A stretch of 64,000 nt of DNA from an uncultured Gammaproteobacteria bacterium (lineage in GTDB: Bacteria; Pseudomonadota; Gammaproteobacteria; DRJJ01), in the NCBI GenBank assembly GCA_947258795.1, contig CAMYJU010000004.1, positions 1-64,000 on the forward strand, written 5' to 3'. The position numbers and the translations under genes were made by a program. A model generated the notes under the pieces. It saw only the letters and a program-made list of their open reading frames with translations. It did no database searches and was not told where the DNA came from. Positions 1 to 64,000 of this stretch are shown here, piece after piece; the first letter of the stretch is position 1, and each line of letters opens with the position of its first letter.

Positions 1-650
1 GAGCGCCTCGGATCTTGCCGCGCTGCTCGAGGTGACGGCGACGAACATCTACTACTGGCGCCGGCGCTTGCGTGAGCTCGACGGGAAGCCCAAAGCGCGC
101 GCCAGCGCTAGCCGGGTGCCCGGCCTGGTGCGTGTTGAGGTTCGATCGGGCGAGGAGGTCAAGAGGACCGAGCCCCGCTCTTCAAGCCTGGAGGTGCGCC
201 TTGCGCGCTCCCGCTCGATCATCGTGCCATCGGGTTTCGAGTCCACCGATCTCCGGGACCTCGTGACGGCGCTGGAAGCATGCTGACCTTCGCGGGTCAC
301 CGCATCTTCCTCGTCGCGGGTCCGACCGACATGCGCAAGTCGTTCAATGGTCTGAGTGGCATCGCCCGCGAGCGACTCAACGCAACGCCCTCCTCGCGTG
401 ATCTCTTCTTGTTCTGCAACAGAAACAGGAACCGTCTGAAAGTTCTGGTCTACGACGAATCGGGCGTGTGGGTGCTCGCGAAGAGACTCGACCGAGGCAC
501 GTTCACGTGGCCGACACTGCATGACGGCGAAGAGGCGGTGGAGTACCGAGAGGAAGAGCTTGCGCTGCTCCTCGGTGGTCTTGACGCAACGAAGTTGAAC
601 GCTCGACGTTGGCATCGACGATCGGACGAGTGCACGCTTCGACGAACGTC
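1..650 (+). mobile_element. IS66-family insertion sequence fragment (tnpA end, tnpB; no tnpC)
   Basis: Two overlapping genes match the accessory proteins of IS66-family elements in the usual order tnpA-tnpB. The large transposase gene tnpC, which should follow tnpB, is absent: the sequence turns into a host lipoprotein gene on the other strand at about 620-660. The first 60 bases contain 39 G+C by hand count, clearly richer than the host genes that follow. No terminal inverted repeat or target duplication can be identified, because the left end lies outside the window and the right end is missing. It is either a truncated insertion or an assembly join. Confidence 0.75.
2..286 (+). CDS. tnpA: IS66 accessory protein TnpA, 3' part
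   Basis: The reading frame is open from base 2, so the gene begins before the window and only the C-terminal 94 residues or so are visible. A helix-turn-helix-like end (LLEVTATNIYYWRRRL) precedes a basic linker and a short C-terminal domain, as in the small IS66 Orf1 proteins thought to bind element DNA. It overlaps tnpB by 7 bases, the usual coupled arrangement in this family. G+C is high compared with the rest of the window. Family assignment rests on the pattern and on the following tnpB. Confidence 0.7.
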   Translation, partial: SASDLAALLEVTATNIYYWRRRLRELDGKPKARASASRVPGLVRVEVRSGEEVKRTEPRSSSLEVRLARSRSIIVPSGFESTDLRDLVTALEAC

Positions 651-789
651 GGCGATCGCATCCTTGATATTTTCGAGCACAAAATCAAAATCGTCCTCAA
701 CAGAGCGCAGGATCGGCTTGGACTCCGGTACAGCAACTGCTGCCTTCTCGGCTTTCTGGGTCGCTGACTCCTGTTTCTGCTTATCATAA
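280..789 (+). CDS. tnpB: IS66 accessory protein TnpB, 3' end fused to foreign sequence
   Basis: Residues 1 to about 114 are a typical IS66 Orf2/TnpB: an N-terminal FLVAGPTDMRKSFNGL motif, the central LKVLVYDESGVWVLAKRL, and a C-terminal LLLGGLD followed by basic residues ending near ARRWHRR. TnpB proteins normally stop within a few residues of that point. Here the frame stays open to 789 by reading antisense through a host lipoprotein gene, so residues after about 115-125 are not part of the family. TnpB is a small protein needed for IS66 transposition, of unclear biochemical role. Without tnpC the element cannot move by itself. Confidence 0.7.
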   Translation: MLTFAGHRIFLVAGPTDMRKSFNGLSGIARERLNATPSSRDLFLFCNRNRNRLKVLVYDESGVWVLAKRLDRGTFTWPTLHDGEEAVEYREEELALLLGGLDATKLNARRWHRRSDECTLRRTSAIASLIFSSTKSKSSSTERRIGLDSGTATAAFSAFWVADSCFCLS

Positions 790-851
790 TCCTGATTGCA
801 GCTCGCACTCAGCAACAACAGAATGGCCAACCCGATTACACCTGTTCTCAT
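640..851 (-). pseudogene. Lipoprotein gene, 5' fragment cut by the IS66 join
   Basis: An ATG at 851 is preceded by a strong ribosome site (GGGAGGGGAGAAC on the minus strand). The product begins with a lipoprotein signal, MRTGVIGLAILLLLSASC, with the lipobox cysteine at residue 18, then a Gln/Lys/Glu-rich linker and the start of an acidic domain (VEDDFDFVLENIKDAIAD). After about 65 residues the frame enters GC-rich IS66 sequence and becomes antisense to tnpB, so the rest of the protein is lost or lies elsewhere. The function is unknown. An upstream start at 920 is possible but gives a non-signal N-terminus. Confidence 0.6.
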
Positions 852-990
852 GTTCTCCCCTCCCTTATCTAATATAATGTCTTTATACCACAGCCGCAGA
901 CCCGACTTAAACTTCCACATATAAGATCGAGTTATATCCCCGCTCTTTTTCTGCTATATCTTTGAACTTACAAATAATAAAGAGAACACC

Positions 991-3447
991 ATGCTGCGCC
1001 ACGAATTCCTGGGGCTGGACAAGGCCTCGATCAAGCGCTCACTGATCAAGCACCTCTCTTATACGATCGGCAAAGACGACCTGACCGCCAAACAACGCGA
1101 CTGGTTCTATTCGCTGGCCTATGCGGTACGGGACCGCCTGGCCGAACGCTGGATGGAGACCATGCGCAGTTATTACCGCGCCGATGCCAAGCGTGTCTAT
1201 TACCTGTCACTGGAATTCCTGATCGGTCGCAGCCTCAGCAACAGCCTGCTCAATCTCGGCATCCTGCAAGAGGCCCAGGAGGCGTTAACGGAGCTGGGGG
1301 TTGATTATGACCTGATCCGGGAACTGGAGAATGATGCCGCCCTGGGTAATGGTGGTCTCGGGCGCCTGGCCGCCTGTTTTCTGGACTCGATGGCCAGCCT
1401 GCGCCTGCCAGGCTACGGCTATGGCATACGTTATGAATACGGCATGTTTCATCAATGTATCGAGGACGGTATACAGGTAGAGCATCCGGACAACTGGTTA
1501 CGCTACGGCAACCCCTGGGAATTTCCCAGAGCCGAAGTTCTGTTTCCGATCAAGTTCTATGGAACGGATGTCAGTTACACGGATGAAAGCGGCGTCACCC
1601 GCCATCATTGGGTTGACACTGAAGAAGTCATGGCCATGGCCTATGACACACCGATACCGGGATACAACACCAATACGGTCAACAATATGCGCCTTTGGGC
1701 GGCCAAGGCAACGCGTGACTTTGACCTGGACTACTTCAATGTCGGCAACTATATCAAGGCCGTTGAGGACAAGAACCATTCGGAAAACCTGTCCAAGGTC
1801 CTGTACCCTGACGACACGACCTACATGGGGCGTGAGCTGCGACTCAAGCAACAGTATTTTTTCGTCAGCGCATCGCTACAGGATATCCTGTTCCGCTATA
1901 TGAAATTTCACAAGACACTGGACCAGTTTCCTGACAAGGTTGCAATACAGCTGAACGACACCCATCCGTCGATTGCGATACCCGAACTGATGCGCATATT
2001 GCTAGATATCCATCACCTGGAATGGGGCAAGGCCTGGGACCTGACCCGACGTACCTTTGCCTACACCAACCATACGCTGATGCCGGAAGCACTGGAGACC
2101 TGGCCGGTCAGCCTGATGCAGCAGGTGTTGCCCCGCCACCTGAATATTATCTATGCGATTAACCAGCGTTTTCTGGACGAGGTAAGACATCATTATCCCG
2201 GCGATATTTCATTGCTGCAACGCATGTCACTGATCGATGAAAGCGCAGGCCGCCGGGTGAGAATGTCCCACCTCGCCATAGTCGGCAGTCATACCGTCAA
2301 CGGTGTATCGGAAATCCACACCCAGCTCATGCGTGACACAATATTTTCGGACTTCAGCAAATGCTATCCGGACAAGATCATTAACCAGACCAACGGTATT
2401 ACACCGCGCCGCTGGCTGCATCAATGCAATCGCAACCTGTCCTCGCTGATCAGTGGGAAAATCGGTCGTGACTGGGTACTACAACTGGAGAAACTGAATA
2501 AACTGACCGGGCTGGCCAATGACCCCGGATTTCAGGAGGCCTTCAGCTCCGTCAAACGCGCCAACAAGCAGAAACTAGCCATATTGATCCGCATCCACCT
2601 GAACATGGAGGTCAATGTGGATTCCCTGTTCGATGTGCAGATCAAACGCATACACGAATACAAGCGCCAGTTACTGAACCTGATGCACGTGATCACGCTG
2701 TACAACCGCATCCGTCACGACAAGGCCGATGGCATGGTACCTCGCACTGTTATCTTCAGCGGCAAGGCGGCCCCCGGTTATGTCATGGCCAAGCTGGTGA
2801 TCAGGCTGATCCACGATGTCGCTGACACCATAAATAACGACCCGATTGTTGGTGACCGGCTCAAGCTGATCTTTATTCCGAATTATGACGTCAGTACGGC
2901 CTCTGACATCATACCGGCCGCCGAACTGTCGCAACAGATCTCGACCGCCGGTACCGAGGCATCGGGTACCGGCAACATGAAACTGGCACTGAATGGCGCG
3001 CTGACTATCGGAACCCTGGACGGGGCCAATATCGAAATACGCGAAAAGGTCGGTGATGACAATATCTTCATCTTCGGACTGAATGCGAAAGAAATATACG
3101 ACCTGAAACAAAACCATTACAAGCCGGGCGACTACTACCAAAGCGACCCGGAATTGCATGAAGTACTGGATATGATTAAAAACGGATATTTCTCACCGAC
3201 AGAGCCTGAACGCTATCACAGTATTATCAAGAACCTGCTCGACATGGGCGACCAGTACGTGTTGCTGGCCGACTATCGCAGTTATATCGATTGTCAGAAA
3301 CGGGTCGACGAGTTCTACCGGAATCCGGCTGACTGGAATCACAGCGCTATACTGAATGTGGCCAACATGGGTTATTTTTCCAGTGACCGGACCATTATGG
3401 AATACGCCCGGAAAATCTGGCACACCAGTCCCGTTGCGCACGAATAA
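991..3447 (+). CDS. glgP: Glycogen/starch/alpha-glucan phosphorylase
   Basis: The enzyme releases glucose-1-phosphate from alpha-1,4-glucans using phosphate and pyridoxal phosphate. At 818 residues it has the usual family length. Visible motifs are NGGLGRLAACFLDSMA near residue 115, RYEYGMF, QLNDTHPSIAIPELMR, TNHTLMPEALE, VQIKRIHEYKRQLLN, and the cofactor site GTGNMKLALNGALTIGTLDG with the PLP-binding lysine at about residue 664. The start at 991 follows an AAAGAGA ribosome site. No other glycogen genes (glgA, glgB, glgC) lie nearby, so the gene is isolated; it is transcribed towards the convergent cyclic-di-GMP gene that ends 22 bases on. Confidence 0.96.
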   Translation: MLRHEFLGLDKASIKRSLIKHLSYTIGKDDLTAKQRDWFYSLAYAVRDRLAERWMETMRSYYRADAKRVYYLSLEFLIGRSLSNSLLNLGILQEAQEALTELGVDYDLIRELENDAALGNGGLGRLAACFLDSMASLRLPGYGYGIRYEYGMFHQCIEDGIQVEHPDNWLRYGNPWEFPRAEVLFPIKFYGTDVSYTDESGVTRHHWVDTEEVMAMAYDTPIPGYNTNTVNNMRLWAAKATRDFDLDYFNVGNYIKAVEDKNHSENLSKVLYPDDTTYMGRELRLKQQYFFVSASLQDILFRYMKFHKTLDQFPDKVAIQLNDTHPSIAIPELMRILLDIHHLEWGKAWDLTRRTFAYTNHTLMPEALETWPVSLMQQVLPRHLNIIYAINQRFLDEVRHHYPGDISLLQRMSLIDESAGRRVRMSHLAIVGSHTVNGVSEIHTQLMRDTIFSDFSKCYPDKIINQTNGITPRRWLHQCNRNLSSLISGKIGRDWVLQLEKLNKLTGLANDPGFQEAFSSVKRANKQKLAILIRIHLNMEVNVDSLFDVQIKRIHEYKRQLLNLMHVITLYNRIRHDKADGMVPRTVIFSGKAAPGYVMAKLVIRLIHDVADTINNDPIVGDRLKLIFIPNYDVSTASDIIPAAELSQQISTAGTEASGTGNMKLALNGALTIGTLDGANIEIREKVGDDNIFIFGLNAKEIYDLKQNHYKPGDYYQSDPELHEVLDMIKNGYFSPTEPERYHSIIKNLLDMGDQYVLLADYRSYIDCQKRVDEFYRNPADWNHSAILNVANMGYFSSDRTIMEYARKIWHTSPVAHE

Positions 3448-3469
3448 AGCCGGCTGGATTCAGCGTAAA

Positions 3470-6283
3470 TCAGCTCGCCGATTTCAGGTCATGGGCCAGC
3501 GGCATCAGTTCATCGAGTGGCTGCGGTTTGGCAATACCGTAGCCCTGTACATAATCAACGCCGATATCTTTCAGTATTCCGTGGATGTGCTCGTTTTCAA
3601 CAAATTCTGCAATACTCTTGATACCCATCACGCCCGCTAGTTGGTGAATGGACTTTACTATCTCCCGGTCTATTGGATCGTCGACAATATCCCGCACAAA
3701 CGCGCCATCAATTTTCAGATAATCAACCGGCATGTTTTTCAGATAAGCGAACGAGCTCAGCCCGCTGCCGAAGTCATCCAGCGCAAACCGTACACCCAGT
3801 AATTTGAGTCGCTCAATAAAGTTTATTGCTGTGGCAAAGTTGGCGATTGCCGAGGTTTCGGTGATCTCGAAACAGATGGAGCCGGATTGAAGTTCACATT
3901 CACTGACCATTTTCTCCACCTGCGTGCAGAAGTCCTCACTACCGAGTGAATTGCCCGATATATTAATGGATATCATCTCAAAATAAGCATGGCCGGCAAT
4001 GGCAAGCTGAGCAGTCAACCACACAAGTGTTTCCCTGATCACCCACAGGTCCAGGGTCGGCATCAGATCATAGCGCTCTGCTGCAGGCAGAAACAGCCCG
4101 GGCGGTATCAGCTTGCCATCGATGTCTTTCATACGCACCAGAATCTCGCCATGCATACCAACACCGTGGATATCAGCGCTAGGACTGATCGTCTGAAAGT
4201 ACAGAACCAGGTCATCACGTTCTATCGCCTGGATAATCTCGGTGACCAGCTGGATCTCGTTATGCCGGCGGCCTGACTCACTGTCCTTGCGATGATAGAC
4301 ATGCACGCAATTGCGACCCAGGTCCTTGGCCGCATAACAGGCGATATCAGCGGCACTCATAATATCGCTGACGCTCTCGCTCTCTTCATTGATTTCGACA
4401 ATGCCGATACTTGCGCCGACATCAAATATCTTGTTCTCCCAGGAGAAGCGGCTTTCCTTGACATAAAGCCTGATCGCATCCGCTAGCTCAATCGCCTGAT
4501 CTACCGAACAGTTTTCCAGCAGCACCCCGAACTCATCGCCACCCAGCCGCGCCACCACGTCGGATTCCCTGAGCATGCCCGGTATCCCTTCCGCGAGACG
4601 TTTTAGCAAAGCATCCCCCGCCACATGGCCACAGGTATCGTTTACCACCTTGAACTGGTCAAGATCGATGTAGAACACACAGGATTTCGTATTCGTGGCC
4701 CGTGCGGTGCGCAAAGCCATTTGCAGTATGGTTTCGAATTCTCCACGATTCAGCAACTTGGTCAGCGAATCGTGTGTCGCCTGGTAACCGAGTCGCTCTG
4801 TCAGTTGCAACTGCTCGGTGACATCACGGAACACGATGACATAGCCCAACTCCTTACCGTCAATGCCGAGTATCGGCGTACGCGAGCTTTGTATGTGAAA
4901 ACGGGCTCCATCACGCCGGAACAGTTGCTGGCTGCCGACAACATTATGAAACCAGTCCTTGTCATATTCGCGGCGGTTGTGACCATGGTCGGGGTTTTGT
5001 ATAACCCTGAACACTTCCGTCAATGGATGGCAGTGTGATTCGAATACGTCCCAACCGGTTAATTCCTCGGCGACCGGGTTCAGGTACAGCACTTGACCTT
5101 CGTTATTAGTTGTAATCACACCATCGGCGATTGCATCCAGCGTTATCTGTGCACGCTCCTTTTCTTCCAGCAAGGCATATTCCATTGCCTTTCTCGAACT
5201 GATATCCAGCAGGTAGCCATCGTAATGTGTCAAACGTCCCTGATCGTCGTAGACAGGAATAGTGTAATCGTAAACCCAGCATTCTGTACCATCATGCAGG
5301 CGTATACGGTAATCCTGCTCTAGCACATGTATACCGCTTTCATTGGAATGATTGAATTCCGAATTCCTTACCCGTTCACGGTCCTGGTCACTGATCAGAC
5401 TTTCAAATGAGACACCTTCATTCATTAACTGCTCGGCGTCATAACCAAATTGCCGAACGGCACTGGATATATACTCGATCGGCCAGCCCGGTTCGGCAAA
5501 ACTGCGGTAGACCACGACGGGTCCGTCATAGAACAGACGCCGCTCGCGCTTCAGGTTATCGATTGCCTCTTGTTTGCCGGCGATCTCCCAGCCCAGCTTT
5601 TCATTAGTGTCCGTGAGCTGACTGACCAGGCTCCGCTTGTCCAGACCCAGCCTTAATGAGCGTTTGACCGTGCGATGGTAATTGCTGGCGATATAGCTCA
5701 TTGCCAAGAAGTAGACCACCAGCAGCCATCCCAATGTCTGGTAAGCCGATGTCGCAGTCAACACCAGCCAGACCGATACCGGGATCAGTGCGGCCAGCTG
5801 GAATGCGAGATAGGTGCGTAATACCACAGCATAGGTATTCGCACCGGCAGACACACCGGCCAGTGAAAAGAATACTATCGCCTGATAGTGTAATGGCCAT
5901 GATGCATCTAGCATCAGCATGCTGGATGCCCATAGCAGACCACTGATGAAATTACATAGAGAAAAGCCAAGCACCCAGTTGGTGGCCGGTTGCACCTGCT
6001 TGTCCTTTTTATTATAGGCCAACACCAGTGCAACCCGGCATATGGTTACCATCAGGATGGCCCCCCACCACAGCATTAAATACTGTATCGGAGCCACATT
6101 CCATAACACACCCAACAGCACCGTAGCGACAATGAACGCAGCCGTGATCGAAGGTATGGCCTGAGAGAACAGCAGTGCAGTCTGCTCGGCAAGCAGCTCA
6201 TCCCCTGATTCTGATGTCCTATACGCATCATGCTGGGCGGCCGCGCGTACTGTTGACTGTCTAGACAACGAGAAATCTCCCAA
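3470..6283 (-). CDS. Membrane PAS-PAS-GGDEF-EAL cyclic-di-GMP protein
   Basis: A 937-residue hybrid that could make and/or degrade cyclic-di-GMP at the inner membrane. About 40-205 is a multi-pass membrane sensor with roughly six hydrophobic segments, followed by a PAS domain (about 245-365), a second PAS domain (about 375-490), a GGDEF domain (about 500-665) and an EAL domain (about 680-930). The diguanylate cyclase motif GGDEF is intact at about 581-585, with an RESD inhibitory-site motif five residues upstream. In the phosphodiesterase half the signature reads EIL rather than EAL, but other metal and catalytic positions are kept (NISG, EITET, DDFGSG, LKID, EFVE, QGY). It is probably monocistronic. 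The ligand sensed is unknown. Confidence 0.9.
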   Translation of the reverse strand: MGDFSLSRQSTVRAAAQHDAYRTSESGDELLAEQTALLFSQAIPSITAAFIVATVLLGVLWNVAPIQYLMLWWGAILMVTICRVALVLAYNKKDKQVQPATNWVLGFSLCNFISGLLWASSMLMLDASWPLHYQAIVFFSLAGVSAGANTYAVVLRTYLAFQLAALIPVSVWLVLTATSAYQTLGWLLVVYFLAMSYIASNYHRTVKRSLRLGLDKRSLVSQLTDTNEKLGWEIAGKQEAIDNLKRERRLFYDGPVVVYRSFAEPGWPIEYISSAVRQFGYDAEQLMNEGVSFESLISDQDRERVRNSEFNHSNESGIHVLEQDYRIRLHDGTECWVYDYTIPVYDDQGRLTHYDGYLLDISSRKAMEYALLEEKERAQITLDAIADGVITTNNEGQVLYLNPVAEELTGWDVFESHCHPLTEVFRVIQNPDHGHNRREYDKDWFHNVVGSQQLFRRDGARFHIQSSRTPILGIDGKELGYVIVFRDVTEQLQLTERLGYQATHDSLTKLLNRGEFETILQMALRTARATNTKSCVFYIDLDQFKVVNDTCGHVAGDALLKRLAEGIPGMLRESDVVARLGGDEFGVLLENCSVDQAIELADAIRLYVKESRFSWENKIFDVGASIGIVEINEESESVSDIMSAADIACYAAKDLGRNCVHVYHRKDSESGRRHNEIQLVTEIIQAIERDDLVLYFQTISPSADIHGVGMHGEILVRMKDIDGKLIPPGLFLPAAERYDLMPTLDLWVIRETLVWLTAQLAIAGHAYFEMISINISGNSLGSEDFCTQVEKMVSECELQSGSICFEITETSAIANFATAINFIERLKLLGVRFALDDFGSGLSSFAYLKNMPVDYLKIDGAFVRDIVDDPIDREIVKSIHQLAGVMGIKSIAEFVENEHIHGILKDIGVDYVQGYGIAKPQPLDELMPLAHDLKSAS

Positions 6284-6414
6284 AAAACCAGTAAACCCGT
6301 ATACCGGTTAGCGGCCATACTGGTGCGGATCCTTAATCAGAAATGCGAACCCGATAATATTAGTTTTATCTTATTGATTTTTATATTAATTTATTTTTAC
6401 AGGGACTTGGCAAT
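6284..6414. other. Intergenic, AT-rich, between the GGDEF-EAL gene and the rho terminator
   Basis: This stretch lies upstream of the minus-strand GGDEF-EAL gene and downstream of rho. It is AT-rich around 6350-6410, as expected for a promoter region, but no convincing -35/-10 pair was assigned. Confidence 0.4.
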
Positions 6415-6450
6415 AAAAAAGCGGGCGAGCCTGACTAAGGCTCACCCGCT
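6415..6450 (-). terminator. Rho-independent terminator after rho
   Basis: Arms at 6421-6431 and 6439-6449 form an 11-pair GC-rich stem with a 7-base loop, followed on the minus strand by six T residues. One pair is a U-G wobble when read on the minus strand but a C-A mismatch on the plus strand, which fits use by the minus-strand rho transcript that ends about 40 bases upstream. Confidence 0.85.
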
Positions 6451-6486
6451 TTCGGAGGCCTGCCGCACAGGCAGATATCAGCAGGT

Positions 6487-7743
6487 TTAGCGCTTCATGG
6501 AATCGAAGAACTGGTTATTGGTCTTGGTGTCCTTGAGCTTGTCGAGCAGGAACTCCATCGCCGCGAGCTCATCCATCGGATGCAACAGCTTGCGCAAGAT
6601 CCACATCTTCTGCAGCTCGGCCGGATCGGTAAGTTTTTCTTCGCGACGTGTGCCGGAACGATTGATGTTGATCGATGGATAGACACGCTTCTCGGCGATA
6701 CGCCTGTCCAGATGCAGTTCCATGTTACCGGTACCCTTGAATTCCTCGTAGATCACGTCGTCCATACGCGAACCGGTCTCGATCAGCGCGGTGGCCAGTA
6801 TGGTCAGGCTGCCACCCTCCTCGATATTGCGCGCAGCACCGAAGAAACGCTTCGGGCGGTGTAACGCATTGGCATCGACACCACCGGTCAGTACCTTGCC
6901 GGATGACGGGATCACGGTGTTATAGGCACGTGCCAGCCGGGTAATCGAATCCAGTAATATCACCACGTCACGTTTGTGTTCAACCAGTCGCTTGGCCTTC
7001 TCAATGACCATTTCGGCCACCTGCACGTGGCGACTGGCCGGCTCGTCAAATGTACTCGATACCACTTCACCGCGTACCGAGCGCGCCATTTCGGTCACTT
7101 CTTCAGGGCGCTCATCGATCAGTAAAACAATCAGGTAACATTCAGGATGGTTAGTGGTTATAGACTGGGCAATATTTTGCAGCATCATGGTCTTGCCGGC
7201 CTTTGGTGGTGACACGATCAGGCCACGCTGTCCCTTGCCCACAGGGGATACCAGGTCGATAATACGTGCTGTCAGATCCTCGGTGCTGCCGTTACCCAGC
7301 TCCATTTTCAGCCGCTCATTCGCGAACAGCGGCGTCAGATTCGAGAACAGTATCTTGCGCTTGGCGTTCTCGGGTGAATCGAAGTTGATCTCGTTGACCT
7401 TGAGCAGTGCGAAGTAACGCTCGCCTTCCTTCGGAGGGCGAATCTTTCCGGAAACCGTATCACCGGTACGAAGATTAAAACGCCTTATCTGGCTGGGTGA
7501 TACATAGATATCGTCAGGACCTGCCAGGTAGGAGCTGTCGGCTGAGCGCAGAAAGCCGAAACCATCCTGCAGAATTTCGAGTACACCGCCACCAAATATA
7601 TCCTCACCGCCCTTGGCATGCGCCTTGAGTATGGCGAAAATCACATCCTGCTTGCGGGAACGGGCCATGCCTTCCAGCTTCACAGACGTGGCAATCTCAA
7701 GTAGTTCGGCTACGGTTTTTTGTTTAAGTTCAGTCAGATTCAT
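6487..7743 (-). CDS. rho: Transcription termination factor Rho
   Basis: Rho is a hexameric RNA-dependent ATPase that unwinds nascent RNA and ends transcription. From the ATG at 7743 the protein is 418 residues, essentially the E. coli length. It begins [18 protein letters not shown] (Rho N domain), continues with the cold-shock-like RNA-binding domain ([21 protein letters not shown]) and the ATPase core with the Walker A motif [23 protein letters not shown] and GGVDANAL. An upstream in-frame start at 7791 would add 16 unconserved residues and is rejected. The gene lies downstream of trxA on the same strand, a conserved gammaproteobacterial order, and ends in a strong terminator. Confidence 0.97.
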
Positions 7744-7896
7744 GATTTGAAATACACAGTTTGAGTTTTGATTGTTGGAAAAGCACTGCACGGCCCGGAC
7801 GGGCCAACATTATTTTCTACGAGGAATTAGATGATTCGGCGTACTAATAATGAATTTTGATTTAGTAGGCAAATACTAGCATGCAATACTGAAAGC

Positions 7897-7917
7897 GTCC
7901 AGACCCCGGGGCTGGAC
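7897..7917 (-). other. GC-rich palindrome between trxA and rho
   Basis: GTCCAG at 7897-7902 and CTGGAC at 7912-7917 enclose CCCC/GGGG, giving a compact stem just after the trxA stop codon. On the minus strand only a short TTT within GCTTTC follows, so it is not a standard intrinsic terminator. It could attenuate read-through into rho or protect the trxA mRNA end; this is inference. Confidence 0.35.
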
Positions 7918-7926
7918 ACCGGAATC

Positions 7927-8253
7927 TCAGATATTGCTGTCGATAAATGCAGTCAGTTGTGATTTTGATACAGCACCGACCTTGGTTGCCTCAACATTGC
8001 CATCCTTGAAAAGCATCAGAGTCGGTATGCCACGTATACCAAATTTCGGTGGTGTCCCCGGGTTATCATCGATGTTCAGCTTGGCTACCTTGATTCGGCC
8101 GTCATATTCCCTGGAAATCTCATCCAGTATCGGCGCGATCATCTTGCATGGACCACACCATTCGGCCCAGTAATCCACCAGTACCGGTTTATCTGATTTG
8201 AACACTTCCTCATCAAAAGAGTCATCCGTCAGATACACAATATTTTCGCTCAC
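7927..8253 (-). CDS. trxA: Thioredoxin 1
   Basis: Cytoplasmic dithiol-disulfide oxidoreductase of 108 residues. The active site WCGPC has its cysteines at 33 and 36, and the cis-proline loop GIPTL is present near residue 77, so it should be catalytically competent. The start is a GTG at 8253, supported by an AGGAGG ribosome site 8 bases upstream and by alignment of [12 protein letters not shown] with known thioredoxin N-termini. It lies upstream of rho on the same strand and divergent to rhlB, matching the rhlB-trxA-rho neighbourhood of enterobacteria. Confidence 0.97.
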
Positions 8254-8555
8254 GCTAGAAGCCTCCTAAATGCACTGTTTCCGGTATTTCCATTCCGGTA
8301 TACCGGGCATCATAATGATCATGATTTGCCGGAACCATCCGTTTGACTGCATGAGATCCGCACCGGAAACATCAAGGCAGGGCGGAGAAAAACGGCGTGG
8401 ACGGACACTAGGGCTGATCAGCTATCATGGTGTGCCCATTTGATCTGAAACCGCGACAGATTGCAAGTCAAACATAGCTGTCCGGGAGGGTATGGTTTCC
8501 GGCATTTTGGCGAATACTGCCTTCCGGGGCCAAATTGTTGTATTCTGTGCATCCT
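8254..8555. promoter_or_regulatory. Divergent intergenic region trxA/rhlB
   Basis: About 300 bases separate the GTG of trxA from the ATG of rhlB and must hold both promoters. I see no gene here and could not assign -35/-10 boxes with confidence. Confidence 0.4.
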
Positions 8556-9845
8556 ATGAGTATGAAACATCTATCTGAACAACGGTTTTCTGACTTTGAA
8601 TTCTCCGATGCCCTGCAACAGGGCATACGGGATGCCGGATTCGAATTTTGCACACCCATCCAGGCCGACACGCTGCCCATTGCCATGACTGGCAAGGATG
8701 TCGCGGGCCAGGCACAGACCGGCACCGGGAAATCAGCCGCTTTCCTGCTGGCCGCCCTGCACCACCTGGAAACGCATCCACCTGACCCTGAGCGCAAACC
8801 GACCCAGCCGCGCGTCCTGGTACTGGCGCCAACACGTGAGCTGGCCATACAAATCCATGATGACGCCGAGGTGCTGGCCAGGCATACCGGTTTCAAACTT
8901 TCACTGGTATACGGTGGCACCGGTTATGAGAGCCAGCGACAACAGCTGGAACAGGGCACGGACGTCCTGATCGGCACACCCGGCCGGATTATCGACTATT
9001 TCAAACAACATATATTCGATCTCAAGGCCATACAGGTCATGGTGCTGGACGAGGCGGACCGCATGTTTGACCTGGGGTTTATCAAGGATATTCGTTATTT
9101 GTTACGACGCATGCCCAGCCCCGACAAGCGCCTGAATATGCTGTTTTCCGCAACCCTGTCCTACCGCGTCACCGAACTGGCCTACGACCATATGAACAAC
9201 CCGGAAATGGTCCAGATCGAGCCGGACAAGGTAACAGCCGATCGCGTATCGCAACAAATCTACTACGCCGCCAACCACGAAAAGATCCCGCTATTACTGG
9301 GTCTGCTCAATCATATGGACCCGAAACGCACGATTGTGTTCGTCAATACCAAGCGTGCTGCCGAAAGGATCTGGGGCTACCTGAAAACCAATGGTTATGA
9401 TGCCGCGGTATTGTCCGGCGACGTCCCGCAGAAAAAACGTATCAGCCTGCTAAAGCAGTTTCAGAGTGGAGAGTTACCAGTACTGGTTGCGACCGATGTC
9501 GCGGCGCGCGGCCTGCATATCCCGGATGTCAGTCATGTATTCAACTTTGACCTGCCCCAGGATGCCGAGGACTACGTCCATCGTATCGGCCGTACTGCCC
9601 GCGCCGGCGCCAGCGGTGACGCCATCAGTTTTGCGTGTGAGGACTATTCTTATTCCCTGCCCGAAATAGAAGAATATATCGGCCATAAAATAGAATCTGC
9701 CGCAGTTGATAGCGAGATACTGGTCAGCGACCCGAAGCCACCCGAACGGATCAAGCGTAGGCGGCCATCCGGCTCAACCAAAGGCAACAAGGGGCGACCC
9801 CGACAAGGCGGTGGCCACAAGCACAGACATAAAAAACCCGATTGA
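8556..9845 (+). CDS. rhlB: ATP-dependent RNA helicase RhlB
   Basis: DEAD-box helicase, in E. coli the RNA-unwinding partner of RNase E in the degradosome. The 429-residue protein begins MSMKHLSEQRFSDFEF, matching the RhlB N-terminus (Q motif CTPIQADTLP, Walker A AQTGTGKS, PTRELA, TPGR, DEAD in VLDEADRMFDLGFIKDIR, SAT, ARGLHIPDVSHVFN, HRIGRTARAG). It ends in a basic, Gly/Lys/Arg-rich tail. The ATG at 8556 is chosen over upstream TTG codons because of this N-terminal match; there is no strong ribosome site. Its position beside trxA-rho supports RhlB over other DEAD-box families. The next gene starts 2 bases after its stop. Confidence 0.93.
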   Translation: MSMKHLSEQRFSDFEFSDALQQGIRDAGFEFCTPIQADTLPIAMTGKDVAGQAQTGTGKSAAFLLAALHHLETHPPDPERKPTQPRVLVLAPTRELAIQIHDDAEVLARHTGFKLSLVYGGTGYESQRQQLEQGTDVLIGTPGRIIDYFKQHIFDLKAIQVMVLDEADRMFDLGFIKDIRYLLRRMPSPDKRLNMLFSATLSYRVTELAYDHMNNPEMVQIEPDKVTADRVSQQIYYAANHEKIPLLLGLLNHMDPKRTIVFVNTKRAAERIWGYLKTNGYDAAVLSGDVPQKKRISLLKQFQSGELPVLVATDVAARGLHIPDVSHVFNFDLPQDAEDYVHRIGRTARAGASGDAISFACEDYSYSLPEIEEYIGHKIESAAVDSEILVSDPKPPERIKRRRPSGSTKGNKGRPRQGGGHKHRHKKPD

Positions 9846-9847
9846 TC

Positions 9848-11347
9848 ATGGCAGAGTCCGAGCAACTGCTACTCCAGGTTCCGGAACTAAATGATTTCGA
9901 CAGCCCGGTGGTCATCTCTGATCCGAAGCAGGTAAGCGCGTGGCTGGATAATCTGCCAGTACTCAATCTGGCCTATGTACTACGCCAGACCATCGATGCC
10001 GTAGAACCGATGATCGTCAACCCGCTTGACGCAGCACGACGTATGAAGCTGCTGGAGCTGTACCGTCGCAGCGCGATCAGCCTGTATCCATCAGCCAACA
10101 AGGACAACCTGCGCCAACTACCCATCAACACACAGCAACGTAAACAGGCAGTTATCGACACCGGGCTGCTGTGCCAGCATCTGGCCAATGGCTACAAGCG
10201 CGTCGCAGCCGATTGCTACCGTGACGGCAAACAGATGCTCAATCTGCCGCTGATGCATATCGCCGTTTATCGTGCCCTGGAAATGCTCGCACTGGCCGTG
10301 GTGCATGCGTTCAGAAGTTACAGTAGCGTACCGGCCTATAGCTGGCTGGAAATACATCAGTTATTTGCCCTGGCCGAACGCCAGCAGGCCGGCGATGCCA
10401 CCATTCCCGGCACGTCGAACCAGATCAGCATCGGCCATCTGTACCGACGCTTGCTGCTGCTATCGATTTCCGATCCGTTCCATATGACCGAGGGTGCCGC
10501 AATACAGGTTTACAAACAGCTCGGCGAATATGCCCATCTTGCCCGGATTGAGGTCAGACAGGCCAGCCAGGCTGACGAGTATCATATCGACCTGCTTGCC
10601 GACAGCCCTCCGGTCCAGGTGAGCCGATTACCGCCAGAGACCGATGCACAGGCAGCGCGCACACTGGATATCTCCGCACTGACACATACCGCGGACCAGC
10701 ATGACTATGCATCTTTACAACAATCATCCGCCGCTGAACACGTCTGCTTGCGACTGTTTCACCCGCAAGCCGCTGGTAAGCGTACACGTCAGGATGAACG
10801 CCTGCCTGCCAGCCACCGGATCAGTGTCTGCTTCGGTCTGCAGGCACTTTGTGGCCTGATTGGCCAGCCGGACGCAGATCATGAACTGCTGCACTGGCGC
10901 ATACTTAATACCAGTGATAACGGAATCGCAATCAAGTCATCACGTGAAATACCCAACGATATCTTCGTCGGGGATCTGGCCGGTCTGCTGGACACGGGCA
11001 AACAGCAAACCCATCAGCATCGTGTACTGGCCACTCAGGTCCGGTGGATGAAACAGGATGATAACGGTCAGATCGAGATTGGACTGAAATATCTATGCGG
11101 TGATATAAAGGCAGCGCATTGCAGGCTCGCGGATGATGACCCGCTTGATAGCCGCGATTACTATGGCGTCGTAGTCACACCGACCGAATCGCCCGCCAGC
11201 CCCGAGCTTATCCTGCCCAAGGGCGCATACCGGCGCGGACGCATACTCACACTGATGGTGCAGGGAAGGTGGCAGACCATCGAGGCCGGATTCCTGACAA
11301 CCGATACATTTACATTTGACCAGTTTTCCTACAAGGTAATCGCCTAG
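9848..11347 (+). CDS. PilZ-like domain protein of unknown function
   Basis: A soluble 499-residue protein with no signal peptide or membrane segment. The first 250 residues or so look helical and match no family I can name. The last 190 contain a PilZ-like signature: an arginine-rich stretch (GKRTRQDERLPASHR) followed about 50-60 residues later by ILNTSDNGIAI, resembling RxxxR...[DN]xSxxG of cyclic-di-GMP receptors. The ATG at 9848 is 2 bases after the rhlB stop, and the cysteine-cluster gene follows after 2 bases, so the three are probably co-transcribed. Two GGDEF-EAL proteins in the window make a cyclic-di-GMP role plausible, but binding is inference. Confidence 0.6.
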   Translation: MAESEQLLLQVPELNDFDSPVVISDPKQVSAWLDNLPVLNLAYVLRQTIDAVEPMIVNPLDAARRMKLLELYRRSAISLYPSANKDNLRQLPINTQQRKQAVIDTGLLCQHLANGYKRVAADCYRDGKQMLNLPLMHIAVYRALEMLALAVVHAFRSYSSVPAYSWLEIHQLFALAERQQAGDATIPGTSNQISIGHLYRRLLLLSISDPFHMTEGAAIQVYKQLGEYAHLARIEVRQASQADEYHIDLLADSPPVQVSRLPPETDAQAARTLDISALTHTADQHDYASLQQSSAAEHVCLRLFHPQAAGKRTRQDERLPASHRISVCFGLQALCGLIGQPDADHELLHWRILNTSDNGIAIKSSREIPNDIFVGDLAGLLDTGKQQTHQHRVLATQVRWMKQDDNGQIEIGLKYLCGDIKAAHCRLADDDPLDSRDYYGVVVTPTESPASPELILPKGAYRRGRILTLMVQGRWQTIEAGFLTTDTFTFDQFSYKVIA

Positions 11348-11349
11348 CC

Positions 11350-11733
11350 ATGAGCAACAAACCCATCTTCACCTCCGAGACCAAGTGCAGTTTCTGTGTT
11401 GGCAGCAAATGCTGCACCTATATGACCCAGAAAATCGAAACGCCACGCACAAAATACGACTTTGAACACCTGCTCTGGCAACTCGCACATGAAAATGTTC
11501 AATGCTATCAGGACACCGACGGCTGGTACCTGATGTTCCGCTCGCGCTGTATACATCTAAAAAAGTCAGGTGGTTGCAAAATCTATAAGACACGCCCGCA
11601 GATTTGTCGCGATTACGACAATGACTACTGCGAATATGACGAATCGCCGGAGAAAAACTTCAAAAAGTTTTTCGATGGCTATGATTCCCTGCACAAGTAC
11701 TGCAAGAAACGTTTCAAGAAATGGAAGCGTTGA
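11350..11733 (+). CDS. YkgJ-type cysteine-cluster protein
   Basis: A 127-residue cytoplasmic protein with eight cysteines in the spacing of the YkgJ/UPF0153 zinc- or iron-chelating family: CSFCVGSKCC near the N-terminus, CIHL and GGCKIYKTRPQICRDY in the middle, and DYC further on. The C-terminus is rich in Lys and Phe. The biochemical role of the family is not settled; a metal-bound cluster is inferred from the cysteines. The start at 11350 is 2 bases after the preceding stop, so translation is probably coupled to the PilZ-like gene. Confidence 0.8.
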   Translation: MSNKPIFTSETKCSFCVGSKCCTYMTQKIETPRTKYDFEHLLWQLAHENVQCYQDTDGWYLMFRSRCIHLKKSGGCKIYKTRPQICRDYDNDYCEYDESPEKNFKKFFDGYDSLHKYCKKRFKKWKR

Positions 11734-11775
11734 CTAGCCGGGCTTTGCCAATATGCATCCCTACGCATCACCGAC

Positions 11776-11886
11776 CGTCATTCCCGCGCAGGCGGGAATC
11801 CAATTGCAAATAATTTTCTTAAGCCAACATTGTCAACATGCCTGCAATGGATTCCGGACAAGTGCTGCGCACTTTCCGGAATGACG
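11776..11886. repeat. Intergenic palindromic repeat element
   Basis: A non-coding unit bounded by CGTCATTCCCG and CCGGAATGACG, with internal CGGGAATCCA and TGGATTCC. It forms a nested imperfect inverted repeat of about 110 bases. Elements with this GTCATTCC...GGAATGAC signature are dispersed in many proteobacterial genomes. It sits between convergent genes, where it could act as a bidirectional terminator or mRNA end structure. Only one copy is visible in the window. Confidence 0.55.
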
Positions 11887-11987
11887 ATAGTTGGGTATAT
11901 CTGACATCTGATATCTGAACCCACACCCCTGGCTTGTAGCCCGAATGAAGTGCAATAATATCCGGGAGGGACGCTGAACAGCAAACA

Positions 11988-12653
11988 TCAGCCTGGCATA
12001 ATCTCGTTAAATCCGTGTATCGCCATAAAATCCTCTACGTCCCTGACCGGACCTTTCGTATCCGGTTGCAACACCGCCAGCAAATAGCCGATACCAAAGC
12101 TGCGCGCAGAGCGTAACACCGCCAGGCTATCATCGACCAGTAGCGTATGCGCAGGATCATAGGGGTGCTTCAGGCCCAGCCTGCGCCAGAAGTCATTGTC
12201 CTCCTTTGGCACGCCGAAATCATGCGCACAAATCAGCTCGTCAAAATGGCCTGACAGTTGCGTCTTCTGCATCTTCAGCTCCAGGCTTTTCATGTGTGCA
12301 TTGGTGACCAACAACACCCGTTTGTCATGTTGACGCAAGGCATCGAGAAAATCGGTCACATGCGGATGGACCGCTATCAGATGATCGACCTCCTGTTTCA
12401 GCAACGCAATATCCAGCCCCAGCTCCCCGGTCCAGAAATCGATGCAGTACCAGTTCATGGTACCCTCTTCCTCCCTGAAACGCGGAAACAGGTAGTCCCT
12501 CGCCTGTTCTATGGTGATACCTGATTTTTCAGCGTAGCGCCTGGGTACATGCTCGCGCCAGAAATGATTGTCGAAATTCAGGTCCAGCAGAGTGCCGTCC
12601 ATATCGAGAAAAACGGTATCAATAACAGACCAATCAATATTCGCCAGACTCAT
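11988..12653 (-). CDS. yrfG: GMP/IMP nucleotidase, HAD superfamily
   Basis: Hydrolyses purine nucleoside monophosphates in E. coli. The 221-residue protein carries the HAD motifs: I, FLDMDGTLLDL; II, LLVTNAH; III, the lysine in GVPKEDNDF; and IV, LLVDDS. The whole chain, including NWYCIDFWTGELGLDI, matches YrfG closely. I place the start at the ATG at 12653, preceded by GGGGTGAG; a TTG at 12677 would add eight residues and is less likely. The gene is isolated on the minus strand and diverges from a secreted protein gene. Confidence 0.88.
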   Translation of the reverse strand: MSLANIDWSVIDTVFLDMDGTLLDLNFDNHFWREHVPRRYAEKSGITIEQARDYLFPRFREEEGTMNWYCIDFWTGELGLDIALLKQEVDHLIAVHPHVTDFLDALRQHDKRVLLVTNAHMKSLELKMQKTQLSGHFDELICAHDFGVPKEDNDFWRRLGLKHPYDPAHTLLVDDSLAVLRSARSFGIGYLLAVLQPDTKGPVRDVEDFMAIHGFNEIMPG

Positions 12654-12802
12654 GCTCACCCCGGATATCGCGTCCAATCCGTTCCCATTATGAGACCTTG
12701 ATGCACACGCTGCCAGTAATAATTGTCAATAATTATCTGGCGAAAACACCAGAAGCTGCCATAATTTGGCAAGGTGAACCTGTATCGAACACAACAAGGA
12801 TC

Positions 12803-13513
12803 ATGCTGAACAGACATATGATAAATAGATATTCAACCAGGTCGATCCCGTGTTTGCTAACTGCATTGCTGTTTGCGGGCATACTATCATCGGCCAGCGC
12901 AAGCAACCAGTCCGAACTTGAAGACTGGTTTAACAGCGATGACGATGAGGAATTCGGCTCCATCGAGAACGTTAACGAAGGCGAACTGCAATTCCTGAGC
13001 AAACTGCCCGATAAACCGGTGCACTACCATCAGAACAAACTCAGAATCAGCAACACCAGCCTGGATGATGGCTGGGTCCGCCTGCAGCAGTGCCACTACA
13101 ATATGGACCATTTCCCGCGCGTACAAATCGTCTACCGCCCGGAACGAATACGTAAGCTAAAAATCGTTTCAAAGAAGAATATCGAGCTGGCCTGGGTTGA
13201 AAATGCGAGCATACAACTTGTCAATGTCGACAAGGGCGCAACACTATGCGCACAAGCCGAGACCCGGGCCCTGTCAAAAAATATCGATGGTAGCTACACG
13301 CTCAAAAACGGCCCGTACATGCGCAAGTTTCTGGATGGTTATTACCCGATGCATGTATCTATCGAAGTCAGTTTCCCGGAGCAACTGGAATTTGCAGCCG
13401 TATACCCGGTGCAGCAACAAGGATTTGATGTCAGTAAAAAACCAAATATGGTGCAGCTGGATGCCTGGTTCGAGGGCCGCCTGAACACCATCCTGCAGTT
13501 GAAACAGCGCTGA
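12803..13513 (+). CDS. Secreted/periplasmic protein of unknown function
   Basis: From the ATG at 12803 (AAGGA just upstream, spacing short) the product is 236 residues, with an N-terminal signal: basic residues MLNRHMINRYSTRS, a hydrophobic stretch PCLLTALLFAGIL, and a probable cleavage after SSASA. The mature protein starts with an acidic segment (LEDWFNSDDDEEFGS) and continues with a beta-rich domain containing two cysteines that could pair in the periplasm (QQCHYN, TLCAQ). I recognise no family. Upstream in-frame starts at 12698 would hide the signal peptide and are rejected. It lies 70 bases before nudE. Confidence 0.6.
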   Translation: MLNRHMINRYSTRSIPCLLTALLFAGILSSASASNQSELEDWFNSDDDEEFGSIENVNEGELQFLSKLPDKPVHYHQNKLRISNTSLDDGWVRLQQCHYNMDHFPRVQIVYRPERIRKLKIVSKKNIELAWVENASIQLVNVDKGATLCAQAETRALSKNIDGSYTLKNGPYMRKFLDGYYPMHVSIEVSFPEQLEFAAVYPVQQQGFDVSKKPNMVQLDAWFEGRLNTILQLKQR

Positions 13514-13583
13514 AAGATATAGCACTGGCCAGCAGTGACCCATATCTGTGATAATGGGAATCCGATCCGGATCGTAGTCTGTT

Positions 13584-14135
13584 ATGCGCACAAAACCCCG
13601 TATTCTCGATATCACCAGCCTGGCCAAAACACGCTGTTTTCATATCGAAGGCCTGCACCTGGAGTTTTCCAATGGTGTGCAGGCACATTACGAACGTCTG
13701 AAAGGCGCAGCCAGGGGTGTCGTACAGATAGTACCCATGCTGGACCCACACACCATACTGCTGGTACGCGAATATGCCGCCGGATTTGATCGCTATGAAC
13801 TGAGCTTTCCGAAAGGCGGCATCGAGGATAACGAGGATATGCTCAGTGCGGCCAATCGTGAAATCATGGAGGAAACCGGTTACGGAGCGCATACACTCAG
13901 GCATCTGCATAGCATGACCATCGCACCCGGCTATCTCGAACACCAGACTCACCTGATACTCGCGACCGACCTGTACCCCCAAACCATGAAGGGAGACGAA
14001 CCGGAGGAAATAGAGGTTGTTCCCTGGTCACTGGACAAAATGGATGAGCTGCTGGCACAGGATGATTTTACCGAAGCACGCAGTATAGCGGCTCTGTTTC
14101 TTGTACAACAGGCACTGAAAAATGGAACTGTTTGA
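13584..14135 (+). CDS. nudE: ADP compounds hydrolase NudE
   Basis: Nudix hydrolase acting on ADP-ribose, NADH and related ADP compounds. The 183-residue chain has a complete Nudix box (GGIEDNEDMLSAANRE followed by IMEETGY) that fits Gx5Ex7REUxEExGU at every position. It is preceded by a beta-rich N-terminal part with REYAAGFDRYELSFPKG, typical of the ADP-ribose pyrophosphatase/NudE group. It overlaps cysQ by 14 bases; nudE-cysQ is a recurrent gammaproteobacterial pair, which supports NudE over other Nudix enzymes. Confidence 0.88.
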   Translation: MRTKPRILDITSLAKTRCFHIEGLHLEFSNGVQAHYERLKGAARGVVQIVPMLDPHTILLVREYAAGFDRYELSFPKGGIEDNEDMLSAANREIMEETGYGAHTLRHLHSMTIAPGYLEHQTHLILATDLYPQTMKGDEPEEIEVVPWSLDKMDELLAQDDFTEARSIAALFLVQQALKNGTV

Positions 14136-14940
14136 TCAGGAAAACAGGCGCAAGCTGCTGCTGCAACTGATCCCGGTCGCGGAGGCCACCGGTCATCTGA
14201 TCAAGCCGTATCAGCATACAGATCTGACCGTGACACAAAAAAATGATAACACTCCGGTCACCGAAGCCGACCTGGCCGCCCATCGGCATATCACGGAATA
14301 TCTGGCGCAACTTACACCCGGCATACCCTGTCTGTCTGAAGAGTCACCACAGATCATGATCCAGGGACGGCGCGACTGGCACGTCTACTGGCTGATCGAC
14401 CCGCTGGATGGAACACGGGAATTTATCAATGGCGGAGACGCCTATACCATCAATATTGCACTGATTATCAATCACCAGCCTGCGATCGGACTGATCCATC
14501 TACCCAGCAGCGGTGAGACCTGGTATGCCAACCGGGGAGACAGCGCATACTATCGGGACGCCAGTGGCAAGCAACAAATCATACAGACACGTACACTGCC
14601 ATCGGTAGCGGTCGTTGCGATCGGTTATCGCCGGCGCTTTCACGGGCAGTTACAGCATCTGCTGGAACGCCTGGGTGCACATGAGATAATACATCGCGCC
14701 AGTTCGCTGAAATCCTGCCTGGTCGCATCGGCACGGGCAGACCTGTACCCGTGTTTCGGCCCGACCTCGGAATGGGATACCGCGGCAGCCCAGTGTATTG
14801 TTGAACAGGCCGGCGGCCGTATTACTGATATGCACATGCAACCGCTAAGCTACAATCGGCGCGAGACACTCGAGAACCCGCCGTTCATTGTGACAGGTGA
14901 TCGAAACTATGACTGGAGCAGCCTGTTGTCAACCTGCTGA
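14122..14940 (+). CDS. cysQ: 3'(2'),5'-bisphosphate nucleotidase CysQ
   Basis: Converts 3'-phosphoadenosine-5'-phosphate (PAP) to AMP, removing the by-product of sulfate assimilation. The 272-residue protein belongs to the inositol monophosphatase-like fold. It shows PVTEADLAAH, SEES, the metal-binding motif DPLDGTREFINGG and the C-terminal EWDTAAAQCIVEQAGG. It overlaps nudE by 14 bases and is translated in the -1 frame relative to it, implying coupling. Length and motifs are normal. Confidence 0.93.
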   Translation: MELFDQENRRKLLLQLIPVAEATGHLIKPYQHTDLTVTQKNDNTPVTEADLAAHRHITEYLAQLTPGIPCLSEESPQIMIQGRRDWHVYWLIDPLDGTREFINGGDAYTINIALIINHQPAIGLIHLPSSGETWYANRGDSAYYRDASGKQQIIQTRTLPSVAVVAIGYRRRFHGQLQHLLERLGAHEIIHRASSLKSCLVASARADLYPCFGPTSEWDTAAAQCIVEQAGGRITDMHMQPLSYNRRETLENPPFIVTGDRNYDWSSLLSTC

Positions 14941-14945
14941 ACGGA

Positions 14946-15149
14946 TCAATCCTGACATTGCTGCTGGTCGTAAACCGACATCACGGCCTTCAGCTCATTC
15001 AGGACCTGGCTGACTTCTTCCTGGCTCATGCCATTGGTCTGGGAAATGGTCTGTCCGTCTTCCAGTGATGTAATCACCGCGCGCACGGTACTACAGCCTG
15101 ACTGGCATATTGCCTCGATGCATAGATTGACACTATCAGTATGGGGCAT
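14946..15149 (-). CDS. Small conserved-looking protein with paired cysteines
   Basis: A 67-residue protein starting at the ATG at 15149 (ACAAGG about 8 bases upstream); an ATG at 15167 would add six residues without a ribosome site. The N-terminal half has three cysteines (CIEAICQSGC) and the C-terminal half is helical (EEVSQVLNELKAVMSVYD), ending with a fourth cysteine. No family is recognised. It sits between convergent cysQ and the hrpA terminus, on the hrpA strand about 70 bases downstream of it, so it may be transcribed with hrpA. It could bind a metal or be a small regulator; no function is claimed. Confidence 0.55.
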   Translation of the reverse strand: MPHTDSVNLCIEAICQSGCSTVRAVITSLEDGQTISQTNGMSQEEVSQVLNELKAVMSVYDQQQCQD

Positions 15150-15220
15150 ACAAATACCTTGTTTCATAGAGGTTAATTATATGGCTGTCGCCACGGTACG
15201 CAAGCGGCTTATTAATCGCC

Positions 15221-18200
15221 TCATAGCTCTTTTAACAACTTGTCAAGCCGCTTGGCCGAAACCGGACCGTCTGTTTTCAGTTCCTGGGCAAACAGTGACA
15301 CCCTGAATTCCTCTATCTGCCAGCGAAATGCCCACCATCCGTCATCGGCCACCACCTCGGCGGGGTCATCACCGGCGTAACGCAACCATGCCGACCAGTA
15401 CGGCTGCACCTGTAACTGTAACGGCCTGTCGCGCTCGAAATTGTTTTGCAGGCGCTGCAGACGTATCTGTATTGCCTTCAGGTAACGTGAGTAATGTTTC
15501 ACATATGAGTAGCCAACCTGACTGACAAATCCCGGGTACAGCAGCCAGTGCAGTTGCTGCTGGATGTCGGCGACCGCCTGCATCTGATTCAGCGCGATCG
15601 ACCCGCCCAGTTGCGAACGTAGCTGGTGAAATTGTTTCAGGACCTCCGACAATATGTCCGCAAGATCGTTTGCGTACACAAGCAGTTGCTCCCGGACCTG
15701 CTCACTGTGACGGACAAACTGTTGCTTGTTCCGCACATGCAACTGTTCACTGCCCCAGGTACTGGCCAACAAGGCCTGGATAAAATCAGACTTCAGCTGG
15801 TCACAGGCACCGACCGGTGCATAGTGCAAACACATGGTACTGATATGCGGGATATGTTTTCTGACATAGGCTAGCTTGTCGGTACAGGTCAATGCAAACA
15901 GGGCACGCATACCCGCCAGATGTTCCCTGTTAGCCCGCTCCTGTGTATCGTACAGGCGTATCGAGACCGATCCCTGCCGGTCGCTCAGTGCCGGGTACAG
16001 GGTCATGTCTACACCATGTCTCTGCAGGCTTGCCTGTAACGGCAGGCCGTCAAAATCCCATTCCCTGATATCATCGCGCTCCAGTTCATGTCCGGTACCC
16101 GCTGCCGGCGCGCGAGCAGCAATCTCACCCAGCTGATCCTGTAATTCGGACAGTGACCGTGAGACCTTGACCGCCTTATCATGCTCATCGATTACCTCGT
16201 ACCGCATACGCAGATGGTCTGGCAATGCCTGTTCATTCCAGGCGCTACCGTCAATCTGCACACCGGTAATACGTTTCAGGTGAAACCCCAGTTGCTCATA
16301 CAACGGTGCACCATCAATATTCATGGACTGCAGGGCCGCATCGGCAAAGTCAGGGATGGGCACCAGCTTCCTGCGCAATACCTTGGGCAGGGCGCGCATC
16401 AACGCAATCACCTTGTCACGTATCAGGCCAGGTACCAGCCATGCAAAGCGCTGCTCGTTCAACTGGTTCAACACGGCCAGCGGTATACGTGCGGTTACGC
16501 CATCCTTTTCATCTGCCGGATCGAAATGGTACTGCAACGCAATCGGAATGCCATTGATGTAAAGATAATCCGGAAAACGCTCGCCACTGGCGACACTGTC
16601 ATCACCCTGCAACACCTCCTCCCGTGTCATGGTGAGCATGTCGGGGTCCTGCTGCTGTTGTTTTTTCAGCCAGCGCTCGAAACCGGCCGCATTGACAATA
16701 TCGGCCGGCAAATGCCTTTCATAGTATTCAAACAGGCATTGTTCGTCGGCCAGCAGATCACGACGACGTGATTTGTGTTCGAGCTGCCCGATCTCATCCA
16801 ACAGGGCACGATTATGCTGCAGACAGGCTGCCCTGCCCTGGTATTGACCCTGTACCAGTCCTTCACGTATAAAACACTCGCGCGCCAGCTCCGTGTTCAC
16901 CGAACCATAGTAGACCCGGCGCCCGGCCACCAGCACCAGCCCGAACAGACTGATCTGTACCCTGGCCATGACTCCACCACTACGCTGATCAAAATGGATA
17001 TCGCTGTACTGATACCTGAGCAGGTGTTGCGCCAGTTTCTCCACCCATTCCGGCTTGATCGGGGCGACGGTATGAGCGAATAACTGGCTGGTCTCAATCA
17101 GTTGCGCGGCCATAATCCATTTACCGCCCTTACCGGACATCGATGAACCCGGGAATATCCTGAATTGCTTGTCATGACTCCCCTTGTAAATCCGCTCCTC
17201 GTCTTTGAAGCCGATCTGACTGACCAGTCCTGACAATAGCGCCCGGTGAACATTGTCATCGTCGGCTGGCTGCTGGTTCACCGACAAACGCATTTCCCGT
17301 ACCTGGGTATATAACTGTTGATAGATGTCCCGCCATTCCAGCATGCGCATGAACGACAGAAAGTGCTCGCTACACCAGCGCCTGAGCTTGCGCCGGGAAA
17401 GATCATGCATGGCCTGCTGCCAGGCCTTCCATATATTCAGTATCGCAATAAATTCGGAATTGGAACTCATGAACTGCTCATGCGCCTCGGCAGCCTGCTG
17501 TTTTTTATCCATGGGCCGTTCACGTGGATCGGCTATCGATAAAAACCCGGCGATGACCAGCACCTCAGCGAGACTGCCCTCGGTATACCCTTCCATGATC
17601 ATGCGACTGATACGCGGGTCGGTCGGGAAGCGCGACAGGTCTTTTCCCATCGCGGTCAACTGTCGCTGCCTGTCTACCGCACCCAGTTCGAATAACAGCC
17701 GATAGCCGTCATTAACTGCCTTGTTATCCGGCTTTTCCATAAACGGGTAGTCTTCGACACTGCCTATACCCAGTGCCAGCATGCGCAATATCACCGCAGC
17801 GAGATTGGTGCGTTTTATCTCAGGGTCGGTAAACTCACTACGCGCCTGGTAGTCGTCTTCTGTATACAGCCGGATGCAGACTCCTTCTGCTATACGTCCG
17901 CAACGACCCTTGCGCTGATCGGCTGATGCACGGGATATTTTTTCGATAGGCAGCTGTTGTACACGGTTGCGTGTACTGTAGCGACTGATACGTGCTTCGC
18001 CACTGTCGACCACATAGCGTATACCTGGCACTGTCAGGGCTGTTTCCGCGACATTGGTCGCCAGCACGATACGCCGCCCCTGGTGTTGTCTGAATATCCT
18101 GTCCTGCTCGGCTGCGGACAGGCGTGCAAACAACGGCAGGATTTCCGTCCCCGACGGATGATGTTTACGCAAGGCCTCGGCCGCGTCACGGATTTGTCGT

Positions 18201-19108
18201 TCACCCGGCAGGAAAACCAGTACATCACCGCGATCCAGCCGGGACAGTTCATCCACGGCATTCAGTATGCCCTCATTCAGATCGCGACTGACTGTTTCAC
18301 CGTTACTGCCGATGTAGCTGAGCGGCTCATAGCGAACCTCGACAGGATAAGATCGACCGGAAACCTCGATCACCCGGGCGTCGTTAAAATGCCTGGCGAA
18401 ACGCTGCGTATCGATAGTCGCCGAAGTGATAATCAGCTTCAGGTCAGGGCGCTTCGCTAACAGCCTGTGCAAATAACCGAGCAGGAAATCGATATTCAGA
18501 CTGCGCTCATGGGCCTCATCGATAATGAGGGTATCGTAGGCGAGCAACCATGGGTCATGCTGCGTCTCTGCCAGCAGGATGCCATCGGTCATCAGCTTGA
18601 TTACGGTCTGATCACTGACTCTGGAATGGAACCGGACCTGGTAGCCAATCTGCTCGCTTTCACCGGTTTTGAGTTCTTCTCTCAGGCGTTCTGTAATACT
18701 GCGCGCCGCGATACGCCTGGGCTGCGTATGCCCGATCATACCCGCTGCGCCGCGACCCAGTTCCAGGCATAACTTCGGGATCTGGGTGGTTTTACCGGAG
18801 CCTGTTTCACCGGCAATGATCACTACCTGGTTTTCCTGCAAGGCCTCGAGTATTTCGTCACGATGCTCGGTGATCGGCAATTCAGGCGGGTAATCCGGTA
18901 CTGGCAGACTGGCCAGCCTCGCCGTAAATTCTGCGTGCGAATCGTCTATAGCCTGCTGTAAGGCCGGCAGCGCACGATCAACCGGTTTGCCTGACTGAAT
19001 ACGGCGTTCAACCTGTTTAATACGCTTGCGCAGACGCGGACGGTCACGCAGGCGTGTACGCTCCAGGCCTTGCTTGAGGTCAGCAAGCTGTTGTTTCGGA
19101 TCAGGCAT
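15221..19108 (-). CDS. hrpA: ATP-dependent RNA helicase HrpA (DEAH box)
   Basis: At 1295 residues the protein has the normal HrpA length. A basic N-terminal segment (about 1-70) precedes the helicase core: Walker A GETGSGKTTQIPKL near residue 100, DEAH in IIDEAHERSLNIDFLLGYL, SATIDTQRF, and motif VI QRKGRCGR. The HA2/OB-fold region and the long DUF3418-type C-terminal extension of HrpA follow. In E. coli HrpA acts in RNA processing and rescue of stalled ribosomes. The start MPDPKQQL is the first good ATG. Upstream there is a gap of about 215 bases to the terminator of the next gene. Confidence 0.95.
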   Translation of the reverse strand: MPDPKQQLADLKQGLERTRLRDRPRLRKRIKQVERRIQSGKPVDRALPALQQAIDDSHAEFTARLASLPVPDYPPELPITEHRDEILEALQENQVVIIAGETGSGKTTQIPKLCLELGRGAAGMIGHTQPRRIAARSITERLREELKTGESEQIGYQVRFHSRVSDQTVIKLMTDGILLAETQHDPWLLAYDTLIIDEAHERSLNIDFLLGYLHRLLAKRPDLKLIITSATIDTQRFARHFNDARVIEVSGRSYPVEVRYEPLSYIGSNGETVSRDLNEGILNAVDELSRLDRGDVLVFLPGERQIRDAAEALRKHHPSGTEILPLFARLSAAEQDRIFRQHQGRRIVLATNVAETALTVPGIRYVVDSGEARISRYSTRNRVQQLPIEKISRASADQRKGRCGRIAEGVCIRLYTEDDYQARSEFTDPEIKRTNLAAVILRMLALGIGSVEDYPFMEKPDNKAVNDGYRLLFELGAVDRQRQLTAMGKDLSRFPTDPRISRMIMEGYTEGSLAEVLVIAGFLSIADPRERPMDKKQQAAEAHEQFMSSNSEFIAILNIWKAWQQAMHDLSRRKLRRWCSEHFLSFMRMLEWRDIYQQLYTQVREMRLSVNQQPADDDNVHRALLSGLVSQIGFKDEERIYKGSHDKQFRIFPGSSMSGKGGKWIMAAQLIETSQLFAHTVAPIKPEWVEKLAQHLLRYQYSDIHFDQRSGGVMARVQISLFGLVLVAGRRVYYGSVNTELARECFIREGLVQGQYQGRAACLQHNRALLDEIGQLEHKSRRRDLLADEQCLFEYYERHLPADIVNAAGFERWLKKQQQQDPDMLTMTREEVLQGDDSVASGERFPDYLYINGIPIALQYHFDPADEKDGVTARIPLAVLNQLNEQRFAWLVPGLIRDKVIALMRALPKVLRRKLVPIPDFADAALQSMNIDGAPLYEQLGFHLKRITGVQIDGSAWNEQALPDHLRMRYEVIDEHDKAVKVSRSLSELQDQLGEIAARAPAAGTGHELERDDIREWDFDGLPLQASLQRHGVDMTLYPALSDRQGSVSIRLYDTQERANREHLAGMRALFALTCTDKLAYVRKHIPHISTMCLHYAPVGACDQLKSDFIQALLASTWGSEQLHVRNKQQFVRHSEQVREQLLVYANDLADILSEVLKQFHQLRSQLGGSIALNQMQAVADIQQQLHWLLYPGFVSQVGYSYVKHYSRYLKAIQIRLQRLQNNFERDRPLQLQVQPYWSAWLRYAGDDPAEVVADDGWWAFRWQIEEFRVSLFAQELKTDGPVSAKRLDKLLKEL

Positions 19109-19323
19109 AAAGCCTATTCTACCTTATGACGCTGTAGCAGAAGCATCACTTGCAGGGAAAAGGAAATCACGCATTGGAGCGCGGTAACAACTTATCATAT
19201 CCAAAATGCCCGGTAGTATGCCGGATAAAGACACGTTGTGAATACATCCCTGTAAGCTTGTCGGCCGTTTCCATGCGGCCGACGGTCTTTGTCAGGCATA
19301 CTACCGAGCACTGCACCACAGAC

Positions 19324-19356
19324 AAAAAAAAGCCTGTACGGCATCACCGTACAGGC
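19324..19356 (-). terminator. Rho-independent terminator after the sulfur globule gene
   Basis: A perfect 10-pair stem (19332-19341 with 19347-19356) and a 5-base loop, followed on the minus strand by eight T residues, just downstream of the minus-strand gene ending at 19383. The plus-strand side has a shorter T run, so weak bidirectional action is possible. Confidence 0.88.
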
Positions 19357-19382
19357 CCTTTTTGAGTCGCTTGTCAGCAGTC

Positions 19383-19940
19383 TTACTTGCTTTCGAAACG
19401 CTTCTGCATCATAGCCATGTGATCTTCATAGGCCTTCTTGCGTGCTTCCATCATTTCCTTGTGACGAGCTTCCATTTCCTTGCGGACTTCTTCGTGACGC
19501 TTGCGGGCCTCTTCCATGTGCTTGTGGTTTTGTTCAGCGATGTTTGCAAACTGAGGCTGGGCACCTTCGAACTGCTTGTTGAATTCAGCAGCGGATTTCA
19601 GCTGAGCTTCGTAAGCAGCACGCATTTCTTTCTGCTGTGCTTCAAAGGCTTCCTGCTGGGCCTTGGCCTGTTCCTGAGTCTGGGCAGGAGCCGCATAAGG
19701 GGCATGACCATAAGGTGCTCCGTAGTAAGGCGCATAACCATAACCGTTGTTGCCATAACCATTACCATAGCCGTTACCACGAACATTACTGCTCATGTTG
19801 AAGCTGAAGTTACCGTCAAATGCGCCGTTTCCGTTGCCGAAACCATTGTTGTAACCATTACCAAACGGACCAACCCATGCGCTGGCAGTAGTTGTAGCAC
19901 CCATCAGGGCAGCTGCAATCATTATTTTCTTGATAGACAT
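19383..19940 (-). CDS. Sulfur globule-type envelope protein
   Basis: A 185-residue exported protein with a clear signal peptide ([21 protein letters not shown]). The mature N-terminal half is a Gly/Asn/Tyr-rich low-complexity region with repeated GNGYGNGYG and [13 protein letters not shown]. The C-terminal half, from about residue 90, is a charged Gln/Glu/Lys coiled coil. The Gly/Tyr/Asn composition and export signal resemble proteins that coat periplasmic sulfur globules in purple and colourless sulfur bacteria. The gene has a strong GGGAG ribosome site, its own terminator and a candidate promoter, so it looks like a highly expressed single gene. The call rests on composition, so another structural envelope protein is possible. 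Confidence 0.7.
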
Positions 19941-20060
19941 AACTATCTCCCTATATCAATGTTAGAAATAAACTTTCAAAATCTGTCATTCGCATACTGA
20001 GCGGGTAGTATCTTCTGGTCTGGTGTCCCCTGGTCGACCGCCCGTTCAACAGTGATTGAT

Positions 20061-20089
20061 AATATAAGCAATTACTAATGATTATGCAA
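20061..20089 (-). promoter_or_regulatory. Candidate sigma-70 promoter for the sulfur globule gene
   Basis: On the minus strand TTGCAT (20089-20084) is followed after 17 bases by TATATT (20066-20061), both close to consensus with ideal spacing. Transcription would start near 20054, giving a leader of about 110 bases before the ATG at 19940. The region is otherwise non-coding between divergent genes. Confidence 0.5.
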
Positions 20090-20377
20090 GTTTTTTATCA
20101 GCCTATCCCGGATTTTTCCAATTGTTTGACCGGCTGTCTGCACTGAAGAAACCTATAACATATTGATATACGTATAGATAGTTAACATATGTATCACAGG
20201 ATATTGCTACATACTGCCCCGTGCAGCCGTGCCGCTCCGCCGTATACTGCGTACCTGACCGGAGTTGCCCCGGTTCAGACAAAAGGGCCTGGCTAGGATA
20301 TGATTAGAAACATAACCACCGGCACCGGTAGCCGCCTTTCCGGCCAACCGCGCCCCACAACAAGGCGACCGGCCCTT

Positions 20378-20869
20378 ATGCCTTACAAACTGATCTACTT
20401 GCTTGCTATCACGCTATCCCTGCTGGCATGCAGCCAGGAGCCTGAACAGGGTCAAACCGGTGCCATTAGTACGATGCCGGCAAATCTGGGCGCAAGCGCA
20501 GACAGTCCCGCTCAAGCGGCTGGCCGCTGGTACAGCCCTGCACAGATCCAACAGGGCAAACCGTTATACCAGCAACACTGCGCCGCCTGCCATGGCGATC
20601 AGGGCCAGGCCACACCGAATTGGCGCAGCCCGGACAGTAGTGGTCACTACCCTCCTCCACCACTAAATGGCAGTGCACATACCTGGCATCATTCACTGAA
20701 CGTATTGAGAAGGACGGTACGTGAAGGTGGTGCGCGGCTGGGTGGCCAGATGCCTGGTTTTAAAGACAAACTCAATGACCGGGAAATCGATGAGATACTA
20801 GCCTGGGTTCAGAACCAGTGGCCAGACCAGATCTACCAGGTCTGGCTAACGACTCGCAGCGGCTTGTAG
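20378..20869 (+). CDS. Lipoprotein c-type cytochrome
   Basis: From the ATG at 20378 the product is 163 residues. It opens with a lipoprotein signal (MPYKLIYLLAITLSLLACS, lipobox Cys18), then a flexible Gln/Ser/Ala linker and a single class I cytochrome c domain: haem site CAACH at 68-72 and a probable axial methionine in GQMPGF near 125. It is expected to be a membrane-anchored periplasmic electron carrier. An upstream start at 20300 would bury the signal and is rejected. No oxidase or sulfur-oxidation gene is adjacent, so its redox partner is unknown. Confidence 0.85.
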   Translation: MPYKLIYLLAITLSLLACSQEPEQGQTGAISTMPANLGASADSPAQAAGRWYSPAQIQQGKPLYQQHCAACHGDQGQATPNWRSPDSSGHYPPPPLNGSAHTWHHSLNVLRRTVREGGARLGGQMPGFKDKLNDREIDEILAWVQNQWPDQIYQVWLTTRSGL

Positions 20870-20925
20870 CAGCCCTAAGCTGTCGTTAAACAAATTCAGC
20901 ACCACTACCGTGTGGCAGCACCTGG

Positions 20926-23412
20926 TCACGCCGTAGTTTTATCGAGACACAGCATAGCCAGCACTTTATCCAGCTCTATCGGTTCATTCAGATAGTAACC
21001 CTGTGCATAGTCAATATTCATTTCCAGTAACTTGTCCATAATCTCCTGGTTCTCGACTGATTCCGCAATGGTCTTCATGCCCATGACATGACCAATATGA
21101 TTAATTGACTCGACTACCGCCTCACTTACCTGATTATGGTGGATATTGCAGACGAAATTGCCGTCTATCTTGATAAAGTCGAGCGGTAAATCCCTGAGAT
21201 AACCAAACGAACTCAGCCCGCTGCCAAAATCATCCAGTGCAAATTGGCCACCGACCCGCCTGATTGCACTGATAAACTCAATAGCCTTGTTCATATTGGC
21301 AATAGCCGATGTCTCGGTAATTTCAAAAATAATCATACCGGGATCGATTGAGTAAAGTTCAAACTGTTCCAGCACAAACTCAAGCAGCGAGTCATCGCCC
21401 AGCGACTGACCTGAAATATTGATGCTCAAGGTCAACCCATAATCCTTGTTTGTCGCCCGCAGGTCGGTACGATTCAAAAGTTCACATACATTCCGGATTA
21501 CCCATCTGTCTATAAACGGCATCAACCGATAACGCTCAGCTGACGGAAGAAACTTCTCAGGCAGAATTATTCCGCCATCATCACCTTTCAGGCGAAGCAG
21601 AATCTCATAGTAGTTGCGGTCATAGGTATGACTTTTCGTTACCGGCGAAATGCCCTGGCAGTAAAGCTCAAACCGATTCTCCTCAATCGCGTTGTTCAGT
21701 CTTTGGTACCAGCGCATTTCGCCAGAGCGCTGAACGATGTCATTATCTGCTTCTTCATAAACATGAATGCGATTACGCCCCTTGTCCTTGGCGATGTAGC
21801 ATGCCGCATCAGCGGCAACCATAATCCGTGTAAGACTTGCCGTTTCATCAAATGGCACCAGGCCTATACTTGCACCAATCTCGAAACGATAGTCTTCCCA
21901 GGCAAAGCGCAGGCTGACGACCCGTTTTCGGAGTGACTCGGCCAGCTCAGTCGCCTTTGGCAGACTGCAGTCACCGAACAACACCCCGAACTCGTCGCCA
22001 CCCAGACGCGCAACCACATCTGTCTGACGCAGGCTCTCATGCAAGGTGTGACTCACCTGTTTCAGTAGCTCATCTCCCGCAGCATGACCACAGGTGTCAT
22101 TAACCACCTTGAACTGGTCCAGATCGATATAGCACATGGCATGCTGTCGGTGCTCACCCACTCCTGAATTCAGCAGGCTGTTGATATGGGTTTCAAACGC
22201 ACGGCGATTATACAGGTTGGTCAGATCGTCATGGGACGCCTGGTACATCAACTGGTCTGACATTTTCTGGATATGCGAGAAGTCCTGTATGACCAGCACC
22301 ATGCCAATCACCTTGTTCTCGCGATCACATATCGGGGTAGCCGTATCCCTGATCACATATTCTTCACCATCCTCCCTGACCAGGCATATGGAAGACTCGT
22401 GACGTATAGTCCTGCCTTCCTTGAGACATTGCTGAACCGGATACTCAAAATTCTCCCTGGTCTTCCTGAGCTTGACCTTGAACACATCGTTTAGATGATG
22501 GCCTTTGACCTGCTCCATATCCAGCCCTGCAAGTGTTGCAGCTGCCTGGTTGAGATAAGTTATACCACCGTTTGTATCTGTTGTGATCACTCCCTCGCCG
22601 ATAGACTCAAGCGTAACCTGGGCCTTGACCTTTTCCAGATAGATGGCATCCTCAGACATCTTTCTTTCCCGCCGCCTGGCGTCCTGCAGCGCGGTGGTCA
22701 TCGCATTGACACCGTCCTTCAACACCCCGACTTCACCGGTAGCCATGGTATTGACGCGCCTGTCCAGCTCACCGTCTCTCACCGCATCGACCACGTCAAT
22801 AATCGCCTCCAGTGGTCTGGCAACACCACTGATCAGCCTCATCGCTACCAGCACGGTGACAAGAAACACGGCAAAGGTAACCAGCAATCCGTTTGTCAAA
22901 ACCTCTCGCTGTTGCTCATTGGCCCGTCTTTTTGACAGGGTCACAATGACATTACCAATCGGACTGTACCTGGCCACCCTGCCCGGGTTGGCATTTTCAT
23001 CCATACCGTCCAGCAGGCTGTCATCCATGGCCGTATCCGGACGATAAATCAGCGCCTCAAACGTAACCAGTCCACGGCGCAACTGCTCGGATTTCATTTC
23101 ATCGTAATAGACCGACGACAGCGACGTTACCAGGACGTCATTATCAAATCCGGCGACACTGACCTCGACCATATCGGGTTCAAGTATGGCCGCATCCAGC
23201 AGCTGTTTCAGCGCAGCGATATTACCTGAAAATATGCCATACTCGCTGGCGCTGGCAAGATGCACCGCAACGGCCTGCCCGCGTTCTCTCAGCACATTTT
23301 CGATATCATTGACCCGGTTCCACAAAAACAGTGATGACAATACCAGCAAGGTCATACACAGGGGCACGATTGAGATCATCAACACCCTGGATTTGATACT
23401 GTTACCGATCAT
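20926..23412 (-). CDS. Membrane sensor HAMP-PAS-GGDEF-EAL protein
   Basis: An 828-residue cyclic-di-GMP protein. A membrane segment (about 11-31), a periplasmic sensor region (about 32-172), a second membrane segment (about 174-195) and HAMP (about 196-248) lead into PAS (about 260-385), GGDEF (about 390-555) and EAL (about 575-820). GGDEF is intact at about 481-485 with an RQTD inhibitory-site motif upstream. The EAL signature is the EIL variant (YEILLRLK), with NISG, EITET, DDFGSG, IKID and QGY kept. Its start overlaps the end of the binding-protein gene by 11 bases, and a TonB-dependent receptor lies upstream, so the three form one unit that probably links uptake or sensing of a solute to cyclic-di-GMP. 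Confidence 0.9.
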   Translation of the reverse strand: MIGNSIKSRVLMISIVPLCMTLLVLSSLFLWNRVNDIENVLRERGQAVAVHLASASEYGIFSGNIAALKQLLDAAILEPDMVEVSVAGFDNDVLVTSLSSVYYDEMKSEQLRRGLVTFEALIYRPDTAMDDSLLDGMDENANPGRVARYSPIGNVIVTLSKRRANEQQREVLTNGLLVTFAVFLVTVLVAMRLISGVARPLEAIIDVVDAVRDGELDRRVNTMATGEVGVLKDGVNAMTTALQDARRRERKMSEDAIYLEKVKAQVTLESIGEGVITTDTNGGITYLNQAAATLAGLDMEQVKGHHLNDVFKVKLRKTRENFEYPVQQCLKEGRTIRHESSICLVREDGEEYVIRDTATPICDRENKVIGMVLVIQDFSHIQKMSDQLMYQASHDDLTNLYNRRAFETHINSLLNSGVGEHRQHAMCYIDLDQFKVVNDTCGHAAGDELLKQVSHTLHESLRQTDVVARLGGDEFGVLFGDCSLPKATELAESLRKRVVSLRFAWEDYRFEIGASIGLVPFDETASLTRIMVAADAACYIAKDKGRNRIHVYEEADNDIVQRSGEMRWYQRLNNAIEENRFELYCQGISPVTKSHTYDRNYYEILLRLKGDDGGIILPEKFLPSAERYRLMPFIDRWVIRNVCELLNRTDLRATNKDYGLTLSINISGQSLGDDSLLEFVLEQFELYSIDPGMIIFEITETSAIANMNKAIEFISAIRRVGGQFALDDFGSGLSSFGYLRDLPLDFIKIDGNFVCNIHHNQVSEAVVESINHIGHVMGMKTIAESVENQEIMDKLLEMNIDYAQGYYLNEPIELDKVLAMLCLDKTTA

Positions 23413-24388
23413 TCAGTATCTCCTCCAATTTCTGACGCAGCACTTCATCCTCAGCAGCCCTCAGACCCAGTGATCTGACCACCCGGCGGTTACTCAGGAC
23501 ATTGTAAAAACGACTGTATTGCGGATCGGCAAGACCGTTTTCCGGCTTGCCGGAAAACTCCAGTACCAGACCCGCCGTCTGCCTGGCAACCAGCTCCGGT
23601 GTCGAATACACGGCCGCAGTGGCCCCTGCGTTGACATAGGCCTGGGAAAAACCGAACAGGGGCTTGCGGTAACGATAGCTGGTCAGCAGGATGTTTTTCA
23701 CTGTACTGCGGTTAAAAACACCCGGGTCCGGCAAGGCCAGGATGGCGTCGGTGTCTTCCAGTAGCTGTTCGTAATCACTGGCAAACCGCTCTATAGTGGG
23801 TATTTGCTTCAGTACCAGTTCGACATCCAGCTTTCTGCCCGCAGCCTGCAGTTCATCCTTTCTTCCGGAAGAATATCTGCCCAGCAAGACGCCGATACGT
23901 CTGGTTTCCGGAAGTACCGCCTTGATCAGTGCAATCTGCCTGGTGGCGGGCTGATCCAGATAAACCGCGCTACAGGAAAATTTCCGGCACTGGGTACTGC
24001 CGGTATCTATTGTTTCCCTGAAATAATAGTCTGGCAACAGGCTGTACAGAATCGCCGAGGAATGCTGATACGAGCTGATCTTTTTCGCTGCCTTTCTGCC
24101 AACCGAGACTATCAGCTCACCCGGGTTTAACAGATCATTGGTAGTCAGCTTGTCTGCGCTTAGTACCCGGATATTAATCTGTTCCGTAGCCGTGTGTTTG
24201 TCAAACTCATGCCTGAAGCTTTCCAGAAACTTCTGATACGGCGCCGTCCTGGCACCCAGTACAACAGTAATATCCATGGCATAAAGCTGCCCACCTGACA
24301 GCACCAGCATAGACACAACAATAGTCCTGCCGATGGCCATCAGCAACGAGCGGAAGGTGTTACCTGTTTTTCCTGTTACATGTATCAT
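23402..24388 (-). CDS. Periplasmic ABC-type substrate-binding protein
   Basis: A 328-residue exported protein with a signal sequence (about 1-38, hydrophobic TIVVSMLVLSGGQLYA, mature start near MDITVVLG). The body resembles the ABC_sub_bind (PF04392) family: a two-lobed fold with LIVSVGRKAAKKI and IGVLLGRYSS and a DAILALPDPGVFN segment. No permease or ATPase gene is adjacent; the neighbours are a TonB receptor upstream and a membrane GGDEF-EAL protein overlapping by 11 bases. This suggests it presents a ligand to the sensor rather than feeding a transporter. The ligand is unknown. Confidence 0.78.
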   Translation of the reverse strand: MIHVTGKTGNTFRSLLMAIGRTIVVSMLVLSGGQLYAMDITVVLGARTAPYQKFLESFRHEFDKHTATEQINIRVLSADKLTTNDLLNPGELIVSVGRKAAKKISSYQHSSAILYSLLPDYYFRETIDTGSTQCRKFSCSAVYLDQPATRQIALIKAVLPETRRIGVLLGRYSSGRKDELQAAGRKLDVELVLKQIPTIERFASDYEQLLEDTDAILALPDPGVFNRSTVKNILLTSYRYRKPLFGFSQAYVNAGATAAVYSTPELVARQTAGLVLEFSGKPENGLADPQYSRFYNVLSNRRVVRSLGLRAAEDEVLRQKLEEILNDR

Positions 24389-24436
24389 TAATAATCAGGC
24401 AATTATTGCATCCGTATAAACAGGCGGCATGGCCAG

Positions 24437-26494
24437 TCAGTATTTCATTCGAAATGACAGGTGACCACGCCTGTCAACAACAGATCTCAGCCTGGTCTCA
24501 ATGTGGTCATCGAATACGTTTTGTACTACCAGGGCCAGCTCACCGTCTATCGACGATGTCTTGATCCGTTTGGCCAGCCGGACATCAACACGACTGGTAC
24601 TATCCTGCTGCTGATTGTTACCCAGCTGCTTGTGTTCACCTACGTAATACCAGGAAAGACTGCCGCTAACACCATGATCAAAATCATGCATGGCCAGCAG
24701 GCTGATATTGTTATTCGGCGCCGAGCCGGAATAATTGACATTGTTTATTAAATCGGTCGCATCGATATCGGTATAGGCATAGCTGAACGCGAAACGATTC
24801 CTGGCATCCGGCCGGTAATCCAATTCAAGCTCGAAGCCCTCGATAGTTGCCTCGTCGATATTGTCAAAGAACAGATCAGATGAAAGCACGTCGATGTCAG
24901 TCGGGAAATCACCGGTCCTGACGCCGATCAGGTCATCCAGCTCTTCCCTGTATATGCGCATGTCGGCTGTCAGCCTGTTGCCAAACTGCGCAAAGTAGCC
25001 CAGCTCGAAGGCAATGATCTCTTCCGGCTCGACATTCATGGCGTTATAGACCACCAGGTCATTGATACCGAACGCCGGAATCTCGATAAACCATTCAGCC
25101 AGTTGCTCGAACTGGGTCGGAATGCGCGTGGCACGGCTCGCTGCAAGCCGTATAGTATGCCCAGGCATGACATGAATATTCATCCCGAGGCGTGGCGACA
25201 GGTCGGAGCCACCGATATCGGAGTTTTCATACATCAGTCCCGCATTCAGCTGCAACCTCTCTGACAGGTGCCAGGCCGCACTGCTGAACAGCCGCCAGGT
25301 ATCGTTTTCGCCGGGTGAGTTGGACCCGAGAAATACATCGGTGGTGACCTTGTCATGCCTGTAACTACCACCCCAGACCAGTTGCAGGCCGTTATCCATT
25401 TTCGGAAGAGTGTGCTGGAACTCCAGATCGTAACGGTCAGACTCGATATCCTCATTTATTGGTATCTGCGCTCCGCCCAGACCCGCAATCGGCCTGCTCA
25501 GATAGGAATTGTTATCGTCGTAGCCGTTAAAATAAAACTGTGTGTAAATCTCTTCACCGTCCGCCAGCACCCGCTGCCACTTGAATTGCGCATAGCGGCT
25601 GTTATGCGAACGCTCGTACTCGGGAACCAGCGAATCAAAAACATTATCCATACCAATATCTGAATTATTCAGGCCAACATCCAGGGTCACCGTATCGGTC
25701 AGATTTACCTGGTAGTCGGCCCTGGCGGTAAAAATCGATACCCCCTTGTCATCATGTCTTTCCTCAAAACCGTCGTCCTCGCGATATGCCACTGACAGGC
25801 GATAGTCCAGGTCCTGGTGCTGCCCTCCATAACGGACAAAACCTTCACGCAAGCCATAACTGCCGGCATTCACCCTGACCGAGGTACCCCGATCCTGTGA
25901 CGCGTGACGGGTGATAATACTAACCGTGCCGGTAAACGCGTTCGAACCGTAGCTGGCCGCATTCGGCCCTCTGACCACCTCGATTCTTTCTATGTCGTCT
26001 ATCGTGACCGGTAACTGCGTCCAGTGCACGCCACCAAATGCGGGTGAGTAAACAGAACGTCCGTCAACCAGGACTTGCATACGGCGGGAAAAGCGGTCAT
26101 TGAGCAGATGGTTGCCGACCGCCTGGATATGGCCCGTGTCGTATTCGACCAGTATGCCCGGGACCAGGCGCAGCAGATCCGGGATTTCGGTAAAACCGGA
26201 CGCCTCGATCATCTGACGGTCAATGATCGTGGTGGCGATCGGCACGTCCTGTCGGGATTGAGCCAGACGGGAAGCAGACAGCACCACCGGTACCTCGTCA
26301 AAATACGCTTCATCGATTTCTTCCAACGCCGCAACCGGCAATGATGCACACAGGCCCATCCCCACAAGCATGGTGCCAGTGATCCCGGCCAGGCGAGGCT
26401 TGATACGTTTACTGATCACTTTTTCGAATCCAGGTTTATTGCTATAAATTGGTGTGGTTTGCCGATGGGCCTGCCCCAGCATGGTGTCCGGCAC
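24437..26494 (-). CDS. TonB-dependent outer-membrane receptor
   Basis: A 685-residue outer-membrane protein. A long N-terminal region with a signal-like stretch (GTMLVGMGLCASLPVAA) is followed by a plug domain (VPVVLSASRLAQSRQDVP, DLLRLVPGI, IERIEVVRGPNAASYG, GTVSIIT) and a 22-strand-type barrel ending in RGHLSFRMKY. The start is uncertain: a GTG at 26494 is the longest choice, with an ATG at 26482. No TonB, ExbB or ExbD gene is near. The substrate is not evident; the architecture resembles the vitamin B12/siderophore class broadly. It is the first gene of the three-gene unit with the binding protein and GGDEF-EAL sensor. Confidence 0.88.
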   Translation of the reverse strand: MPDTMLGQAHRQTTPIYSNKPGFEKVISKRIKPRLAGITGTMLVGMGLCASLPVAALEEIDEAYFDEVPVVLSASRLAQSRQDVPIATTIIDRQMIEASGFTEIPDLLRLVPGILVEYDTGHIQAVGNHLLNDRFSRRMQVLVDGRSVYSPAFGGVHWTQLPVTIDDIERIEVVRGPNAASYGSNAFTGTVSIITRHASQDRGTSVRVNAGSYGLREGFVRYGGQHQDLDYRLSVAYREDDGFEERHDDKGVSIFTARADYQVNLTDTVTLDVGLNNSDIGMDNVFDSLVPEYERSHNSRYAQFKWQRVLADGEEIYTQFYFNGYDDNNSYLSRPIAGLGGAQIPINEDIESDRYDLEFQHTLPKMDNGLQLVWGGSYRHDKVTTDVFLGSNSPGENDTWRLFSSAAWHLSERLQLNAGLMYENSDIGGSDLSPRLGMNIHVMPGHTIRLAASRATRIPTQFEQLAEWFIEIPAFGINDLVVYNAMNVEPEEIIAFELGYFAQFGNRLTADMRIYREELDDLIGVRTGDFPTDIDVLSSDLFFDNIDEATIEGFELELDYRPDARNRFAFSYAYTDIDATDLINNVNYSGSAPNNNISLLAMHDFDHGVSGSLSWYYVGEHKQLGNNQQQDSTSRVDVRLAKRIKTSSIDGELALVVQNVFDDHIETRLRSVVDRRGHLSFRMKY

Positions 26495-26703
26495 GGTTTA
26501 CCACTGTCATACTATCGGCCCGTACCGCCAAGACCTTGATAAATATACCTACATATTAATACTATATATAAGGTCATATACTTACCCAATTTTTAATAAT
26601 GCCACACTATCAAATAATCGCCTGTAAATGATATATTTTTCCCCTGTTTTCAACCGGCCCCGCACGCACAGCCGGCAAGCCTGACCAGGACCAGTAAAAC
26701 CTT

Positions 26704-27030
26704 ATGCAACAACTGACAGATGAAGAACTCCGCGGTGTGTTAAACGGCCAGACCGGCAAACTGGAATGGTCGGAACTGGAGAAACACTTTGCACGAGGGG
26801 TCGTAATCAGGGTCGATCCGACACTGGACTTGATCGACATCGCCATCGCATTTGTTCGTGATAACAAGCCACAGATCGAATCCTGGATCAGCGCCGGGCA
26901 CGTCAGCAAGGCCAATGATCAGGACGCAAGCAACTGGTCAGCACATAAGCCGGTGTTTTGGGCGGTGGTAGTCGCCCCCTGGGTGTTGATTCAGGAAGTA
27001 CCGGCGCCAACCGGGTACCAAGCACCCTGA
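26704..27030 (+). CDS. DUF2288 family protein
   Basis: A 108-residue soluble protein that matches the DUF2288 pattern through almost its full length: LEWSELEKHFARGVVIRVDP, DLIDIAIAFVRDN, SAGHVSKANDQDA and FWAVVVAPWVLIQEV. Family members are small proteins of unknown function. The last 11 or so residues (PAPTGYQAP and neighbours) go beyond the usual end and come from the junction with a hipA remnant that continues in the same frame after the TGA. The start ATG has no strong ribosome site. Confidence 0.8.
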   Translation: MQQLTDEELRGVLNGQTGKLEWSELEKHFARGVVIRVDPTLDLIDIAIAFVRDNKPQIESWISAGHVSKANDQDASNWSAHKPVFWAVVVAPWVLIQEVPAPTGYQAP

Positions 27031-27710
27031 GAGGCCCTGACCCTGGATCTGCATGCAGAAGCCGGCTTTGAGGTACCCCGTCACTGGATAGCCGAAATCA
27101 ACGCCATGCCGGCTATCGCAATCGAACGTTATGACAGGGACCAGCAAGGCCAGCCGCTGTTTACCGAGAGCCTGTATTCCGTAATGGCGACCGGTGACAG
27201 CCGCATTACCCATCACTACAGCAGTAGCTAGATAATATCGGCCGGGCAATCGATCGCTCATCGATAGCAGTCGTGTCCGATCCGCTGGAGGCCAAACGAC
27301 ACTTGCTCAAATGCCTGATTATGTCATTTGCCACCGGCAACGGTGACCTGCACCTGGAAAACATATCTCTGTTCTATCGGGACGGTGCCAGCGCCTTCTC
27401 ACCTGTTTACGATCCCACCCCGATGCGCGCCTACAGCCGTCACGATATGCTCAGTGTGATGCCATTCGGTAACTATGGTGAGCTGGGTAGCAAGGACGAA
27501 CCAGTCGGCTTTGAAGATGCCTTGCATCAATTGGCCAAAAACCTGGGTTTCAGACGCAACACACTGCAACAGCTAATCAGTGAAGTACTGGATGTCACGG
27601 CCAGTTATCCGCAGCGCATAAGGCAACTGCAGACGCTGCCACCGGAAAATCAGGAGCACCTGGCCAGGGTGACCACTACCATGCGCGACAAACTGGACAG
27701 CCTTGCCTGA
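27031..27710 (+). pseudogene. Degraded hipA-type kinase gene, N-terminus lost and frameshifted
   Basis: After the DUF2288 stop the same frame encodes a HipA-like middle part (HWIAEINAMPAIAIERYDRD, FTESLYSVMATG, HHYSSS) and stops at about 27229-27231. The next frame continues the same protein without a gap (DNIGRAIDRSSIAVVSDPLE), then KCLIMSFATGNGDLHLENIS, which holds the conserved Asp and Asn of the HipA kinase core, and runs to 27710. A one-base shift near 27228 and the missing N-terminal half make it a pseudogene. HipA toxins are Ser/Thr kinases that block translation. No hipB antitoxin gene is seen. Confidence 0.75.
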
Positions 27711-28220
27711 ATACCGGACAGCATAGCCTTGCCGGATTCATCTAGAAACAAATACCAGCTCCAGAACCATCAGTGAGTGTTTTCATAAAGGCAACCAGCG
27801 CATCAATGTCAGCCAGGTCATTGATCCCCAGAAACTCCTCATCGGCATTGATATCGTTAGAGCAGCCCTATACAGAAAACAGATGGAACGAAGATATTGG
27901 GCGTAAACAGGATACGGGGCATCACCGGCTCGCTAACGAGGGCAGCATACACTACCCTCGTTATCATTTACCTCGCACCATTTCCCCTTGATTACCCGGT
28001 GACCGTCTAATACACACACCATGAGTAGTCTTTACTCAGTACACCAGTTTGTACCCAGGTAATGTATACGTAATTATATTAATCAATAAAAGGTCAAAAC
28101 TTGTTTTAACGCAGAGGAAGTACCAGAATTGGAATAACAAGGCCTGAATGACCGTTCATAGATAATCGCCGCTGATGTCGACTATCCCGAAAATAATGAG
28201 AGCCAAATTCCAAGCGATCA
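27711..28220. other. Intergenic decay zone before the ACP-ligase fusion
   Basis: About 500 bases without an intact gene. It contains a probable peroxidase C-terminal remnant on the minus strand (27742-27866). The rest, 27870-28220, is increasingly AT-rich and holds no recognisable gene, hairpin or repeat. It must contain the promoter for the gene at 28221. Confidence 0.5.
27742..27866 (-). pseudogene. Remnant of a di-haem cytochrome c peroxidase-like C-terminus
   Basis: Read on the minus strand the frame gives about 40 residues ending in DIDALVAFMKTLTDGSGAG, the typical tail of MauG/cytochrome c peroxidase-type proteins. An in-frame stop lies just upstream (GTA TAG) and no haem-binding motif is present, so only the last exon-like piece survives. 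The assignment rests on one short motif. Confidence 0.35.
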
Positions 28221-31052
28221 ATGAGTTCATCTGAAAACAATCAGCCAGATATACTGGCATCTGATTTGCTACAGCTAGTCGGGGCACTGGTACGTGACAT
28301 CCAGCCCCGTACCCAGGAACTCAAACTGACACTCGACAGCACCCTGGACAAGGATCTGGGCCTGGACAGCCTGGCACGTATTGAATTACTTGCACGACTG
28401 GAAAAGCGCTTCAATATTACCCTGCCGGCACAGCTGATCATGGAAGCCGAAACACCCCGCATCCTATTGCAAATGATGGTCAACCAGGGATTGCTGGTGT
28501 CGGCACCTGAGGCACCTGAGATTTTCGGTCTGGACATGGCCACCGGCACCCGGGATCTACCGGATGAGGTCAGCAATCTGGTTGAACTACTCGACTGGCA
28601 TGTACAGTACCACCCTGAACGCACGCATATCCATATTATCGATGAAGACAGCCAGCCCGAAACACTGGACTATCAGCAGCTGCAACAACAGGCGGGAACT
28701 ATCGCCGCCGGATTGCAATACAGTGGCGTGGCACCGGGTGACAAGGTTGCGATTATGTTACCCACCGGCAGAGACTACTTTATCAGTTTTTATGGCGTTC
28801 TGATTGCCGGCGCCGTGCCGGTACCTATCTATCCACCAATACGCATGAACCAGATCGAGGATCATCTGCACAGGCATTGCGGTATTCTGTCCAACTGCAA
28901 AGCGGTCAGCCTGATTACTTTCCCGGAAGCACGTATGTTTGCACGCCTGCTGAAGTCAAATGTCAGCTCCATGCGCAACGTCATCAGTGTTGACGAACTG
29001 CTTTCCACCACCCATATACTAGTACGACCTTCCATCTCGTCCTCTGACCTGGCCTTTCTGCAATACACGTCGGGCAGCACTGGCAACCCGAAAGGTGTCG
29101 TACTGACACATTACAACCTGTTAACCAATATCCGCTGCATGGGTCATGCGGTGCAGGCCACCTCCGATGATGTATTTGTCAGCTGGCTACCGCTGTATCA
29201 TGATATGGGCCTGATTGGTGCGTGGCTGGGTAGTCTATATTTCGCCATGCCCCTGGTTATCATGTCGCCACTGTCTTTCCTGAGCAGACCGCGGCGCTGG
29301 TTTGAGGCCATACACCGGTTTCGAGGCACCATGTCTGCCGCACCAAACTTTGCCTATGAACTGTGTCTGAAGCGCATCGACAAGCAGGACCTGGAAGGAC
29401 TGGATCTGAGCTGCTGGCGTCTGGCATTTAACGGCGCCGAGGCCGTCAGCCCGCTGTCGCTGGAGGCCTTCTCCGAGCGTTTTTCCGAAACCGGTCTATC
29501 CAGGCAAAGCCTTACCCCGGTGTATGGCCTGGCCGAATCCAGCGTCGGCCTGGCGTTTCCACCGCTGCATCGCGGCCCTCTGATAGACCGCATCCAGCGC
29601 TCCACCTTCATGAAAACCGGTTATGCCATGAAGGCAGATGAAGGTGACCAGAACGCATTGCAATTTGTTGCCTGCGGACAGCCCCTGGCCGGCCACCAGA
29701 TCCGGGTCGTCGACGAAACCAGAAAGGAATTACCCGACCGGTATGAAGGGCTTGTCGAGTTTCAGGGACCGTCTTCCACACAGGGTTACTTTGATAACCC
29801 GGAAGAAACCCGGAAACTGTTTAACGATGGATGGCTGGACACCGGCGACCTCGGTTATATCGCCGAAGGTGACGTCTACATTACCGGGCGATCAAAGGAT
29901 ATTATCATTCGCGCCGGACGCAATATCTATCCACATGAACTGGAAGAATACATTGGTGGCATAGAAGGGATACGCAGGGGTTGTGTCGCCGTATTTGGAG
30001 CAACCGAGGAAAAGCGTGGCACCGAAAAACTGGTCGTTCTGGCTGAATCATATGAACAAAACACAGCGCGCGTCGAGCAGCTACGGCTTGAAATAAACTC
30101 GGTAACTACAGACCTGATAGGTACGCCGGCCGATGATATCGTTATTGCGCCACCTCACACTGTATTAAAAACTTCCAGTGGCAAGATACGCCGTAGCGCC
30201 TGCCGGGTCTTATACGAACAGGGCGAACTCGGTCATACACAACAGGCCGTATGGCGTCAGATGGTGAACATCACTTTAACCTCAATACGGCCATCGTTAC
30301 GCCGCTTACGACATCGTGCTGGCAGTACCGCCTATACCGCCTATGCCTGGACAATCTTCATGTTACTGGCCGTACCCACCTGGTGCCTGACTATCCTGAT
30401 ACCTACACAGCGCTGGCGCTGGTCGTTTATACGTCGCTCAGCCAGGCTGGCCATCTGGCTGACGGGCAACCGACTCACAATCAGGGGCGATGCCGGGTTA
30501 CCGGATAGCGGCTGCATTATCGTCAGCAACCATGCCAGTTATCTTGATGGCATCTTTCTGGTCGCAGCACTACCCGGTAGTTACAGCTTTGTAGCCAAGG
30601 GGGAGTTCAGAAAGCAGTTCATTGCGGGCACCTTCCTGCGTCACATTGGCTCTTACTTTGTCGAACGCTTTGACCGTAGTAAAGGACTGGTTGACCTTCA
30701 GGCCTTGCAGGCGGAAACACGCGGACCAAAGACCCTTATCTTTTTCCCGGAAGGCACCTTTTCACGTATCCCGGGCCTAAGCTCATTTCATCTGGGCGCA
30801 TTTATTACGGCCGCTGAACACAAGGTGCCGATAGTACCAGTTGCGATTCGAGGCACACGTTCGTTGCTGCGCGCCAATACCTGGTCACCAAATCGTAGCC
30901 ACATCATTGTCAATATCGGTGACCCCATATCCCCGACAGCACAACCAGCACCAGATCAGTCAGAGTGGCAAACAGCCATCAGCCTGCGTGACGCTGCCCG
31001 CCAGTACATCCTGAGGTTTTGCGGCGAGCCGGATATCGACAATCAGCGATAA
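28221..31052 (+). CDS. Acyl carrier protein / AMP-dependent acyl ligase / acyltransferase fusion
   Basis: A 943-residue three-domain protein. Residues about 10-90 are an acyl carrier domain with the phosphopantetheine serine in DLGLDSLARIEL (Ser50). About 120-670 is an adenylate-forming ligase of the fatty acyl-AMP ligase type (YTSGSTGNPKGVVLTH, PVYGLAESSVGLAFP, WLDTGDLGY, GRSKDIIIRAGRNIYP, TSSGKIRR). After two hydrophobic stretches (about 715-735), about 755-940 is a PlsC-like acyltransferase with NHASYLDG (Hx4D) and FPEGTFSR. The expected reaction is activation of a fatty acid, loading on the ACP domain and transfer to a lipid acceptor at the membrane. The domain order differs from Aas, where the acyltransferase comes first. 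Acceptor unknown. Confidence 0.85.
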   Translation: MSSSENNQPDILASDLLQLVGALVRDIQPRTQELKLTLDSTLDKDLGLDSLARIELLARLEKRFNITLPAQLIMEAETPRILLQMMVNQGLLVSAPEAPEIFGLDMATGTRDLPDEVSNLVELLDWHVQYHPERTHIHIIDEDSQPETLDYQQLQQQAGTIAAGLQYSGVAPGDKVAIMLPTGRDYFISFYGVLIAGAVPVPIYPPIRMNQIEDHLHRHCGILSNCKAVSLITFPEARMFARLLKSNVSSMRNVISVDELLSTTHILVRPSISSSDLAFLQYTSGSTGNPKGVVLTHYNLLTNIRCMGHAVQATSDDVFVSWLPLYHDMGLIGAWLGSLYFAMPLVIMSPLSFLSRPRRWFEAIHRFRGTMSAAPNFAYELCLKRIDKQDLEGLDLSCWRLAFNGAEAVSPLSLEAFSERFSETGLSRQSLTPVYGLAESSVGLAFPPLHRGPLIDRIQRSTFMKTGYAMKADEGDQNALQFVACGQPLAGHQIRVVDETRKELPDRYEGLVEFQGPSSTQGYFDNPEETRKLFNDGWLDTGDLGYIAEGDVYITGRSKDIIIRAGRNIYPHELEEYIGGIEGIRRGCVAVFGATEEKRGTEKLVVLAESYEQNTARVEQLRLEINSVTTDLIGTPADDIVIAPPHTVLKTSSGKIRRSACRVLYEQGELGHTQQAVWRQMVNITLTSIRPSLRRLRHRAGSTAYTAYAWTIFMLLAVPTWCLTILIPTQRWRWSFIRRSARLAIWLTGNRLTIRGDAGLPDSGCIIVSNHASYLDGIFLVAALPGSYSFVAKGEFRKQFIAGTFLRHIGSYFVERFDRSKGLVDLQALQAETRGPKTLIFFPEGTFSRIPGLSSFHLGAFITAAEHKVPIVPVAIRGTRSLLRANTWSPNRSHIIVNIGDPISPTAQPAPDQSEWQTAISLRDAARQYILRFCGEPDIDNQR

Positions 31053-31094
31053 GTACACTGACTGTACCGGCCCAGACAGGCATTATTAATAGCG

Positions 31095-31847
31095 CTATGA
31101 TTTCAATTTGTCGCTAAGCCCCTCAAGTATATCCATCGGCAGCGGAAAGATGATGGTATTGGAACGTTCCCCGGCTATCTCGGTAAGTGTCTGCAGATAA
31201 CGTAACTGCATCGCCTGGGACTGCTGGGAAAGTTTCTGCGCCGCCTCCAGCAGTTTCTCCGATGCCTCCATTTCACCCATGGCATGGATCACTTTTGCCC
31301 GCCTGACCCGTTCGGCCTCGGCCTGTTTCGCAATAGCACGCACCATGCTCTCATCCAGATCGACATGCTTGATCTCGACATTACTGACCTTGATACCCCA
31401 TGCATCGGTTTGTCTGTCCAGAATGGTCTGCACGTCCTCATTCAAACGCTCACGTTCGGCCAGCATCTCGTCCAGTTCATGCTGCCCCAATACAGAGCGC
31501 AGTGTCGTCTGCGCCAGTTCACTGGTGGCCATGTAAAAATTTTCAACCTGGATAATCGCTCTTTCCGGATCCACCACACGAAAGTAGACCACGGCATTGA
31601 CCTTGACCGAAACATTATCATGCGAAATCACATCCTGAGTCGGTACATCCATCACAATGGTGCGCAAATCCACCCTGACCATCTGTTGTACCAGCGGTAC
31701 AATGATCACAAAACCCGGCCCCTTGACCTTCCAGAAGCGTCCCAGTGTAAACACCACACCGCGCTCGTATTCACGCAATATGCGAATCGCGCTGACCAGA
31801 AACAGTACGACCAGGGTCACCGCGATATAGAGGGTATATAAACTCAT
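31095..31847 (-). CDS. Slipin / stomatin-like SPFH protein
   Basis: A 250-residue inner-membrane protein with one N-terminal hydrophobic segment (about 4-22) and an SPFH domain ([51 protein letters not shown]). A coiled-coil tail ([17 protein letters not shown]) follows. The gene starts 2 bases after the nfeD stop; such nfeD-slipin pairs are widespread, and in archaeal homologues the NfeD protease cleaves the stomatin partner. The expected role is membrane microdomain organisation or quality control. Not QmcA-like in its partner. Confidence 0.9.
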
Positions 31848-31848
31848 C

Positions 31849-33249
31849 TTATTCCTCCTTTGTTGAGAATATTCCCGAATCCTGTTGCATCGGAACGACT
31901 TTCAGGATCAGTCCATTTACCGCGGCCACCCTGACCTGCTGACCTTTTTGTAGAGGGGTATCGCTCTGGGCCTGCCAGGTTTCACTGTGGATTCTGACCT
32001 TACCGCTATGCTCGAAATCGTGCAGCACCGTGGCCTTACCGCCCAGCAACTCATCCATACCGCTGACCACCGGCCGTCGTCGCGCCTTGACCGCCATACC
32101 CACGATGAGAAAGAACATCAGTGCGCTGGCTATGGTAAAGGTTATAATCACCGAAATATCGATACCAAACCCCGGAGCCTCGGTATCCATCAGGATAACC
32201 GAACCAATCACAAATGATATCGTTCCACCAATACCTAGAATCCCGAAACTGGGCTGAAAGGCCTCACCAACCATCAGGGCCAGGCCCAACAGGATCAGTC
32301 CGACACCCGCATAATTGATTGGCAATAACTGGAATGCATACAGGGCAAGCAGTAAACAAATGGCACCAACAGTACCCGGTACAATTGCACCCGGATTGGA
32401 GAACTCGAATATCAACCCATAGATACCTATCAGCATTAATATATAGGCGATATTCGGATTGGTTATTACACCCAGTATACGGCTGCGCCAGTCCGGTTCA
32501 TATTCGATAATGGCCAGGCCGGTCGTCTGCAGGGTCCGATTCTTCCCCTGTACCGACACTTCCCGATCATGCAGTTGCTTTAACAGATCCGCCACAGAAA
32601 CCGCGACCAGGTCGATAACCTTGAGCTTCAGCGCCGCACTGGCCTGTAGGCTGGCCGCCTCGCGTACAGCCTTCTCGGCCCAGTCCTGGTTTCTGCCACG
32701 TAACTCGGCCAGACCCCGGATATAGGCAACCGCATCGTTGATGACCTTTTGCTGCTTGGCACCCGCAGGCTCTTTGTCCTGTTCAGACGAATCTTCAGGC
32801 TTTTGCTTGTCATCCTTACCCTTTGTTCCTGGCGGAGAGATACCACCTATCTGCACAGGTGTTGCCGCACCCAGGTTGGTGCCTGGCGCCATCGCCGCAA
32901 TATGACTGGCATACAGTATGTAGGTCCCGGCACTGGCCGCGCGTGAACCGGTAGGCGCCACATAAGTGACAACCGGAACAGAAGAAGCTGTAATCTGTTT
33001 GATAATTCCGCGCATCGCGGTATCCAGACCGCCAGGTGTATCCATGCGGATGATAATCAGTTCGACCCGACTTCCCTCGACAGACAACATCGCCCGCTCG
33101 ATGTAATCCTGTGTCGCCGGCCCGATCGCGCCGTCGATACTCAGTTGCAGAGCATATTTGCCAGCGCGATCTGCCGCCCCCACGCCCAACATCAGGATTG
33201 CGCAGAAAAAAATACAAATCCCGGCAACTTTCCTGGCTAAACTCGCCAT
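31849..33249 (-). CDS. NfeD-type membrane-bound ClpP-class serine protease
   Basis: A 466-residue protein with a signal peptide (about 1-25), a ClpP-like protease domain (about 28-235) containing the strand MDTPGGL, the nucleophile serine in [10 protein letters not shown] and the downstream SGTN-like loop [10 protein letters not shown], then four to five membrane segments (about 265-390). A C-terminal OB-fold NfeD domain (about 400-460) follows. A Lys/Glu/Asp-rich insert lies between the two halves of the protease domain (about 143-165). It is operonic with the slipin gene 2 bases downstream, forming the known protease-stomatin pair. Confidence 0.9.
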
Positions 33250-33363
33250 GATGGTATCCCTGTGAACAGCACTGTTATCCTGAAACCCGTTCAGTTACAG
33301 TGTCAACATGTATTACATAGTTAATATAGTAGAAATTATCGCAGATCGTTATGATCTGCCTCA

Positions 33364-35754
33364 TCAACCACGCATTAACACTGAAGATGATTCTGCCATT
33401 TGACCGAGAGTGAAGTAGAAAGTGGCTCCATGATTCACATTGGCTTCAGCCCATATCCGCCCACCATGTCGACCAATAATTCTTTTTACTGTAGCCAGCC
33501 CAATTCCCGTCCCTTCATAATCATTTCCATGGAGTCTTTGAAAGGCGCCAAAAAGCTTACTTGCATGGTCCATATCAAACCCGACACCATTATCTTTTAC
33601 ATAGTAAACAGCTTCATCAGTATCTGATGCCACGCCGAATTCAATATACGGATTCTTGGTATTACTGGTGTATTTCCAGGCATTACCGAGCAGATTTTCA
33701 AGCACGATACGAATCAGACCCGAGTCACACACTACCGGACCTGTATTTGATACATGGCACCGAACATTATTATCTTCATGCATGCTATGCAGATCAGATA
33801 TGACAGAATTTGCGATCTCGCCAAGATCAATTTTTTCGAAATCCAGATTTGCGCGACCCAACCGAGATAAATTCAACAGATCATCGATTAATCTTCCCAT
33901 GCGATGGGTATTGTTACGTATACGCTGTATATAATCCTTTCCCTGCTCATCTACCTCTTTCTCATAGTCTTCGTGCAGAATCCGGCTAAATCCATCTATG
34001 GCACGCAGCGGTGCACGCAAATCATGTGAAACCGAATAACTGAATGATTCAAGCTCCCGGTTAAGCTCACCCAATTCTGCCGTACGCTTGTCGACCAGAT
34101 CCTCCAGATGATCACGATATTCTTGCAGTTCTTTTTCAGCACGCTTTCGTTCCTCTGTTTCAATAGCAAGCGCGACAGTGCCGGCTATTGATGTCGCATA
34201 ATCCTGTTCTTCGAGCGTCCATTCCCGCTGTTCTCCTGTTTGCTCATGACAAACAACCCCGATTACCTTACCCTCGGTATGGATCGGCACATCGAGCATG
34301 GAATGTATATCCAGAGGTATCAGATAACTATCGGTAAACTCGTTGGTTTCAGGTGCGGTTCGTGCATCACTGACTGCCAGAACCTGACTTGTTTCCAGCG
34401 CTTTGAAGTAGCTAGGGAAATCACTAACCTTGAGCTGCATTCCTTCGTCATGCTTTTTGTCCTGGCTGACATAAATGTCTTCACAATAAATCGCTGTATG
34501 CTCCGGATTATAAAACCAGATACTAACCCTATTGGTTTTAAGAGCTTCCGCTGCTAGCTCACTAGCCTTGTGAAAAGTCTCCTTCAGATCGATATGACTG
34601 GATTTTGCCCATTCCATAAAGGCATATTGTTTTTTCTGCATCAGCTCCATGTGCTGTTGCCTTTCGTGTTCAGCCAGCTTGTGGTCGGTTATGTCAAACA
34701 TAAAACCTTGTAATCTAGCCGGCGCGCCATCTTCATGGATAACGGTTACATCATTCCGTATCCACACGACACTGTTGTCAGCACTGATCATTCGGTACTC
34801 GAATTCATGATTCTGACCGGCAGCGGTTTCAGAGTGGCAGTATGTTACTGCACTATCCCGGTCATCAGGATGAAGATGATCTTCCCAAAATCTTTCTGTA
34901 TACCAGTCATCTACAGGGTAACCGAGGAGCTTGACAATCTGACTGCCTATATAGGTGAATCGCCAGGTAGGCAAATCCAGAACCCAGGGTATAGCCGTAG
35001 TAGAACCCACTAGCCGACGATAGATAACATCTTTTTCATTCAAGCTGTGTTCAAGTGACTGTCGATCCTCAATCATATTTGCAAACGTAGAAGCAAGCAC
35101 TCTCATTTCATGACTGGAATTTGCAATATCAGTGGGTTCGGGTACCTCCCCTCTGCCATATGCCTGCATGAAGCTGACCAGTTGATGTAAAGGTGTGGCA
35201 ATCCGACGACCAAATAGTACCGCCAAACTTGCCCCAGCCAGTGTAATCAGGATTACGAGCAAGAGTATTTCTTGGTGAATAACCTGTATCAGAGCAGTAA
35301 TTTTATTCTGATTAACACCTACATGTACATGTGCATCCATACCCTTTATTAGAGGATATGAAATATCATCAACAATACCTGCGGTGGTATAGAGAGTATG
35401 TTCATGCTGGTGTGCAGTTAACCTATCATGTGTTTTATGTATCAGCTCTTTAGGAAAACCTCCTTCAAAAGTGTGTGTTAATACATACCCATCAAAGTCG
35501 GTCACATAAGCATACTCCAACGCAGGATCATCATTTACTATGGCCTCTAGTTTCTCGCGAACCTTTAGAACATCTCCATTAATGGTATTGAGGGTAATAC
35601 CCTCGGAAATGGCATGCACGAGCGTCCCCGCCCATTCGTTTTGCGATGCATGTAGACGGTCTCGCAATATGACACTGGTCAGATAAACAAAAGCAATGCC
35701 GTATACCAAAGAAAGACTAATAACCAGCAATGCAATTTTGACCGATATTTTCAT
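33364..35754 (-). CDS. PAS-GAF sensor histidine kinase
   Basis: From the ATG at 35754 the protein is 796 residues. It has a membrane segment (about 5-27), a periplasmic loop, a second membrane segment (about 162-181), HAMP (to about 235), PAS (about 260-385) and GAF (about 400-555). A short coiled coil follows, then HisKA with the phosphoacceptor His in SVSHDLRAPLRAID and a HATPase domain (NLLGNAWKYT, DNGVGFD, GTGIGLATV). An upstream start at 35811 is rejected because this ATG overlaps the stop of the PhnD-like gene as ATGA, a classic coupled start. No response regulator is adjacent, so the output partner is unknown. Confidence 0.9.
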   Translation of the reverse strand: MKISVKIALLVISLSLVYGIAFVYLTSVILRDRLHASQNEWAGTLVHAISEGITLNTINGDVLKVREKLEAIVNDDPALEYAYVTDFDGYVLTHTFEGGFPKELIHKTHDRLTAHQHEHTLYTTAGIVDDISYPLIKGMDAHVHVGVNQNKITALIQVIHQEILLLVILITLAGASLAVLFGRRIATPLHQLVSFMQAYGRGEVPEPTDIANSSHEMRVLASTFANMIEDRQSLEHSLNEKDVIYRRLVGSTTAIPWVLDLPTWRFTYIGSQIVKLLGYPVDDWYTERFWEDHLHPDDRDSAVTYCHSETAAGQNHEFEYRMISADNSVVWIRNDVTVIHEDGAPARLQGFMFDITDHKLAEHERQQHMELMQKKQYAFMEWAKSSHIDLKETFHKASELAAEALKTNRVSIWFYNPEHTAIYCEDIYVSQDKKHDEGMQLKVSDFPSYFKALETSQVLAVSDARTAPETNEFTDSYLIPLDIHSMLDVPIHTEGKVIGVVCHEQTGEQREWTLEEQDYATSIAGTVALAIETEERKRAEKELQEYRDHLEDLVDKRTAELGELNRELESFSYSVSHDLRAPLRAIDGFSRILHEDYEKEVDEQGKDYIQRIRNNTHRMGRLIDDLLNLSRLGRANLDFEKIDLGEIANSVISDLHSMHEDNNVRCHVSNTGPVVCDSGLIRIVLENLLGNAWKYTSNTKNPYIEFGVASDTDEAVYYVKDNGVGFDMDHASKLFGAFQRLHGNDYEGTGIGLATVKRIIGRHGGRIWAEANVNHGATFYFTLGQMAESSSVLMRG

Positions 35755-36707
35755 CGTAACCCTTCTGGAATAGAGCCGCTTGGTTTCAATATGCCTAGCT
35801 TGATAGACCATTCCCGCAATTGGTCATAGTCCTGGATTTTTGCTTCGATAAACCCGTTAGGCATTTCTGTTTTATCCCAGTTATACAGCCCTTCCTTATG
35901 TCGCCCTTTAGGATCAAATGCCAGTAGTGCATGCTTTATTTTTAACACAACCTCATCAGGCACGCTTTTATTTACCGCAATCCCACTGGAAGGATAGTAG
36001 TCAGAGGTATACAGGATTCGTAATAGCCCTTTTGATGCCATCTCCTTAGCCATGGTATCCTGCATACCACAAACATCTGCTTTTTTTGAGATGACACTAT
36101 TCGCACAGTTTACGTGCGAGCCGGTATACTCATAGCTGGAAAAGTCTTTTAATGCCAGCTTGTGTTTCGCTAATACTATGCGCGGAATAAGATGACCTTG
36201 CGTTGATTTACTGCTTCCAAACACCAAGCGCTTACCTTTAAGATAATTCATGTCTTTAATGCTGCTTTCCGGACGTACGACAATGATCGACTGATACTTG
36301 GCCTTTCCGTCCGCATTGATACCACGAACCAAACTGACAACCTGGTACTTCTCATGAGCTGCAATATAAGACACTGCACCAATCGCGGCCAATTGAAAAT
36401 TATTCTGACCCAATTCATCGACTATCGAGCTGTCTTTAGGCGTAAATCTCAATTTGAAATGATATCCAGTCGACTGTTCTAAATAATCTAGAAATGACAG
36501 ATACTGACGTGCATCTTCCTGAGGACTCGATCGCAGATCAAAGCCAAATACAAATACCTTGTCATGATCATGGGTATGCCTGTCTGACGCCAGCTCAACA
36601 TCACTGATTTTATCGTTCAGATCAATAACAGAACCCTGTTGTTCCCGATCACAGGCAAAGAGAGATAGGGAAAGAAAGACAACTAAGATTTTTATAGCTG
36701 CATTCAT
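35751..36707 (-). CDS. PhnD-like substrate-binding lipoprotein
   Basis: A 318-residue lipoprotein: signal and lipobox (MNAAIKILVVFLSLSLFAC), a His/Asp-rich linker (ASDRHTHDHDK), then a PhnD/SsuA-type periplasmic binding fold (FGFDLRSSPQ, QLAAIGAVSYIAAHE, LKGKRLVFGSSKSTQGHL, YTGSHVNCANSVISKKADV). Homologues bind phosphonate or phosphite; no ABC permease or ATPase is present here. The gene is translationally coupled to the downstream histidine kinase by an ATGA overlap, so it probably acts as the ligand-binding part of the sensor. The ligand is unknown, and the His-rich linker might bind metal. Confidence 0.85.
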   Translation of the reverse strand: MNAAIKILVVFLSLSLFACDREQQGSVIDLNDKISDVELASDRHTHDHDKVFVFGFDLRSSPQEDARQYLSFLDYLEQSTGYHFKLRFTPKDSSIVDELGQNNFQLAAIGAVSYIAAHEKYQVVSLVRGINADGKAKYQSIIVVRPESSIKDMNYLKGKRLVFGSSKSTQGHLIPRIVLAKHKLALKDFSSYEYTGSHVNCANSVISKKADVCGMQDTMAKEMASKGLLRILYTSDYYPSSGIAVNKSVPDEVVLKIKHALLAFDPKGRHKEGLYNWDKTEMPNGFIEAKIQDYDQLREWSIKLGILKPSGSIPEGLR

Positions 36708-37109
36708 CTTAACAATTTTCCTTTTGTTACAGATCTATTTTTAGCATGCCAATATACTCATGGCCGAAACCGTTTATGCACCGAAACAGTGCATATTATT
36801 CCCTTAATTGACGAATAGCGTTTGAGCAGTTTTCGTTAAGGCTGCAAATCCACACTTTTGACTATTTATAATACGGTAATCGTTAATTACTAAGTATATA
36901 GCAGGTTTACTCTATTTTACCGTACAACCAACTCTTAACTTGCAGGCCCATCGTGTCGCAATCATCCGCAGCATAGACCTTGAATTTTTCTATGTGATAT
37001 TTGTTGCATTAGACACGCAAATCGGAAACTTATTGCATTGAATCACTAGCATATCGGCTGGATCCAATGGTTATTCATCACACCATCTGTTCACGACATC
37101 AGCGGCTAT
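36708..37109. other. AT-rich intergenic region upstream of the PhnD-kinase operon
   Basis: About 400 bases with no gene on either strand. The first part must hold the promoter of the minus-strand operon. I could not assign clear -35/-10 boxes, and I see no RNA gene here. Confidence 0.4.
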
Positions 37110-37147
37110 AAATGAAATATCAGGAAAGTATGGTGGCCGGGGACAGA
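37110..37147. repeat. Direct repeat copy 1: 3' end of tRNA-Phe plus 21 bases
   Basis: A 38-base sequence identical to 37293-37330. It contains the last 17 bases of the minus-strand tRNA-Phe gene, including CCA, and the 21 bases downstream of it, but the rest of the tRNA is missing here. Confidence 0.85.
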
Positions 37148-37292
37148 CTGGATCACACGGATGTGATCCAGGACGGCTGTGGCCGCCCGCAGGGCGAGGG
37201 CCAGGACGGCCCGAGTCAATCTAACTGACGACGCCAGCGACAGCTGGCCGGCAGTTCGATGAACGTGCCTGACAGCAACCGGCTAAAAGTAA

Positions 37293-37330
37293 AAATGAAA
37301 TATCAGGAAAGTATGGTGGCCGGGGACAGA
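37293..37330. repeat. Direct repeat copy 2, at the 3' end of the intact tRNA-Phe
   Basis: Perfect 38-base partner of 37110-37147, offset 183 bases. The 145 bases between the copies are GC-rich and hold a small palindrome GGATCACA/TGTGATCC at 37150-37169, with no gene. Confidence 0.85.
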
Positions 37331-37389
37331 ATCGAACTGCCGACACGAGGATTTTCAATCCTCTGCTCTACCAACTGAGCTACCCGGCC
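37314..37389 (-). tRNA. tRNA-Phe (GAA)
   Basis: A 76-base cloverleaf on the minus strand with encoded CCA. The acceptor stem GGCCGGG pairs with CCCGGCC, the D-arm is GCTCAGTTGGTAGAGC, the anticodon stem GAGGA/TCCTC closes a loop TTGAAAA with anticodon GAA, and the T-arm carries GTTCGATTC. It closely resembles E. coli tRNA-Phe. Partial copies of the same gene lie on both sides (37110-37147 and 37519-37537). Confidence 0.97.
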
Positions 37390-37518
37390 ACATTGTAAAA
37401 GTTTTCTCGCCATCCATGGCGTCGCTTCAGTGTTCTTTTGAACACCGGCCCGACCATCCGTGGTCGGGCGCTCCCTGGCAAAAAGGTCCACCGGACCTTT
37501 TTGTTATGGCCGGATCGC
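37390..37518. other. Spacer with two hairpins upstream of tRNA-Phe
   Basis: No gene. Two inverted repeats stand out: CCCGACCA/TGGTCGGG at 37449-37468 with a 4-base loop, and AAAAAGGTCC/GGACCTTTTT at 37480-37502 with a 3-base loop. The second has A and T tracts on both sides and could terminate transcription in either direction. Confidence 0.55.
37480..37502. terminator. Possible bidirectional terminator hairpin
   Basis: A perfect 10-pair inverted repeat (AAAAAGGTCC, loop ACC, GGACCTTTTT) with a T run on either strand. It lies between a tRNA-Phe 5' fragment and the intact tRNA gene. The GC part of the stem is only five pairs, so strength is uncertain. Confidence 0.45.
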
Positions 37519-37537
37519 CCAACTGAGCTACCCGGCC
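37519..37537 (-). pseudogene. 5' fragment of a tRNA-Phe gene
   Basis: Nineteen bases identical to the 5' end of the intact tRNA-Phe on the same strand (acceptor 5' arm and start of the D-arm, GGCCGGGTAGCTCAGTTGG). After that the sequence diverges, so no tRNA can form. It is separated from the intact gene by about 130 bases. Confidence 0.75.
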
Positions 37538-37808
37538 TAATATTGGGTATGTCCGGTTCGCCACTTTTGGGTGAACCAGTAATGAATTTCTACATCAGTA
37601 GACTTTCAAAGAGGCGTAATTAAACAGGCTGTCGGCGTTCAAGTCAAGTCAGCAAGTGTGGTTTTAGCCACCCGGATATACCTCATCAAACACACATACC
37701 ATTGATATAGCTGGTTTTTTAATGAATAACCCTGTCATTTACCCCTTGATGAATACACCAATTTAACCTAGTGTATGCGTACCAACCCCTCTGAAATGTG
37801 TTATCACG
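37538..37808. other. Intergenic region upstream of amrS
   Basis: About 270 bases with no recognisable gene. It should carry the promoters of the minus-strand tRNA and of the plus-strand amrS, but none is assigned. Confidence 0.4.
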
Positions 37809-38891
37809 ATGTCTGTCATAAAAAAAGCCCCGGCAAACTACCAACTGGTTGAAACCCGCCTGCAGGAACAACTCGGTAACGGCACTACCCGCTGCCATCT
37901 CTGCCTGTGGCGCTGCAAACTGGTACACGGACAGCGTGGATTTTGCCAGGCCCACGTCAACCGCAACGGCACGTTATATAACCTGTCCTACGGAATCCTG
38001 TCGGCAATCGACATCGGTGCCATCGAGGACAAACCGGTCAGGCATTACCGTCCCGGCACACGGATTATGTCGATAGGCAGCTATGGCTGTAACTTCCGCT
38101 GTGGTGGCTGTCATAATCTGGAGATTTCCTGGGGTGTCACGGCACTGGATGAGCTGGCACAGGGGGCTTCAACTGCACCCTATGTGACACCGGAAGAGCT
38201 GATCAAGGCCGCATTGCGCCATGACGTACAGGGTATCGCCTTCACCTACTCGGAACCGGCTGTCTGGCTTGAATATGTACTGGATGTATCGGTGCTGGCA
38301 CGTGAAGCCGGTCTGTACACGGTCTATGTGTCCAACAGCTATGTGACTGATGAAGCACTGGAACTGATGGCGCCCCACGTCGATGTGCTGTGTTCGGATA
38401 TCAAAAGCCTGAGTGACGAATTTTATCAGGACATCTGCAAACCGGCCCGGGTACAACAGGTGCTGGACTCAATCGCAAAAGCTAAACAGCTTGGTATGCA
38501 TGTCGAAACCCGCACCAATATCATCCCAGGGAAAAATGATGATCCGGACGAGCTGCAACGCATAGCCGAATGGATACGTGATCACCTCGGTGCTGACAGC
38601 CCCTGGCATATTACGCGCTTTTTCCCGGCCTATAAATTATCGCACCTGCCTGAAACACCTGCGGACATTATGTGGACAGCCGAACAACAGGCGCGCAAGG
38701 CCGGACTGGAAAACATCTATGTCTACGACGATAAGGGTTGCGACTGCGCCGAAACCAACCTGCCGGTCGATGTCTACCTGGATACCGATCCGGCCAACCT
38801 GCGCCAGGTCAAGAAATGTTCGGCCAGTTGCTGTGGTGATGAAGGCATACTGCTAAAGAAGTATGAAAACCAGGGCGGAAAAGCCAACTGA
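37809..38891 (+). CDS. amrS: AmmeMemoRadiSam system radical SAM enzyme AmrS
   Basis: A 360-residue radical SAM protein with an N-terminal Cys motif (CHLCLWRCKL, GFCQAH) and the radical SAM cluster CNFRCGGC in SIGSYGCNFRCGGCHN. Further motifs are TYSEPAVWLEY, NSYVTDEAL, DIKSLSDEFY and HITRFFPAYKL. This matches AmrS, a companion of the AmmeMemoRadiSam proteins AmrA and AmrB and related to pyruvate-formate-lyase activating enzymes. The partners AmrA and AmrB are not encoded in this window. A Cys-rich C-terminus (CDCAET, CSASCC) is also visible. The reaction is not known. Confidence 0.9.
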   Translation: MSVIKKAPANYQLVETRLQEQLGNGTTRCHLCLWRCKLVHGQRGFCQAHVNRNGTLYNLSYGILSAIDIGAIEDKPVRHYRPGTRIMSIGSYGCNFRCGGCHNLEISWGVTALDELAQGASTAPYVTPEELIKAALRHDVQGIAFTYSEPAVWLEYVLDVSVLAREAGLYTVYVSNSYVTDEALELMAPHVDVLCSDIKSLSDEFYQDICKPARVQQVLDSIAKAKQLGMHVETRTNIIPGKNDDPDELQRIAEWIRDHLGADSPWHITRFFPAYKLSHLPETPADIMWTAEQQARKAGLENIYVYDDKGCDCAETNLPVDVYLDTDPANLRQVKKCSASCCGDEGILLKKYENQGGKAN

Positions 38892-38892
38892 C

Positions 38893-39168
38893 TCAGTTCC
38901 CAGACGGCGGCACATAACCCTCGATCGCATCAGCACCTTCACCAAAGAAGAAGGATTCCATCTGCTGTTCCAGGTATTTTCTGTGCTCCGGATTGACCGG
39001 AGTCAGACGCCGTTCATTCATCAACATGGTCTGGTGCTGCAACCACATCTGCCAGGCCTCTTTTGAAACATTATCAAATATGCGCTGACCCAGCTCGCCC
39101 GGATAGACCTGCATATCCAGCCCATCGGCCTGTTTTTTCAGTTTCACGCATTGCACTTGTCTACTCAT
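38893..39168 (-). CDS. yggX: Fe(2+)-trafficking protein YggX
   Basis: A 91-residue cytoplasmic protein linked to protection of Fe-S clusters against oxidation. The conserved N-terminal [14 protein letters not shown] with its cysteine, [17 protein letters not shown], and [19 protein letters not shown] identify the family. It overlaps the end of mutY as ATGA, matching the conserved mutY-yggX pair. The adjacent Fe-S protein MutY is a plausible beneficiary, but that is inference. Confidence 0.95.
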
Positions 39169-40211
39169 ATCACACCTCTTAGCAGCCGCCTGACCGGTGC
39201 CGGCAGGCCACGTTGTTCATTTGATGCGCTGTTATACCAGACGAACTCACCACTTTCCATAATCTTGTCCGAAAACGCCTTAACCGCGATACACAGCGGT
39301 TGAATCTGCAGATGAAAATGGGTAAAGGTATGGCGCCTGTCAGGCAGTACCTCGATATGGCCGGCTTCCAGCCCATACTGTTCACGGCAGTGTGTTTCAA
39401 TCTCTTCATCATGGCCACATTCAGGCAGGCTCCATAAGCCACCCCATATCCCGGCAGGCGGACGTTTTTGCAGCAACACTTCGCCCAGGCGGTTTTTCAG
39501 GATCAGAAAACAGGATTTGCGCACCGGTATGTTTTTTTTCGGCTTCGGGTACGGAAACTCACCGACCCGGCCCTGCGCATGGGCCACGCAGGCAGCCTGT
39601 ACCGGACAGGCATCACAGTACGGGCGGCTCCGCGTACACAAGGTGGCGCCCAGATCCATAATTGCCTGGGTATAGTCCGCCACCCGCTTACGCGGGGTAT
39701 AACGCTCAGCCAGCTCCCAGAGTTCATTCTGCACCTCACGGTTACCACTCCAGCCTTCTATCGCATGAAACCGTGTCAGTACGCGCTTTACATTTCCATC
39801 CAGGATAGGCTGTCGCTGACCGCAGGCCAGGGACAGGATCGCGCCTGCGGTCGATCGCCCGATGCCCGGCAGCGCCATCATTTCATCCAGGGTTTGCGGA
39901 AACTGTCCGGCATGTTGATCGTGAACGAGTCGTGCCGTCTTGTGCAGGTTTCTGGCACGGCTGTAATAACCCAGGCCTGACCAGTAATACAGCACATCAT
40001 CCTGATCGGCATCGGCCAGACTTTCCAGGCCAGGAAAGCGCTGCATAAACCGTCCATAGTAAGGTATGACCGTCGCCACCTGGGTCTGCTGCAACATGAT
40101 CTCCGACACCCACACCCGGTACGGATTGGCAGCCTGTTGCCAGGGAAGATCCTTGCGCCCGTGATGATCAAACCAGTTCAGCAATCGCTGACTGAAACGA
40201 AATCCACTCAT
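39165..40211 (-). CDS. mutY: A/G-specific adenine glycosylase
   Basis: Removes adenine mispaired with 8-oxoguanine. The 348 residues include the catalytic glutamate in [12 protein letters not shown], the helix-hairpin-helix [13 protein letters not shown] with the following catalytic Asp in [10 protein letters not shown], and a [4Fe-4S] cluster motif ([17 protein letters not shown], Cx6Cx2Cx5C). A C-terminal Nudix-like 8-oxoG recognition domain follows (GGLWSLPEC). It lies between asmA and yggX on one strand, the usual order. Confidence 0.96.
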
Positions 40212-40218
40212 AACAAAC

Positions 40219-42210
40219 TCAGAACTTCAATATACCCTTGAGTTTGTCATCGAGCTTTTCCTTGAGCTTGTCTTTTTCCTTGTCCGCTTTCTTCTTGAGT
40301 TTAGCCTTCTGCTGCTCGGTAACCACTTTACCCAGATCCACCTTGAAACCGGGATCACGTAATGGACCACTCACCTTGACCGGTATCGGCACACCCTTGA
40401 GCTTGTCCAATGAGGCGCCACCCTGTCCTTGCAAGGTCGTAACGATGGTGGTTTCAACCGTGTAATTAATCTGCTCCTTGACCAGATCCACCTGCCCTTT
40501 GCCGGTGATACGCAGGAACGGGCTGTTGGCCAGCAGGTCGTTATTATGCACCACACCATTCAAGATTTTTGCGGTACCGGTCAGGGAAGTGAAATCGGTT
40601 TTCTCCGGTTCATTCGGCGGCTGCGGCGAACCGGTCAGTGTGGCATTGGCCTTGCGCAGCATCAGTGGAATATTGACACCCTTTATGGCACCGTCTTTAA
40701 AGCTGAAGGCCGCATTACCGTTCAGACCCTTGCGCAACTGCGCGATGGTATTGCCACGCGTTTTGACCTTGGCCGACATATCCGCCCTGCCACTGACCAT
40801 ATCCAGGTCAGCTGCATCCTTTAGCAGCGGGGCAGCCTGTATGCCATCCAGTTTCTCGTTTATCGAGAAGACCGGTGCATTGCCACGCACATCGACCTGG
40901 ATATCACCGGCATAGCTGCCTTCATACAGCCGGGCACTGGCCGGACTGACCTTGATCAGCCCCTTGTCGGCATTCAGCGTGATTTTGATATCGGTAGAAC
41001 GGATACCATAGGCCTTGAGCTTGCCTACATTCATCTGCCCACGGACATTCAGGCCACGCAGTGTCTCAACCGGTATTGGTAATGGCGCGTTTTCGTCAGC
41101 TGCCGGTTTGGCACCGGCGGCAGGCTTGTCTTTCTTCTCCGGTGCCGGCGGCAGGTAACGATCGGCATCCATTTCATCGATATCCAGCGTGAACCGGATC
41201 CCGGCCGGTGATAACGGACTGAGTTTAAGATTACCCTTTACTGTGGTGTCATCCAGTTTGACGGCCAGATTGCTCAGGGCCAGCTGCGCCGGTGTCATCG
41301 AAAAACTGCTGGCCAGTGAAGCCTTGCCAAAAACGGTCGGGTCCTGGGTTTTCGGTAGCTCGATACCCAGCTCAGTCAGCAGGTCCCGCGGAACAAACTC
41401 GTTACTGGTCAGCTTGCCTGTTACCGAGGCATCTTCACCGGACATGCTCACCTGCCCCTTCAGCTCCAGGTCGGCCAGTACGATTTTCAGATCGCTCATT
41501 TGCATCTGGTGCTTTTCCTGCTCAATGCCCAACACAGTGGTCAATGATACCGGGTAGTTCTTGCCAGCCTTTTTATCAGTCGCGACCATACTGAGTTTGA
41601 CCGGTACCGGTTTGTCCGCAGACACGGCACCCACATCCAGTTCCATATCACGCAGCGACCAGGCAACCTGATTTTGTTTGTCATCCCAGTCCATATTCGC
41701 ATTACTGATGCGGATGCCTCCGATGTCCAGGTCGACCGGGGCCATGTCCTCGTCATGCCGGTCTGTATCTGCCTCTTCCCTGGAAGGTTTTTTCTTTGTT
41801 TCCGACGCGGCCACCAGGTCATCCCAATTAGTCTTGCCTTGCACGTTGCGCATCAGTTGCACAGACAGCCCATCCAATATCAGCTTGTCCATAACCAGTT
41901 TCTTGCTCAACAGGGGCATGACCTGCACATTGATCGAGACCTGGTCAATTTTCGCAAATGCCTGGTCGCCAAAACCCGGCGCATTACCCAGCTCGGTCTT
42001 GCCGATCTCGATGCCAAACCACGGGAAGAAACTCAGTGACAGGTCACCCTCGATCTGCAAGGTCCGCCCGGTCGACTCCTGAACCTTTGCCGTGATCTGG
42101 TCCTTATAGTCATTGGGATCGACCAGCACGCTGACTGCGATCACCAGCGCGATGAACAGAACAATAATTAAAGCAACCAGATACAGCGCATATTTCATTA
42201 TTTTAGTCAT
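40219..42210 (-). CDS. AsmA family envelope protein
   Basis: A 663-residue protein anchored by one N-terminal membrane segment (about 6-30), followed by DPNDYKDQITAKVQESTGR and a long periplasmic beta-rich region typical of AsmA proteins. A duplicated AsmA core and a Lys-rich C-terminus (KKKADKEKDKLKEKLDDKL) are visible. AsmA-like proteins are bridge-like lipid-transfer or outer-membrane assembly factors. A Pro/Ala/Lys-rich linker at about 350-370 separates the two halves. The gene stops 7 bases before the mutY start and is the first gene of an asmA-mutY-yggX unit. Confidence 0.88.
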   Translation of the reverse strand: MTKIMKYALYLVALIIVLFIALVIAVSVLVDPNDYKDQITAKVQESTGRTLQIEGDLSLSFFPWFGIEIGKTELGNAPGFGDQAFAKIDQVSINVQVMPLLSKKLVMDKLILDGLSVQLMRNVQGKTNWDDLVAASETKKKPSREEADTDRHDEDMAPVDLDIGGIRISNANMDWDDKQNQVAWSLRDMELDVGAVSADKPVPVKLSMVATDKKAGKNYPVSLTTVLGIEQEKHQMQMSDLKIVLADLELKGQVSMSGEDASVTGKLTSNEFVPRDLLTELGIELPKTQDPTVFGKASLASSFSMTPAQLALSNLAVKLDDTTVKGNLKLSPLSPAGIRFTLDIDEMDADRYLPPAPEKKDKPAAGAKPAADENAPLPIPVETLRGLNVRGQMNVGKLKAYGIRSTDIKITLNADKGLIKVSPASARLYEGSYAGDIQVDVRGNAPVFSINEKLDGIQAAPLLKDAADLDMVSGRADMSAKVKTRGNTIAQLRKGLNGNAAFSFKDGAIKGVNIPLMLRKANATLTGSPQPPNEPEKTDFTSLTGTAKILNGVVHNNDLLANSPFLRITGKGQVDLVKEQINYTVETTIVTTLQGQGGASLDKLKGVPIPVKVSGPLRDPGFKVDLGKVVTEQQKAKLKKKADKEKDKLKEKLDDKLKGILKF

Positions 42211-42481
42211 GGTAATACCCGATCAGTGTTATGATTTTTTTACGGTTAATTGGATTAGTGTGCAACATTCACAGCAAAAAACAAGACATTGATTCCCGAC
42301 TGGCGAAACCGGAATAGTAGACCATAATAATAATTAAGGGGAAAAGTTTCTTGCAGGTATAAGCCGTCTGGATGTTCGCACTGTTTTGTTCAACACCTGG
42401 TATACCCGGCACAAATCGTAACACCTGAATCTCCCCCATACTTGCGAACCCATTACGCCACCTGCCTCAGGAGGACACTCT
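42211..42481. other. Divergent intergenic region asmA / host-attachment gene
   Basis: About 270 bases, AT-rich near 42230-42340, no gene visible. It must hold promoters for both directions. A strong CAGGAGGA ribosome site ends it before 42482. Confidence 0.4.
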
Positions 42482-42973
42482 ATGAATCCAACTTGTGTAA
42501 TCGTAGCCAACAGCAGTCGTGCCCGTTTTTTCAAGCTTGAAGACCATGACACACCTGAAGACGACACCGGACCCAGGCTGATCGAACTAAGTGCCCTGGT
42601 CAACTCCGAAACCAATCATAATTCCAGCGGTAGCTGGAGCGAAGTGAAATCAGGACGCAATCGCGCCACCACCAGTGGCAACGCACATGGCTATGATGAT
42701 CATCGACAAAAACACCTGGATGAATATGAAAAGCGTTTTGCACAGTCTATCGTAGACGAAACGCAACGCATCAATAAAAACAACAAAGGCAAGGTCATCC
42801 TGGTATCTCAGAACCGTATGCTGGGCCACTTACGCACGGCAATCAATGGCTCGATCAAGGGTATCCGCACATCCGAACTGAACAAGGACCTGATTCGGTT
42901 GAACCCGAATGAACTACAGAATCGTCTGTGTGACGAACACCTGTTACCCAAGCGGCGCTCAATCACACACTAA
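42482..42973 (+). CDS. Host attachment-family protein (AtsE-like)
   Basis: A 163-residue soluble protein that begins CVIVANSSRARFFKLED, the hallmark of the host attachment family (PF10116/PF18856 group). The AKFRLGKQYE-like middle is represented by HLDEYEKRFAQSIVDE, and GKVILVSQNRMLGHLR follows. In Agrobacterium a member affects attachment to plants, but in free-living bacteria the role is unknown; the fold resembles release-factor-like domains. The ribosome site AGGAGG sits 8 bases before the ATG. It is a single gene upstream of the tRNA-Gly. Confidence 0.85.
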   Translation: MNPTCVIVANSSRARFFKLEDHDTPEDDTGPRLIELSALVNSETNHNSSGSWSEVKSGRNRATTSGNAHGYDDHRQKHLDEYEKRFAQSIVDETQRINKNNKGKVILVSQNRMLGHLRTAINGSIKGIRTSELNKDLIRLNPNELQNRLCDEHLLPKRRSITH

Positions 42974-43074
42974 CTACACACTGCTGCGCCTCTGTAACAG
43001 GGGCGCAGCCTTAAACACTGGTTTGCGAAGGCGCTAACCTCATCCGACATGACCCGGGGAGCCCAAAACCGGTG

Positions 43075-43148
43075 TGGAGCGGGTGAAGGGAATCGAACCC
43101 TCGTATGCAGCTTGGGAAGCTGCCGTTCTACCATTGAACTACACCCGC
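43075..43148 (-). tRNA. tRNA-Gly (CCC)
   Basis: A 74-base cloverleaf on the minus strand with encoded CCA. The acceptor GCGGGTG pairs with CACCCGC, the anticodon stem GCAGC/GCTGC closes the loop TTCCCAA with anticodon CCC, and the T-arm holds GGTTCGATTCC. It resembles E. coli glyU closely. Confidence 0.96.
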
Positions 43149-43376
43149 ATGCCGCCATGACAAGCCGCCATTGATGATCTGCACGGCTCAGCGACTGTTT
43201 ATTAACAAACATTCACCATGTAAATTATATTACATCCTGTACAGGAACATTCCATAATAGCAGCCACAAGAACAGTATTCTGCTCAAATACAATAACTTA
43301 TAAGTTGCTATTTACAAACGGTGCTGAATGCCTGCGCAAGATTGCCTGATCGATCAGTCAATACAAAGCTGACAAT

Positions 43377-43404
43377 AAAAAAGCACCCTGTCGGGTGCTT
43401 TTTT
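43377..43404 (-). terminator. Rho-independent terminator after mepK
   Basis: GCACCC (43383-43388) and GGGTGC (43393-43398) form a stem with a 4-base loop, flanked by A6 and T6. It lies about 20 bases after the minus-strand stop at 43425. The symmetric A/T tracts allow bidirectional action. Confidence 0.85.
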
Positions 43405-43424
43405 ATTGGACTGTTAAAAAGGAA

Positions 43425-44006
43425 TTACCAGCTGCGTACGCGCCCGACATCCATATGGATAAAATTGGAACGCTCGTAATAACCGACACCACCGGCGTTT
43501 AATGACATGGCCGCCTGTCTGAGCTTGCGCGTATCATAGCGCGGTAGCCGGATATCGATCGCCTTGCCCTGCATATGCAGGCTCTTTTTCGCCACACCAT
43601 TGCTTTTCTTGTTCAACATCGCATTGGTTTTTGGCGAACGATAGCAGGAAATCACATGGAACGGTTTGTTGCTGTCGATCTTCTGCTGCAAAGTATAGAT
43701 CATGTCAAACAGGCGTAAATTGATATCATGCGCCTTGCCAACCCGATGATCACGCAGTAACCAGCGCAGGTCCCTGATCCCGTCGGCGATATACTCACCA
43801 TCCATCCAGTATGGCGCGGTTACCTGTTCACCGGTATGGGTGTTGTACAGGGAGATCACGCGTTCGCCGCCTTTGGTCAACGCAGCTGACACGCCTGCAG
43901 GCAATATCAGGCCCGCTGTAAGCCCGGCACAACCGCCAAGGAAGCTACGACGTGAAAAATTAACAGATTTTTGGCAATTGGCCGTGTTCCTTTTATTACT
44001 AAACAT
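43425..44006 (-). CDS. mepK: Murein endopeptidase MepK / DUF882 family
   Basis: A 193-residue exported protein. The N-terminus has a twin-arginine signal (SRRSFLGG) with a hydrophobic stretch to about residue 42. The body has the DUF882/M15 metallopeptidase pattern: CYRSPKTNAMLNKKSNGVAK, SLHMQGKAIDIRLP and FIHMDVGRVRSW supply the zinc-binding His/Asp/His. In E. coli MepK cleaves 3-3 and 4-3 peptidoglycan cross-links made in part by LdtD. The gene follows ldtD at about 100 bases on the same strand, as ycbB-ycbK does in E. coli, and is followed by a terminator. Confidence 0.9.
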   Translation of the reverse strand: MFSNKRNTANCQKSVNFSRRSFLGGCAGLTAGLILPAGVSAALTKGGERVISLYNTHTGEQVTAPYWMDGEYIADGIRDLRWLLRDHRVGKAHDINLRLFDMIYTLQQKIDSNKPFHVISCYRSPKTNAMLNKKSNGVAKKSLHMQGKAIDIRLPRYDTRKLRQAAMSLNAGGVGYYERSNFIHMDVGRVRSW

Positions 44007-44110
44007 CCAGAATAACCCCGGTCATTTGTCGTATATATTGTTTTAACACCTATTATATCGGCAGAAAGTAGGTATTTTTCAATACAAAATGAACAAAATC
44101 AGTCTTTTTT

Positions 44111-45766
44111 TTAGACTTCGTCACATTTTTCGGGTCTTTTTTGGCAAATTCTGTTTAGCATACGCTGGTCCCGGCCATATATATCCCTTCTAAAATTAAG
44201 GTATCCGGCTCGGTCCACCCAGGCTGTCATATAAACCAGGTAGATCGGAATCTTCTCTGATAGCAGCAAGGCCTGGGTCTCGCCAGTAGCCAGCAAGCTC
44301 TCGATACGTGCCTGTCCCGCTTCACTGGTATCACCCAACAGGTAAGTAGCCAGGAACATCGGGTCCTGCACGCGAATACATCCGGAACTGAATGCTCGGT
44401 CATTCTGGTTAAACAATTCGCGGTTAGGCGTATCGTGCAAATAGATCGAGTACTCGTTCGGAAACATGAATTTTATTCGGCCGAGTGAGTTATCCGGCCC
44501 TGGATCCTGACGCAAACGATACGGGAAATAATTCTTGTTGACCCGGGACCAGTCCACTTCGGCCGGATCGAGTTCTTCTGCATCCGCATGCCAGCCCCTG
44601 AAAACACGGATGTTTTTGTTTCCCAGGTACTCAGGGTCCCGCATTTGCCGCGGTATCAGATCCTTGAGCGCAATACTGGTCGGAACATTCCAATACGGAT
44701 TCATCTCGATGTAACTCATTTTGTTGTTAATGCTTGGTGTCGAGCGGTAGGCCTTGCCAATGATCACTGGCATTTCCATCACGATATCCTGGTCCCGCAC
44801 ACCATAAAGCATGTAACCGGTCATATTGACCACCAGGGAATGACCCTTGAATTCCAGTGGCAGCCAGCGCCAGCGTTCCAGGTTGAGCCGGATTTGCCCG
44901 ATACGCTGATCAACCGGCACATTCATTGCCGCACGCGTATCCTTACCAATAAGACCGTCAGTCTTCAGACCATTGCGTTTCTGATAGTGTTTGACTGCAG
45001 TGATCAGAGCCTCGTCGTAAAAGCTACTATTGAGCTGCGTTGTATCTGTCAGATCACCGGTCGCGACCAGGCGCTGCCGTACCTGCACCACATGTGCATG
45101 CTGCATACCGGGACGTAATGTCGGACCTTTTTCAATCGCTGTCCAGCCACCCAGCTCTGCCAGGCTCAAATACCGGCCCAGATAGTTTTGCATCTCCCGA
45201 TAGATTTTGTGTATAGGCGCGAGCTGATGCAAGAATTCGTTGATACTGGTCTGGCCGGAGATATCCAGCAGAAATTGCGCGAAATCCAGCTTAGGCACAT
45301 CCATGAACCAGTCTTCATCCATCTCGTATGGATGGTAACGCCCGCTATGGATATCACTGGCATATTCAAGCAACACCTGACTTAGCAGCAATTCAAGCGC
45401 AACGACTGAATCGATATCTGTGTTGTACCAGTAGGACTCGATCCGTTCGAATCGGTACGGATCCCTATCCAGGCCGTGTGCCTCGACCCGTTGCAGAAGC
45501 TGGCGAAACTCAACGGCACGCAGCAGCCGACCGTTCTGCCCAGACCAGAGCAGACTGGAGCCGGGCTGTTGATAATATGCTGCCAGCGCCCGATACTGGC
45601 CGACCTCAAGTCCGGCGGGCGCAGTTACAAGTTTTGCCCGCACCAGGCCCAGTACAGTTTGTGTCCAGTCCTGGTCTGCATGGACAGAAATATTATAGAT
45701 TAAGCCGTCCTGTAACAGGCCGATCAGAAACGATTTGTACGTATGACGAATAATAACCTTGATCAA
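44111..45766 (-). CDS. ldtD: L,D-transpeptidase LdtD (YcbB family)
   Basis: A 551-residue periplasmic enzyme forming 3-3 peptidoglycan cross-links. An N-terminal hydrophobic stretch (SFLIGLLQDGLIYNISVHA) may be a signal. A scaffold region, a peptidoglycan-binding domain (about 205-285; HVVQVRQRL, VKHYQKRNGLKTDGLIG) and a YkuD catalytic domain follow, with LHDTP and the catalytic motif FSSGCIRVQ (Cys). The start is a TTG at 45766, which overlaps the divergent L,D-transpeptidase start by 24 bases, so one of the two starts is probably misplaced. Downstream lies mepK, as in E. coli. Confidence 0.88.
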   Translation of the reverse strand: MIKVIIRHTYKSFLIGLLQDGLIYNISVHADQDWTQTVLGLVRAKLVTAPAGLEVGQYRALAAYYQQPGSSLLWSGQNGRLLRAVEFRQLLQRVEAHGLDRDPYRFERIESYWYNTDIDSVVALELLLSQVLLEYASDIHSGRYHPYEMDEDWFMDVPKLDFAQFLLDISGQTSINEFLHQLAPIHKIYREMQNYLGRYLSLAELGGWTAIEKGPTLRPGMQHAHVVQVRQRLVATGDLTDTTQLNSSFYDEALITAVKHYQKRNGLKTDGLIGKDTRAAMNVPVDQRIGQIRLNLERWRWLPLEFKGHSLVVNMTGYMLYGVRDQDIVMEMPVIIGKAYRSTPSINNKMSYIEMNPYWNVPTSIALKDLIPRQMRDPEYLGNKNIRVFRGWHADAEELDPAEVDWSRVNKNYFPYRLRQDPGPDNSLGRIKFMFPNEYSIYLHDTPNRELFNQNDRAFSSGCIRVQDPMFLATYLLGDTSEAGQARIESLLATGETQALLLSEKIPIYLVYMTAWVDRAGYLNFRRDIYGRDQRMLNRICQKRPEKCDEV

Positions 45767-46294
45767 ACAATTGATTCAAAGGATTTGACCCGTAAATTCG
45801 GTAAAAGCCCGAATGCCCGTCTGATCGTTGTCCAGGTAAACGAACAATGCCTGAGCCTGTATCAGCATGGCAGACTACAGCACAGCTGGCCGGTCTCGAC
45901 CGCAAAAAACGGTATCGGCAACCGGCCGAACAGCTACCAGACCCCTGTTGGTGCTCACCGCATTGACGAAAAGATTGGAGATGGTGCCAAACCGGGTACG
46001 GTCTTCAGTGGCCGTGTCGCAACCGGGCAGATCATTGACGTCACTACCGGCAACATCAACCCGGACCTGGATCTGATTACTAGCCGGATACTCTGGCTGA
46101 CCGGCATGGAGCCAGGCATCAACCAGGGTGGCAGCGTGGACAGTCACCGCCGTTATATCTACATCCATGGCACCGCAGACGAGGCACATATAGGCCAGCC
46201 CGTCTCCCAGGGTTGTATCCGCATGCGCAATGACGATGTGATTGAGCTGTTTGACCTGGTCGAAACCGGCACCCTGGTATTGATTGAGTCCTGA
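45743..46294 (+). CDS. Small L,D-transpeptidase (YkuD domain)
   Basis: A 183-residue YkuD protein with the catalytic motifs YIHGTADEAHIGQP and SQGCIRMRNDDV. The YkuD domain starts near residue 25 (ARLIVVQVNEQCLSL), so the ATG at 45743 adds about 24 non-conserved residues. No signal peptide is visible, unlike LdtD, so its place in the cell is unclear. It diverges from ldtD with overlapping 5' ends. The role is probably peptidoglycan cross-linking or tethering, inferred from the fold only. The downstream thiS is 85 bases away, beyond a candidate promoter. Confidence 0.8.
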   Translation: MTNNNLDQTIDSKDLTRKFGKSPNARLIVVQVNEQCLSLYQHGRLQHSWPVSTAKNGIGNRPNSYQTPVGAHRIDEKIGDGAKPGTVFSGRVATGQIIDVTTGNINPDLDLITSRILWLTGMEPGINQGGSVDSHRRYIYIHGTADEAHIGQPVSQGCIRMRNDDVIELFDLVETGTLVLIES

Positions 46295-46313
46295 GGCCTC
46301 GACATTTTAAGCC

Positions 46314-46343
46314 CTGACGCCCGCTTGCCCGTTAGTGTACAAT
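46314..46343 (+). promoter_or_regulatory. Candidate promoter for thiS-thiG-trmB
   Basis: CTGACG (46314-46319) and TACAAT (46338-46343) are separated by 18 bases, a modest -35 with a good -10, about 35 bases before the thiS start. No TPP riboswitch-like sequence was found in this leader. Confidence 0.4.
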
Positions 46344-46379
46344 GCAGGGATTCGTACTAACACCGCTAGTTTAGCTTTT

Positions 46380-46598
46380 ATGATGTATATCGTCGTCAAT
46401 GGCGAAAGCCGCCAGGTCTCCGACCGTTATTCCGCTGAAAATCTTGTTGCAGACATGGGACTGGCAGACCGCAGGGTCGCGATGGAAGTCAACCGGGAAA
46501 TCGTCCCGCGCAGTACTTATGCAGAGCACTGGTTCAAGGACAATGACGTAATTGAGATTGTCGCCGCCATTGGTGGTGGCGCAATGAGCTGCGTATAG
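46380..46598 (+). CDS. thiS: Sulfur carrier protein ThiS
   Basis: A 72-residue ubiquitin-fold protein that delivers sulfur as a thiocarboxylate to thiazole synthase. The N-terminal [31 protein letters not shown] and the C-terminal [11 protein letters not shown] identify the family. ThiS normally ends at the di-glycine; here five extra residues (AMSCV) follow before the stop, so activation may need trimming. The start is the ATG pair at 46380/46383; an upstream frame at 46335 is unlikely. thiG follows after 31 bases. Confidence 0.88.
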
Positions 46599-46629
46599 TT
46601 ATACAGCAACACATCAGGAATCGATTCAG

Positions 46630-47418
46630 ATGACAAACCAGAACGACCCATTGATTATCGCCGGAAAAAACTATCACTCCCGTCTGCTAGTGGGTTCGGG
46701 TAAATACAAGGACCTGGAAGAAACCCGCCTCGCTACCGAGGCCAGTGGTGCCGAGATCATCACCGTGGCGATACGTCGTACCAATATCGGCCAGAATCCT
46801 GATGAGCCCAATTTGCTGGATGTCATTTCACCGCAGCAATACACCATTTTGCCCAACACGGCCGGCTGCTATAACGCCGAGGACGCCGTGCGTACCTGCA
46901 AATTGGCGCGTGAGCTGCTGGATGGCCATGACCTGGTCAAGCTGGAAGTACTGGCCGATGAAAAAACCCTGTTCCCGAATGTACTGGATACCCTGAAGGC
47001 CGCAGAGACCCTGATCAATGACGGATTCAAGGTCATGGTCTATACCACCGACGACCTGATGATCGCGAAGGAACTGGAGGCCATGGGTTGTGTTGCGGTG
47101 ATGCCGCTGGCCGCACCGATCGGCTCAGGCCTCGGTATCCGTAATCCCTACAACATCCGCTTCATCATCGAGGAACTGAATGTCCCGGTACTGGTGGATG
47201 CCGGGGTCGGCACCGCGTCCGATGCCGCAATCGCGATGGAGCTGGGCTGTGACGGGGTACTGATGAACACCGCTATCGCTGCAGCGAATAACCCGGTACT
47301 GATGGCATCTGCGATGAAAAAGGCCATCGAGGCCGGACGCGAGGCCTTTCTGGCCGGGCGCATGGCGCGCAAACAGTATGCCAGCGCCTCCTCGCCGCTG
47401 GATGGTACGTTTTATTAA
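46630..47418 (+). CDS. thiG: Thiazole synthase ThiG
   Basis: Forms the thiazole phosphate of thiamine from 1-deoxy-xylulose-5-phosphate, dehydroglycine or glycine imine, and ThiS thiocarboxylate. The 262-residue (beta/alpha)8 protein shows [19 protein letters not shown], the Schiff-base lysine in [11 protein letters not shown], and the C-terminal phosphate site [18 protein letters not shown]. The order thiS-thiG-trmB is conserved in many gammaproteobacteria. Confidence 0.96.
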
Positions 47419-47504
47419 ACCATCATGATACCGCAAAACATTTTCTGAACTGGCTGCGTCAACGTAGAAATAATACATAATTGTTATTGGCAGTATCATA
47501 AACA

Positions 47505-47525
47505 CCCTCTCCATCAGGGAGAGGG
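47505..47525. repeat. CCCTCTCC/GGAGAGGG hairpin in the thiG-trmB spacer
   Basis: An 8-pair perfect inverted repeat with a 5-base loop in the non-coding gap of about 220 bases between thiG and trmB. No T tract follows, so it is not a standard terminator. Hairpins of this sequence are common dispersed intergenic repeats in proteobacteria. Confidence 0.45.
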
Positions 47526-47641
47526 GATTAACAAGATATCGCGTTACAACACATTATATTGTCAACATCGATATTAATACAATGAATTCAAAAGCTTATA
47601 GTCTAAGCAAGCTCTGATCCAGTCTATCGCAGATTGTATTG

Positions 47642-48328
47642 ATGACAGATAAGAAGCCACACCGACGCCCGATCCGTAGCTATGTTGTACGCGCCGGCAG
47701 GATGACTGCTGCACAACAACGGGCACTGGATGAGCTGTTACCGATATATGGTATTGCCCGCGACGATCAGCCTATCGATTTCGTCAGCGCATTCGGACGT
47801 GACGCACCGGTCTATCTCGAAGTCGGCTTTGGCATGGGACAGTCGCTGCTGGAGATCGCGCGTAAGCACCCGCAACATAACTACCTGGGCCTGGAAGTCC
47901 ATCCACCCGGGGTCGGCCACCTGCTGTACCAGATAGAAGAGCTGGGCCTGAACAACCTGCGTGTGATCAATCAGGATGCGACCGAAATCCTGCAACAGCG
48001 CATACCGGACCAGTCACTGGACGGGCTCTACCTGTTCTTCCCGGATCCGTGGCACAAGAAAAAACATCACAAACGTCGTATCGTCAGGCCCGCATTTGTA
48101 GCCCAGGTAGCACGCATCCTGAAACCTGGCGGCCTGTTCCATATTGCCACCGACTGGGGTGACTATGCCGAACACATCCTCGAGGTCATGCAAACGACCA
48201 GTGTATTCGAATCTGTCAGCCCGGCTGATTTCAGTGATCGCGATGACCGGCCGGTCACCAAATATGAACAACGGGCGCTACGGCTTGGCCACCGTATCTA
48301 CGACCTGCTTTATCGAAAAATCAACTGA
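47642..48328 (+). CDS. trmB: tRNA (guanine-N7-)-methyltransferase
   Basis: Methylates G46 of tRNAs. The 228-residue protein has the SAM-binding motif LEVGFGMGQSLLE and the family signature FFPDPWHKKKHHKRRIV, followed by LKPGGLFHIATDWGDYAEH. The start is the ATG at 47642; a TTG one codon upstream is not preferred. It lies downstream of thiG, the usual gammaproteobacterial order, with a hairpin-containing gap of about 220 bases. Confidence 0.95.
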   Translation: MTDKKPHRRPIRSYVVRAGRMTAAQQRALDELLPIYGIARDDQPIDFVSAFGRDAPVYLEVGFGMGQSLLEIARKHPQHNYLGLEVHPPGVGHLLYQIEELGLNNLRVINQDATEILQQRIPDQSLDGLYLFFPDPWHKKKHHKRRIVRPAFVAQVARILKPGGLFHIATDWGDYAEHILEVMQTTSVFESVSPADFSDRDDRPVTKYEQRALRLGHRIYDLLYRKIN

Positions 48329-48484
48329 CTTATCTATACTTCCTAAACCCATTCCGACCTGCCTGCCATTCCCGGCCAGGCATACTGGAATAACATTACA
48401 TATTTAGTATATAATTATATTCTTTTTATATAGCAATTCGTATAGCGACCTGACTCGCTCTTAATTTATGCTGAGATTGGCTGG

Positions 48485-50434
48485 ATGGCACTCGAACTGA
48501 CACCACAAATGATCCTGGTAATGGGCATACTTGGCCTGACCATGTTTATGTTCATTTCCGAGATCGTGCGTGTCGATGTCGCTGCGATCATAATCATGAT
48601 CCTGCTCGGACTGACCAACCTGTTTGAACCGGTCGTCGTTGACGGAGTCAGGACCAACTGGCTAGGCAGTGTCGCGCCGGCACTGGCCGAACGTTTGCCC
48701 TGGCTGGACCAGATGCTGGTGCCGGTTGTGGACGCAACCAGGCTGTTTAACGGTTTTGGCAGTAACGCGGTGATCTCGATCATCGCGGTCATGATTATCG
48801 GTGCCGGCCTGGACAAGACCGGCCTGATGACCAGGGTCGCCGGGTTTATCCTGAAAATCGGCGGCAGTTCCGAGAAACGCGTGACTCCGGTCATCTCCGG
48901 CACCGTCGGCATCATTTCCAGCTTCATGCAAAATGTTGGTGCCGCAGCACTGTTCCTGCCGGTGGTCAGTCGCATCTCGGTGCGTACCGGTCTACCCTTG
49001 TCCCGCCTGCTCATGCCGATGGGGTTTTGTGCGATCCTGGGTGGTACCGTAACCATGATCGGTTCCAGCCCGCTGATCCTGCTAAATGACCTGATCCTTA
49101 ACTCGAATGCGGCATTGCCTGCCGGGCAGCAGATGCAGACTTTTGATCTGTTCGATGTCACTCCCATCGGTATCTCATTGATCGCTGCAGGTATCGCCTA
49201 CTTTATCCTCGCCGGCAACCTGATCCTGCCCAGCATCAAGACCAAGCTGGCCGAAGGCACCAACACCATGAGCTATTTCCAGGATACCTACGGTCTGGCT
49301 TATAAGCTAAAGGAAATGACCGTGACAGCGGAAAGCCCGGTGATTGGCAAGACCTTTGACGAGATGGAGACCGAATGTCGCGATTGCCGTGTACGAGTGG
49401 TGGCCTATAAGAGTGGCGATGACCTGCGTATCGGCCAGGGTACGCTGTCACGCGATGTCACCATCAAGGCCGGTGATGTGCTCGGTATTCTGGGCAAAAA
49501 AGGCAAGTTGACGGAATTTGCTGCCAAAACAAAAATGCGGGCTCGAAACGAACTACTAGTATTCAGTGAATCGCTGGCGCCAACCAAGGCCGGTGTCGCC
49601 GAGCTGGTGATCCCACCTGGCTCCAGCCTGATCGGCAAATCTGCCCGTGACTTGTGGATGCGCAAGGTCTATGGTATTTCCCTGTTTGCGATCCATCGCC
49701 ATGACCACGATATCGACGAGGGGGTACGCGCGATGCCCTTTCAGGCCGGTGACACCCTGGCCGTGCATACCGCCTGGGACAACCTCGCCCGCCTCGAGCA
49801 TGACCGTGATTTTGTCGTCGTGACTTCGGACTATCCACATGAGGAAGAGCGCCCACACAAGGTTCCGCATGCACTGGTGTTCTTTTTAATTGCCCTGTCA
49901 CTGGTGCTGTTCACCGATCTACGTCTGTCGGTGGCACTGTTGACTGGCTCGATTGGGATGGTGCTTAGTCGGGTGCTGTCTATCGATGAGGCCTACCGCG
50001 CAATCGATTGGAAGACGGTGTTCCTGCTGGCCAGTCTGATTCCGCTCGGCATGGCGGTTGAAGGCACCGGTACCGCGGCCTGGATAGCCCAGGAGACTCT
50101 GGTGCTGATGGAAGGTGTCCCGGTATGGGTATTACAGGCCACGATTATGGTACTGGCCACGGTGTTCACACTGGTGATGTCCAATGTCGGCGCCACCGTA
50201 CTGCTGGTGCCATTGGCGGTCAATATCGCCCTAGGTGCCGGGGCCGACCCGCGCCTGTTCGCACTGACCGTCGCGATCGGTACATCCAATTCCTTCCTGA
50301 TCCCGACCCACCAGGTCAATGCCTTGATTATGGGTCCGGCCGGCTACCGTGTCGCCGACTTCATGAAGGCCGGTGGCATCATGACTATCCTGTTCATGGT
50401 CGTGAGCCTGACGGCAATGAATATCGCGTTTTGA
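48485..50434 (+). CDS. SLC13-family transporter with two TrkA-C domains
   Basis: A 649-residue inner-membrane transporter of the divalent anion:sodium symporter family. About five membrane segments (1-240) precede two RCK_C/TrkA-C-type domains (about 275-355 and 365-445; SPVIGKTFDEME and SSLIGKSARDLWMRKVYG). About six to seven more segments follow, ending near residue 645. The signature VLATVFTLVMSNVGATVLLVPLAVNIAL is near the C-terminus. In sulfur oxidisers such proteins are candidates for sulfate or dicarboxylate transport; the substrate is inferred only from the family. Confidence 0.87.
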   Translation: MALELTPQMILVMGILGLTMFMFISEIVRVDVAAIIIMILLGLTNLFEPVVVDGVRTNWLGSVAPALAERLPWLDQMLVPVVDATRLFNGFGSNAVISIIAVMIIGAGLDKTGLMTRVAGFILKIGGSSEKRVTPVISGTVGIISSFMQNVGAAALFLPVVSRISVRTGLPLSRLLMPMGFCAILGGTVTMIGSSPLILLNDLILNSNAALPAGQQMQTFDLFDVTPIGISLIAAGIAYFILAGNLILPSIKTKLAEGTNTMSYFQDTYGLAYKLKEMTVTAESPVIGKTFDEMETECRDCRVRVVAYKSGDDLRIGQGTLSRDVTIKAGDVLGILGKKGKLTEFAAKTKMRARNELLVFSESLAPTKAGVAELVIPPGSSLIGKSARDLWMRKVYGISLFAIHRHDHDIDEGVRAMPFQAGDTLAVHTAWDNLARLEHDRDFVVVTSDYPHEEERPHKVPHALVFFLIALSLVLFTDLRLSVALLTGSIGMVLSRVLSIDEAYRAIDWKTVFLLASLIPLGMAVEGTGTAAWIAQETLVLMEGVPVWVLQATIMVLATVFTLVMSNVGATVLLVPLAVNIALGAGADPRLFALTVAIGTSNSFLIPTHQVNALIMGPAGYRVADFMKAGGIMTILFMVVSLTAMNIAF

Positions 50435-50512
50435 CCGGAACCGGTATATAGTCGCTCAGGGGCGTAGCCCGGGATATTGAAAAACCATATGCAGATACAA
50501 GGATTGTATAGT

Positions 50513-50956
50513 ATGTATAAACAGATTGTACTGCTGCTTGTATTGACCAGCGCATCAGCATCCACGCTTCATGCGGCGGGTATATACAAGTGTATAGACA
50601 AGGAAGGCAAGACTGTCTTTTCCCAGTATCAGTGCGCACCCAGGGCCAAGGCCATCTCGGTCAGACCGGAATTCAGGGAAAAATCTGATCCAGGTGTAGC
50701 GGGGCTGCGCAAAGGTGAAATCAGAATCCTGAAACGCATCAAGCGGGATGAAAAAACACGCGCAAAAAAAAGAAAACAGGAACTTAAGCAAGCGGGCGCT
50801 GAGGCATCAGCCAGGAAAAAACATTGCACCATCGCTGAAAAACGACTTAGGAAACTACAGGGTCAGAGACGTGAGGGTTGCGCAGGCAAGAAGTGTGAGC
50901 GCATAGATGAAAAGATTCGCTACTACCGTGGACAACGGAGTGAATACTGTTACTGA
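50513..50956 (+). CDS. Secreted DUF4124-type protein
   Basis: A 147-residue exported protein. From the ATG at 50513 it starts with a signal (MYKQIVLLLVLTSASASTLHA), then the DUF4124 motif AGIYKCIDKEGKTVFSQYQC with two cysteines. A strongly basic Lys/Arg-rich helical region follows, and a C-terminal part with more cysteines (HCTIAEKR, GCAGKKCERIDEKIRYY). The earlier ATG at 50477 would give a long non-signal N-terminus. The function of DUF4124 proteins is unknown. Confidence 0.72.
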   Translation: MYKQIVLLLVLTSASASTLHAAGIYKCIDKEGKTVFSQYQCAPRAKAISVRPEFREKSDPGVAGLRKGEIRILKRIKRDEKTRAKKRKQELKQAGAEASARKKHCTIAEKRLRKLQGQRREGCAGKKCERIDEKIRYYRGQRSEYCY

Positions 50957-50997
50957 GGCATACGATACAACAGCTCACCTGTCATACCAGGAAGGGG

Positions 50998-51690
50998 TCA
51001 GACCTTGGTTTTCACGCGCTGTTTGTGAACAGCATAGCGTTCCCCCTGGTACAGCTCTGAGGTAGACCAGCGCCAGCCAAACAGCTTGTGCACGTGTATC
51101 ATTTCACCCTTTTCCTGGAAACCAAAACGAAAGTGCAGGCGCAGGGACGGCACATTATCCACCTCAACCGCGGCGAGTACTTTCTTGTAACCCTGATCGC
51201 GAAAGTGCTCCCAGACCCAGGCTTGCCCTTCATTGGAAATTGCCCTGCCGCGATAGGGCTCGGCTATAAAACCCGCAAGCTGATATATCTCATCATCTTT
51301 GAGCTTGAACAGGTGCTTGTAGATGATGGAATCATAAAAATCTTTGGTACTGATCCAGAAATAGCCGATCAGTACATTATCGATATAGCCGACCGTGCAG
51401 ATTGCGCCACTATCAAATAACTTTTTGAAATGATTATATTTATGTGTAAAGTGGGGTTCCAGCGAACCCATTTCCTCGACAGACTCGACCACCCTCTGCT
51501 CATCCAGCTTGCTTTGTTTGGACAGCTTTTTTACCGGGAGGCTTAAATCGCGCGTGACGACAATAACATCCATGCGCTGATAGATGTGATCATGGAAATA
51601 TTTTTTCAGTACCTGGCTCAGGCCGCGCTCATTGACTTCGTCACGCTTTTTTTTGATCTTTCTAAGTGTACTCATGTTCATTAAGGCCAT
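50998..51690 (-). CDS. GNAT-type N-acetyltransferase
   Basis: A 230-residue cytoplasmic protein. The C-terminal two-thirds show a GNAT fold: QLAGFIAEPYRGRAISNEGQ (acetyl-CoA loop), GYKKVLAAVEVDNVPSLRLH and FGFQEKGEMIHVHKL. The N-terminal 60 residues are highly charged (MSTLRKIKKKRDEVNERG). The start could be 51690, 51681 or 51675; the longest is given. Substrate unknown. It has no operon partner. Confidence 0.75.
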   Translation of the reverse strand: MALMNMSTLRKIKKKRDEVNERGLSQVLKKYFHDHIYQRMDVIVVTRDLSLPVKKLSKQSKLDEQRVVESVEEMGSLEPHFTHKYNHFKKLFDSGAICTVGYIDNVLIGYFWISTKDFYDSIIYKHLFKLKDDEIYQLAGFIAEPYRGRAISNEGQAWVWEHFRDQGYKKVLAAVEVDNVPSLRLHFRFGFQEKGEMIHVHKLFGWRWSTSELYQGERYAVHKQRVKTKV

Positions 51691-52010
51691 CGTTTCAGAC
51701 CGGCTTAATATACCTGCCTAATGACCCGCAATCCTTTATAACAAACCTGCAGAAGGTCGTAAATCTACTGACCAGGGTCAGCCCCAATTCCGAGGGCATA
51801 TCCGAATATACCGTCTTTATGCAGGAATTATTCTCGCATAAAACAGAATACGGATGCAATCACAGCTGTATTACAGCAGTATATCGTACCAGCGAATCAG
51901 ATATAGAAAGTAGAAAACCTAATTACGTGTAAAAAAGCACCTCTGTCTTGTATAACCCCTTGCATGCACTATTCTTAATATCAATACCCAATAGCAACGG
52001 GAATATCTAA
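51691..52010. other. Intergenic region with no recognisable gene
   Basis: About 320 bases between divergent genes. Short open frames exist but match nothing. It presumably holds promoters for the GNAT gene and the DUF6882-like gene. No hairpin or repeat of note was seen. Confidence 0.4.
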
Positions 52011-52487
52011 ATGAACAGTGATGAGTTCAAAAAGTACCTGGATGAATCCGTCCTGGAACTCGAACAAAAACGTTTATTACTCGAACAGCAATATGGAGTC
52101 GGACATCACGATCGCTATGTACTGGAGTACGACAACAGCTCCCTGATGTTTTTCGACAAAGAACAGCCGACCGTCGAAGCCACGATACTGCCCGTCGCCA
52201 CGTATATAACCGAAACGGAATGCCTGGTCTGGTTCTGGTCGCTCAAGAATCTGCCTGAACCAATCAGAAAACTGTCCAGCGCCGTAAAAAAACTGTATGA
52301 CATCACCGGCCAGGACATTTTCAGGAGACAGTCATTTGGTTGCAGCGAGTCAACTGCATGGGATCTGGCCTCCATGGCCTGTAAATGCCTGGACGCACAA
52401 GGTGTATACCGCGTACCCCAGGGCAACATGTATGCCTATGTACTGATCTCACAAATTACGTATTACAATCAGGCATGTATTAGCTAA
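52011..52487 (+). CDS. DUF6882-like protein
   Basis: A 158-residue soluble protein without a signal. A helical N-terminus (FKKYLDESVLELEQKRLLLEQQYG) is followed by a beta-rich part with LVWFWSLKNLPEPIRKLSSAVK and AWDLASMACKCLDAQGVYRVP. The Trp-rich WxWxxxNLPE motif fits DUF6882, a family of unknown function. A single gene. Confidence 0.65.
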   Translation: MNSDEFKKYLDESVLELEQKRLLLEQQYGVGHHDRYVLEYDNSSLMFFDKEQPTVEATILPVATYITETECLVWFWSLKNLPEPIRKLSSAVKKLYDITGQDIFRRQSFGCSESTAWDLASMACKCLDAQGVYRVPQGNMYAYVLISQITYYNQACIS

Positions 52488-52974
52488 TCAAGATTCACTT
52501 ACTCAAGATAATCTGTTTACGAGATAAATACCGGATAACAAATATAGTCTTGAAACCTGGCGAAAGCCATATTGTACAAACTCGACCATACCAGAATTAT
52601 TTTATTGCCAGTTTGGTAAGCCTTAATCACAGGCATAAAGGTTATGGGAAGATACTTTGTTGCAAATTAAAAAGCCGTGAAGAATTAACCACCTGATTGT
52701 GTAATATATCATCGAAGTTCCCCAGGTTCCTGTATATGCTACTGCACAGGGTTGGAGGGATATTAATTTTTTAACTTTACACAAATCATAGAACAAGCAG
52801 GCTAATAATTATTTGCCATCCTAATTACGAGTAAACCAGTCAGGTATACCGCATTGTTGATGCAATTTTCATATGCTACGCTTGAATTAAGGTAGCAGGG
52901 ATGCTGACATTCTGCTTCATTAAGGTTCCTGCCAATACCTTTGAAATGGAACAGAACAGAATAAGGAGATTGTC
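52488..52974. promoter_or_regulatory. Upstream region of the subtilase gene
   Basis: About 490 bases of AT-rich sequence with no gene. A long leader or promoter for the subtilase is expected here; no clear promoter boxes are assigned. A good ribosome site (AAGGAG) lies at about 52963-52968, just before the ATG. Confidence 0.45.
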
Positions 52975-54996
52975 ATGGCTAATTTCCCAGACCATTTAAC
53001 TGCAGGTGAAGGCGAATCTACTGTCTCTTACACGCGCGCCGAAGGTCACTACCTGTTAAAGGTTCACGATACCGAAACATTCTCGGCTATCGATTCATTT
53101 TCAACATCAGGAATTGCCAGTACAGAATTACCACCCTATATCGAAGCGGCCCGTAAAACGCTGGAGCCTGCCAGCCTGCGTTGGGTTGAAGTGTTGCCCG
53201 GATTCAACAATGCAGATGCAGAGGCCCAGTTCGCCGCAAACGATGGTGTTGATGAGATTCTGCCTGTCTACTTTGAAGAAGGCGCTGGTCCGGATAGTGC
53301 GGCTACACCGATGTTTGAAACCATTAATGTTCAGATATCCAATGATGTTGATCAGGTTATCAGTACGCTTGAATCACTGGGCCTGAGCCATCAGCCGGAA
53401 ATTTCTGCCTTGTTAAAACCAATACATGTCTTCAAGGTAAATGCCCAGGCAGATCAGTCACTGATCGATACCGCGGTAGATCTACTCCAGAAGGTCCTGA
53501 CTACAAGCGGTGTTAGCATGGCAGAGTTTGACTGGCTGAAACTCGAAACCTACACCGCAGCACCAAATGACACTAACTATGGCCAGCAGTGGAACATGAA
53601 TACTATTGGCTTGCCGGATGCACTTGACTTGGAGACCGGATCTGGCAATGTCTGGATCGCGATAATCGATTCCGGCTTCGATCTTACGCATCCCGATCTG
53701 ACCTATACACCCAATACGGCCCCGAATTTCACGCATTTTAACGCTGTCCAGTTTATAAACGGAAACCCGCCACCATATAATGCCGGGTCTTCGGGCGTAT
53801 TTCATGGTACCTGTGTTGCCGGTATTGCTGGTGCAAATACTAACAATGCGCTTGGTGTTGCCGGAGTTGCCGGCGGGTGCCAGATCATGCCTGTACGGCT
53901 GGGTACAGTCCCTAGTGCCAATCGTGTTGCTGCCGGCATAAACTGGGCTGCAGCCAATGGTGCACGTGTAGCCAGTATGTCACTGGGTACAACATCCACC
54001 ACAGCCGCCAACAATGCCATGACCAATGCATGGCTTTCAGGTCTGGTAATTTGCGCGGCAACCGGAAACAGTGGCGGCAATACCACCAGCCCGGCAGTAA
54101 ATTTTCCGGCCAGCCATGCAAATGTCATTGCAGTCGGGGCGTCAGACACCAATGACCAGCGCAAAAGGCCTGCAAGTGCCGATGGTGAAACCTGGGGCAG
54201 CCAGTTTGATGCAAACACCGATGTAGTAGCACCCGGAGTGCAGATATGGAGTACAGACGAACAGGCTGTGAGTGGCTATAACAGCAATAACGGCGGCCCT
54301 ATTACAGTTGCTGGTGTCAACTACCCAAGCTCGGGTGATGCTGCCGGCGACTATTTTTCAGTTTTTAATGGCACATCAGCCGCAACACCGCATGTTGCAG
54401 GACTGGCTGGCCTCATTTTCTCTGCCGTCGGATCCTTGACCAATCAGCAGGTACGAGACATCATCGAGTCAACCTGCACCAAGGTTAACCCGGGGATGTA
54501 TCCCTACGCCGTTACACCGGGTCGCACCAACGGCACCTGGCATCAGGAGGTTGGGTACGGACGAATTAACCTGCAGGCAGCCATATCCGCAGCGCTGCCA
54601 CCTATCCCTATCACACCGATTACTTCCATAACGGCAATCACGCCGATTACAATGATCACACCGGTCACAACAATCACACCGGTGACGACCATCACACCAA
54701 TTTCCCCGATAACCGGTATAACACCAGTCACCACGATTACACCGATCACCTCGATCACACCGGTAACTACAGTCACACCAGTTACACCCATAACGACGGT
54801 CACACCGATCACAAATGTATCGCCGATATCACCTGTAACCGGGATAACACCGATAACAATGGTCACACCGATAACTGCGATTACCACCATCTCTCCGATA
54901 AAGCCACCACCGCCGATTACGGCAATTGGACCGGTAACACCGATAGATCCTATTGACCCTGTACAGCCAGTCGATCGCGGTGATCCTGAGGACTGA
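52975..54996 (+). CDS. Subtilisin-like serine protease with a Thr/Pro hexad-repeat tail
   Basis: A 673-residue S8 peptidase. An N-terminal region of about 195 residues, possibly a propeptide, precedes the catalytic domain with an intact triad: Asp232 (AIIDSGFD), His277 (HGTCVAG) and Ser468 (NGTSAATPH), plus the oxyanion Asn365. After about residue 545 the protein ends in a tail of about 115 residues of a hexad [IV]TP[IV][TS]x, then a Pro/Asp-rich end. No Sec signal peptide is visible, and no RTX or autotransporter domain. Three enzymes follow on the same strand: GT9, a GT4-GT4-radical SAM fusion and a B12 radical SAM. The tail is a candidate for O-glycosylation or other modification; this is inference. 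Confidence 0.88.
   Translation: MANFPDHLTAGEGESTVSYTRAEGHYLLKVHDTETFSAIDSFSTSGIASTELPPYIEAARKTLEPASLRWVEVLPGFNNADAEAQFAANDGVDEILPVYFEEGAGPDSAATPMFETINVQISNDVDQVISTLESLGLSHQPEISALLKPIHVFKVNAQADQSLIDTAVDLLQKVLTTSGVSMAEFDWLKLETYTAAPNDTNYGQQWNMNTIGLPDALDLETGSGNVWIAIIDSGFDLTHPDLTYTPNTAPNFTHFNAVQFINGNPPPYNAGSSGVFHGTCVAGIAGANTNNALGVAGVAGGCQIMPVRLGTVPSANRVAAGINWAAANGARVASMSLGTTSTTAANNAMTNAWLSGLVICAATGNSGGNTTSPAVNFPASHANVIAVGASDTNDQRKRPASADGETWGSQFDANTDVVAPGVQIWSTDEQAVSGYNSNNGGPITVAGVNYPSSGDAAGDYFSVFNGTSAATPHVAGLAGLIFSAVGSLTNQQVRDIIESTCTKVNPGMYPYAVTPGRTNGTWHQEVGYGRINLQAAISAALPPIPITPITSITAITPITMITPVTTITPVTTITPISPITGITPVTTITPITSITPVTTVTPVTPITTVTPITNVSPISPVTGITPITMVTPITAITTISPIKPPPPITAIGPVTPIDPIDPVQPVDRGDPED
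54607..54950 (+). repeat. Coding repeat: 18-base hexad units in the subtilase tail
   Basis: The DNA encodes about 19 near-consecutive hexads of the form Ile/Val-Thr-Pro-Ile/Val-Thr/Ser-variable. The repeat is kept at the protein level while codons vary (ACC, ACA, ACG for Thr; CCG, CCA, CCT for Pro), so it is not a recent simple DNA expansion. Confidence 0.85.
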
Positions 54997-55098
54997 GCAA
55001 ACGGTCTGTTACAAGCAGGCATGACTCAGGGACAGCAGTTAAGGCATGGAATATTCCCGCATCCCGTGGCATACCGGCATCATCGTCAGAGTGAGCAA

Positions 55099-56031
55099 AT
55101 GATCATGAAATCGGACAGAGCAATCTTTATCGGCTTTAATGCCCTTGGCGATACATTATGTACGACGCCTGCAATCCGGGCATATCGAAAAATGCATCCA
55201 GATGCGCATATTACATACGTCGTACAGAATGCAACCTTTACACGTATACTCGAAAACAATCCTCATATCGATTTGTTAATTTATAGCGATTTTATGTATG
55301 TCAACGGGATGACAAAATACAGCCAGGAATGGCTGTATTCCTTGCCACTGGACTTTACTGTTCCCTCTACACTCTACTATTTTGATATCAACCAGGTATG
55401 CACTACCAAAGAGGCCTTTCAGGAACATATCTCAACAGGATTCTCCAGACTACTGAACATACCCATCGAGAGTATCCGCCCGGAAGTTGTGATAACAAAG
55501 CAGGAGTACAGCCGGGCCATGAGTATAGCAACCCGGCCCTATGTCGTTATCAGCATGCATTCCAATGCCAATCCTATGCGCGAAGACGAGAAAGGGGGCA
55601 GCAAGGAATGGCCTTTGGAAAACTGGCAGACACTTTGTGAATATATACGATCAAGTATGGGCTGCGAGATCATCTCAATTGGTTCAGAATTCGACCCCCA
55701 GATTAAGAGTCCGTTATGGAAAAACCGTTATGGCCTCCCTATCAATATCGTGGCAGCCCTGTTGCAGAAGGCACAGTGTGTCATTACCCTGGAAAACGGT
55801 ATAGGGCACCTGACCCATGCCGTTGATGCTACGACAGTCATGCTTTATTCGGACATAGTCCCCCTGGGCTGGGCCAACCCTGCAGAAGCAAGCCGATGCA
55901 GTGTCCTTTATGGTGACCCGCATGTAATGTCTGTAAATGATGTCATAGCCGAAATAGACAAGCTTGTAAGCAAGAACACCTGCCACACAGAGATTCTTAC
56001 TAAACGCCATGAAAATCTGCTTCTACAATGA
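55099..56031 (+). CDS. GT9-family (heptosyltransferase-like) glycosyltransferase
   Basis: A 310-residue cytoplasmic glycosyltransferase. It has the GT9 N-terminal motif FIGFNALGDTLCTTPAIRAY and the C-terminal sugar-nucleotide site AQCVITLENGIGHLTHAVD; the core includes SMHSNANPM and EWPLENWQTL. GT9 enzymes add heptose or related sugars. No LPS gene is near; the neighbours are a subtilase and two radical SAM genes. The ATG at 55099 is chosen (GTGAG ribosome site); an in-frame start at 55021 would add an unconserved leader. It overlaps the next gene by 23 bases. Confidence 0.82.
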   Translation: MIMKSDRAIFIGFNALGDTLCTTPAIRAYRKMHPDAHITYVVQNATFTRILENNPHIDLLIYSDFMYVNGMTKYSQEWLYSLPLDFTVPSTLYYFDINQVCTTKEAFQEHISTGFSRLLNIPIESIRPEVVITKQEYSRAMSIATRPYVVISMHSNANPMREDEKGGSKEWPLENWQTLCEYIRSSMGCEIISIGSEFDPQIKSPLWKNRYGLPINIVAALLQKAQCVITLENGIGHLTHAVDATTVMLYSDIVPLGWANPAEASRCSVLYGDPHVMSVNDVIAEIDKLVSKNTCHTEILTKRHENLLLQ

Positions 56032-59000
56032 CATATATATTCTCGGCGGTGGTGAGCTATGGGTCCTGAATGCATGCCAGCATTTACGGGAATCCGGTCA
56101 TGAAGTTGCTGTAGTCTGCCCCTGGCGATCTCCCCTGCATGACCAGTGCCAGGCAGCTGGCATCGAGGTCTTCTGCTTCTTTCGAATGGAAGGACTACCC
56201 AATTACGAACCGGTCTATCATTTTCTGGAAAAGAATAACTTCGATATACTTTATTGCACAATAATTGGCGGGATATGTGAGGCCATGGTACTGGAAACCA
56301 TGGTAGACCGTATCAACTGCCACCGTCCGGATTCAAGGATGGCATTAGTCCTGAAAACAGGGCTCCCGCCCATGGCGAATCTGACACCACAATACTACGG
56401 CATTGGCTCAGGTACTGCCATACCTCGTCTGCATGTGGTATCAGAACGCAACCGTCAGTCTTTTATACAGTGGCTGCATCATCACAATATCCGCTTTGAT
56501 GAGAATTTTATCGAGACTATCCGCGAAGGTGTTGATCTCAATCGTTTCAACGATTTCAGTAACAGACAGTCTGTCAATAGATCTAATCTCGGGATTTCTG
56601 CCAACCAACAGCTTGTAAGCTGTATTGCCAGACTGCACACAATGAAGGGACAGGAAAATCTGCTGCGAGCCATACCCGGAGTAATCGACAAACATCCTGA
56701 TACAGTCTTTCTGTTCGCGGGCGATGGAGAGGACCGGGCAAGACTGGAGTCCATACGGGACCAGTTGGGTCTTAGCGATCAGGTAAGATTTCTGGGACAT
56801 ATCGAGGATGTCCCTGCCCTGCTCTCCATCACTGACATCCTGTGCCACCCGTCTTTGGCAGACGGTTTGCCCAATTCTATAGTCGAGGCGATGGCCGCGG
56901 GCGTTCCTGTACTTGCGAGTGATACGGACGGCATCCCGGAACTGATACAACATGAAAAATCAGGCTTACTTATAAACCCGTATAATGTGGCCACAATCAC
57001 CAGGCTGCTAAACCGTTTGCTGGCATCACCCGATCTCAGGGGTGCCTATGCCAAGCAGGGTAAATATGTAATTCAAAACAATTTTGATATCCGGAAAAAC
57101 CTACAACACCTGATCACACGACTGAAAGATGACCTGGAAACGGTGCGCAATGGCAAAGGAATAACCAGCATTAATGCATATACTCAACAGTCCCCTGCAC
57201 CAATACCCGTGATGTTTCTGATGAACTCGGTACGCACAGGCGGAGAGGAAAGTGAAGTCAAGATACTTGCCCGATACCTGAATCGTTCCCGCTTTCCGCT
57301 ATCCGTACTGAGTTTGTATGATGTTGGTGAAGCAGCTCCGGCAATAGAAGAATTGCTTGCGTCTGGCATAACTATAGATACGGCCTGCCATGGCCTGCCG
57401 GGGACAGAGGAAAAAGTCCAATATGTAGTCAATAAAATCAGGAAGGAACAAATCAGGATAGTCGTAGCCTGCCAGGATACACGTACTGCATTTCATGTAT
57501 TCAATCACATCCTCCCAGACGAATGTCGGCTTATTGAGCATGGAGGTATAATTGAAGAAACCTCAGCAATACCCAAACATTTAACAAGATTTTATATTGG
57601 CGTTTCCCGGGATATTCGCGATGCGGCAGCGGCATTGATGCCAGACAGATCCCGGGCTGCTTACATCCCAAGCATGATCGACACCAGGGAATTCGAGGGC
57701 CTGGACAGACGGTCACTTCGAAAGGCATATGGCTTTTCAGATGATGACACAGTAGTAATTTTTGTAGGGCGGATAGACCCCAAGAAACGTATTGAACTGC
57801 TACTCCAGGCTGCTGCCACACTCATTCCGGCTTACCGACAACTGCATTTCCTGATAGTCGGGGGTGCAGATGCATACTCTCCCGAGTATCTCAAACAACT
57901 CCTGAACGCCAGTCAACTGCTAATCAATACGGGAAGACTGGCGTTTACTGGTACCCGTGGAGATGTCCCTGCCTTAATGACTGCAGCAAATATCCTGATA
58001 CTCCCCGGCACTGGTGAAGGCATGTCACATGTAATATCAGAAGCAGGAGCCGCCGGTCTTGCCGTAGTCGCTTCTGACGACGGCTCCGCCCGAGAACAAC
58101 TGGATGATGGAAAGGGAGGGTATATCTTTTCACAGGAACAACCCAATGCCCTTCTGAATACACTGGTCACCGTACTCGAAAATCCTGCTGACCGGATCGC
58201 GAAGGGATTACACCTGCGTAAAAAAGTCGCAGCCGAATACAGCGCAGATGTACTTATTCCACAATGGGAAAAATTGCTTCACGAAGCCGGAAGTGAAACC
58301 GGTAATGCACACGAGCTGTATATTCACAGTCTCGATCGGGGCATCGATTTTCCCACTGAAATACAAATCCAGACCATCACATCCTGCAATGCCTCCTGCG
58401 TCATGTGCCCTTACCCTGAGGTCTCGAAAGAATTCCCGCTCGGCCGCATGTCAGAAGAAGTATACGACCGGATTATTGATGAATGTGCGCAGGAATCAGG
58501 CTTGCGCCGTATCGAACCTTTTCTGATGAATGAAGCATTTACTGATAAACGCATTATTGAGCTCATCAGCAAAACCAAGCAAAAAGTACCTCATGCGATG
58601 GTTACTGTAACCACAAATGGTTCACCATTGACCCCCAGTGTCTCTGATCGCCTTGTAAAAACCGGACTCGATGCCATCTGGTTCAGCTTCAATGGCGCGA
58701 ACCCTGAGACTTATGAAAAAATCATGGGAATACCCTATGACAAGGTAAAACGCAATCTCGACTATCTGCTCAACATTAAACCGCCTGACCTACATGTGTT
58801 TGTAAACATGATCGAAACCGAGTTGATGGCCCCCGAGATAGAGCAGAATATACGCTACTGGCAAAGTCGCGGTGTTCAGGCCGGCTCATCTCCTCTGGTT
58901 AACCGGGCAGGTAATGTAACAAACTTTAACGATTTGAACTACAAGCCTATCAGTAACCATCCGGTTCGCACCTGTGAGCTTCCTTTTTACAAGATGTACA

Positions 59001-59191
59001 TTATACATAATGGCGATGTAGTGCTTTGCTGTATGGATTGGCGTCGCACGCAGGTTGTAGGTAATGTCATGCAGCAGAGTATTCGGGACATTTGGAATGG
59101 GCAGGAGTATCGCCGTATCCGGCAACTTCATATCGAAGGTCGTGATGCCGAACTTGAGCTATGTTCCAGGTGTTCTTACACACTAAGCTGA
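56009..59191 (+). CDS. GT4-GT4-radical SAM/SPASM fusion protein
   Basis: A 1060-residue protein with three parts. Residues about 1-380 are a GT-B glycosyltransferase (ILGGGELWVLNACQHL, FAGDGEDRARLES, HPSLADGLPNSIVEAMAAG). About 395-765 is a second GT4-like unit (RTGGEESEVKILARYL, FVGRIDPKKRIELLL, LPGTGEGMSHVISEAGAAG). About 780-1060 is a radical SAM domain with CNASCVMC (Cys793, 797, 800), followed by SPASM-type cysteines (CELPF, LCCMDW, CSRC). No membrane segments are seen. The natural reading is a bifunctional or trifunctional peptide- or glycan-modifying enzyme. It overlaps GT9 by 23 bases, so co-translation is likely. Confidence 0.8.
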   Translation: MKICFYNDIYILGGGELWVLNACQHLRESGHEVAVVCPWRSPLHDQCQAAGIEVFCFFRMEGLPNYEPVYHFLEKNNFDILYCTIIGGICEAMVLETMVDRINCHRPDSRMALVLKTGLPPMANLTPQYYGIGSGTAIPRLHVVSERNRQSFIQWLHHHNIRFDENFIETIREGVDLNRFNDFSNRQSVNRSNLGISANQQLVSCIARLHTMKGQENLLRAIPGVIDKHPDTVFLFAGDGEDRARLESIRDQLGLSDQVRFLGHIEDVPALLSITDILCHPSLADGLPNSIVEAMAAGVPVLASDTDGIPELIQHEKSGLLINPYNVATITRLLNRLLASPDLRGAYAKQGKYVIQNNFDIRKNLQHLITRLKDDLETVRNGKGITSINAYTQQSPAPIPVMFLMNSVRTGGEESEVKILARYLNRSRFPLSVLSLYDVGEAAPAIEELLASGITIDTACHGLPGTEEKVQYVVNKIRKEQIRIVVACQDTRTAFHVFNHILPDECRLIEHGGIIEETSAIPKHLTRFYIGVSRDIRDAAAALMPDRSRAAYIPSMIDTREFEGLDRRSLRKAYGFSDDDTVVIFVGRIDPKKRIELLLQAAATLIPAYRQLHFLIVGGADAYSPEYLKQLLNASQLLINTGRLAFTGTRGDVPALMTAANILILPGTGEGMSHVISEAGAAGLAVVASDDGSAREQLDDGKGGYIFSQEQPNALLNTLVTVLENPADRIAKGLHLRKKVAAEYSADVLIPQWEKLLHEAGSETGNAHELYIHSLDRGIDFPTEIQIQTITSCNASCVMCPYPEVSKEFPLGRMSEEVYDRIIDECAQESGLRRIEPFLMNEAFTDKRIIELISKTKQKVPHAMVTVTTNGSPLTPSVSDRLVKTGLDAIWFSFNGANPETYEKIMGIPYDKVKRNLDYLLNIKPPDLHVFVNMIETELMAPEIEQNIRYWQSRGVQAGSSPLVNRAGNVTNFNDLNYKPISNHPVRTCELPFYKMYIIHNGDVVLCCMDWRRTQVVGNVMQQSIRDIWNGQEYRRIRQLHIEGRDAELELCSRCSYTLS

Positions 59192-59192
59192 C

Positions 59193-59255
59193 ATGAACAG
59201 ACAGCCTGATCAACCAGCCGCACAGATAACTCCTGATATAAGCAAACAGTCATGA
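59193..59255 (+). CDS. Possible 20-residue leader ORF before the B12 radical SAM gene
   Basis: A small frame (M-NRQPDQPAAQITPDISKQS) starts 2 bases after the fusion gene stop, and its TGA overlaps the ATG of the next gene as ATGA. This is the arrangement of a translationally coupled short ORF. It has no clear ribosome site. It contains the tripeptide ITP, which also forms the hexad repeat of the upstream subtilase; that may be chance. It could be only a coupling device. Confidence 0.25.
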   Translation: MNRQPDQPAAQITPDISKQS

Positions 59256-61096
59256 CGGATATCCTGCTCCTAAACATGCCTTTTGTATCAATCTCACGGC
59301 CGGCGATCGGAATCAGTACTCTCAAGTCCGTTCTGACAGCGCAGAATATCCAGGCAGATATAGCCTATCCGAACATCCTGTTCGCACAAATGATGGGGCT
59401 ACCTACCTATGAACTGCTTGATGAAAAACTCAGTGATGCTCTTTTTTGTGGTGACTGGTTATTCGCACAATATCTTTTCGCTGAAGAGCTGGATCTGGAT
59501 ACCTATATCAATACCCTGGAACATTATACTGAAGGCAAAAGTGCATTCGAAAAAATCATGGCCGCACGCGATCGTATTGAAGAATTTCTGCTAACTTGTA
59601 TAGAAACCTACAATATCAAGGATTACAGTATCATCGGTTTTACATCCACCTTTGAGCAAAATCTTGCTTCTCTTGCCCTGGCAAAGCTGATTAAAACGAA
59701 ATACCCCGACAAGAAAACCATTATTGGAGGATCCAACTGCGAAGGCCTGATGGGACTGCAAATACACAAAAGTTTCCCATGGATTGACTACGTATGTACT
59801 GGTGAAGGCGAAAAATGCCTACTGGAACTGGTAACACGACTGAAACAGGGCCTTGGCGTACAAGGCGTCAGGGGGATCATTTACCGTGACGGGGATCAGT
59901 CGATAGACAATGGCCTGGTCGAATCAGCCATCTGCATGAATGACATACCAATACCTGATTATGATGACTATTTTCTGGCTATTCGAGACAACGGAATGGA
60001 TCGGCGGCTGAATCCCTCGTTACCAATTGAAACCTCACGGGGATGCTGGTGGGGGGCCAAATCACATTGCACATTCTGTGGTCTGAATGGAGCCACAATG
60101 AACTTTCGAAGCAAGAGTACATCAAGAGTCATCCATGAGCTTCAATACCTGAAGACACGGTACTCAATTCAGCAATTTGTAGCCGTGGACAATATTATTG
60201 ATATGAGCTACTTCCAGGATTTATTACCACAGCTTCGGGACCGGCCTCTGGGTGTATCACTGTTCTACGAAACCAAGGCCAATTTGAAAAAAGAACAGGT
60301 TTTACTTCTGAAAGGGGCAGGTATACATGCTATACAGCCAGGTATCGAGAGCCTGAGTAGCCATGTTTTAAAACTGATGCGGAAAGGCGTGACGGCCATA
60401 CAGAATATCCAGCTACTCAAATGGTGTAAAGAATATGGCATAAATGTAGCCTGGAATCTGTTATATGGATTTCCAGGAGAAACCCAGCGCGATTTTGAGG
60501 ATATTTACGAATTAATGGATTCCATATATCACCTGCAACCGCCTCATTCCATAGGCACAGTCAGAATGGACAGGTTCAGTCCTTATTTTACTGATCCTGA
60601 ATCGTTCGGACTGAAGAATGTAAAACCCTTTACCATTTACCAGTATATATATCCAGTTCCTGCAGAAGATCTGAAACATCTGGTTTATTTTTTTGAGTAT
60701 GAGTCCCGGGAGCAACAGCAAATCGAATCATATATAACCAGGCTCCGGGATAAAGTCGATGCATGGAAGGCCTCCAGCGGCTGCAATTTAAGCAAGAAAT
60801 ACGATGACGATTCAGGCTTACTTATTACAGACACTCGACCCAACAGGGTCCACGAACACATCGTACTGAAAGGGATTCAAAAAGATGTCTATGACTTCTG
60901 CGAACAGAAAAGAAGTCATTCCGGCATCACACGATTCCTGGACCAGACTTATGGCCTCTGTACGGATATCGAAACATGGCTAAGCCAGTTTTTAAAACAG
61001 ATGGTCGAATGGCGACTAATGGTATTTGAGAACGGGCACTTTTTAAGTCTCGCAACAATTGAGCAGGATCACACTCGACAGAAATCCTGCCTATAA
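59252..61096 (+). CDS. B12-binding radical SAM enzyme of the RiPP-maturation type
   Basis: A 614-residue protein. The N-terminal part (about 1-215) is a cobalamin-binding-like domain (IGISTLKSVLTAQ, KTIIGGSNCEGLMGLQIHKS, YVCTGEGEKC). The radical SAM cluster sits in RGCWWGAKSHCTFCGLNG with Cys265, Cys273 and Cys276, spacing Cx7CxxC instead of the usual Cx3Cx2C. This spacing, with CGLNGATMNFRSKS, is typical of the RiPP maturation radical SAM C-methyltransferase group (TIGR03975). A helical C-terminal region follows. Known members methylate ribosomal peptide precursors; none with a recognised leader is nearby. It abuts the fusion gene. Confidence 0.83.
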   Translation: MTDILLLNMPFVSISRPAIGISTLKSVLTAQNIQADIAYPNILFAQMMGLPTYELLDEKLSDALFCGDWLFAQYLFAEELDLDTYINTLEHYTEGKSAFEKIMAARDRIEEFLLTCIETYNIKDYSIIGFTSTFEQNLASLALAKLIKTKYPDKKTIIGGSNCEGLMGLQIHKSFPWIDYVCTGEGEKCLLELVTRLKQGLGVQGVRGIIYRDGDQSIDNGLVESAICMNDIPIPDYDDYFLAIRDNGMDRRLNPSLPIETSRGCWWGAKSHCTFCGLNGATMNFRSKSTSRVIHELQYLKTRYSIQQFVAVDNIIDMSYFQDLLPQLRDRPLGVSLFYETKANLKKEQVLLLKGAGIHAIQPGIESLSSHVLKLMRKGVTAIQNIQLLKWCKEYGINVAWNLLYGFPGETQRDFEDIYELMDSIYHLQPPHSIGTVRMDRFSPYFTDPESFGLKNVKPFTIYQYIYPVPAEDLKHLVYFFEYESREQQQIESYITRLRDKVDAWKASSGCNLSKKYDDDSGLLITDTRPNRVHEHIVLKGIQKDVYDFCEQKRSHSGITRFLDQTYGLCTDIETWLSQFLKQMVEWRLMVFENGHFLSLATIEQDHTRQKSCL

Positions 61097-61128
61097 CCAT
61101 AACCACTGAATGATCTCCTGCCAGAACA

Positions 61129-61644
61129 TCAATAACCGCCCCTACTCCCCAGTCTATGGCTTTCATATATAGCACGCGCGTGGTGTGATTTCATGAATTG
61201 CACGAATAATTCACCATAGTCACCTCCATACTCAAAACTGCCGATATAGTAATCTGTACTGATCTGCTCCAGTACGGCTTCGCCCTGACCGGCACCAGGC
61301 AGGCTGACCATTTCAAACTGTCCAGGGAAAATATTCAGATAGCGTTGGGCAAGATGATAATACAACGGTGCCACATCGGCCTGATCCTCAAGCAGGGCCA
61401 TCGGCAGTTCGCGATGATATATATGCCGACCCTGCATCACACTGTTCCCCGGCTGTTCCAGACGCTGTCGTAATGCCTGTTGATCCAGGCCGCCAGGGCC
61501 ATATGGTGATTGCCGTCCGAAAACTCCACCAGCCCGGCACACTGCAAACCATCATGAAAATCCAGCACACAATTGTGCTGGCCGTCATGCCAGCACAGGT
61601 CCTGGTCATTGCCAGGCCAGCCCAGGGCAGTTGTGCCATATGCG
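61129..61644 (-). pseudogene. Decayed periplasmic substrate-binding protein gene
   Basis: The minus strand from about 61542 reads ALRQRLEQPGNSVMQGRHIYHREL, then LLEDQADVAPLYYHLAQRYL, FPGQFEMVSLPGAGQGEAVL and FVQFMKSHHARAIYESH. This resembles the C-terminal half of molybdate- or tungstate-type ABC substrate-binding proteins. The part upstream (61500-61640) continues in a different frame and ends in a stop. The N-terminal half and start are missing. It lies immediately after mscS on the same strand and is probably a remnant. Confidence 0.5.
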
Positions 61645-61648
61645 GCTG

Positions 61649-62479
61649 CTACGCCTGTTTCACCTCGAACATATGCACATCCTGCTGCGGATACGGGAAG
61701 CTGACACCATTCTGATCGAATGCCTTTTTGATATTTTCGAGCAGGTCGGAACGCACGCCCCAGTAATCAGCCGAGTTCACCCACGGACGCACATTCAGGT
61801 TGACACTGCTATCGCCCAGCTCGGCCAGGCTAATAGCCGGCTCGGGATCTTTCAGGATACGCTCATCGGCGGCGAATACACCTGTAATCAGCTCACGGGC
61901 CTTTTCGATATCGTCGTCATAACCGATGCCGATAACCAAGTCGATACGTCGCGTATCGCGTGCAGAAAAGTTAGTGATCATGCCCCCGTAGATGCCCGAG
62001 TTTGGAATGGTAATTTCACGGTTATCACCGGTCTTCAATACCGTATTAAAGATATTAACTTGATCCACGACACCGCTGGTCCCACCTGCCTCGACGAAAT
62101 CACCTGTTTTAAACGGCCTGAACAAGATCAGCATCACCCCGGCCGCAAAATTCGACAATGAATCCTTCAGCGCCAGGCCTATGGCCAGGCCGGCAGCACC
62201 CAGAATCGCCAGCAGGGAGGTGGTATTGACGCCCAACTGGTCCAGTGCCGCGATCACCACCGCAACCAGCAATACCGCGTAGACCATGTCGGCGAGGAAC
62301 TTGATCAGCATTTCATCGATACCGGATTTACCCATCAGTTTCTTGATCAGCTTGACGATCATGCGTGCGATCATACGCCCGATGTAAAACACAAGGATTG
62401 CCATCACAATCTTGATACCCCACGGAATTGCGTAGGTGTCGATATAGTGAGTCAATTGATCCATGTTGAGGTCATTCAT
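61649..62479 (-). CDS. mscS: Small-conductance mechanosensitive channel MscS
   Basis: A 276-residue inner-membrane channel that opens under membrane tension to release osmolytes. It has three hydrophobic segments near 20-45, 62-85 and 88-118, the last with the Gly/Ala-rich pore helix LLAILGAAGLAIGLALKDS. A cytoplasmic beta domain follows (GDFVEAGGTSGVVDQVN, ITIPNSGIYGGMITNFS), and then the C-terminal alpha/beta domain. The length matches E. coli MscS. The start MNDLNMDQL is near a GGGGAGAA ribosome site. No neighbour is functionally linked. Confidence 0.95.
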   Translation of the reverse strand: MNDLNMDQLTHYIDTYAIPWGIKIVMAILVFYIGRMIARMIVKLIKKLMGKSGIDEMLIKFLADMVYAVLLVAVVIAALDQLGVNTTSLLAILGAAGLAIGLALKDSLSNFAAGVMLILFRPFKTGDFVEAGGTSGVVDQVNIFNTVLKTGDNREITIPNSGIYGGMITNFSARDTRRIDLVIGIGYDDDIEKARELITGVFAADERILKDPEPAISLAELGDSSVNLNVRPWVNSADYWGVRSDLLENIKKAFDQNGVSFPYPQQDVHMFEVKQA

Positions 62480-62836
62480 GTAGTTCTCCCCTTTAATCTA
62501 CTTATCGAAGGTTATTAACTTGTTTTTTGTATTGTTACTAATAGACTGCTGTTTTATAAGGACTTTAATTGACATAACATTTTGATTCAAGGCCTGCCAG
62601 CGTACACAAAAGTCCCCAAAAAGGCCATCTCTTCTTGAGCTGACAGGCCGAAAAATGGTTCAATATACGGTTCTTGTGTTCGGCGTGCAGATGGCCGGGA
62701 CAAACGGGGTCCTGGCGTGGCGGAAACCGGAGTAGACACAGCGGAATTCAGGGTGGCGCAGTGCGCGTAGCCCGACAGATAAATCGATTAAACGACTTAA
62801 CGCAGACTATTAATATCTTTTAAGGAGCAATAGCAA
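62480..62836. promoter_or_regulatory. Upstream region of phosphoribulokinase
   Basis: About 350 bases between divergent mscS and prk. No gene is seen. A TTGACA at 62569-62574 lacks a matching -10 box at the right spacing, so no promoter is claimed. An AAGGAGC ribosome site lies before the prk ATG. Confidence 0.4.
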
Positions 62837-63727
62837 ATGTCAAATAAACACCCCGTCGTGGCGGTCACCGGATCATCCGGTGCTGGCACCACCACCGTCA
62901 AGGTTGCGTTCGAGCACATCTTCGTCCGTAATGGTATTAACCCCGTAATCGTCGAGGGCGACAGCTTCCACCGCTATGACCGCGCCGCGATGAAAGAGGC
63001 CATCGAGGAATATGCCGCGAAGGACCAGAACCTCAGTCACTTCGGACCGGATGCCAACCGTTTCGACAAGATCGAAGAGCTGTTCAAACAGTATGGTGAA
63101 AACGGCACCGGCCAGAAGCGCTACTACCTGCACAGCCCTGAAGAGGCCGCTGAACACAATGAAAGACTGGGCACCGACCTGGGTGCGGGCCAGTTCACAC
63201 CATGGGAAGACATCTCTGAAGGCAGCGACCTGCTGTTCTACGAGGGCCTGCATGGTGGCGTGGTAACCGAAACCGAAAATGTTGCCAAATACGTCGATCT
63301 GTTGATTGGTGTGGTGCCACTGGTCAACCTGGAGTGGATACAGAAAATCTTCCGTGATAACGCCCAACGTGGTTACAGTGCCGAGGCCATCGTCGACACC
63401 ATCCTGCGTCGTATGCCTGACTATGTACACCACATTACGCCACAGTTCTCACGCACCGATATCAACTTCCAGCGCGTGCCGACGGTTGATACCTCCAACC
63501 CGTTTATCGCCCGTGATATCCCGACACCTGACGAGAGCTTCGTCGTAATCCGTTTCCGTGATCCGGCCAAGTTCGATGTCGACTTCCCATACCTGCTGAG
63601 CATGATAGACGGATCATTCATGTCACGTCGTAATTCCATTGTCGTACCTGGCGGCAAAATGGGCTTTGCAATGGAAATCATCCTGGCGCCGATTATCGAC
63701 CGTATGATGGCGGGGCGTAACGGCTAG
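62837..63727 (+). CDS. prk: Phosphoribulokinase, class I
   Basis: Makes ribulose-1,5-bisphosphate from ribulose-5-phosphate and ATP, the committed step of the Calvin cycle. The 296-residue length, Walker A GSSGAGTTT, GDSFHRYDR, LSHFGPDANRFDKIEELF, LFYEGLHGG and RRMPDYVHHITPQFS match the octameric proteobacterial form. The start is the ATG at 62837 with an AAGGAGC ribosome site. No RuBisCO gene lies within the window. A terminator follows 49 bases after the stop, so the gene is probably transcribed alone. Confidence 0.96.
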   Translation: MSNKHPVVAVTGSSGAGTTTVKVAFEHIFVRNGINPVIVEGDSFHRYDRAAMKEAIEEYAAKDQNLSHFGPDANRFDKIEELFKQYGENGTGQKRYYLHSPEEAAEHNERLGTDLGAGQFTPWEDISEGSDLLFYEGLHGGVVTETENVAKYVDLLIGVVPLVNLEWIQKIFRDNAQRGYSAEAIVDTILRRMPDYVHHITPQFSRTDINFQRVPTVDTSNPFIARDIPTPDESFVVIRFRDPAKFDVDFPYLLSMIDGSFMSRRNSIVVPGGKMGFAMEIILAPIIDRMMAGRNG

Positions 63728-63775
63728 CCGTCGGATGCGAAATGCCTACAGAGTCGTCACTCTGCACCAAAGAAT

Positions 63776-63802
63776 GGGCGCACATTGTTGCGCCCGTTCT
63801 TT
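63776..63802 (+). terminator. Rho-independent terminator after prk
   Basis: A perfect 7-pair stem (GGGCGCA with TGCGCCC) and a 6-base loop, followed by GTTC and a T6 run, just downstream of the prk stop. Confidence 0.88.
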
Positions 63803-63853
63803 TTTGAATTAAACTTAAGGTCTACAACTATTAAAGACCGCAAGAACCAGACC

Positions 63854-64000
63854 ATGGAAGACCAGCCCTTTCTGATTGCCTCAGCTTCCAATATGCATGC
63901 CTCCGAACTGGTAGGCGCCTGTATTGGAAAACTGGGTGAACTGGACACCAGTATCAATATCGGCTTTGCTTACGCAACCGATATCCTGGCAGACGACTTT
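63854..64000 (+). CDS. FIST-domain-like protein, 5' part
   Basis: The ATG at 63854 begins a frame that stays open to the window edge, giving 49 residues. MHASELVGACIGKLGELD and the strand INIGFAYATDILADDF resemble the start of FIST N-terminal domains, a ligand-binding sensory module. The rest lies outside the window, so function cannot be judged further. Confidence 0.55.
   Translation, partial: MEDQPFLIASASNMHASELVGACIGKLGELDTSINIGFAYATDILADDF

Follow-up and report, generated by a model that had tools for sequence, protein, structure and literature searches.

Small, hairpin-rich units that stand in tandem beside a tRNA gene and carry a copy of its 3' end are described as RtT repeats (RF00391), as at the tyrT locus of Escherichia coli. 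In E. coli K-12, three repeats lie 178 bp apart behind tyrV, and the tyrT repeat is annotated as a small RNA, rttR. The tyrT repeats, reportedly the subject of work by Egan and Landy, by Rossi and colleagues, and by Boesl and Kersten, have looked like a local curiosity. Short, non-coding, hairpin-forming palindromes, dispersed and often found at gene ends, are familiar as REP/MITE-type repeats. Finally, TwoAYGGAY RNAs (RF01731), which have two hairpins with AYGGAY loops, are predicted from a motif match to bind CsrA (PMC4333381).

The locus described here, at positions 37110-37537 of the window (the whole 64-kb stretch of DNA that was analysed), is a two-sided case of tRNA-end repeats, in which the 3' kind is partly known as RtT while the 5' kind is without an Rfam match (Rfam 15, at relaxed thresholds too). 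Read on the minus strand from 37537 to 37110, it consists of tRNA nt 1-19, a 129-nt spacer, a whole tRNA-Phe(GAA), 21 nt of trailer, a 145-nt spacer and a displaced 3' end:

37519..37537, minus strand: displaced 5' copy, tRNA-Phe nt 1-19, identical in 19/19 positions to 37371-37389 and stopping at the two G of the D-loop.
37390..37518, minus strand: body of the 5' element, 129 nt with four helices; matches model R1 at 111.5 bits (E 4.5e-35 in its own genome), a training-set score because this body is one of the 14 sequences behind the model.
37480..37502, minus strand: 5' element hairpin AAAAAGGTCC-GGT-GGACCTTTTT (helix 2), kept through compensatory change.
37449..37468, minus strand: 5' element hairpin with loop ACGGAT, a GGA loop (helix 3, read from the sequence).
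37408..37421, minus strand: 5' element hairpin with loop ATGGAT, a GGA loop (helix 4, read from the sequence).
37314..37389, minus strand: complete tRNA-Phe(GAA), from the tRNA gene call.
37148..37292, plus strand (reads towards the tRNA 3' end): spacer of the 3' element, 145 nt, between the two 38-nt copies.
37148..37171, plus strand: 3' element hairpin with loop ACGGAT (read from the sequence).
37198..37212, plus strand: hairpin GGGCC-AGGAC-GGCCC within the RtT-like core (read from the sequence).
37249..37260, plus strand: 12 nt perfectly antisense (inverted) to the tRNA T-arm at 37331-37342, from an inverted-repeat search.
37110..37147, minus strand: displaced 3' copy, the last 17 nt of tRNA-Phe and 21 nt of trailer, identical in 38/38 positions to 37293-37330.

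The order of parts and the perfection of the 38-nt repeat are as the original prediction had them, and the 19-nt repeat is perfect too; the two hairpins that it saw in the 5' spacer are present, but belong to a larger set of four helices, each of which covaries in relatives. When the stretch was compared by BLAST with the 64-kb window, the 3' repeat gave E 3e-14 (41 nt, one mismatch) and the 19-mer E 7e-4, so that neither end repeat is due to chance. A promoter/terminator scan found no terminator at the locus, and the block TTGACT-17-TTTAAT was read by eye and is not listed by that scan. Elsewhere in the window, a perfect 16-nt inverted repeat with a T run (43373-43408) lies near tRNA-Gly(CCC) (43075-43148), and a direct-repeat search of 42600-43600 gave no displaced fragments of that tRNA.

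In the only same-genus genome that was compared (G001, 81% complete, so that loss there and gain here are indistinguishable), tRNA-Phe stands behind a 39-nt block in common with the window (35/39 identical, counted by eye), which includes the promoter-like TTGACT-17-TTTAAT, and its 5' flank has neither a 5' element nor a stub. Behind the tRNA, the same genome has a shortened and decayed 3' element with a displaced end that mismatches the window tRNA at 2/17 positions and its own tRNA at 6/17 (counted by eye); because of this closer fit to the window tRNA, the displaced end looks like a fossil older than the split. That G001 keeps a decayed 3' element and is without the 5' element indicates that the two window elements have separate histories. 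The uninterrupted tRNA-Phe proposed as a point of comparison is found in the relative on the 5' flank but not on the 3' side, and an arrangement fixed in all relatives, raised as the case against an insertion, was not seen.

Altogether, the window locus is probably the result of two small non-coding repeat elements that inserted separately, each duplicating the adjoining tRNA end. The layout is plain, and comparison of the sequences on the 5' side supports insertion there. The original prediction of an insertion beside a tRNA that leaves a whole tRNA and a displaced end holds up to this extent, given the G001 5' flank and the presence of the 5' body beside other tRNAs, where it is attached to copies of those tRNAs' ends; it had one insertion where we propose two.

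The 5' element is a member of a structured family whose hairpins have GGA loops and which occurs mainly in Gammaproteobacteria, both at tRNA ends and at other sites. Model R1 was built from 14 bodies that align over their length, with the tRNA part taken off, and its structure has four helices with 92.1% of cells paired and 16/26 pairs changed on both sides. The covariation score of this structure is equalled by 0/500 shuffles, and sliding the partners destroys the signal; among 146 R1 matches (140 distinct), in an alignment that is fitted to the R1 model itself, 24/26 pairs are changed on both sides. The hairpin loops of the family follow ANGGAY. Matches at E <= 0.01 occur in at least 70/369 class genomes, a lower bound owing to strict filters and to the nine candidates scored per genome, and matches at E <= 1e-4 occur in 22/299 phylum genomes, 13 of those 22 outside the class. 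The numbers of G-U and A-C cells (64 to 59) do not clearly mark either strand as the selected one; dropping two poor pairs post hoc gives 64 to 30, on which we do not rely.

Searching the window's own genome with the whole stretch revealed a second copy on contig C24, composed of a 5' tRNA-Arg fragment, a 148-bp unit and a tRNA-Arg; the original prediction had proposed such a search for both spacers, and this copy is one of the 5' spacer. That tRNA-Arg (L053, G000:C24, 2700-3200) breaks off past the anticodon region and enters an insertion-sequence-like end, beside which a transposase-like ORF was read by eye at L053 1696-2868; the same insertion-sequence-like end also lies behind tRNA-Arg at L280, from 1323 onward. 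A search of relatives (37 genomes, own included) gave tandem copies, with three units before tRNA-Phe and others before tRNA-Met in G012 and two units in G034, and the unit of about 148 bp is conserved across distant genomes.

How the body is joined to tRNA genes was read from 94 loci chosen by score, training loci included, in which 143 of the 146 R1 matches are complete (three end-clipped ones were left out). Forty-six of the 143 lie within 30 nt of a same-strand tRNA, and a same-strand tRNA follows within 1 kb in 27 more. Another six abut a tRNA on the opposite strand, ten have a tRNA within 1 kb in some other arrangement, and 54 are without a tRNA within 1 kb, an absence that refers to the DNA of the sampled loci, since some of these matches sit at contig ends. 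The 46 abutting units adjoin tRNAs for 11 amino acids with 19 anticodons. In 32/46, the fragment before the body matches the adjoining tRNA best when set against the tRNAs of other anticodons in the set; four more tie and ten fail, one of the ten (L090 at 477) being a weak match that overlaps another tRNA. Among good fragments, the start is at tRNA nt 1-2 in 38/39 and the end, in most, at the D-loop GG, and GG directly precedes the body in 128/143 units. The ends of the matched fragments range from nt 13 to nt 42, and the duplications extend into the leader in L067, L118 and L121; these variable ends and leader-reaching duplications argue that there is no fixed target duplication. A strict pattern for the junction, in which a tRNA 5' end is joined to the body, occurs in 24/369 class genomes, with 0/369 for the reversed control pattern, and misses the window itself.

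At 26/94 loci, adjacent same-strand units (35 pairs) form tandem arrays of about 145-bp units, and adjacent units are often near-identical. We infer that the arrays elsewhere most likely grow by unequal exchange between repeated units. In L044, a unit with a Phe-type 5' end (1382-1529) stands 124 nt before a tRNA-Met, and this 5' end equals that of the Phe tRNA in the same genome, as if units can move together with their fragment.

The strong covariation of the body would also be expected if these were fixed, vertically inherited regulatory RNAs of tRNA operons that are selected and not mobile, the tRNA-like part being a functional mimic. The annotation of the E. coli tyrT repeat as a small RNA agrees with this idea, and so does the better conservation of the fragment than of the body in some tandem pairs (0.95 vs 0.70 in L043), which is reversed in others (0.83 vs 0.98 in L045). 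Patchy presence (70/369 class genomes), absence of the 5' element from the same-genus genome and the Phe-type unit before tRNA-Met in L044 nevertheless make a fixed RNA an unlikely explanation.

Copies of the body are also found away from tRNAs. A named-genome pattern scan of 84,980 genomes, which says little on frequency, gave at least 120 stretches, and the 80 of them that were read come mainly from Lysobacter, Luteimonas, Pseudoxanthomonas, Xanthomonas, Nevskia, Solimonas and others. This named set holds 109 R1 matches, 101 of which are tabulated (partial ones were left out), and 96 of the 101 complete matches are without a tRNA within 1 kb. Together with the 54/143 above, this indicates that the body is not tRNA-specific. 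TGA stands at body nt 2-4 in 72 of the 96 tRNA-less copies. An open frame of 100 codons or more precedes 38 of those 72, as compared with 83/480 random TGA in the same loci, from which we conclude that some family members sit at protein-gene 3' ends. Bodies in Xanthomonadales and others (L148-L227) often provide the TGA stop of the preceding gene. In G082 (L099-L102, L110), bodies also occur away from tRNAs as overlapping pairs, one on each strand.

The breadth of this distribution bears on the reading that the window holds a decayed tandem cluster of three tRNA-Phe genes, reduced to a 5' stub, a whole gene and a 3' stub. Clusters of tRNA genes are common, and each stub matches one tRNA end exactly. 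However, homologues of the 5' spacer adjoin tRNAs for ten further amino acids and also occur at protein genes, and G001 has no stub in the 5' flank; the shared spacer largely refutes decay of a cluster, which we regard as very improbable. Taken as candidate tRNA remnants in their own right, the spacers were rejected: the 5' spacer is the shared body, unrelated to tRNA, and the 3' spacer has an RtT-like core.

Other two-sided loci show how the elements are oriented. On the single contig of G020 (L147 576-2000), seven units stand before tRNA-Met and inverted units with the same body stand after it, each with the tRNA 3' end. The rule in G020 is that the body points at a tRNA terminus and is joined on its far side to the inner part of that terminus's copy, and the window 3' element obeys it, reading copied 3' end, body and tRNA 3' end on the plus strand. 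The window's genome has a further case on contig C26 (L280, 200-1311), where the order is csrA, tRNA-Ser(GCT) and tRNA-Arg(ACG). The tRNA-Ser is flanked by fragments of itself, a 5' one ahead of it (32 nt, 91%) and a 3' one after it (45 nt, 84%); its two spacers have 51 nt in common at 86%, and the spacer behind the tRNA scores as RtT with E 1e-6, just below the family cut-off. R1 elements also stand before tRNA-Arg(ACG) in L064 and L106, behind the same tRNA-Ser. Assembly duplication, the other objection foreseen for the window, is unlikely, as further loci in the window's genome have the layout and so do other genomes, including G020, which is a single contig.

Each of the two window elements lies outside one tRNA terminus, points at it and is bracketed by two copies of that terminus, so that the tRNA stays whole. 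We favor, with some reserve, a mechanism whereby the element inserts after an internal GG of the tRNA and the stretch from there out to the terminus is copied, thereby duplicating the tRNA end. No mobilising enzyme was found for the elements.

Displaced tRNA ends beside an intact tRNA are also what site-specific integration leaves, and the original prediction had considered a remnant of such an event; the fragments would then be attachment-site copies of a phage or island. An origin of this kind appears highly improbable to us: both tRNA ends are affected, the spacers are only 129 and 145 nt long, and there is no integrase among the seven neighbouring proteins (31849-42210). Moreover, a unit of about 148 bp is kept across distant genomes, the 5' spacer has no match among plasmids, its core pattern has none in IMG/VR, and the best 20 of 49 phage matches cover the tRNA only.

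The body of the window 3' element differs from that of the 5' element; it has a core in common with RtT-type repeats and lies in reverse orientation to the tRNA. In G026, units that follow one tRNA-Ser match positions 37185-37221 at 95% identity; a unit that follows another tRNA-Ser does so at 90% over 40 nt, and this second unit (G026:C12) itself scores as RtT with E 4e-4. RtT (RF00391) gave no match within 37100-37545 at E <= 10; at E <= 0.01 it is found in 61/274 class genomes, 18 of them above the cut-off, with E. coli positive as a control. Ten RtT-like bodies align poorly, with three rows from L048 out of register. RtT-type tandem repeats were also observed beside tRNA-Gln genes in L311, where the spacing is 213 bp, and in L313.

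Copied 3' ends and T-arm antisense raise the idea that 3' elements are anti-tRNA folding switches that would draw the precursor away from the cloverleaf. The predicted acceptor-stem pairing does fall, to at most 0.15 in 17/19 loci, when 220 nt of downstream sequence are included. Shuffled downstream sequence lowers it too, with 1 to 15 of 15 shuffles reaching the observed value, and E. coli tyrV, which we take to be a working gene, is among the tested loci; equilibrium folding also ignores folding during transcription. Because shuffles often disturb the cloverleaf as well and tyrV is on the list, we give the folding result little weight and consider such switches most improbable.

The loops ACGGAT and ATGGAT of the 5' element resemble the consensus of CsrA/RsmA sites, and a csrA gene is present in the window's genome (contig C26). 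Two or more GGA hairpin loops occur in 96/143 units, as compared with about 1/143 in shuffles and 0/143 on the other strand, a count that is inflated because the R1 model itself partly selects such loops; in the two C26 units, the equivalent core hairpins are without a GGA loop. As a function, we tentatively propose binding of CsrA/RsmA by RNA freed in tRNA processing. In the window 3' element, the GGA loops lie opposite the tRNA strand, and this reading is therefore inapplicable there unless the other strand is transcribed. It is more doubtful still that, class-wide, such elements colonise either tRNA terminus by copying its end, that maturation frees arrays that bind CsrA, and that the tyrT repeats are a local member of this system; if true, tRNA transcription would be tied to carbon-storage regulation.

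Among known RNAs, TwoAYGGAY resembles the 5' element in its two loops, here ACGGAT and ATGGAT, but only one hairpin aligns (17.6 bits vs a cut-off of 43, E 5.8), and the accessible part of its description mentions no tRNA link (PMC4333381), unlike the window element. Sponge RNAs of the CsrB/RsmY type likewise have repeated GGA hairpin loops, and CsrA is encoded in the window's genome; no Rfam match to these RNAs was obtained in the window stretch at E <= 10, and the window elements are tied to tRNA genes and gene ends rather than forming a free-standing sRNA gene. With REP/MITE-type repeats the family has in common that it is short, non-coding, hairpin-forming, dispersed and often at gene ends, whereas it differs in being linked to a duplicate of the neighbouring tRNA end and in forming ordered tandem arrays at tRNAs, with no partner transposase identified. 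As in RtT, the window unit includes a copy of the 3' end of its neighbouring tRNA (17 tRNA nt within the 38-nt repeat). In the window, however, the core at 37185-37221 is on the plus strand and the tRNA on the minus strand, whereas the RtT body is on the strand of its tRNA, and the 5' element lies on the other side of the tRNA with a different body. Our literature search, which most subscription journals lay outside, found no published description of such repeats at tRNA 5' ends. The family accounts for displaced tRNA stubs that could pass for phage scars, and it makes testable how a non-coding unit gains the end of whichever tRNA adjoins it and whether tRNA transcripts deliver GGA-loop RNA to CsrA. 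The principle seen at tyrT, a small hairpin unit with a copy of the neighbouring tRNA end, is found across Gammaproteobacteria in tandem arrays that can be counted, at the 5' as well as the 3' terminus of tRNAs that serve many amino acids.

Follow-up and report, generated by a model that had tools for sequence, protein, structure and literature searches.

A conserved chain of two GT4 glycosyltransferases and a radical SAM domain, encoded next to triplet-repeat peptides in a candidate RiPP-like cassette

In the stretch of DNA analyzed here (64,000 nucleotides from an uncultured Gammaproteobacteria bacterium, referred to as the window), two GT4 glycosyltransferases and a radical SAM enzyme are encoded as a single protein of 1060 aa, in one uninterrupted frame on the plus strand (56009-59191, ATG at 56009, zero internal stops). 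Both this fusion and the cassette around it are kept in four genomes besides the window. The cassette genes lie on a single strand in the order repeat peptide, GT9 glycosyltransferase, GT4-GT4-radical SAM fusion and B12 radical SAM methyltransferase, with a second twitch radical SAM gene after the fusion in Bryobacterales (Table 1). The fusion may represent a three-domain maturase of a RiPP-like cassette, and the whole chain of steps proposed below is regarded as quite possible rather than probable.

Table 1. Features of the cassette in the window and repeat peptides of the related loci
Feature	Position	Strand	Basis
Subtilase (S8), 673 aa, intact catalytic triad motifs, carries the repeat tail	52975..54996	+	PF00082 at residues 225-529, E 9e-43
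Candidate substrate: 132-aa C-terminal (I/V)-(T/S)-x triplet tail of the subtilase	54598..54993	+	
GT9, heptosyltransferase-like glycosyltransferase; start probably at about 55099-55105	55021..56031	+	PF01075, E 3e-9; start from spacing
Fusion module 1, residues 1-385: GT4, GT-B fold, D-x7-E (285-293)	56009..57163	+	Pfam, motif, fold
Fusion module 2, residues 386-764: GT4, GT-B fold, E-x7-E (670-678)	57164..58300	+	Pfam, NCBIfam, motif, fold
Fusion module 3, residues 765-1060: radical SAM (C793, C797, C800) and BtrN-like twitch auxiliary-cluster domain (C989, C1007, C1052, C1055; C1008 also invariant)	58301..59188	+	
B12-type radical SAM enzyme, RiPP C-methyltransferase subfamily TIGR03975	59252..61096	+	670 bits vs cut-off 281.85
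L064 free repeat peptide, 94 aa	L064:4559-4843		
L065 free peptide, about 67 aa, Ile/Val/Pro-rich, irregular	L065: about 4653-4856		
L165 free repeat peptide, 97 aa	L165:11356-11649	-	

An earlier sequence-only reading of this DNA had described two GT4 units followed by a CxxxCxxC radical SAM domain in one chain, and this architecture was borne out by four Pfam domains and by motifs in place. Glycos_transf_1 (PF00534) was found twice, followed by Radical_SAM (PF04055) at residues 788-925 (E 9e-14), whose score of 52 bits against a cut-off of 29.5 places the protein in the radical SAM superfamily, and by PF13186, named 'SPASM', at residues 989-1055 (E 1e-16). The CxxxCxxC motif, CNASCVMC, begins at residue 793, and C793, C797 and C800 are invariant in all orthologues. 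Assignment of both glycosyltransferase modules to GT4 follows from the two PF00534 matches, the GT-B fold and an E-x7-E or D-x7-E motif; their Foldseek neighbors are HepE, PimB', MshA and BshA. The motif segments, PSLADGLPNSIVEAMAAG from residue 281 and GEGMSHVISEAGAAG from residue 669, are both found where expected. The claim that the active-site glutamates are intact stands for module 2 (E-x7-E) and has to be amended for module 1, where D-x7-E replaces E-x7-E in the window and in its relatives alike; the same split between the modules was found in the orthologues. With 29% identity over 167 aa, the two modules are clearly related, yet they did not arise by a recent duplication.

When the whole fusion protein was used as a query against 85,000 species genomes, no match was found; therefore, the neighboring TIGR03975 B12 enzyme was used as bait. 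Among the best 80 loci obtained with this query, three carried the same cassette, namely Deltaproteobacteria SURF_52 (L064), Bryobacterales SJ270 (L065) and Bryobacterales SJ214 (L066), and a fourth (G760/L165) was found by searching 250 Bryobacterales genomes. The fusion orthologues from these independent genomes, of which one belongs to the Deltaproteobacteria and three to the Bryobacterales, are 49% (L064), 48% (L065), 54% (L066) and 49% (L165) identical to the window chain, and the radical SAM module is the most conserved part (62-65% identity, compared to 40-42% for glycosyltransferase module 1). While the window was at first a lone observation, which left room for a chain produced by an assembly error or a sequencing frame fusion, the L064, L065 and L165 chains are complete and unbroken over both joins, and the L066 chain reaches its contig edge inside the second glycosyltransferase. 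Since the same chain, 48-54% identical through the joins, occurs in four independent genomes, the joins do not represent frame or assembly errors, and such an artifact is considered vanishingly unlikely. Separate genes in close relatives, named by the sequence-only reading as the finding that would speak against the fusion, were seen for none of the orthologues; split GT4 and radical SAM genes appeared only at about 40% identity.

The auxiliary domain at the C-terminus of the chain departs from what had been expected. SPASM domains are defined by a seven-cysteine motif, CX9-15GX4C...CX2CX5CX3C...C (PMC6231123), which is absent from the radical SAM module of the fusion. The invariant cysteines of these modules include C793, C797, C800, C826, C989, C1007, C1008, C1052 and C1055; C1055 is the last cysteine, and the chain ends after it. 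The cysteines previously read as SPASM-like (only C989, C1007/C1008, C1052 and C1055) thus belong to a BtrN-like twitch domain predicted to hold one cluster, as judged by sequence and by the predicted structure. Twitch domains are shortened SPASM domains with a single auxiliary cluster, which in BtrN has four Cys ligands. The auxiliary domain aligns gaplessly, including the four cysteines, with the twitch domain of BtrN, the twitch dehydrogenase of butirosin biosynthesis (PDB 4M7T). Among solved structures, BtrN comes closest in sequence (E 8e-15) as well as in fold (top Foldseek match 4m7t, E 7e-15, for a model of the module with pLDDT 85 and pTM 0.85); in a full-length model built from four sequences, much of the radical SAM part was poor and the domain arrangement was not used. 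The reaction catalyzed by BtrN is the two-electron oxidation of an amino-cyclitol alcohol (PMC9012708). BtrN differs from the module described here in being a stand-alone enzyme with a small cyclitol substrate, whereas the domain in the window forms the third part of a GT4-GT4-radical SAM chain and has the extra conserved C1008. After BtrN, the Foldseek neighbors include the peptide-acting enzymes SuiB, EpeE, SkfB and anSME, and function within this radical SAM subfamily is hard to predict from relatedness (PMC6231123).

Distant stand-alone homologues of the radical SAM module (33-42% identical) were found in several glycan loci: in a GT2-GT4-radical SAM run (L185), overlapping a GT4 gene (L190), and in a locus with two GT9 (heptosyltransferase) genes, a GT2 and a lipid A acyltransferase (L170). 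No repeat peptide was recognized near the homologues in glycan loci, and no glycosyltransferase was recognized beside the homologues in L166-L169 and L187-L189. From these arrangements it is plausible that the fusion arose from adjacent GT4 and radical SAM genes. The sequence-only reading had argued that the sugar and radical reactions take place on one substrate or in sequence, and this idea of a common substrate or pathway gains strength from the conservation of the fusion and from the separate occurrence of this radical SAM subfamily beside glycosyltransferase genes elsewhere. The presence of the distant homologues in glycan loci favors a radical domain that oxidizes or epimerizes a sugar on an O-glycosylated repeat. 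Taking the closest relatives by sequence, by fold and by gene context together, action on a sugar and not on the peptide appears somewhat the more probable role of this domain.

The sequence-only reading was right about the fusion itself and did not take in its two most informative neighbors, the B12 radical SAM methyltransferase and the triplet repeat that is the candidate substrate. The GT9 gene product matched PF01075 with 37 bits (cut-off 22), reached none of the equivalog models for lipopolysaccharide heptosyltransferases and is 44-47% identical to the GT9 proteins of the other cassettes. The end of the GT9 gene overlaps the start of the fusion gene by 23 nt in the window and by 10 nt in L064, where the B12 frame also follows directly after the fusion stop; these overlapping genes suggest translational coupling. 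In a tree of 87 B12 enzymes, those of the window and the four other cassettes formed one clade (SH-aLRT 100). TIGR03975 is annotated as a RiPP maturase, and other members adjoin pheganomycin-family or Nif11 precursors. No transporter, polymerase, flippase or export gene was recognized beside the cassette, and PADLOC, which covers anti-phage defense, gave no match for the fusion, the S8 or the GT9 protein and a marginal one (20.5 bits) for the B12 enzyme. The GC content of the window cassette is 0.48 vs 0.51, a signal too weak for a claim of horizontal acquisition; when the MscS gene flanking the cassette was used to look for an empty site in the same genus, no match was found in G001, a genome whose 81% completeness makes this result uninformative.

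Each of the four cassettes with enough contig ahead of GT9 (the window, L064, L065 and L165) has, as the gene preceding GT9, one for a peptide rich in Ile and Val, which are mostly arranged in triplets with Thr, Ser or Pro. In the window the repeat is joined to a 541-aa enzyme part, a subtilase with the motifs DSGFD (232), HGTCVAG (277) and GTSAATPH (466) and no signal peptide obvious by eye. Ile or Val stands in phase in 40 of the 44 triplets of this tail, which also contains 42 Thr/Ser and 30 Pro. For three of the four repeats, 10,000 shuffles never reached the observed phase conservation; the L065 peptide showed no significant period of three (shuffle p 0.58). When 1.48 Mb were scanned for this periodicity in six frames, six sites were obtained, each of them upstream of the B12 gene and sharing its strand; 0.43 Mb of control DNA gave no such site. 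At three of these sites (L069, L073 and L099), the repeat is the Ile/Val-Pro tail of a subtilase whose gene immediately precedes a TIGR03975 gene. The B12 enzymes of these three loci form a separate clade (SH-aLRT 99) in which no glycosyltransferase or fusion was recognized, and the association of triplet tails with TIGR03975 is therefore broader than the fusion. The free peptides have no recognizable leader, and the repeat begins almost from the first residue; a large N-terminal protein precedes the tail only in the window. As is characteristic of RiPP clusters, where a precursor is encoded beside its tailoring enzymes, the candidate precursor lies immediately upstream of GT9 in each of the four testable cassettes. 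Position, strand and recurrence together make it very probable that the triplet-repeat peptide or tail is the substrate of the cassette enzymes.

The putative substrate from which the proposed mechanism would start is an apparently leaderless polypeptide of Ile/Val triplet repeats, which may be free-standing or attached to a subtilase as its tail. As the enzyme families and the composition of the sequence suggest, the GT9 enzyme and both GT4 modules could build O-glycans on the regularly spaced Thr and Ser residues. The fused twitch domain would then take a hydrogen from a carbinol carbon of a freshly added sugar, leading to oxidation, as in BtrN, or to epimerization, and the fusion would couple this radical step to glycosylation. 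The TIGR03975 enzyme, as its family suggests, may C-methylate unactivated carbons of the repeat, and the window subtilase might, more speculatively, serve as a carrier or as a self-processing protease. Tentatively, these steps outline a candidate class in which leaderless Ile/Val triplet repeats would be O-glycosylated and have their sugars oxidized or epimerized by one GT4-GT4-radical SAM chain, while a B12 radical SAM enzyme would add the C-methylation; the radical step would take place in cis with glycosylation, on a sugar borne by the peptide. The aperiodic L065 peptide, the peptide-acting fold neighbors, and the lack of a recognized leader and of a recognized transporter are points against this mechanism. 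A leaderless precursor is atypical for RiPPs, and lipids and polysaccharides are the usual targets of GT4 and GT9 enzymes.

The radical domain could instead act on the repeat peptide itself, through Thr/Ser oxidation, L-to-D epimerization or a C-C or C-O cross-link of the kind made by other RiPP maturases, with the glycosyltransferase modules then glycosylating the resulting residues. A RiPP-type B12 radical SAM enzyme and a repeat peptide as neighbors would fit such a role, as would the appearance of SuiB and EpeE among the fold neighbors; moreover, the extra conserved C826 and C1008 could donate hydrogen in an epimerase, and the radical SAM enzyme TvgB forms cyclopropylglycine on TVGG repeats (PMC9062424). 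However, sequence and fold both place the domain nearest to a cyclitol dehydrogenase, the stand-alone homologues occur in glycan loci where repeat peptides were not recognized, and Pfam and NCBIfam scans recognized no peptide-binding RRE domain. Action on the peptide is thus considered rather unlikely, and sugar-directed chemistry remains the preferred reading.

A cassette that makes an exopolysaccharide or a lipid-linked oligosaccharide, with the repeat peptides as bystanders, would agree with the usual roles of GT4 and GT9 enzymes in polysaccharide and lipopolysaccharide synthesis, and the best NCBIfam relatives of the two GT4 modules are exopolysaccharide and lipid glycosyltransferases, every one under its cut-off. 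The repeat peptide is nevertheless present before GT9 in all four testable cassettes from distant taxa, the partner enzyme belongs to a RiPP subfamily by a score well above the cut-off, and the polymerase, flippase or export genes of such a pathway were not recognized next to the cassette, which makes this explanation improbable. A different consideration is the fate of the product. The modified repeat could be a permanent structural or adhesive protein segment, comparable to serine-rich repeat glycoproteins, with the subtilase tail being modified and no product being released. The candidate substrates consist almost entirely of repeat without a recognizable division into leader and core, and the window repeat is part of an enzyme; by comparison, the free peptides measure just 67-97 aa, and inspection by eye showed neither a signal peptide nor an anchor in them. 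A structural fate is therefore held to be a real possibility, if the lesser one; it overlaps with the preferred enzymology and does not exclude it.

Parts of the proposed glycosylated, radical-modified repeat resemble known systems. The window B12 enzyme is by score a full member of the TIGR03975 C-methyltransferases found in pheganomycin-type and Nif11-type clusters, but the annotated clusters pair this enzyme with different precursors, with an epimerase or with a peptide ligase, and not with GT9 and a GT4-GT4-radical SAM chain or with leaderless triplet repeats. Protein O-glycosylation of repeats, by BAHT heptosyltransferases such as TibC and by GtfA/GtfB and SdgA/B on serine-rich repeats, uses GT-B enzymes on spaced Ser/Thr of repetitive proteins. 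GT-B enzymes and sugars on regularly spaced Ser/Thr are shared with the proposal made here, whereas radical SAM enzymes are not known from those systems; the SdgA model was matched weakly (74 bits vs a cut-off of 800). The His-Xaa-Ser (HxsA/HxsB/HxsC) and TVGG (TvgA/TvgB) systems combine radical SAM enzymes with a short-period repeat peptide (PMC9062424). They resemble the cassette in this combination and differ from it in the repeat and in having no glycosyltransferases and no fusion; the window match to the NCBIfam HxsC model (26 bits) is far below the cut-off of 268.

While each domain of the chain is already known, no report of a GT4-GT4-radical SAM chain or of its pairing with triplet-repeat peptides was found in the openly licensed literature, nor was there one of subtilase-borne triplet tails with TIGR03975, and there is a fair chance that the cassette makes a new class of product. 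As such, the cassette is a candidate new route to heavily modified peptides. Glycosylation and radical chemistry usually represent separate steps carried out by separate enzymes, and a conserved single chain with both activities would show how a cell couples them, with its substrate being named directly. Since these peptides are small, genetically defined and apparently leaderless, two to four genes would be enough to test the system in E. coli. The cassette also marks a wider, apparently undescribed TIGR03975 group that may act on Ile/Val/Pro triplet tails of subtilases, and such substrates would escape genome-mining tools built to search for leaders.

The cassette is rare. A search with the radical SAM module among 398 other genomes of the window's phylum gave no match at E <= 1e-35, and phage and viral collections yielded only radical SAM proteins with 23-29% identity. 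No place covering 80% of the fusion was found in plasmids, where the best matches were single GT4 proteins that aligned to both halves. In the order of G749, matches to the radical SAM module were found in 3 of 250 genomes.

Outside the cassette, subtilases with a C-terminal tail of Ile/Val-Pro triplets were found at five loci in Planctomycetota, Actinomycetota, Acidobacteriota and Pseudomonadota, each directly upstream of a B12 radical SAM gene of the TIGR03975 subfamily. No glycosyltransferase was recognised at these five loci, and their tailed subtilases apparently represent a second, wider family of tail-bearing putative substrates. Pro-rich tails were also observed on other proteins encoded near TIGR03975 genes. 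At L075, a 360-aa protein with C-terminal PPVRPPVRPP/PPIVPF repeats adjoins another radical SAM gene and a TIGR03975 gene, and an S8 protein without a tail is encoded downstream. At L067, two proteins with Pro/Ile-rich C-terminal tails are encoded 3' of the TIGR03975 gene, followed by ORFs judged by eye to be ThiF- and YcaO-like.

Four loci, including one Bryobacterales cassette (L065), have a gene 3' of the B12 radical SAM gene whose product shows an HxD...H...R spacing similar to that of 2-oxoglutarate/Fe(II) oxygenases; the three of these proteins tested had no Pfam match. The protein is possibly a divergent prolyl hydroxylase, which would act on the Pro-rich tails.

Coordinates of tail-bearing proteins and neighbouring genes
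Feature	Locus	Position	Remark
Tailed subtilase	L069	7449-9248	
Tailed subtilase	L073	near 2367-2560	tail
Tailed subtilase	L074	3860-5791	
Tailed subtilase	L099	7984-9951	
Tailed subtilase	L058	about 846-2490	frame-shifted
Pro-rich-repeat protein and neighbour	L075	7634-8713 and 8723-9970	
Pro/Ile-tailed proteins	L067	12003-13787	
HxD...H...R protein	L065	11761-12492	
HxD...H...R protein	L058	4929-5741	
HxD...H...R protein	L069	11489-12247	
HxD...H...R protein	L099	12251-12964	
Second twitch rSAM	L065	8970-9992	
Second twitch rSAM	L066	1742-2848	
Second twitch rSAM	L165	6128-7348	
DUF6882 protein and GNAT acetyltransferase	window	52011-52487 and 50998-51690	
rSAM-GT9-rSAM	L170	6022-8894	

Two genes are found just 5' of the window cassette, one for a DUF6882 protein and the other for a GNAT acetyltransferase; counterparts of neither were recognised adjoining the other cassettes. 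The cassettes of the window and of the deltaproteobacterial L064 lack the second twitch radical SAM gene that separates the fusion from the B12 gene in the three Bryobacterales cassettes, and whose product is 35-36% identical to the fused radical SAM domain (L065, L066). At L170, the locus of a distant stand-alone homologue, a GT9 gene has a twitch-type radical SAM gene on either side, and the surroundings encode GT9, GT2, a HAD phosphatase and a lipid A acyltransferase; lipopolysaccharide is a possible target of radical sugar modification there.
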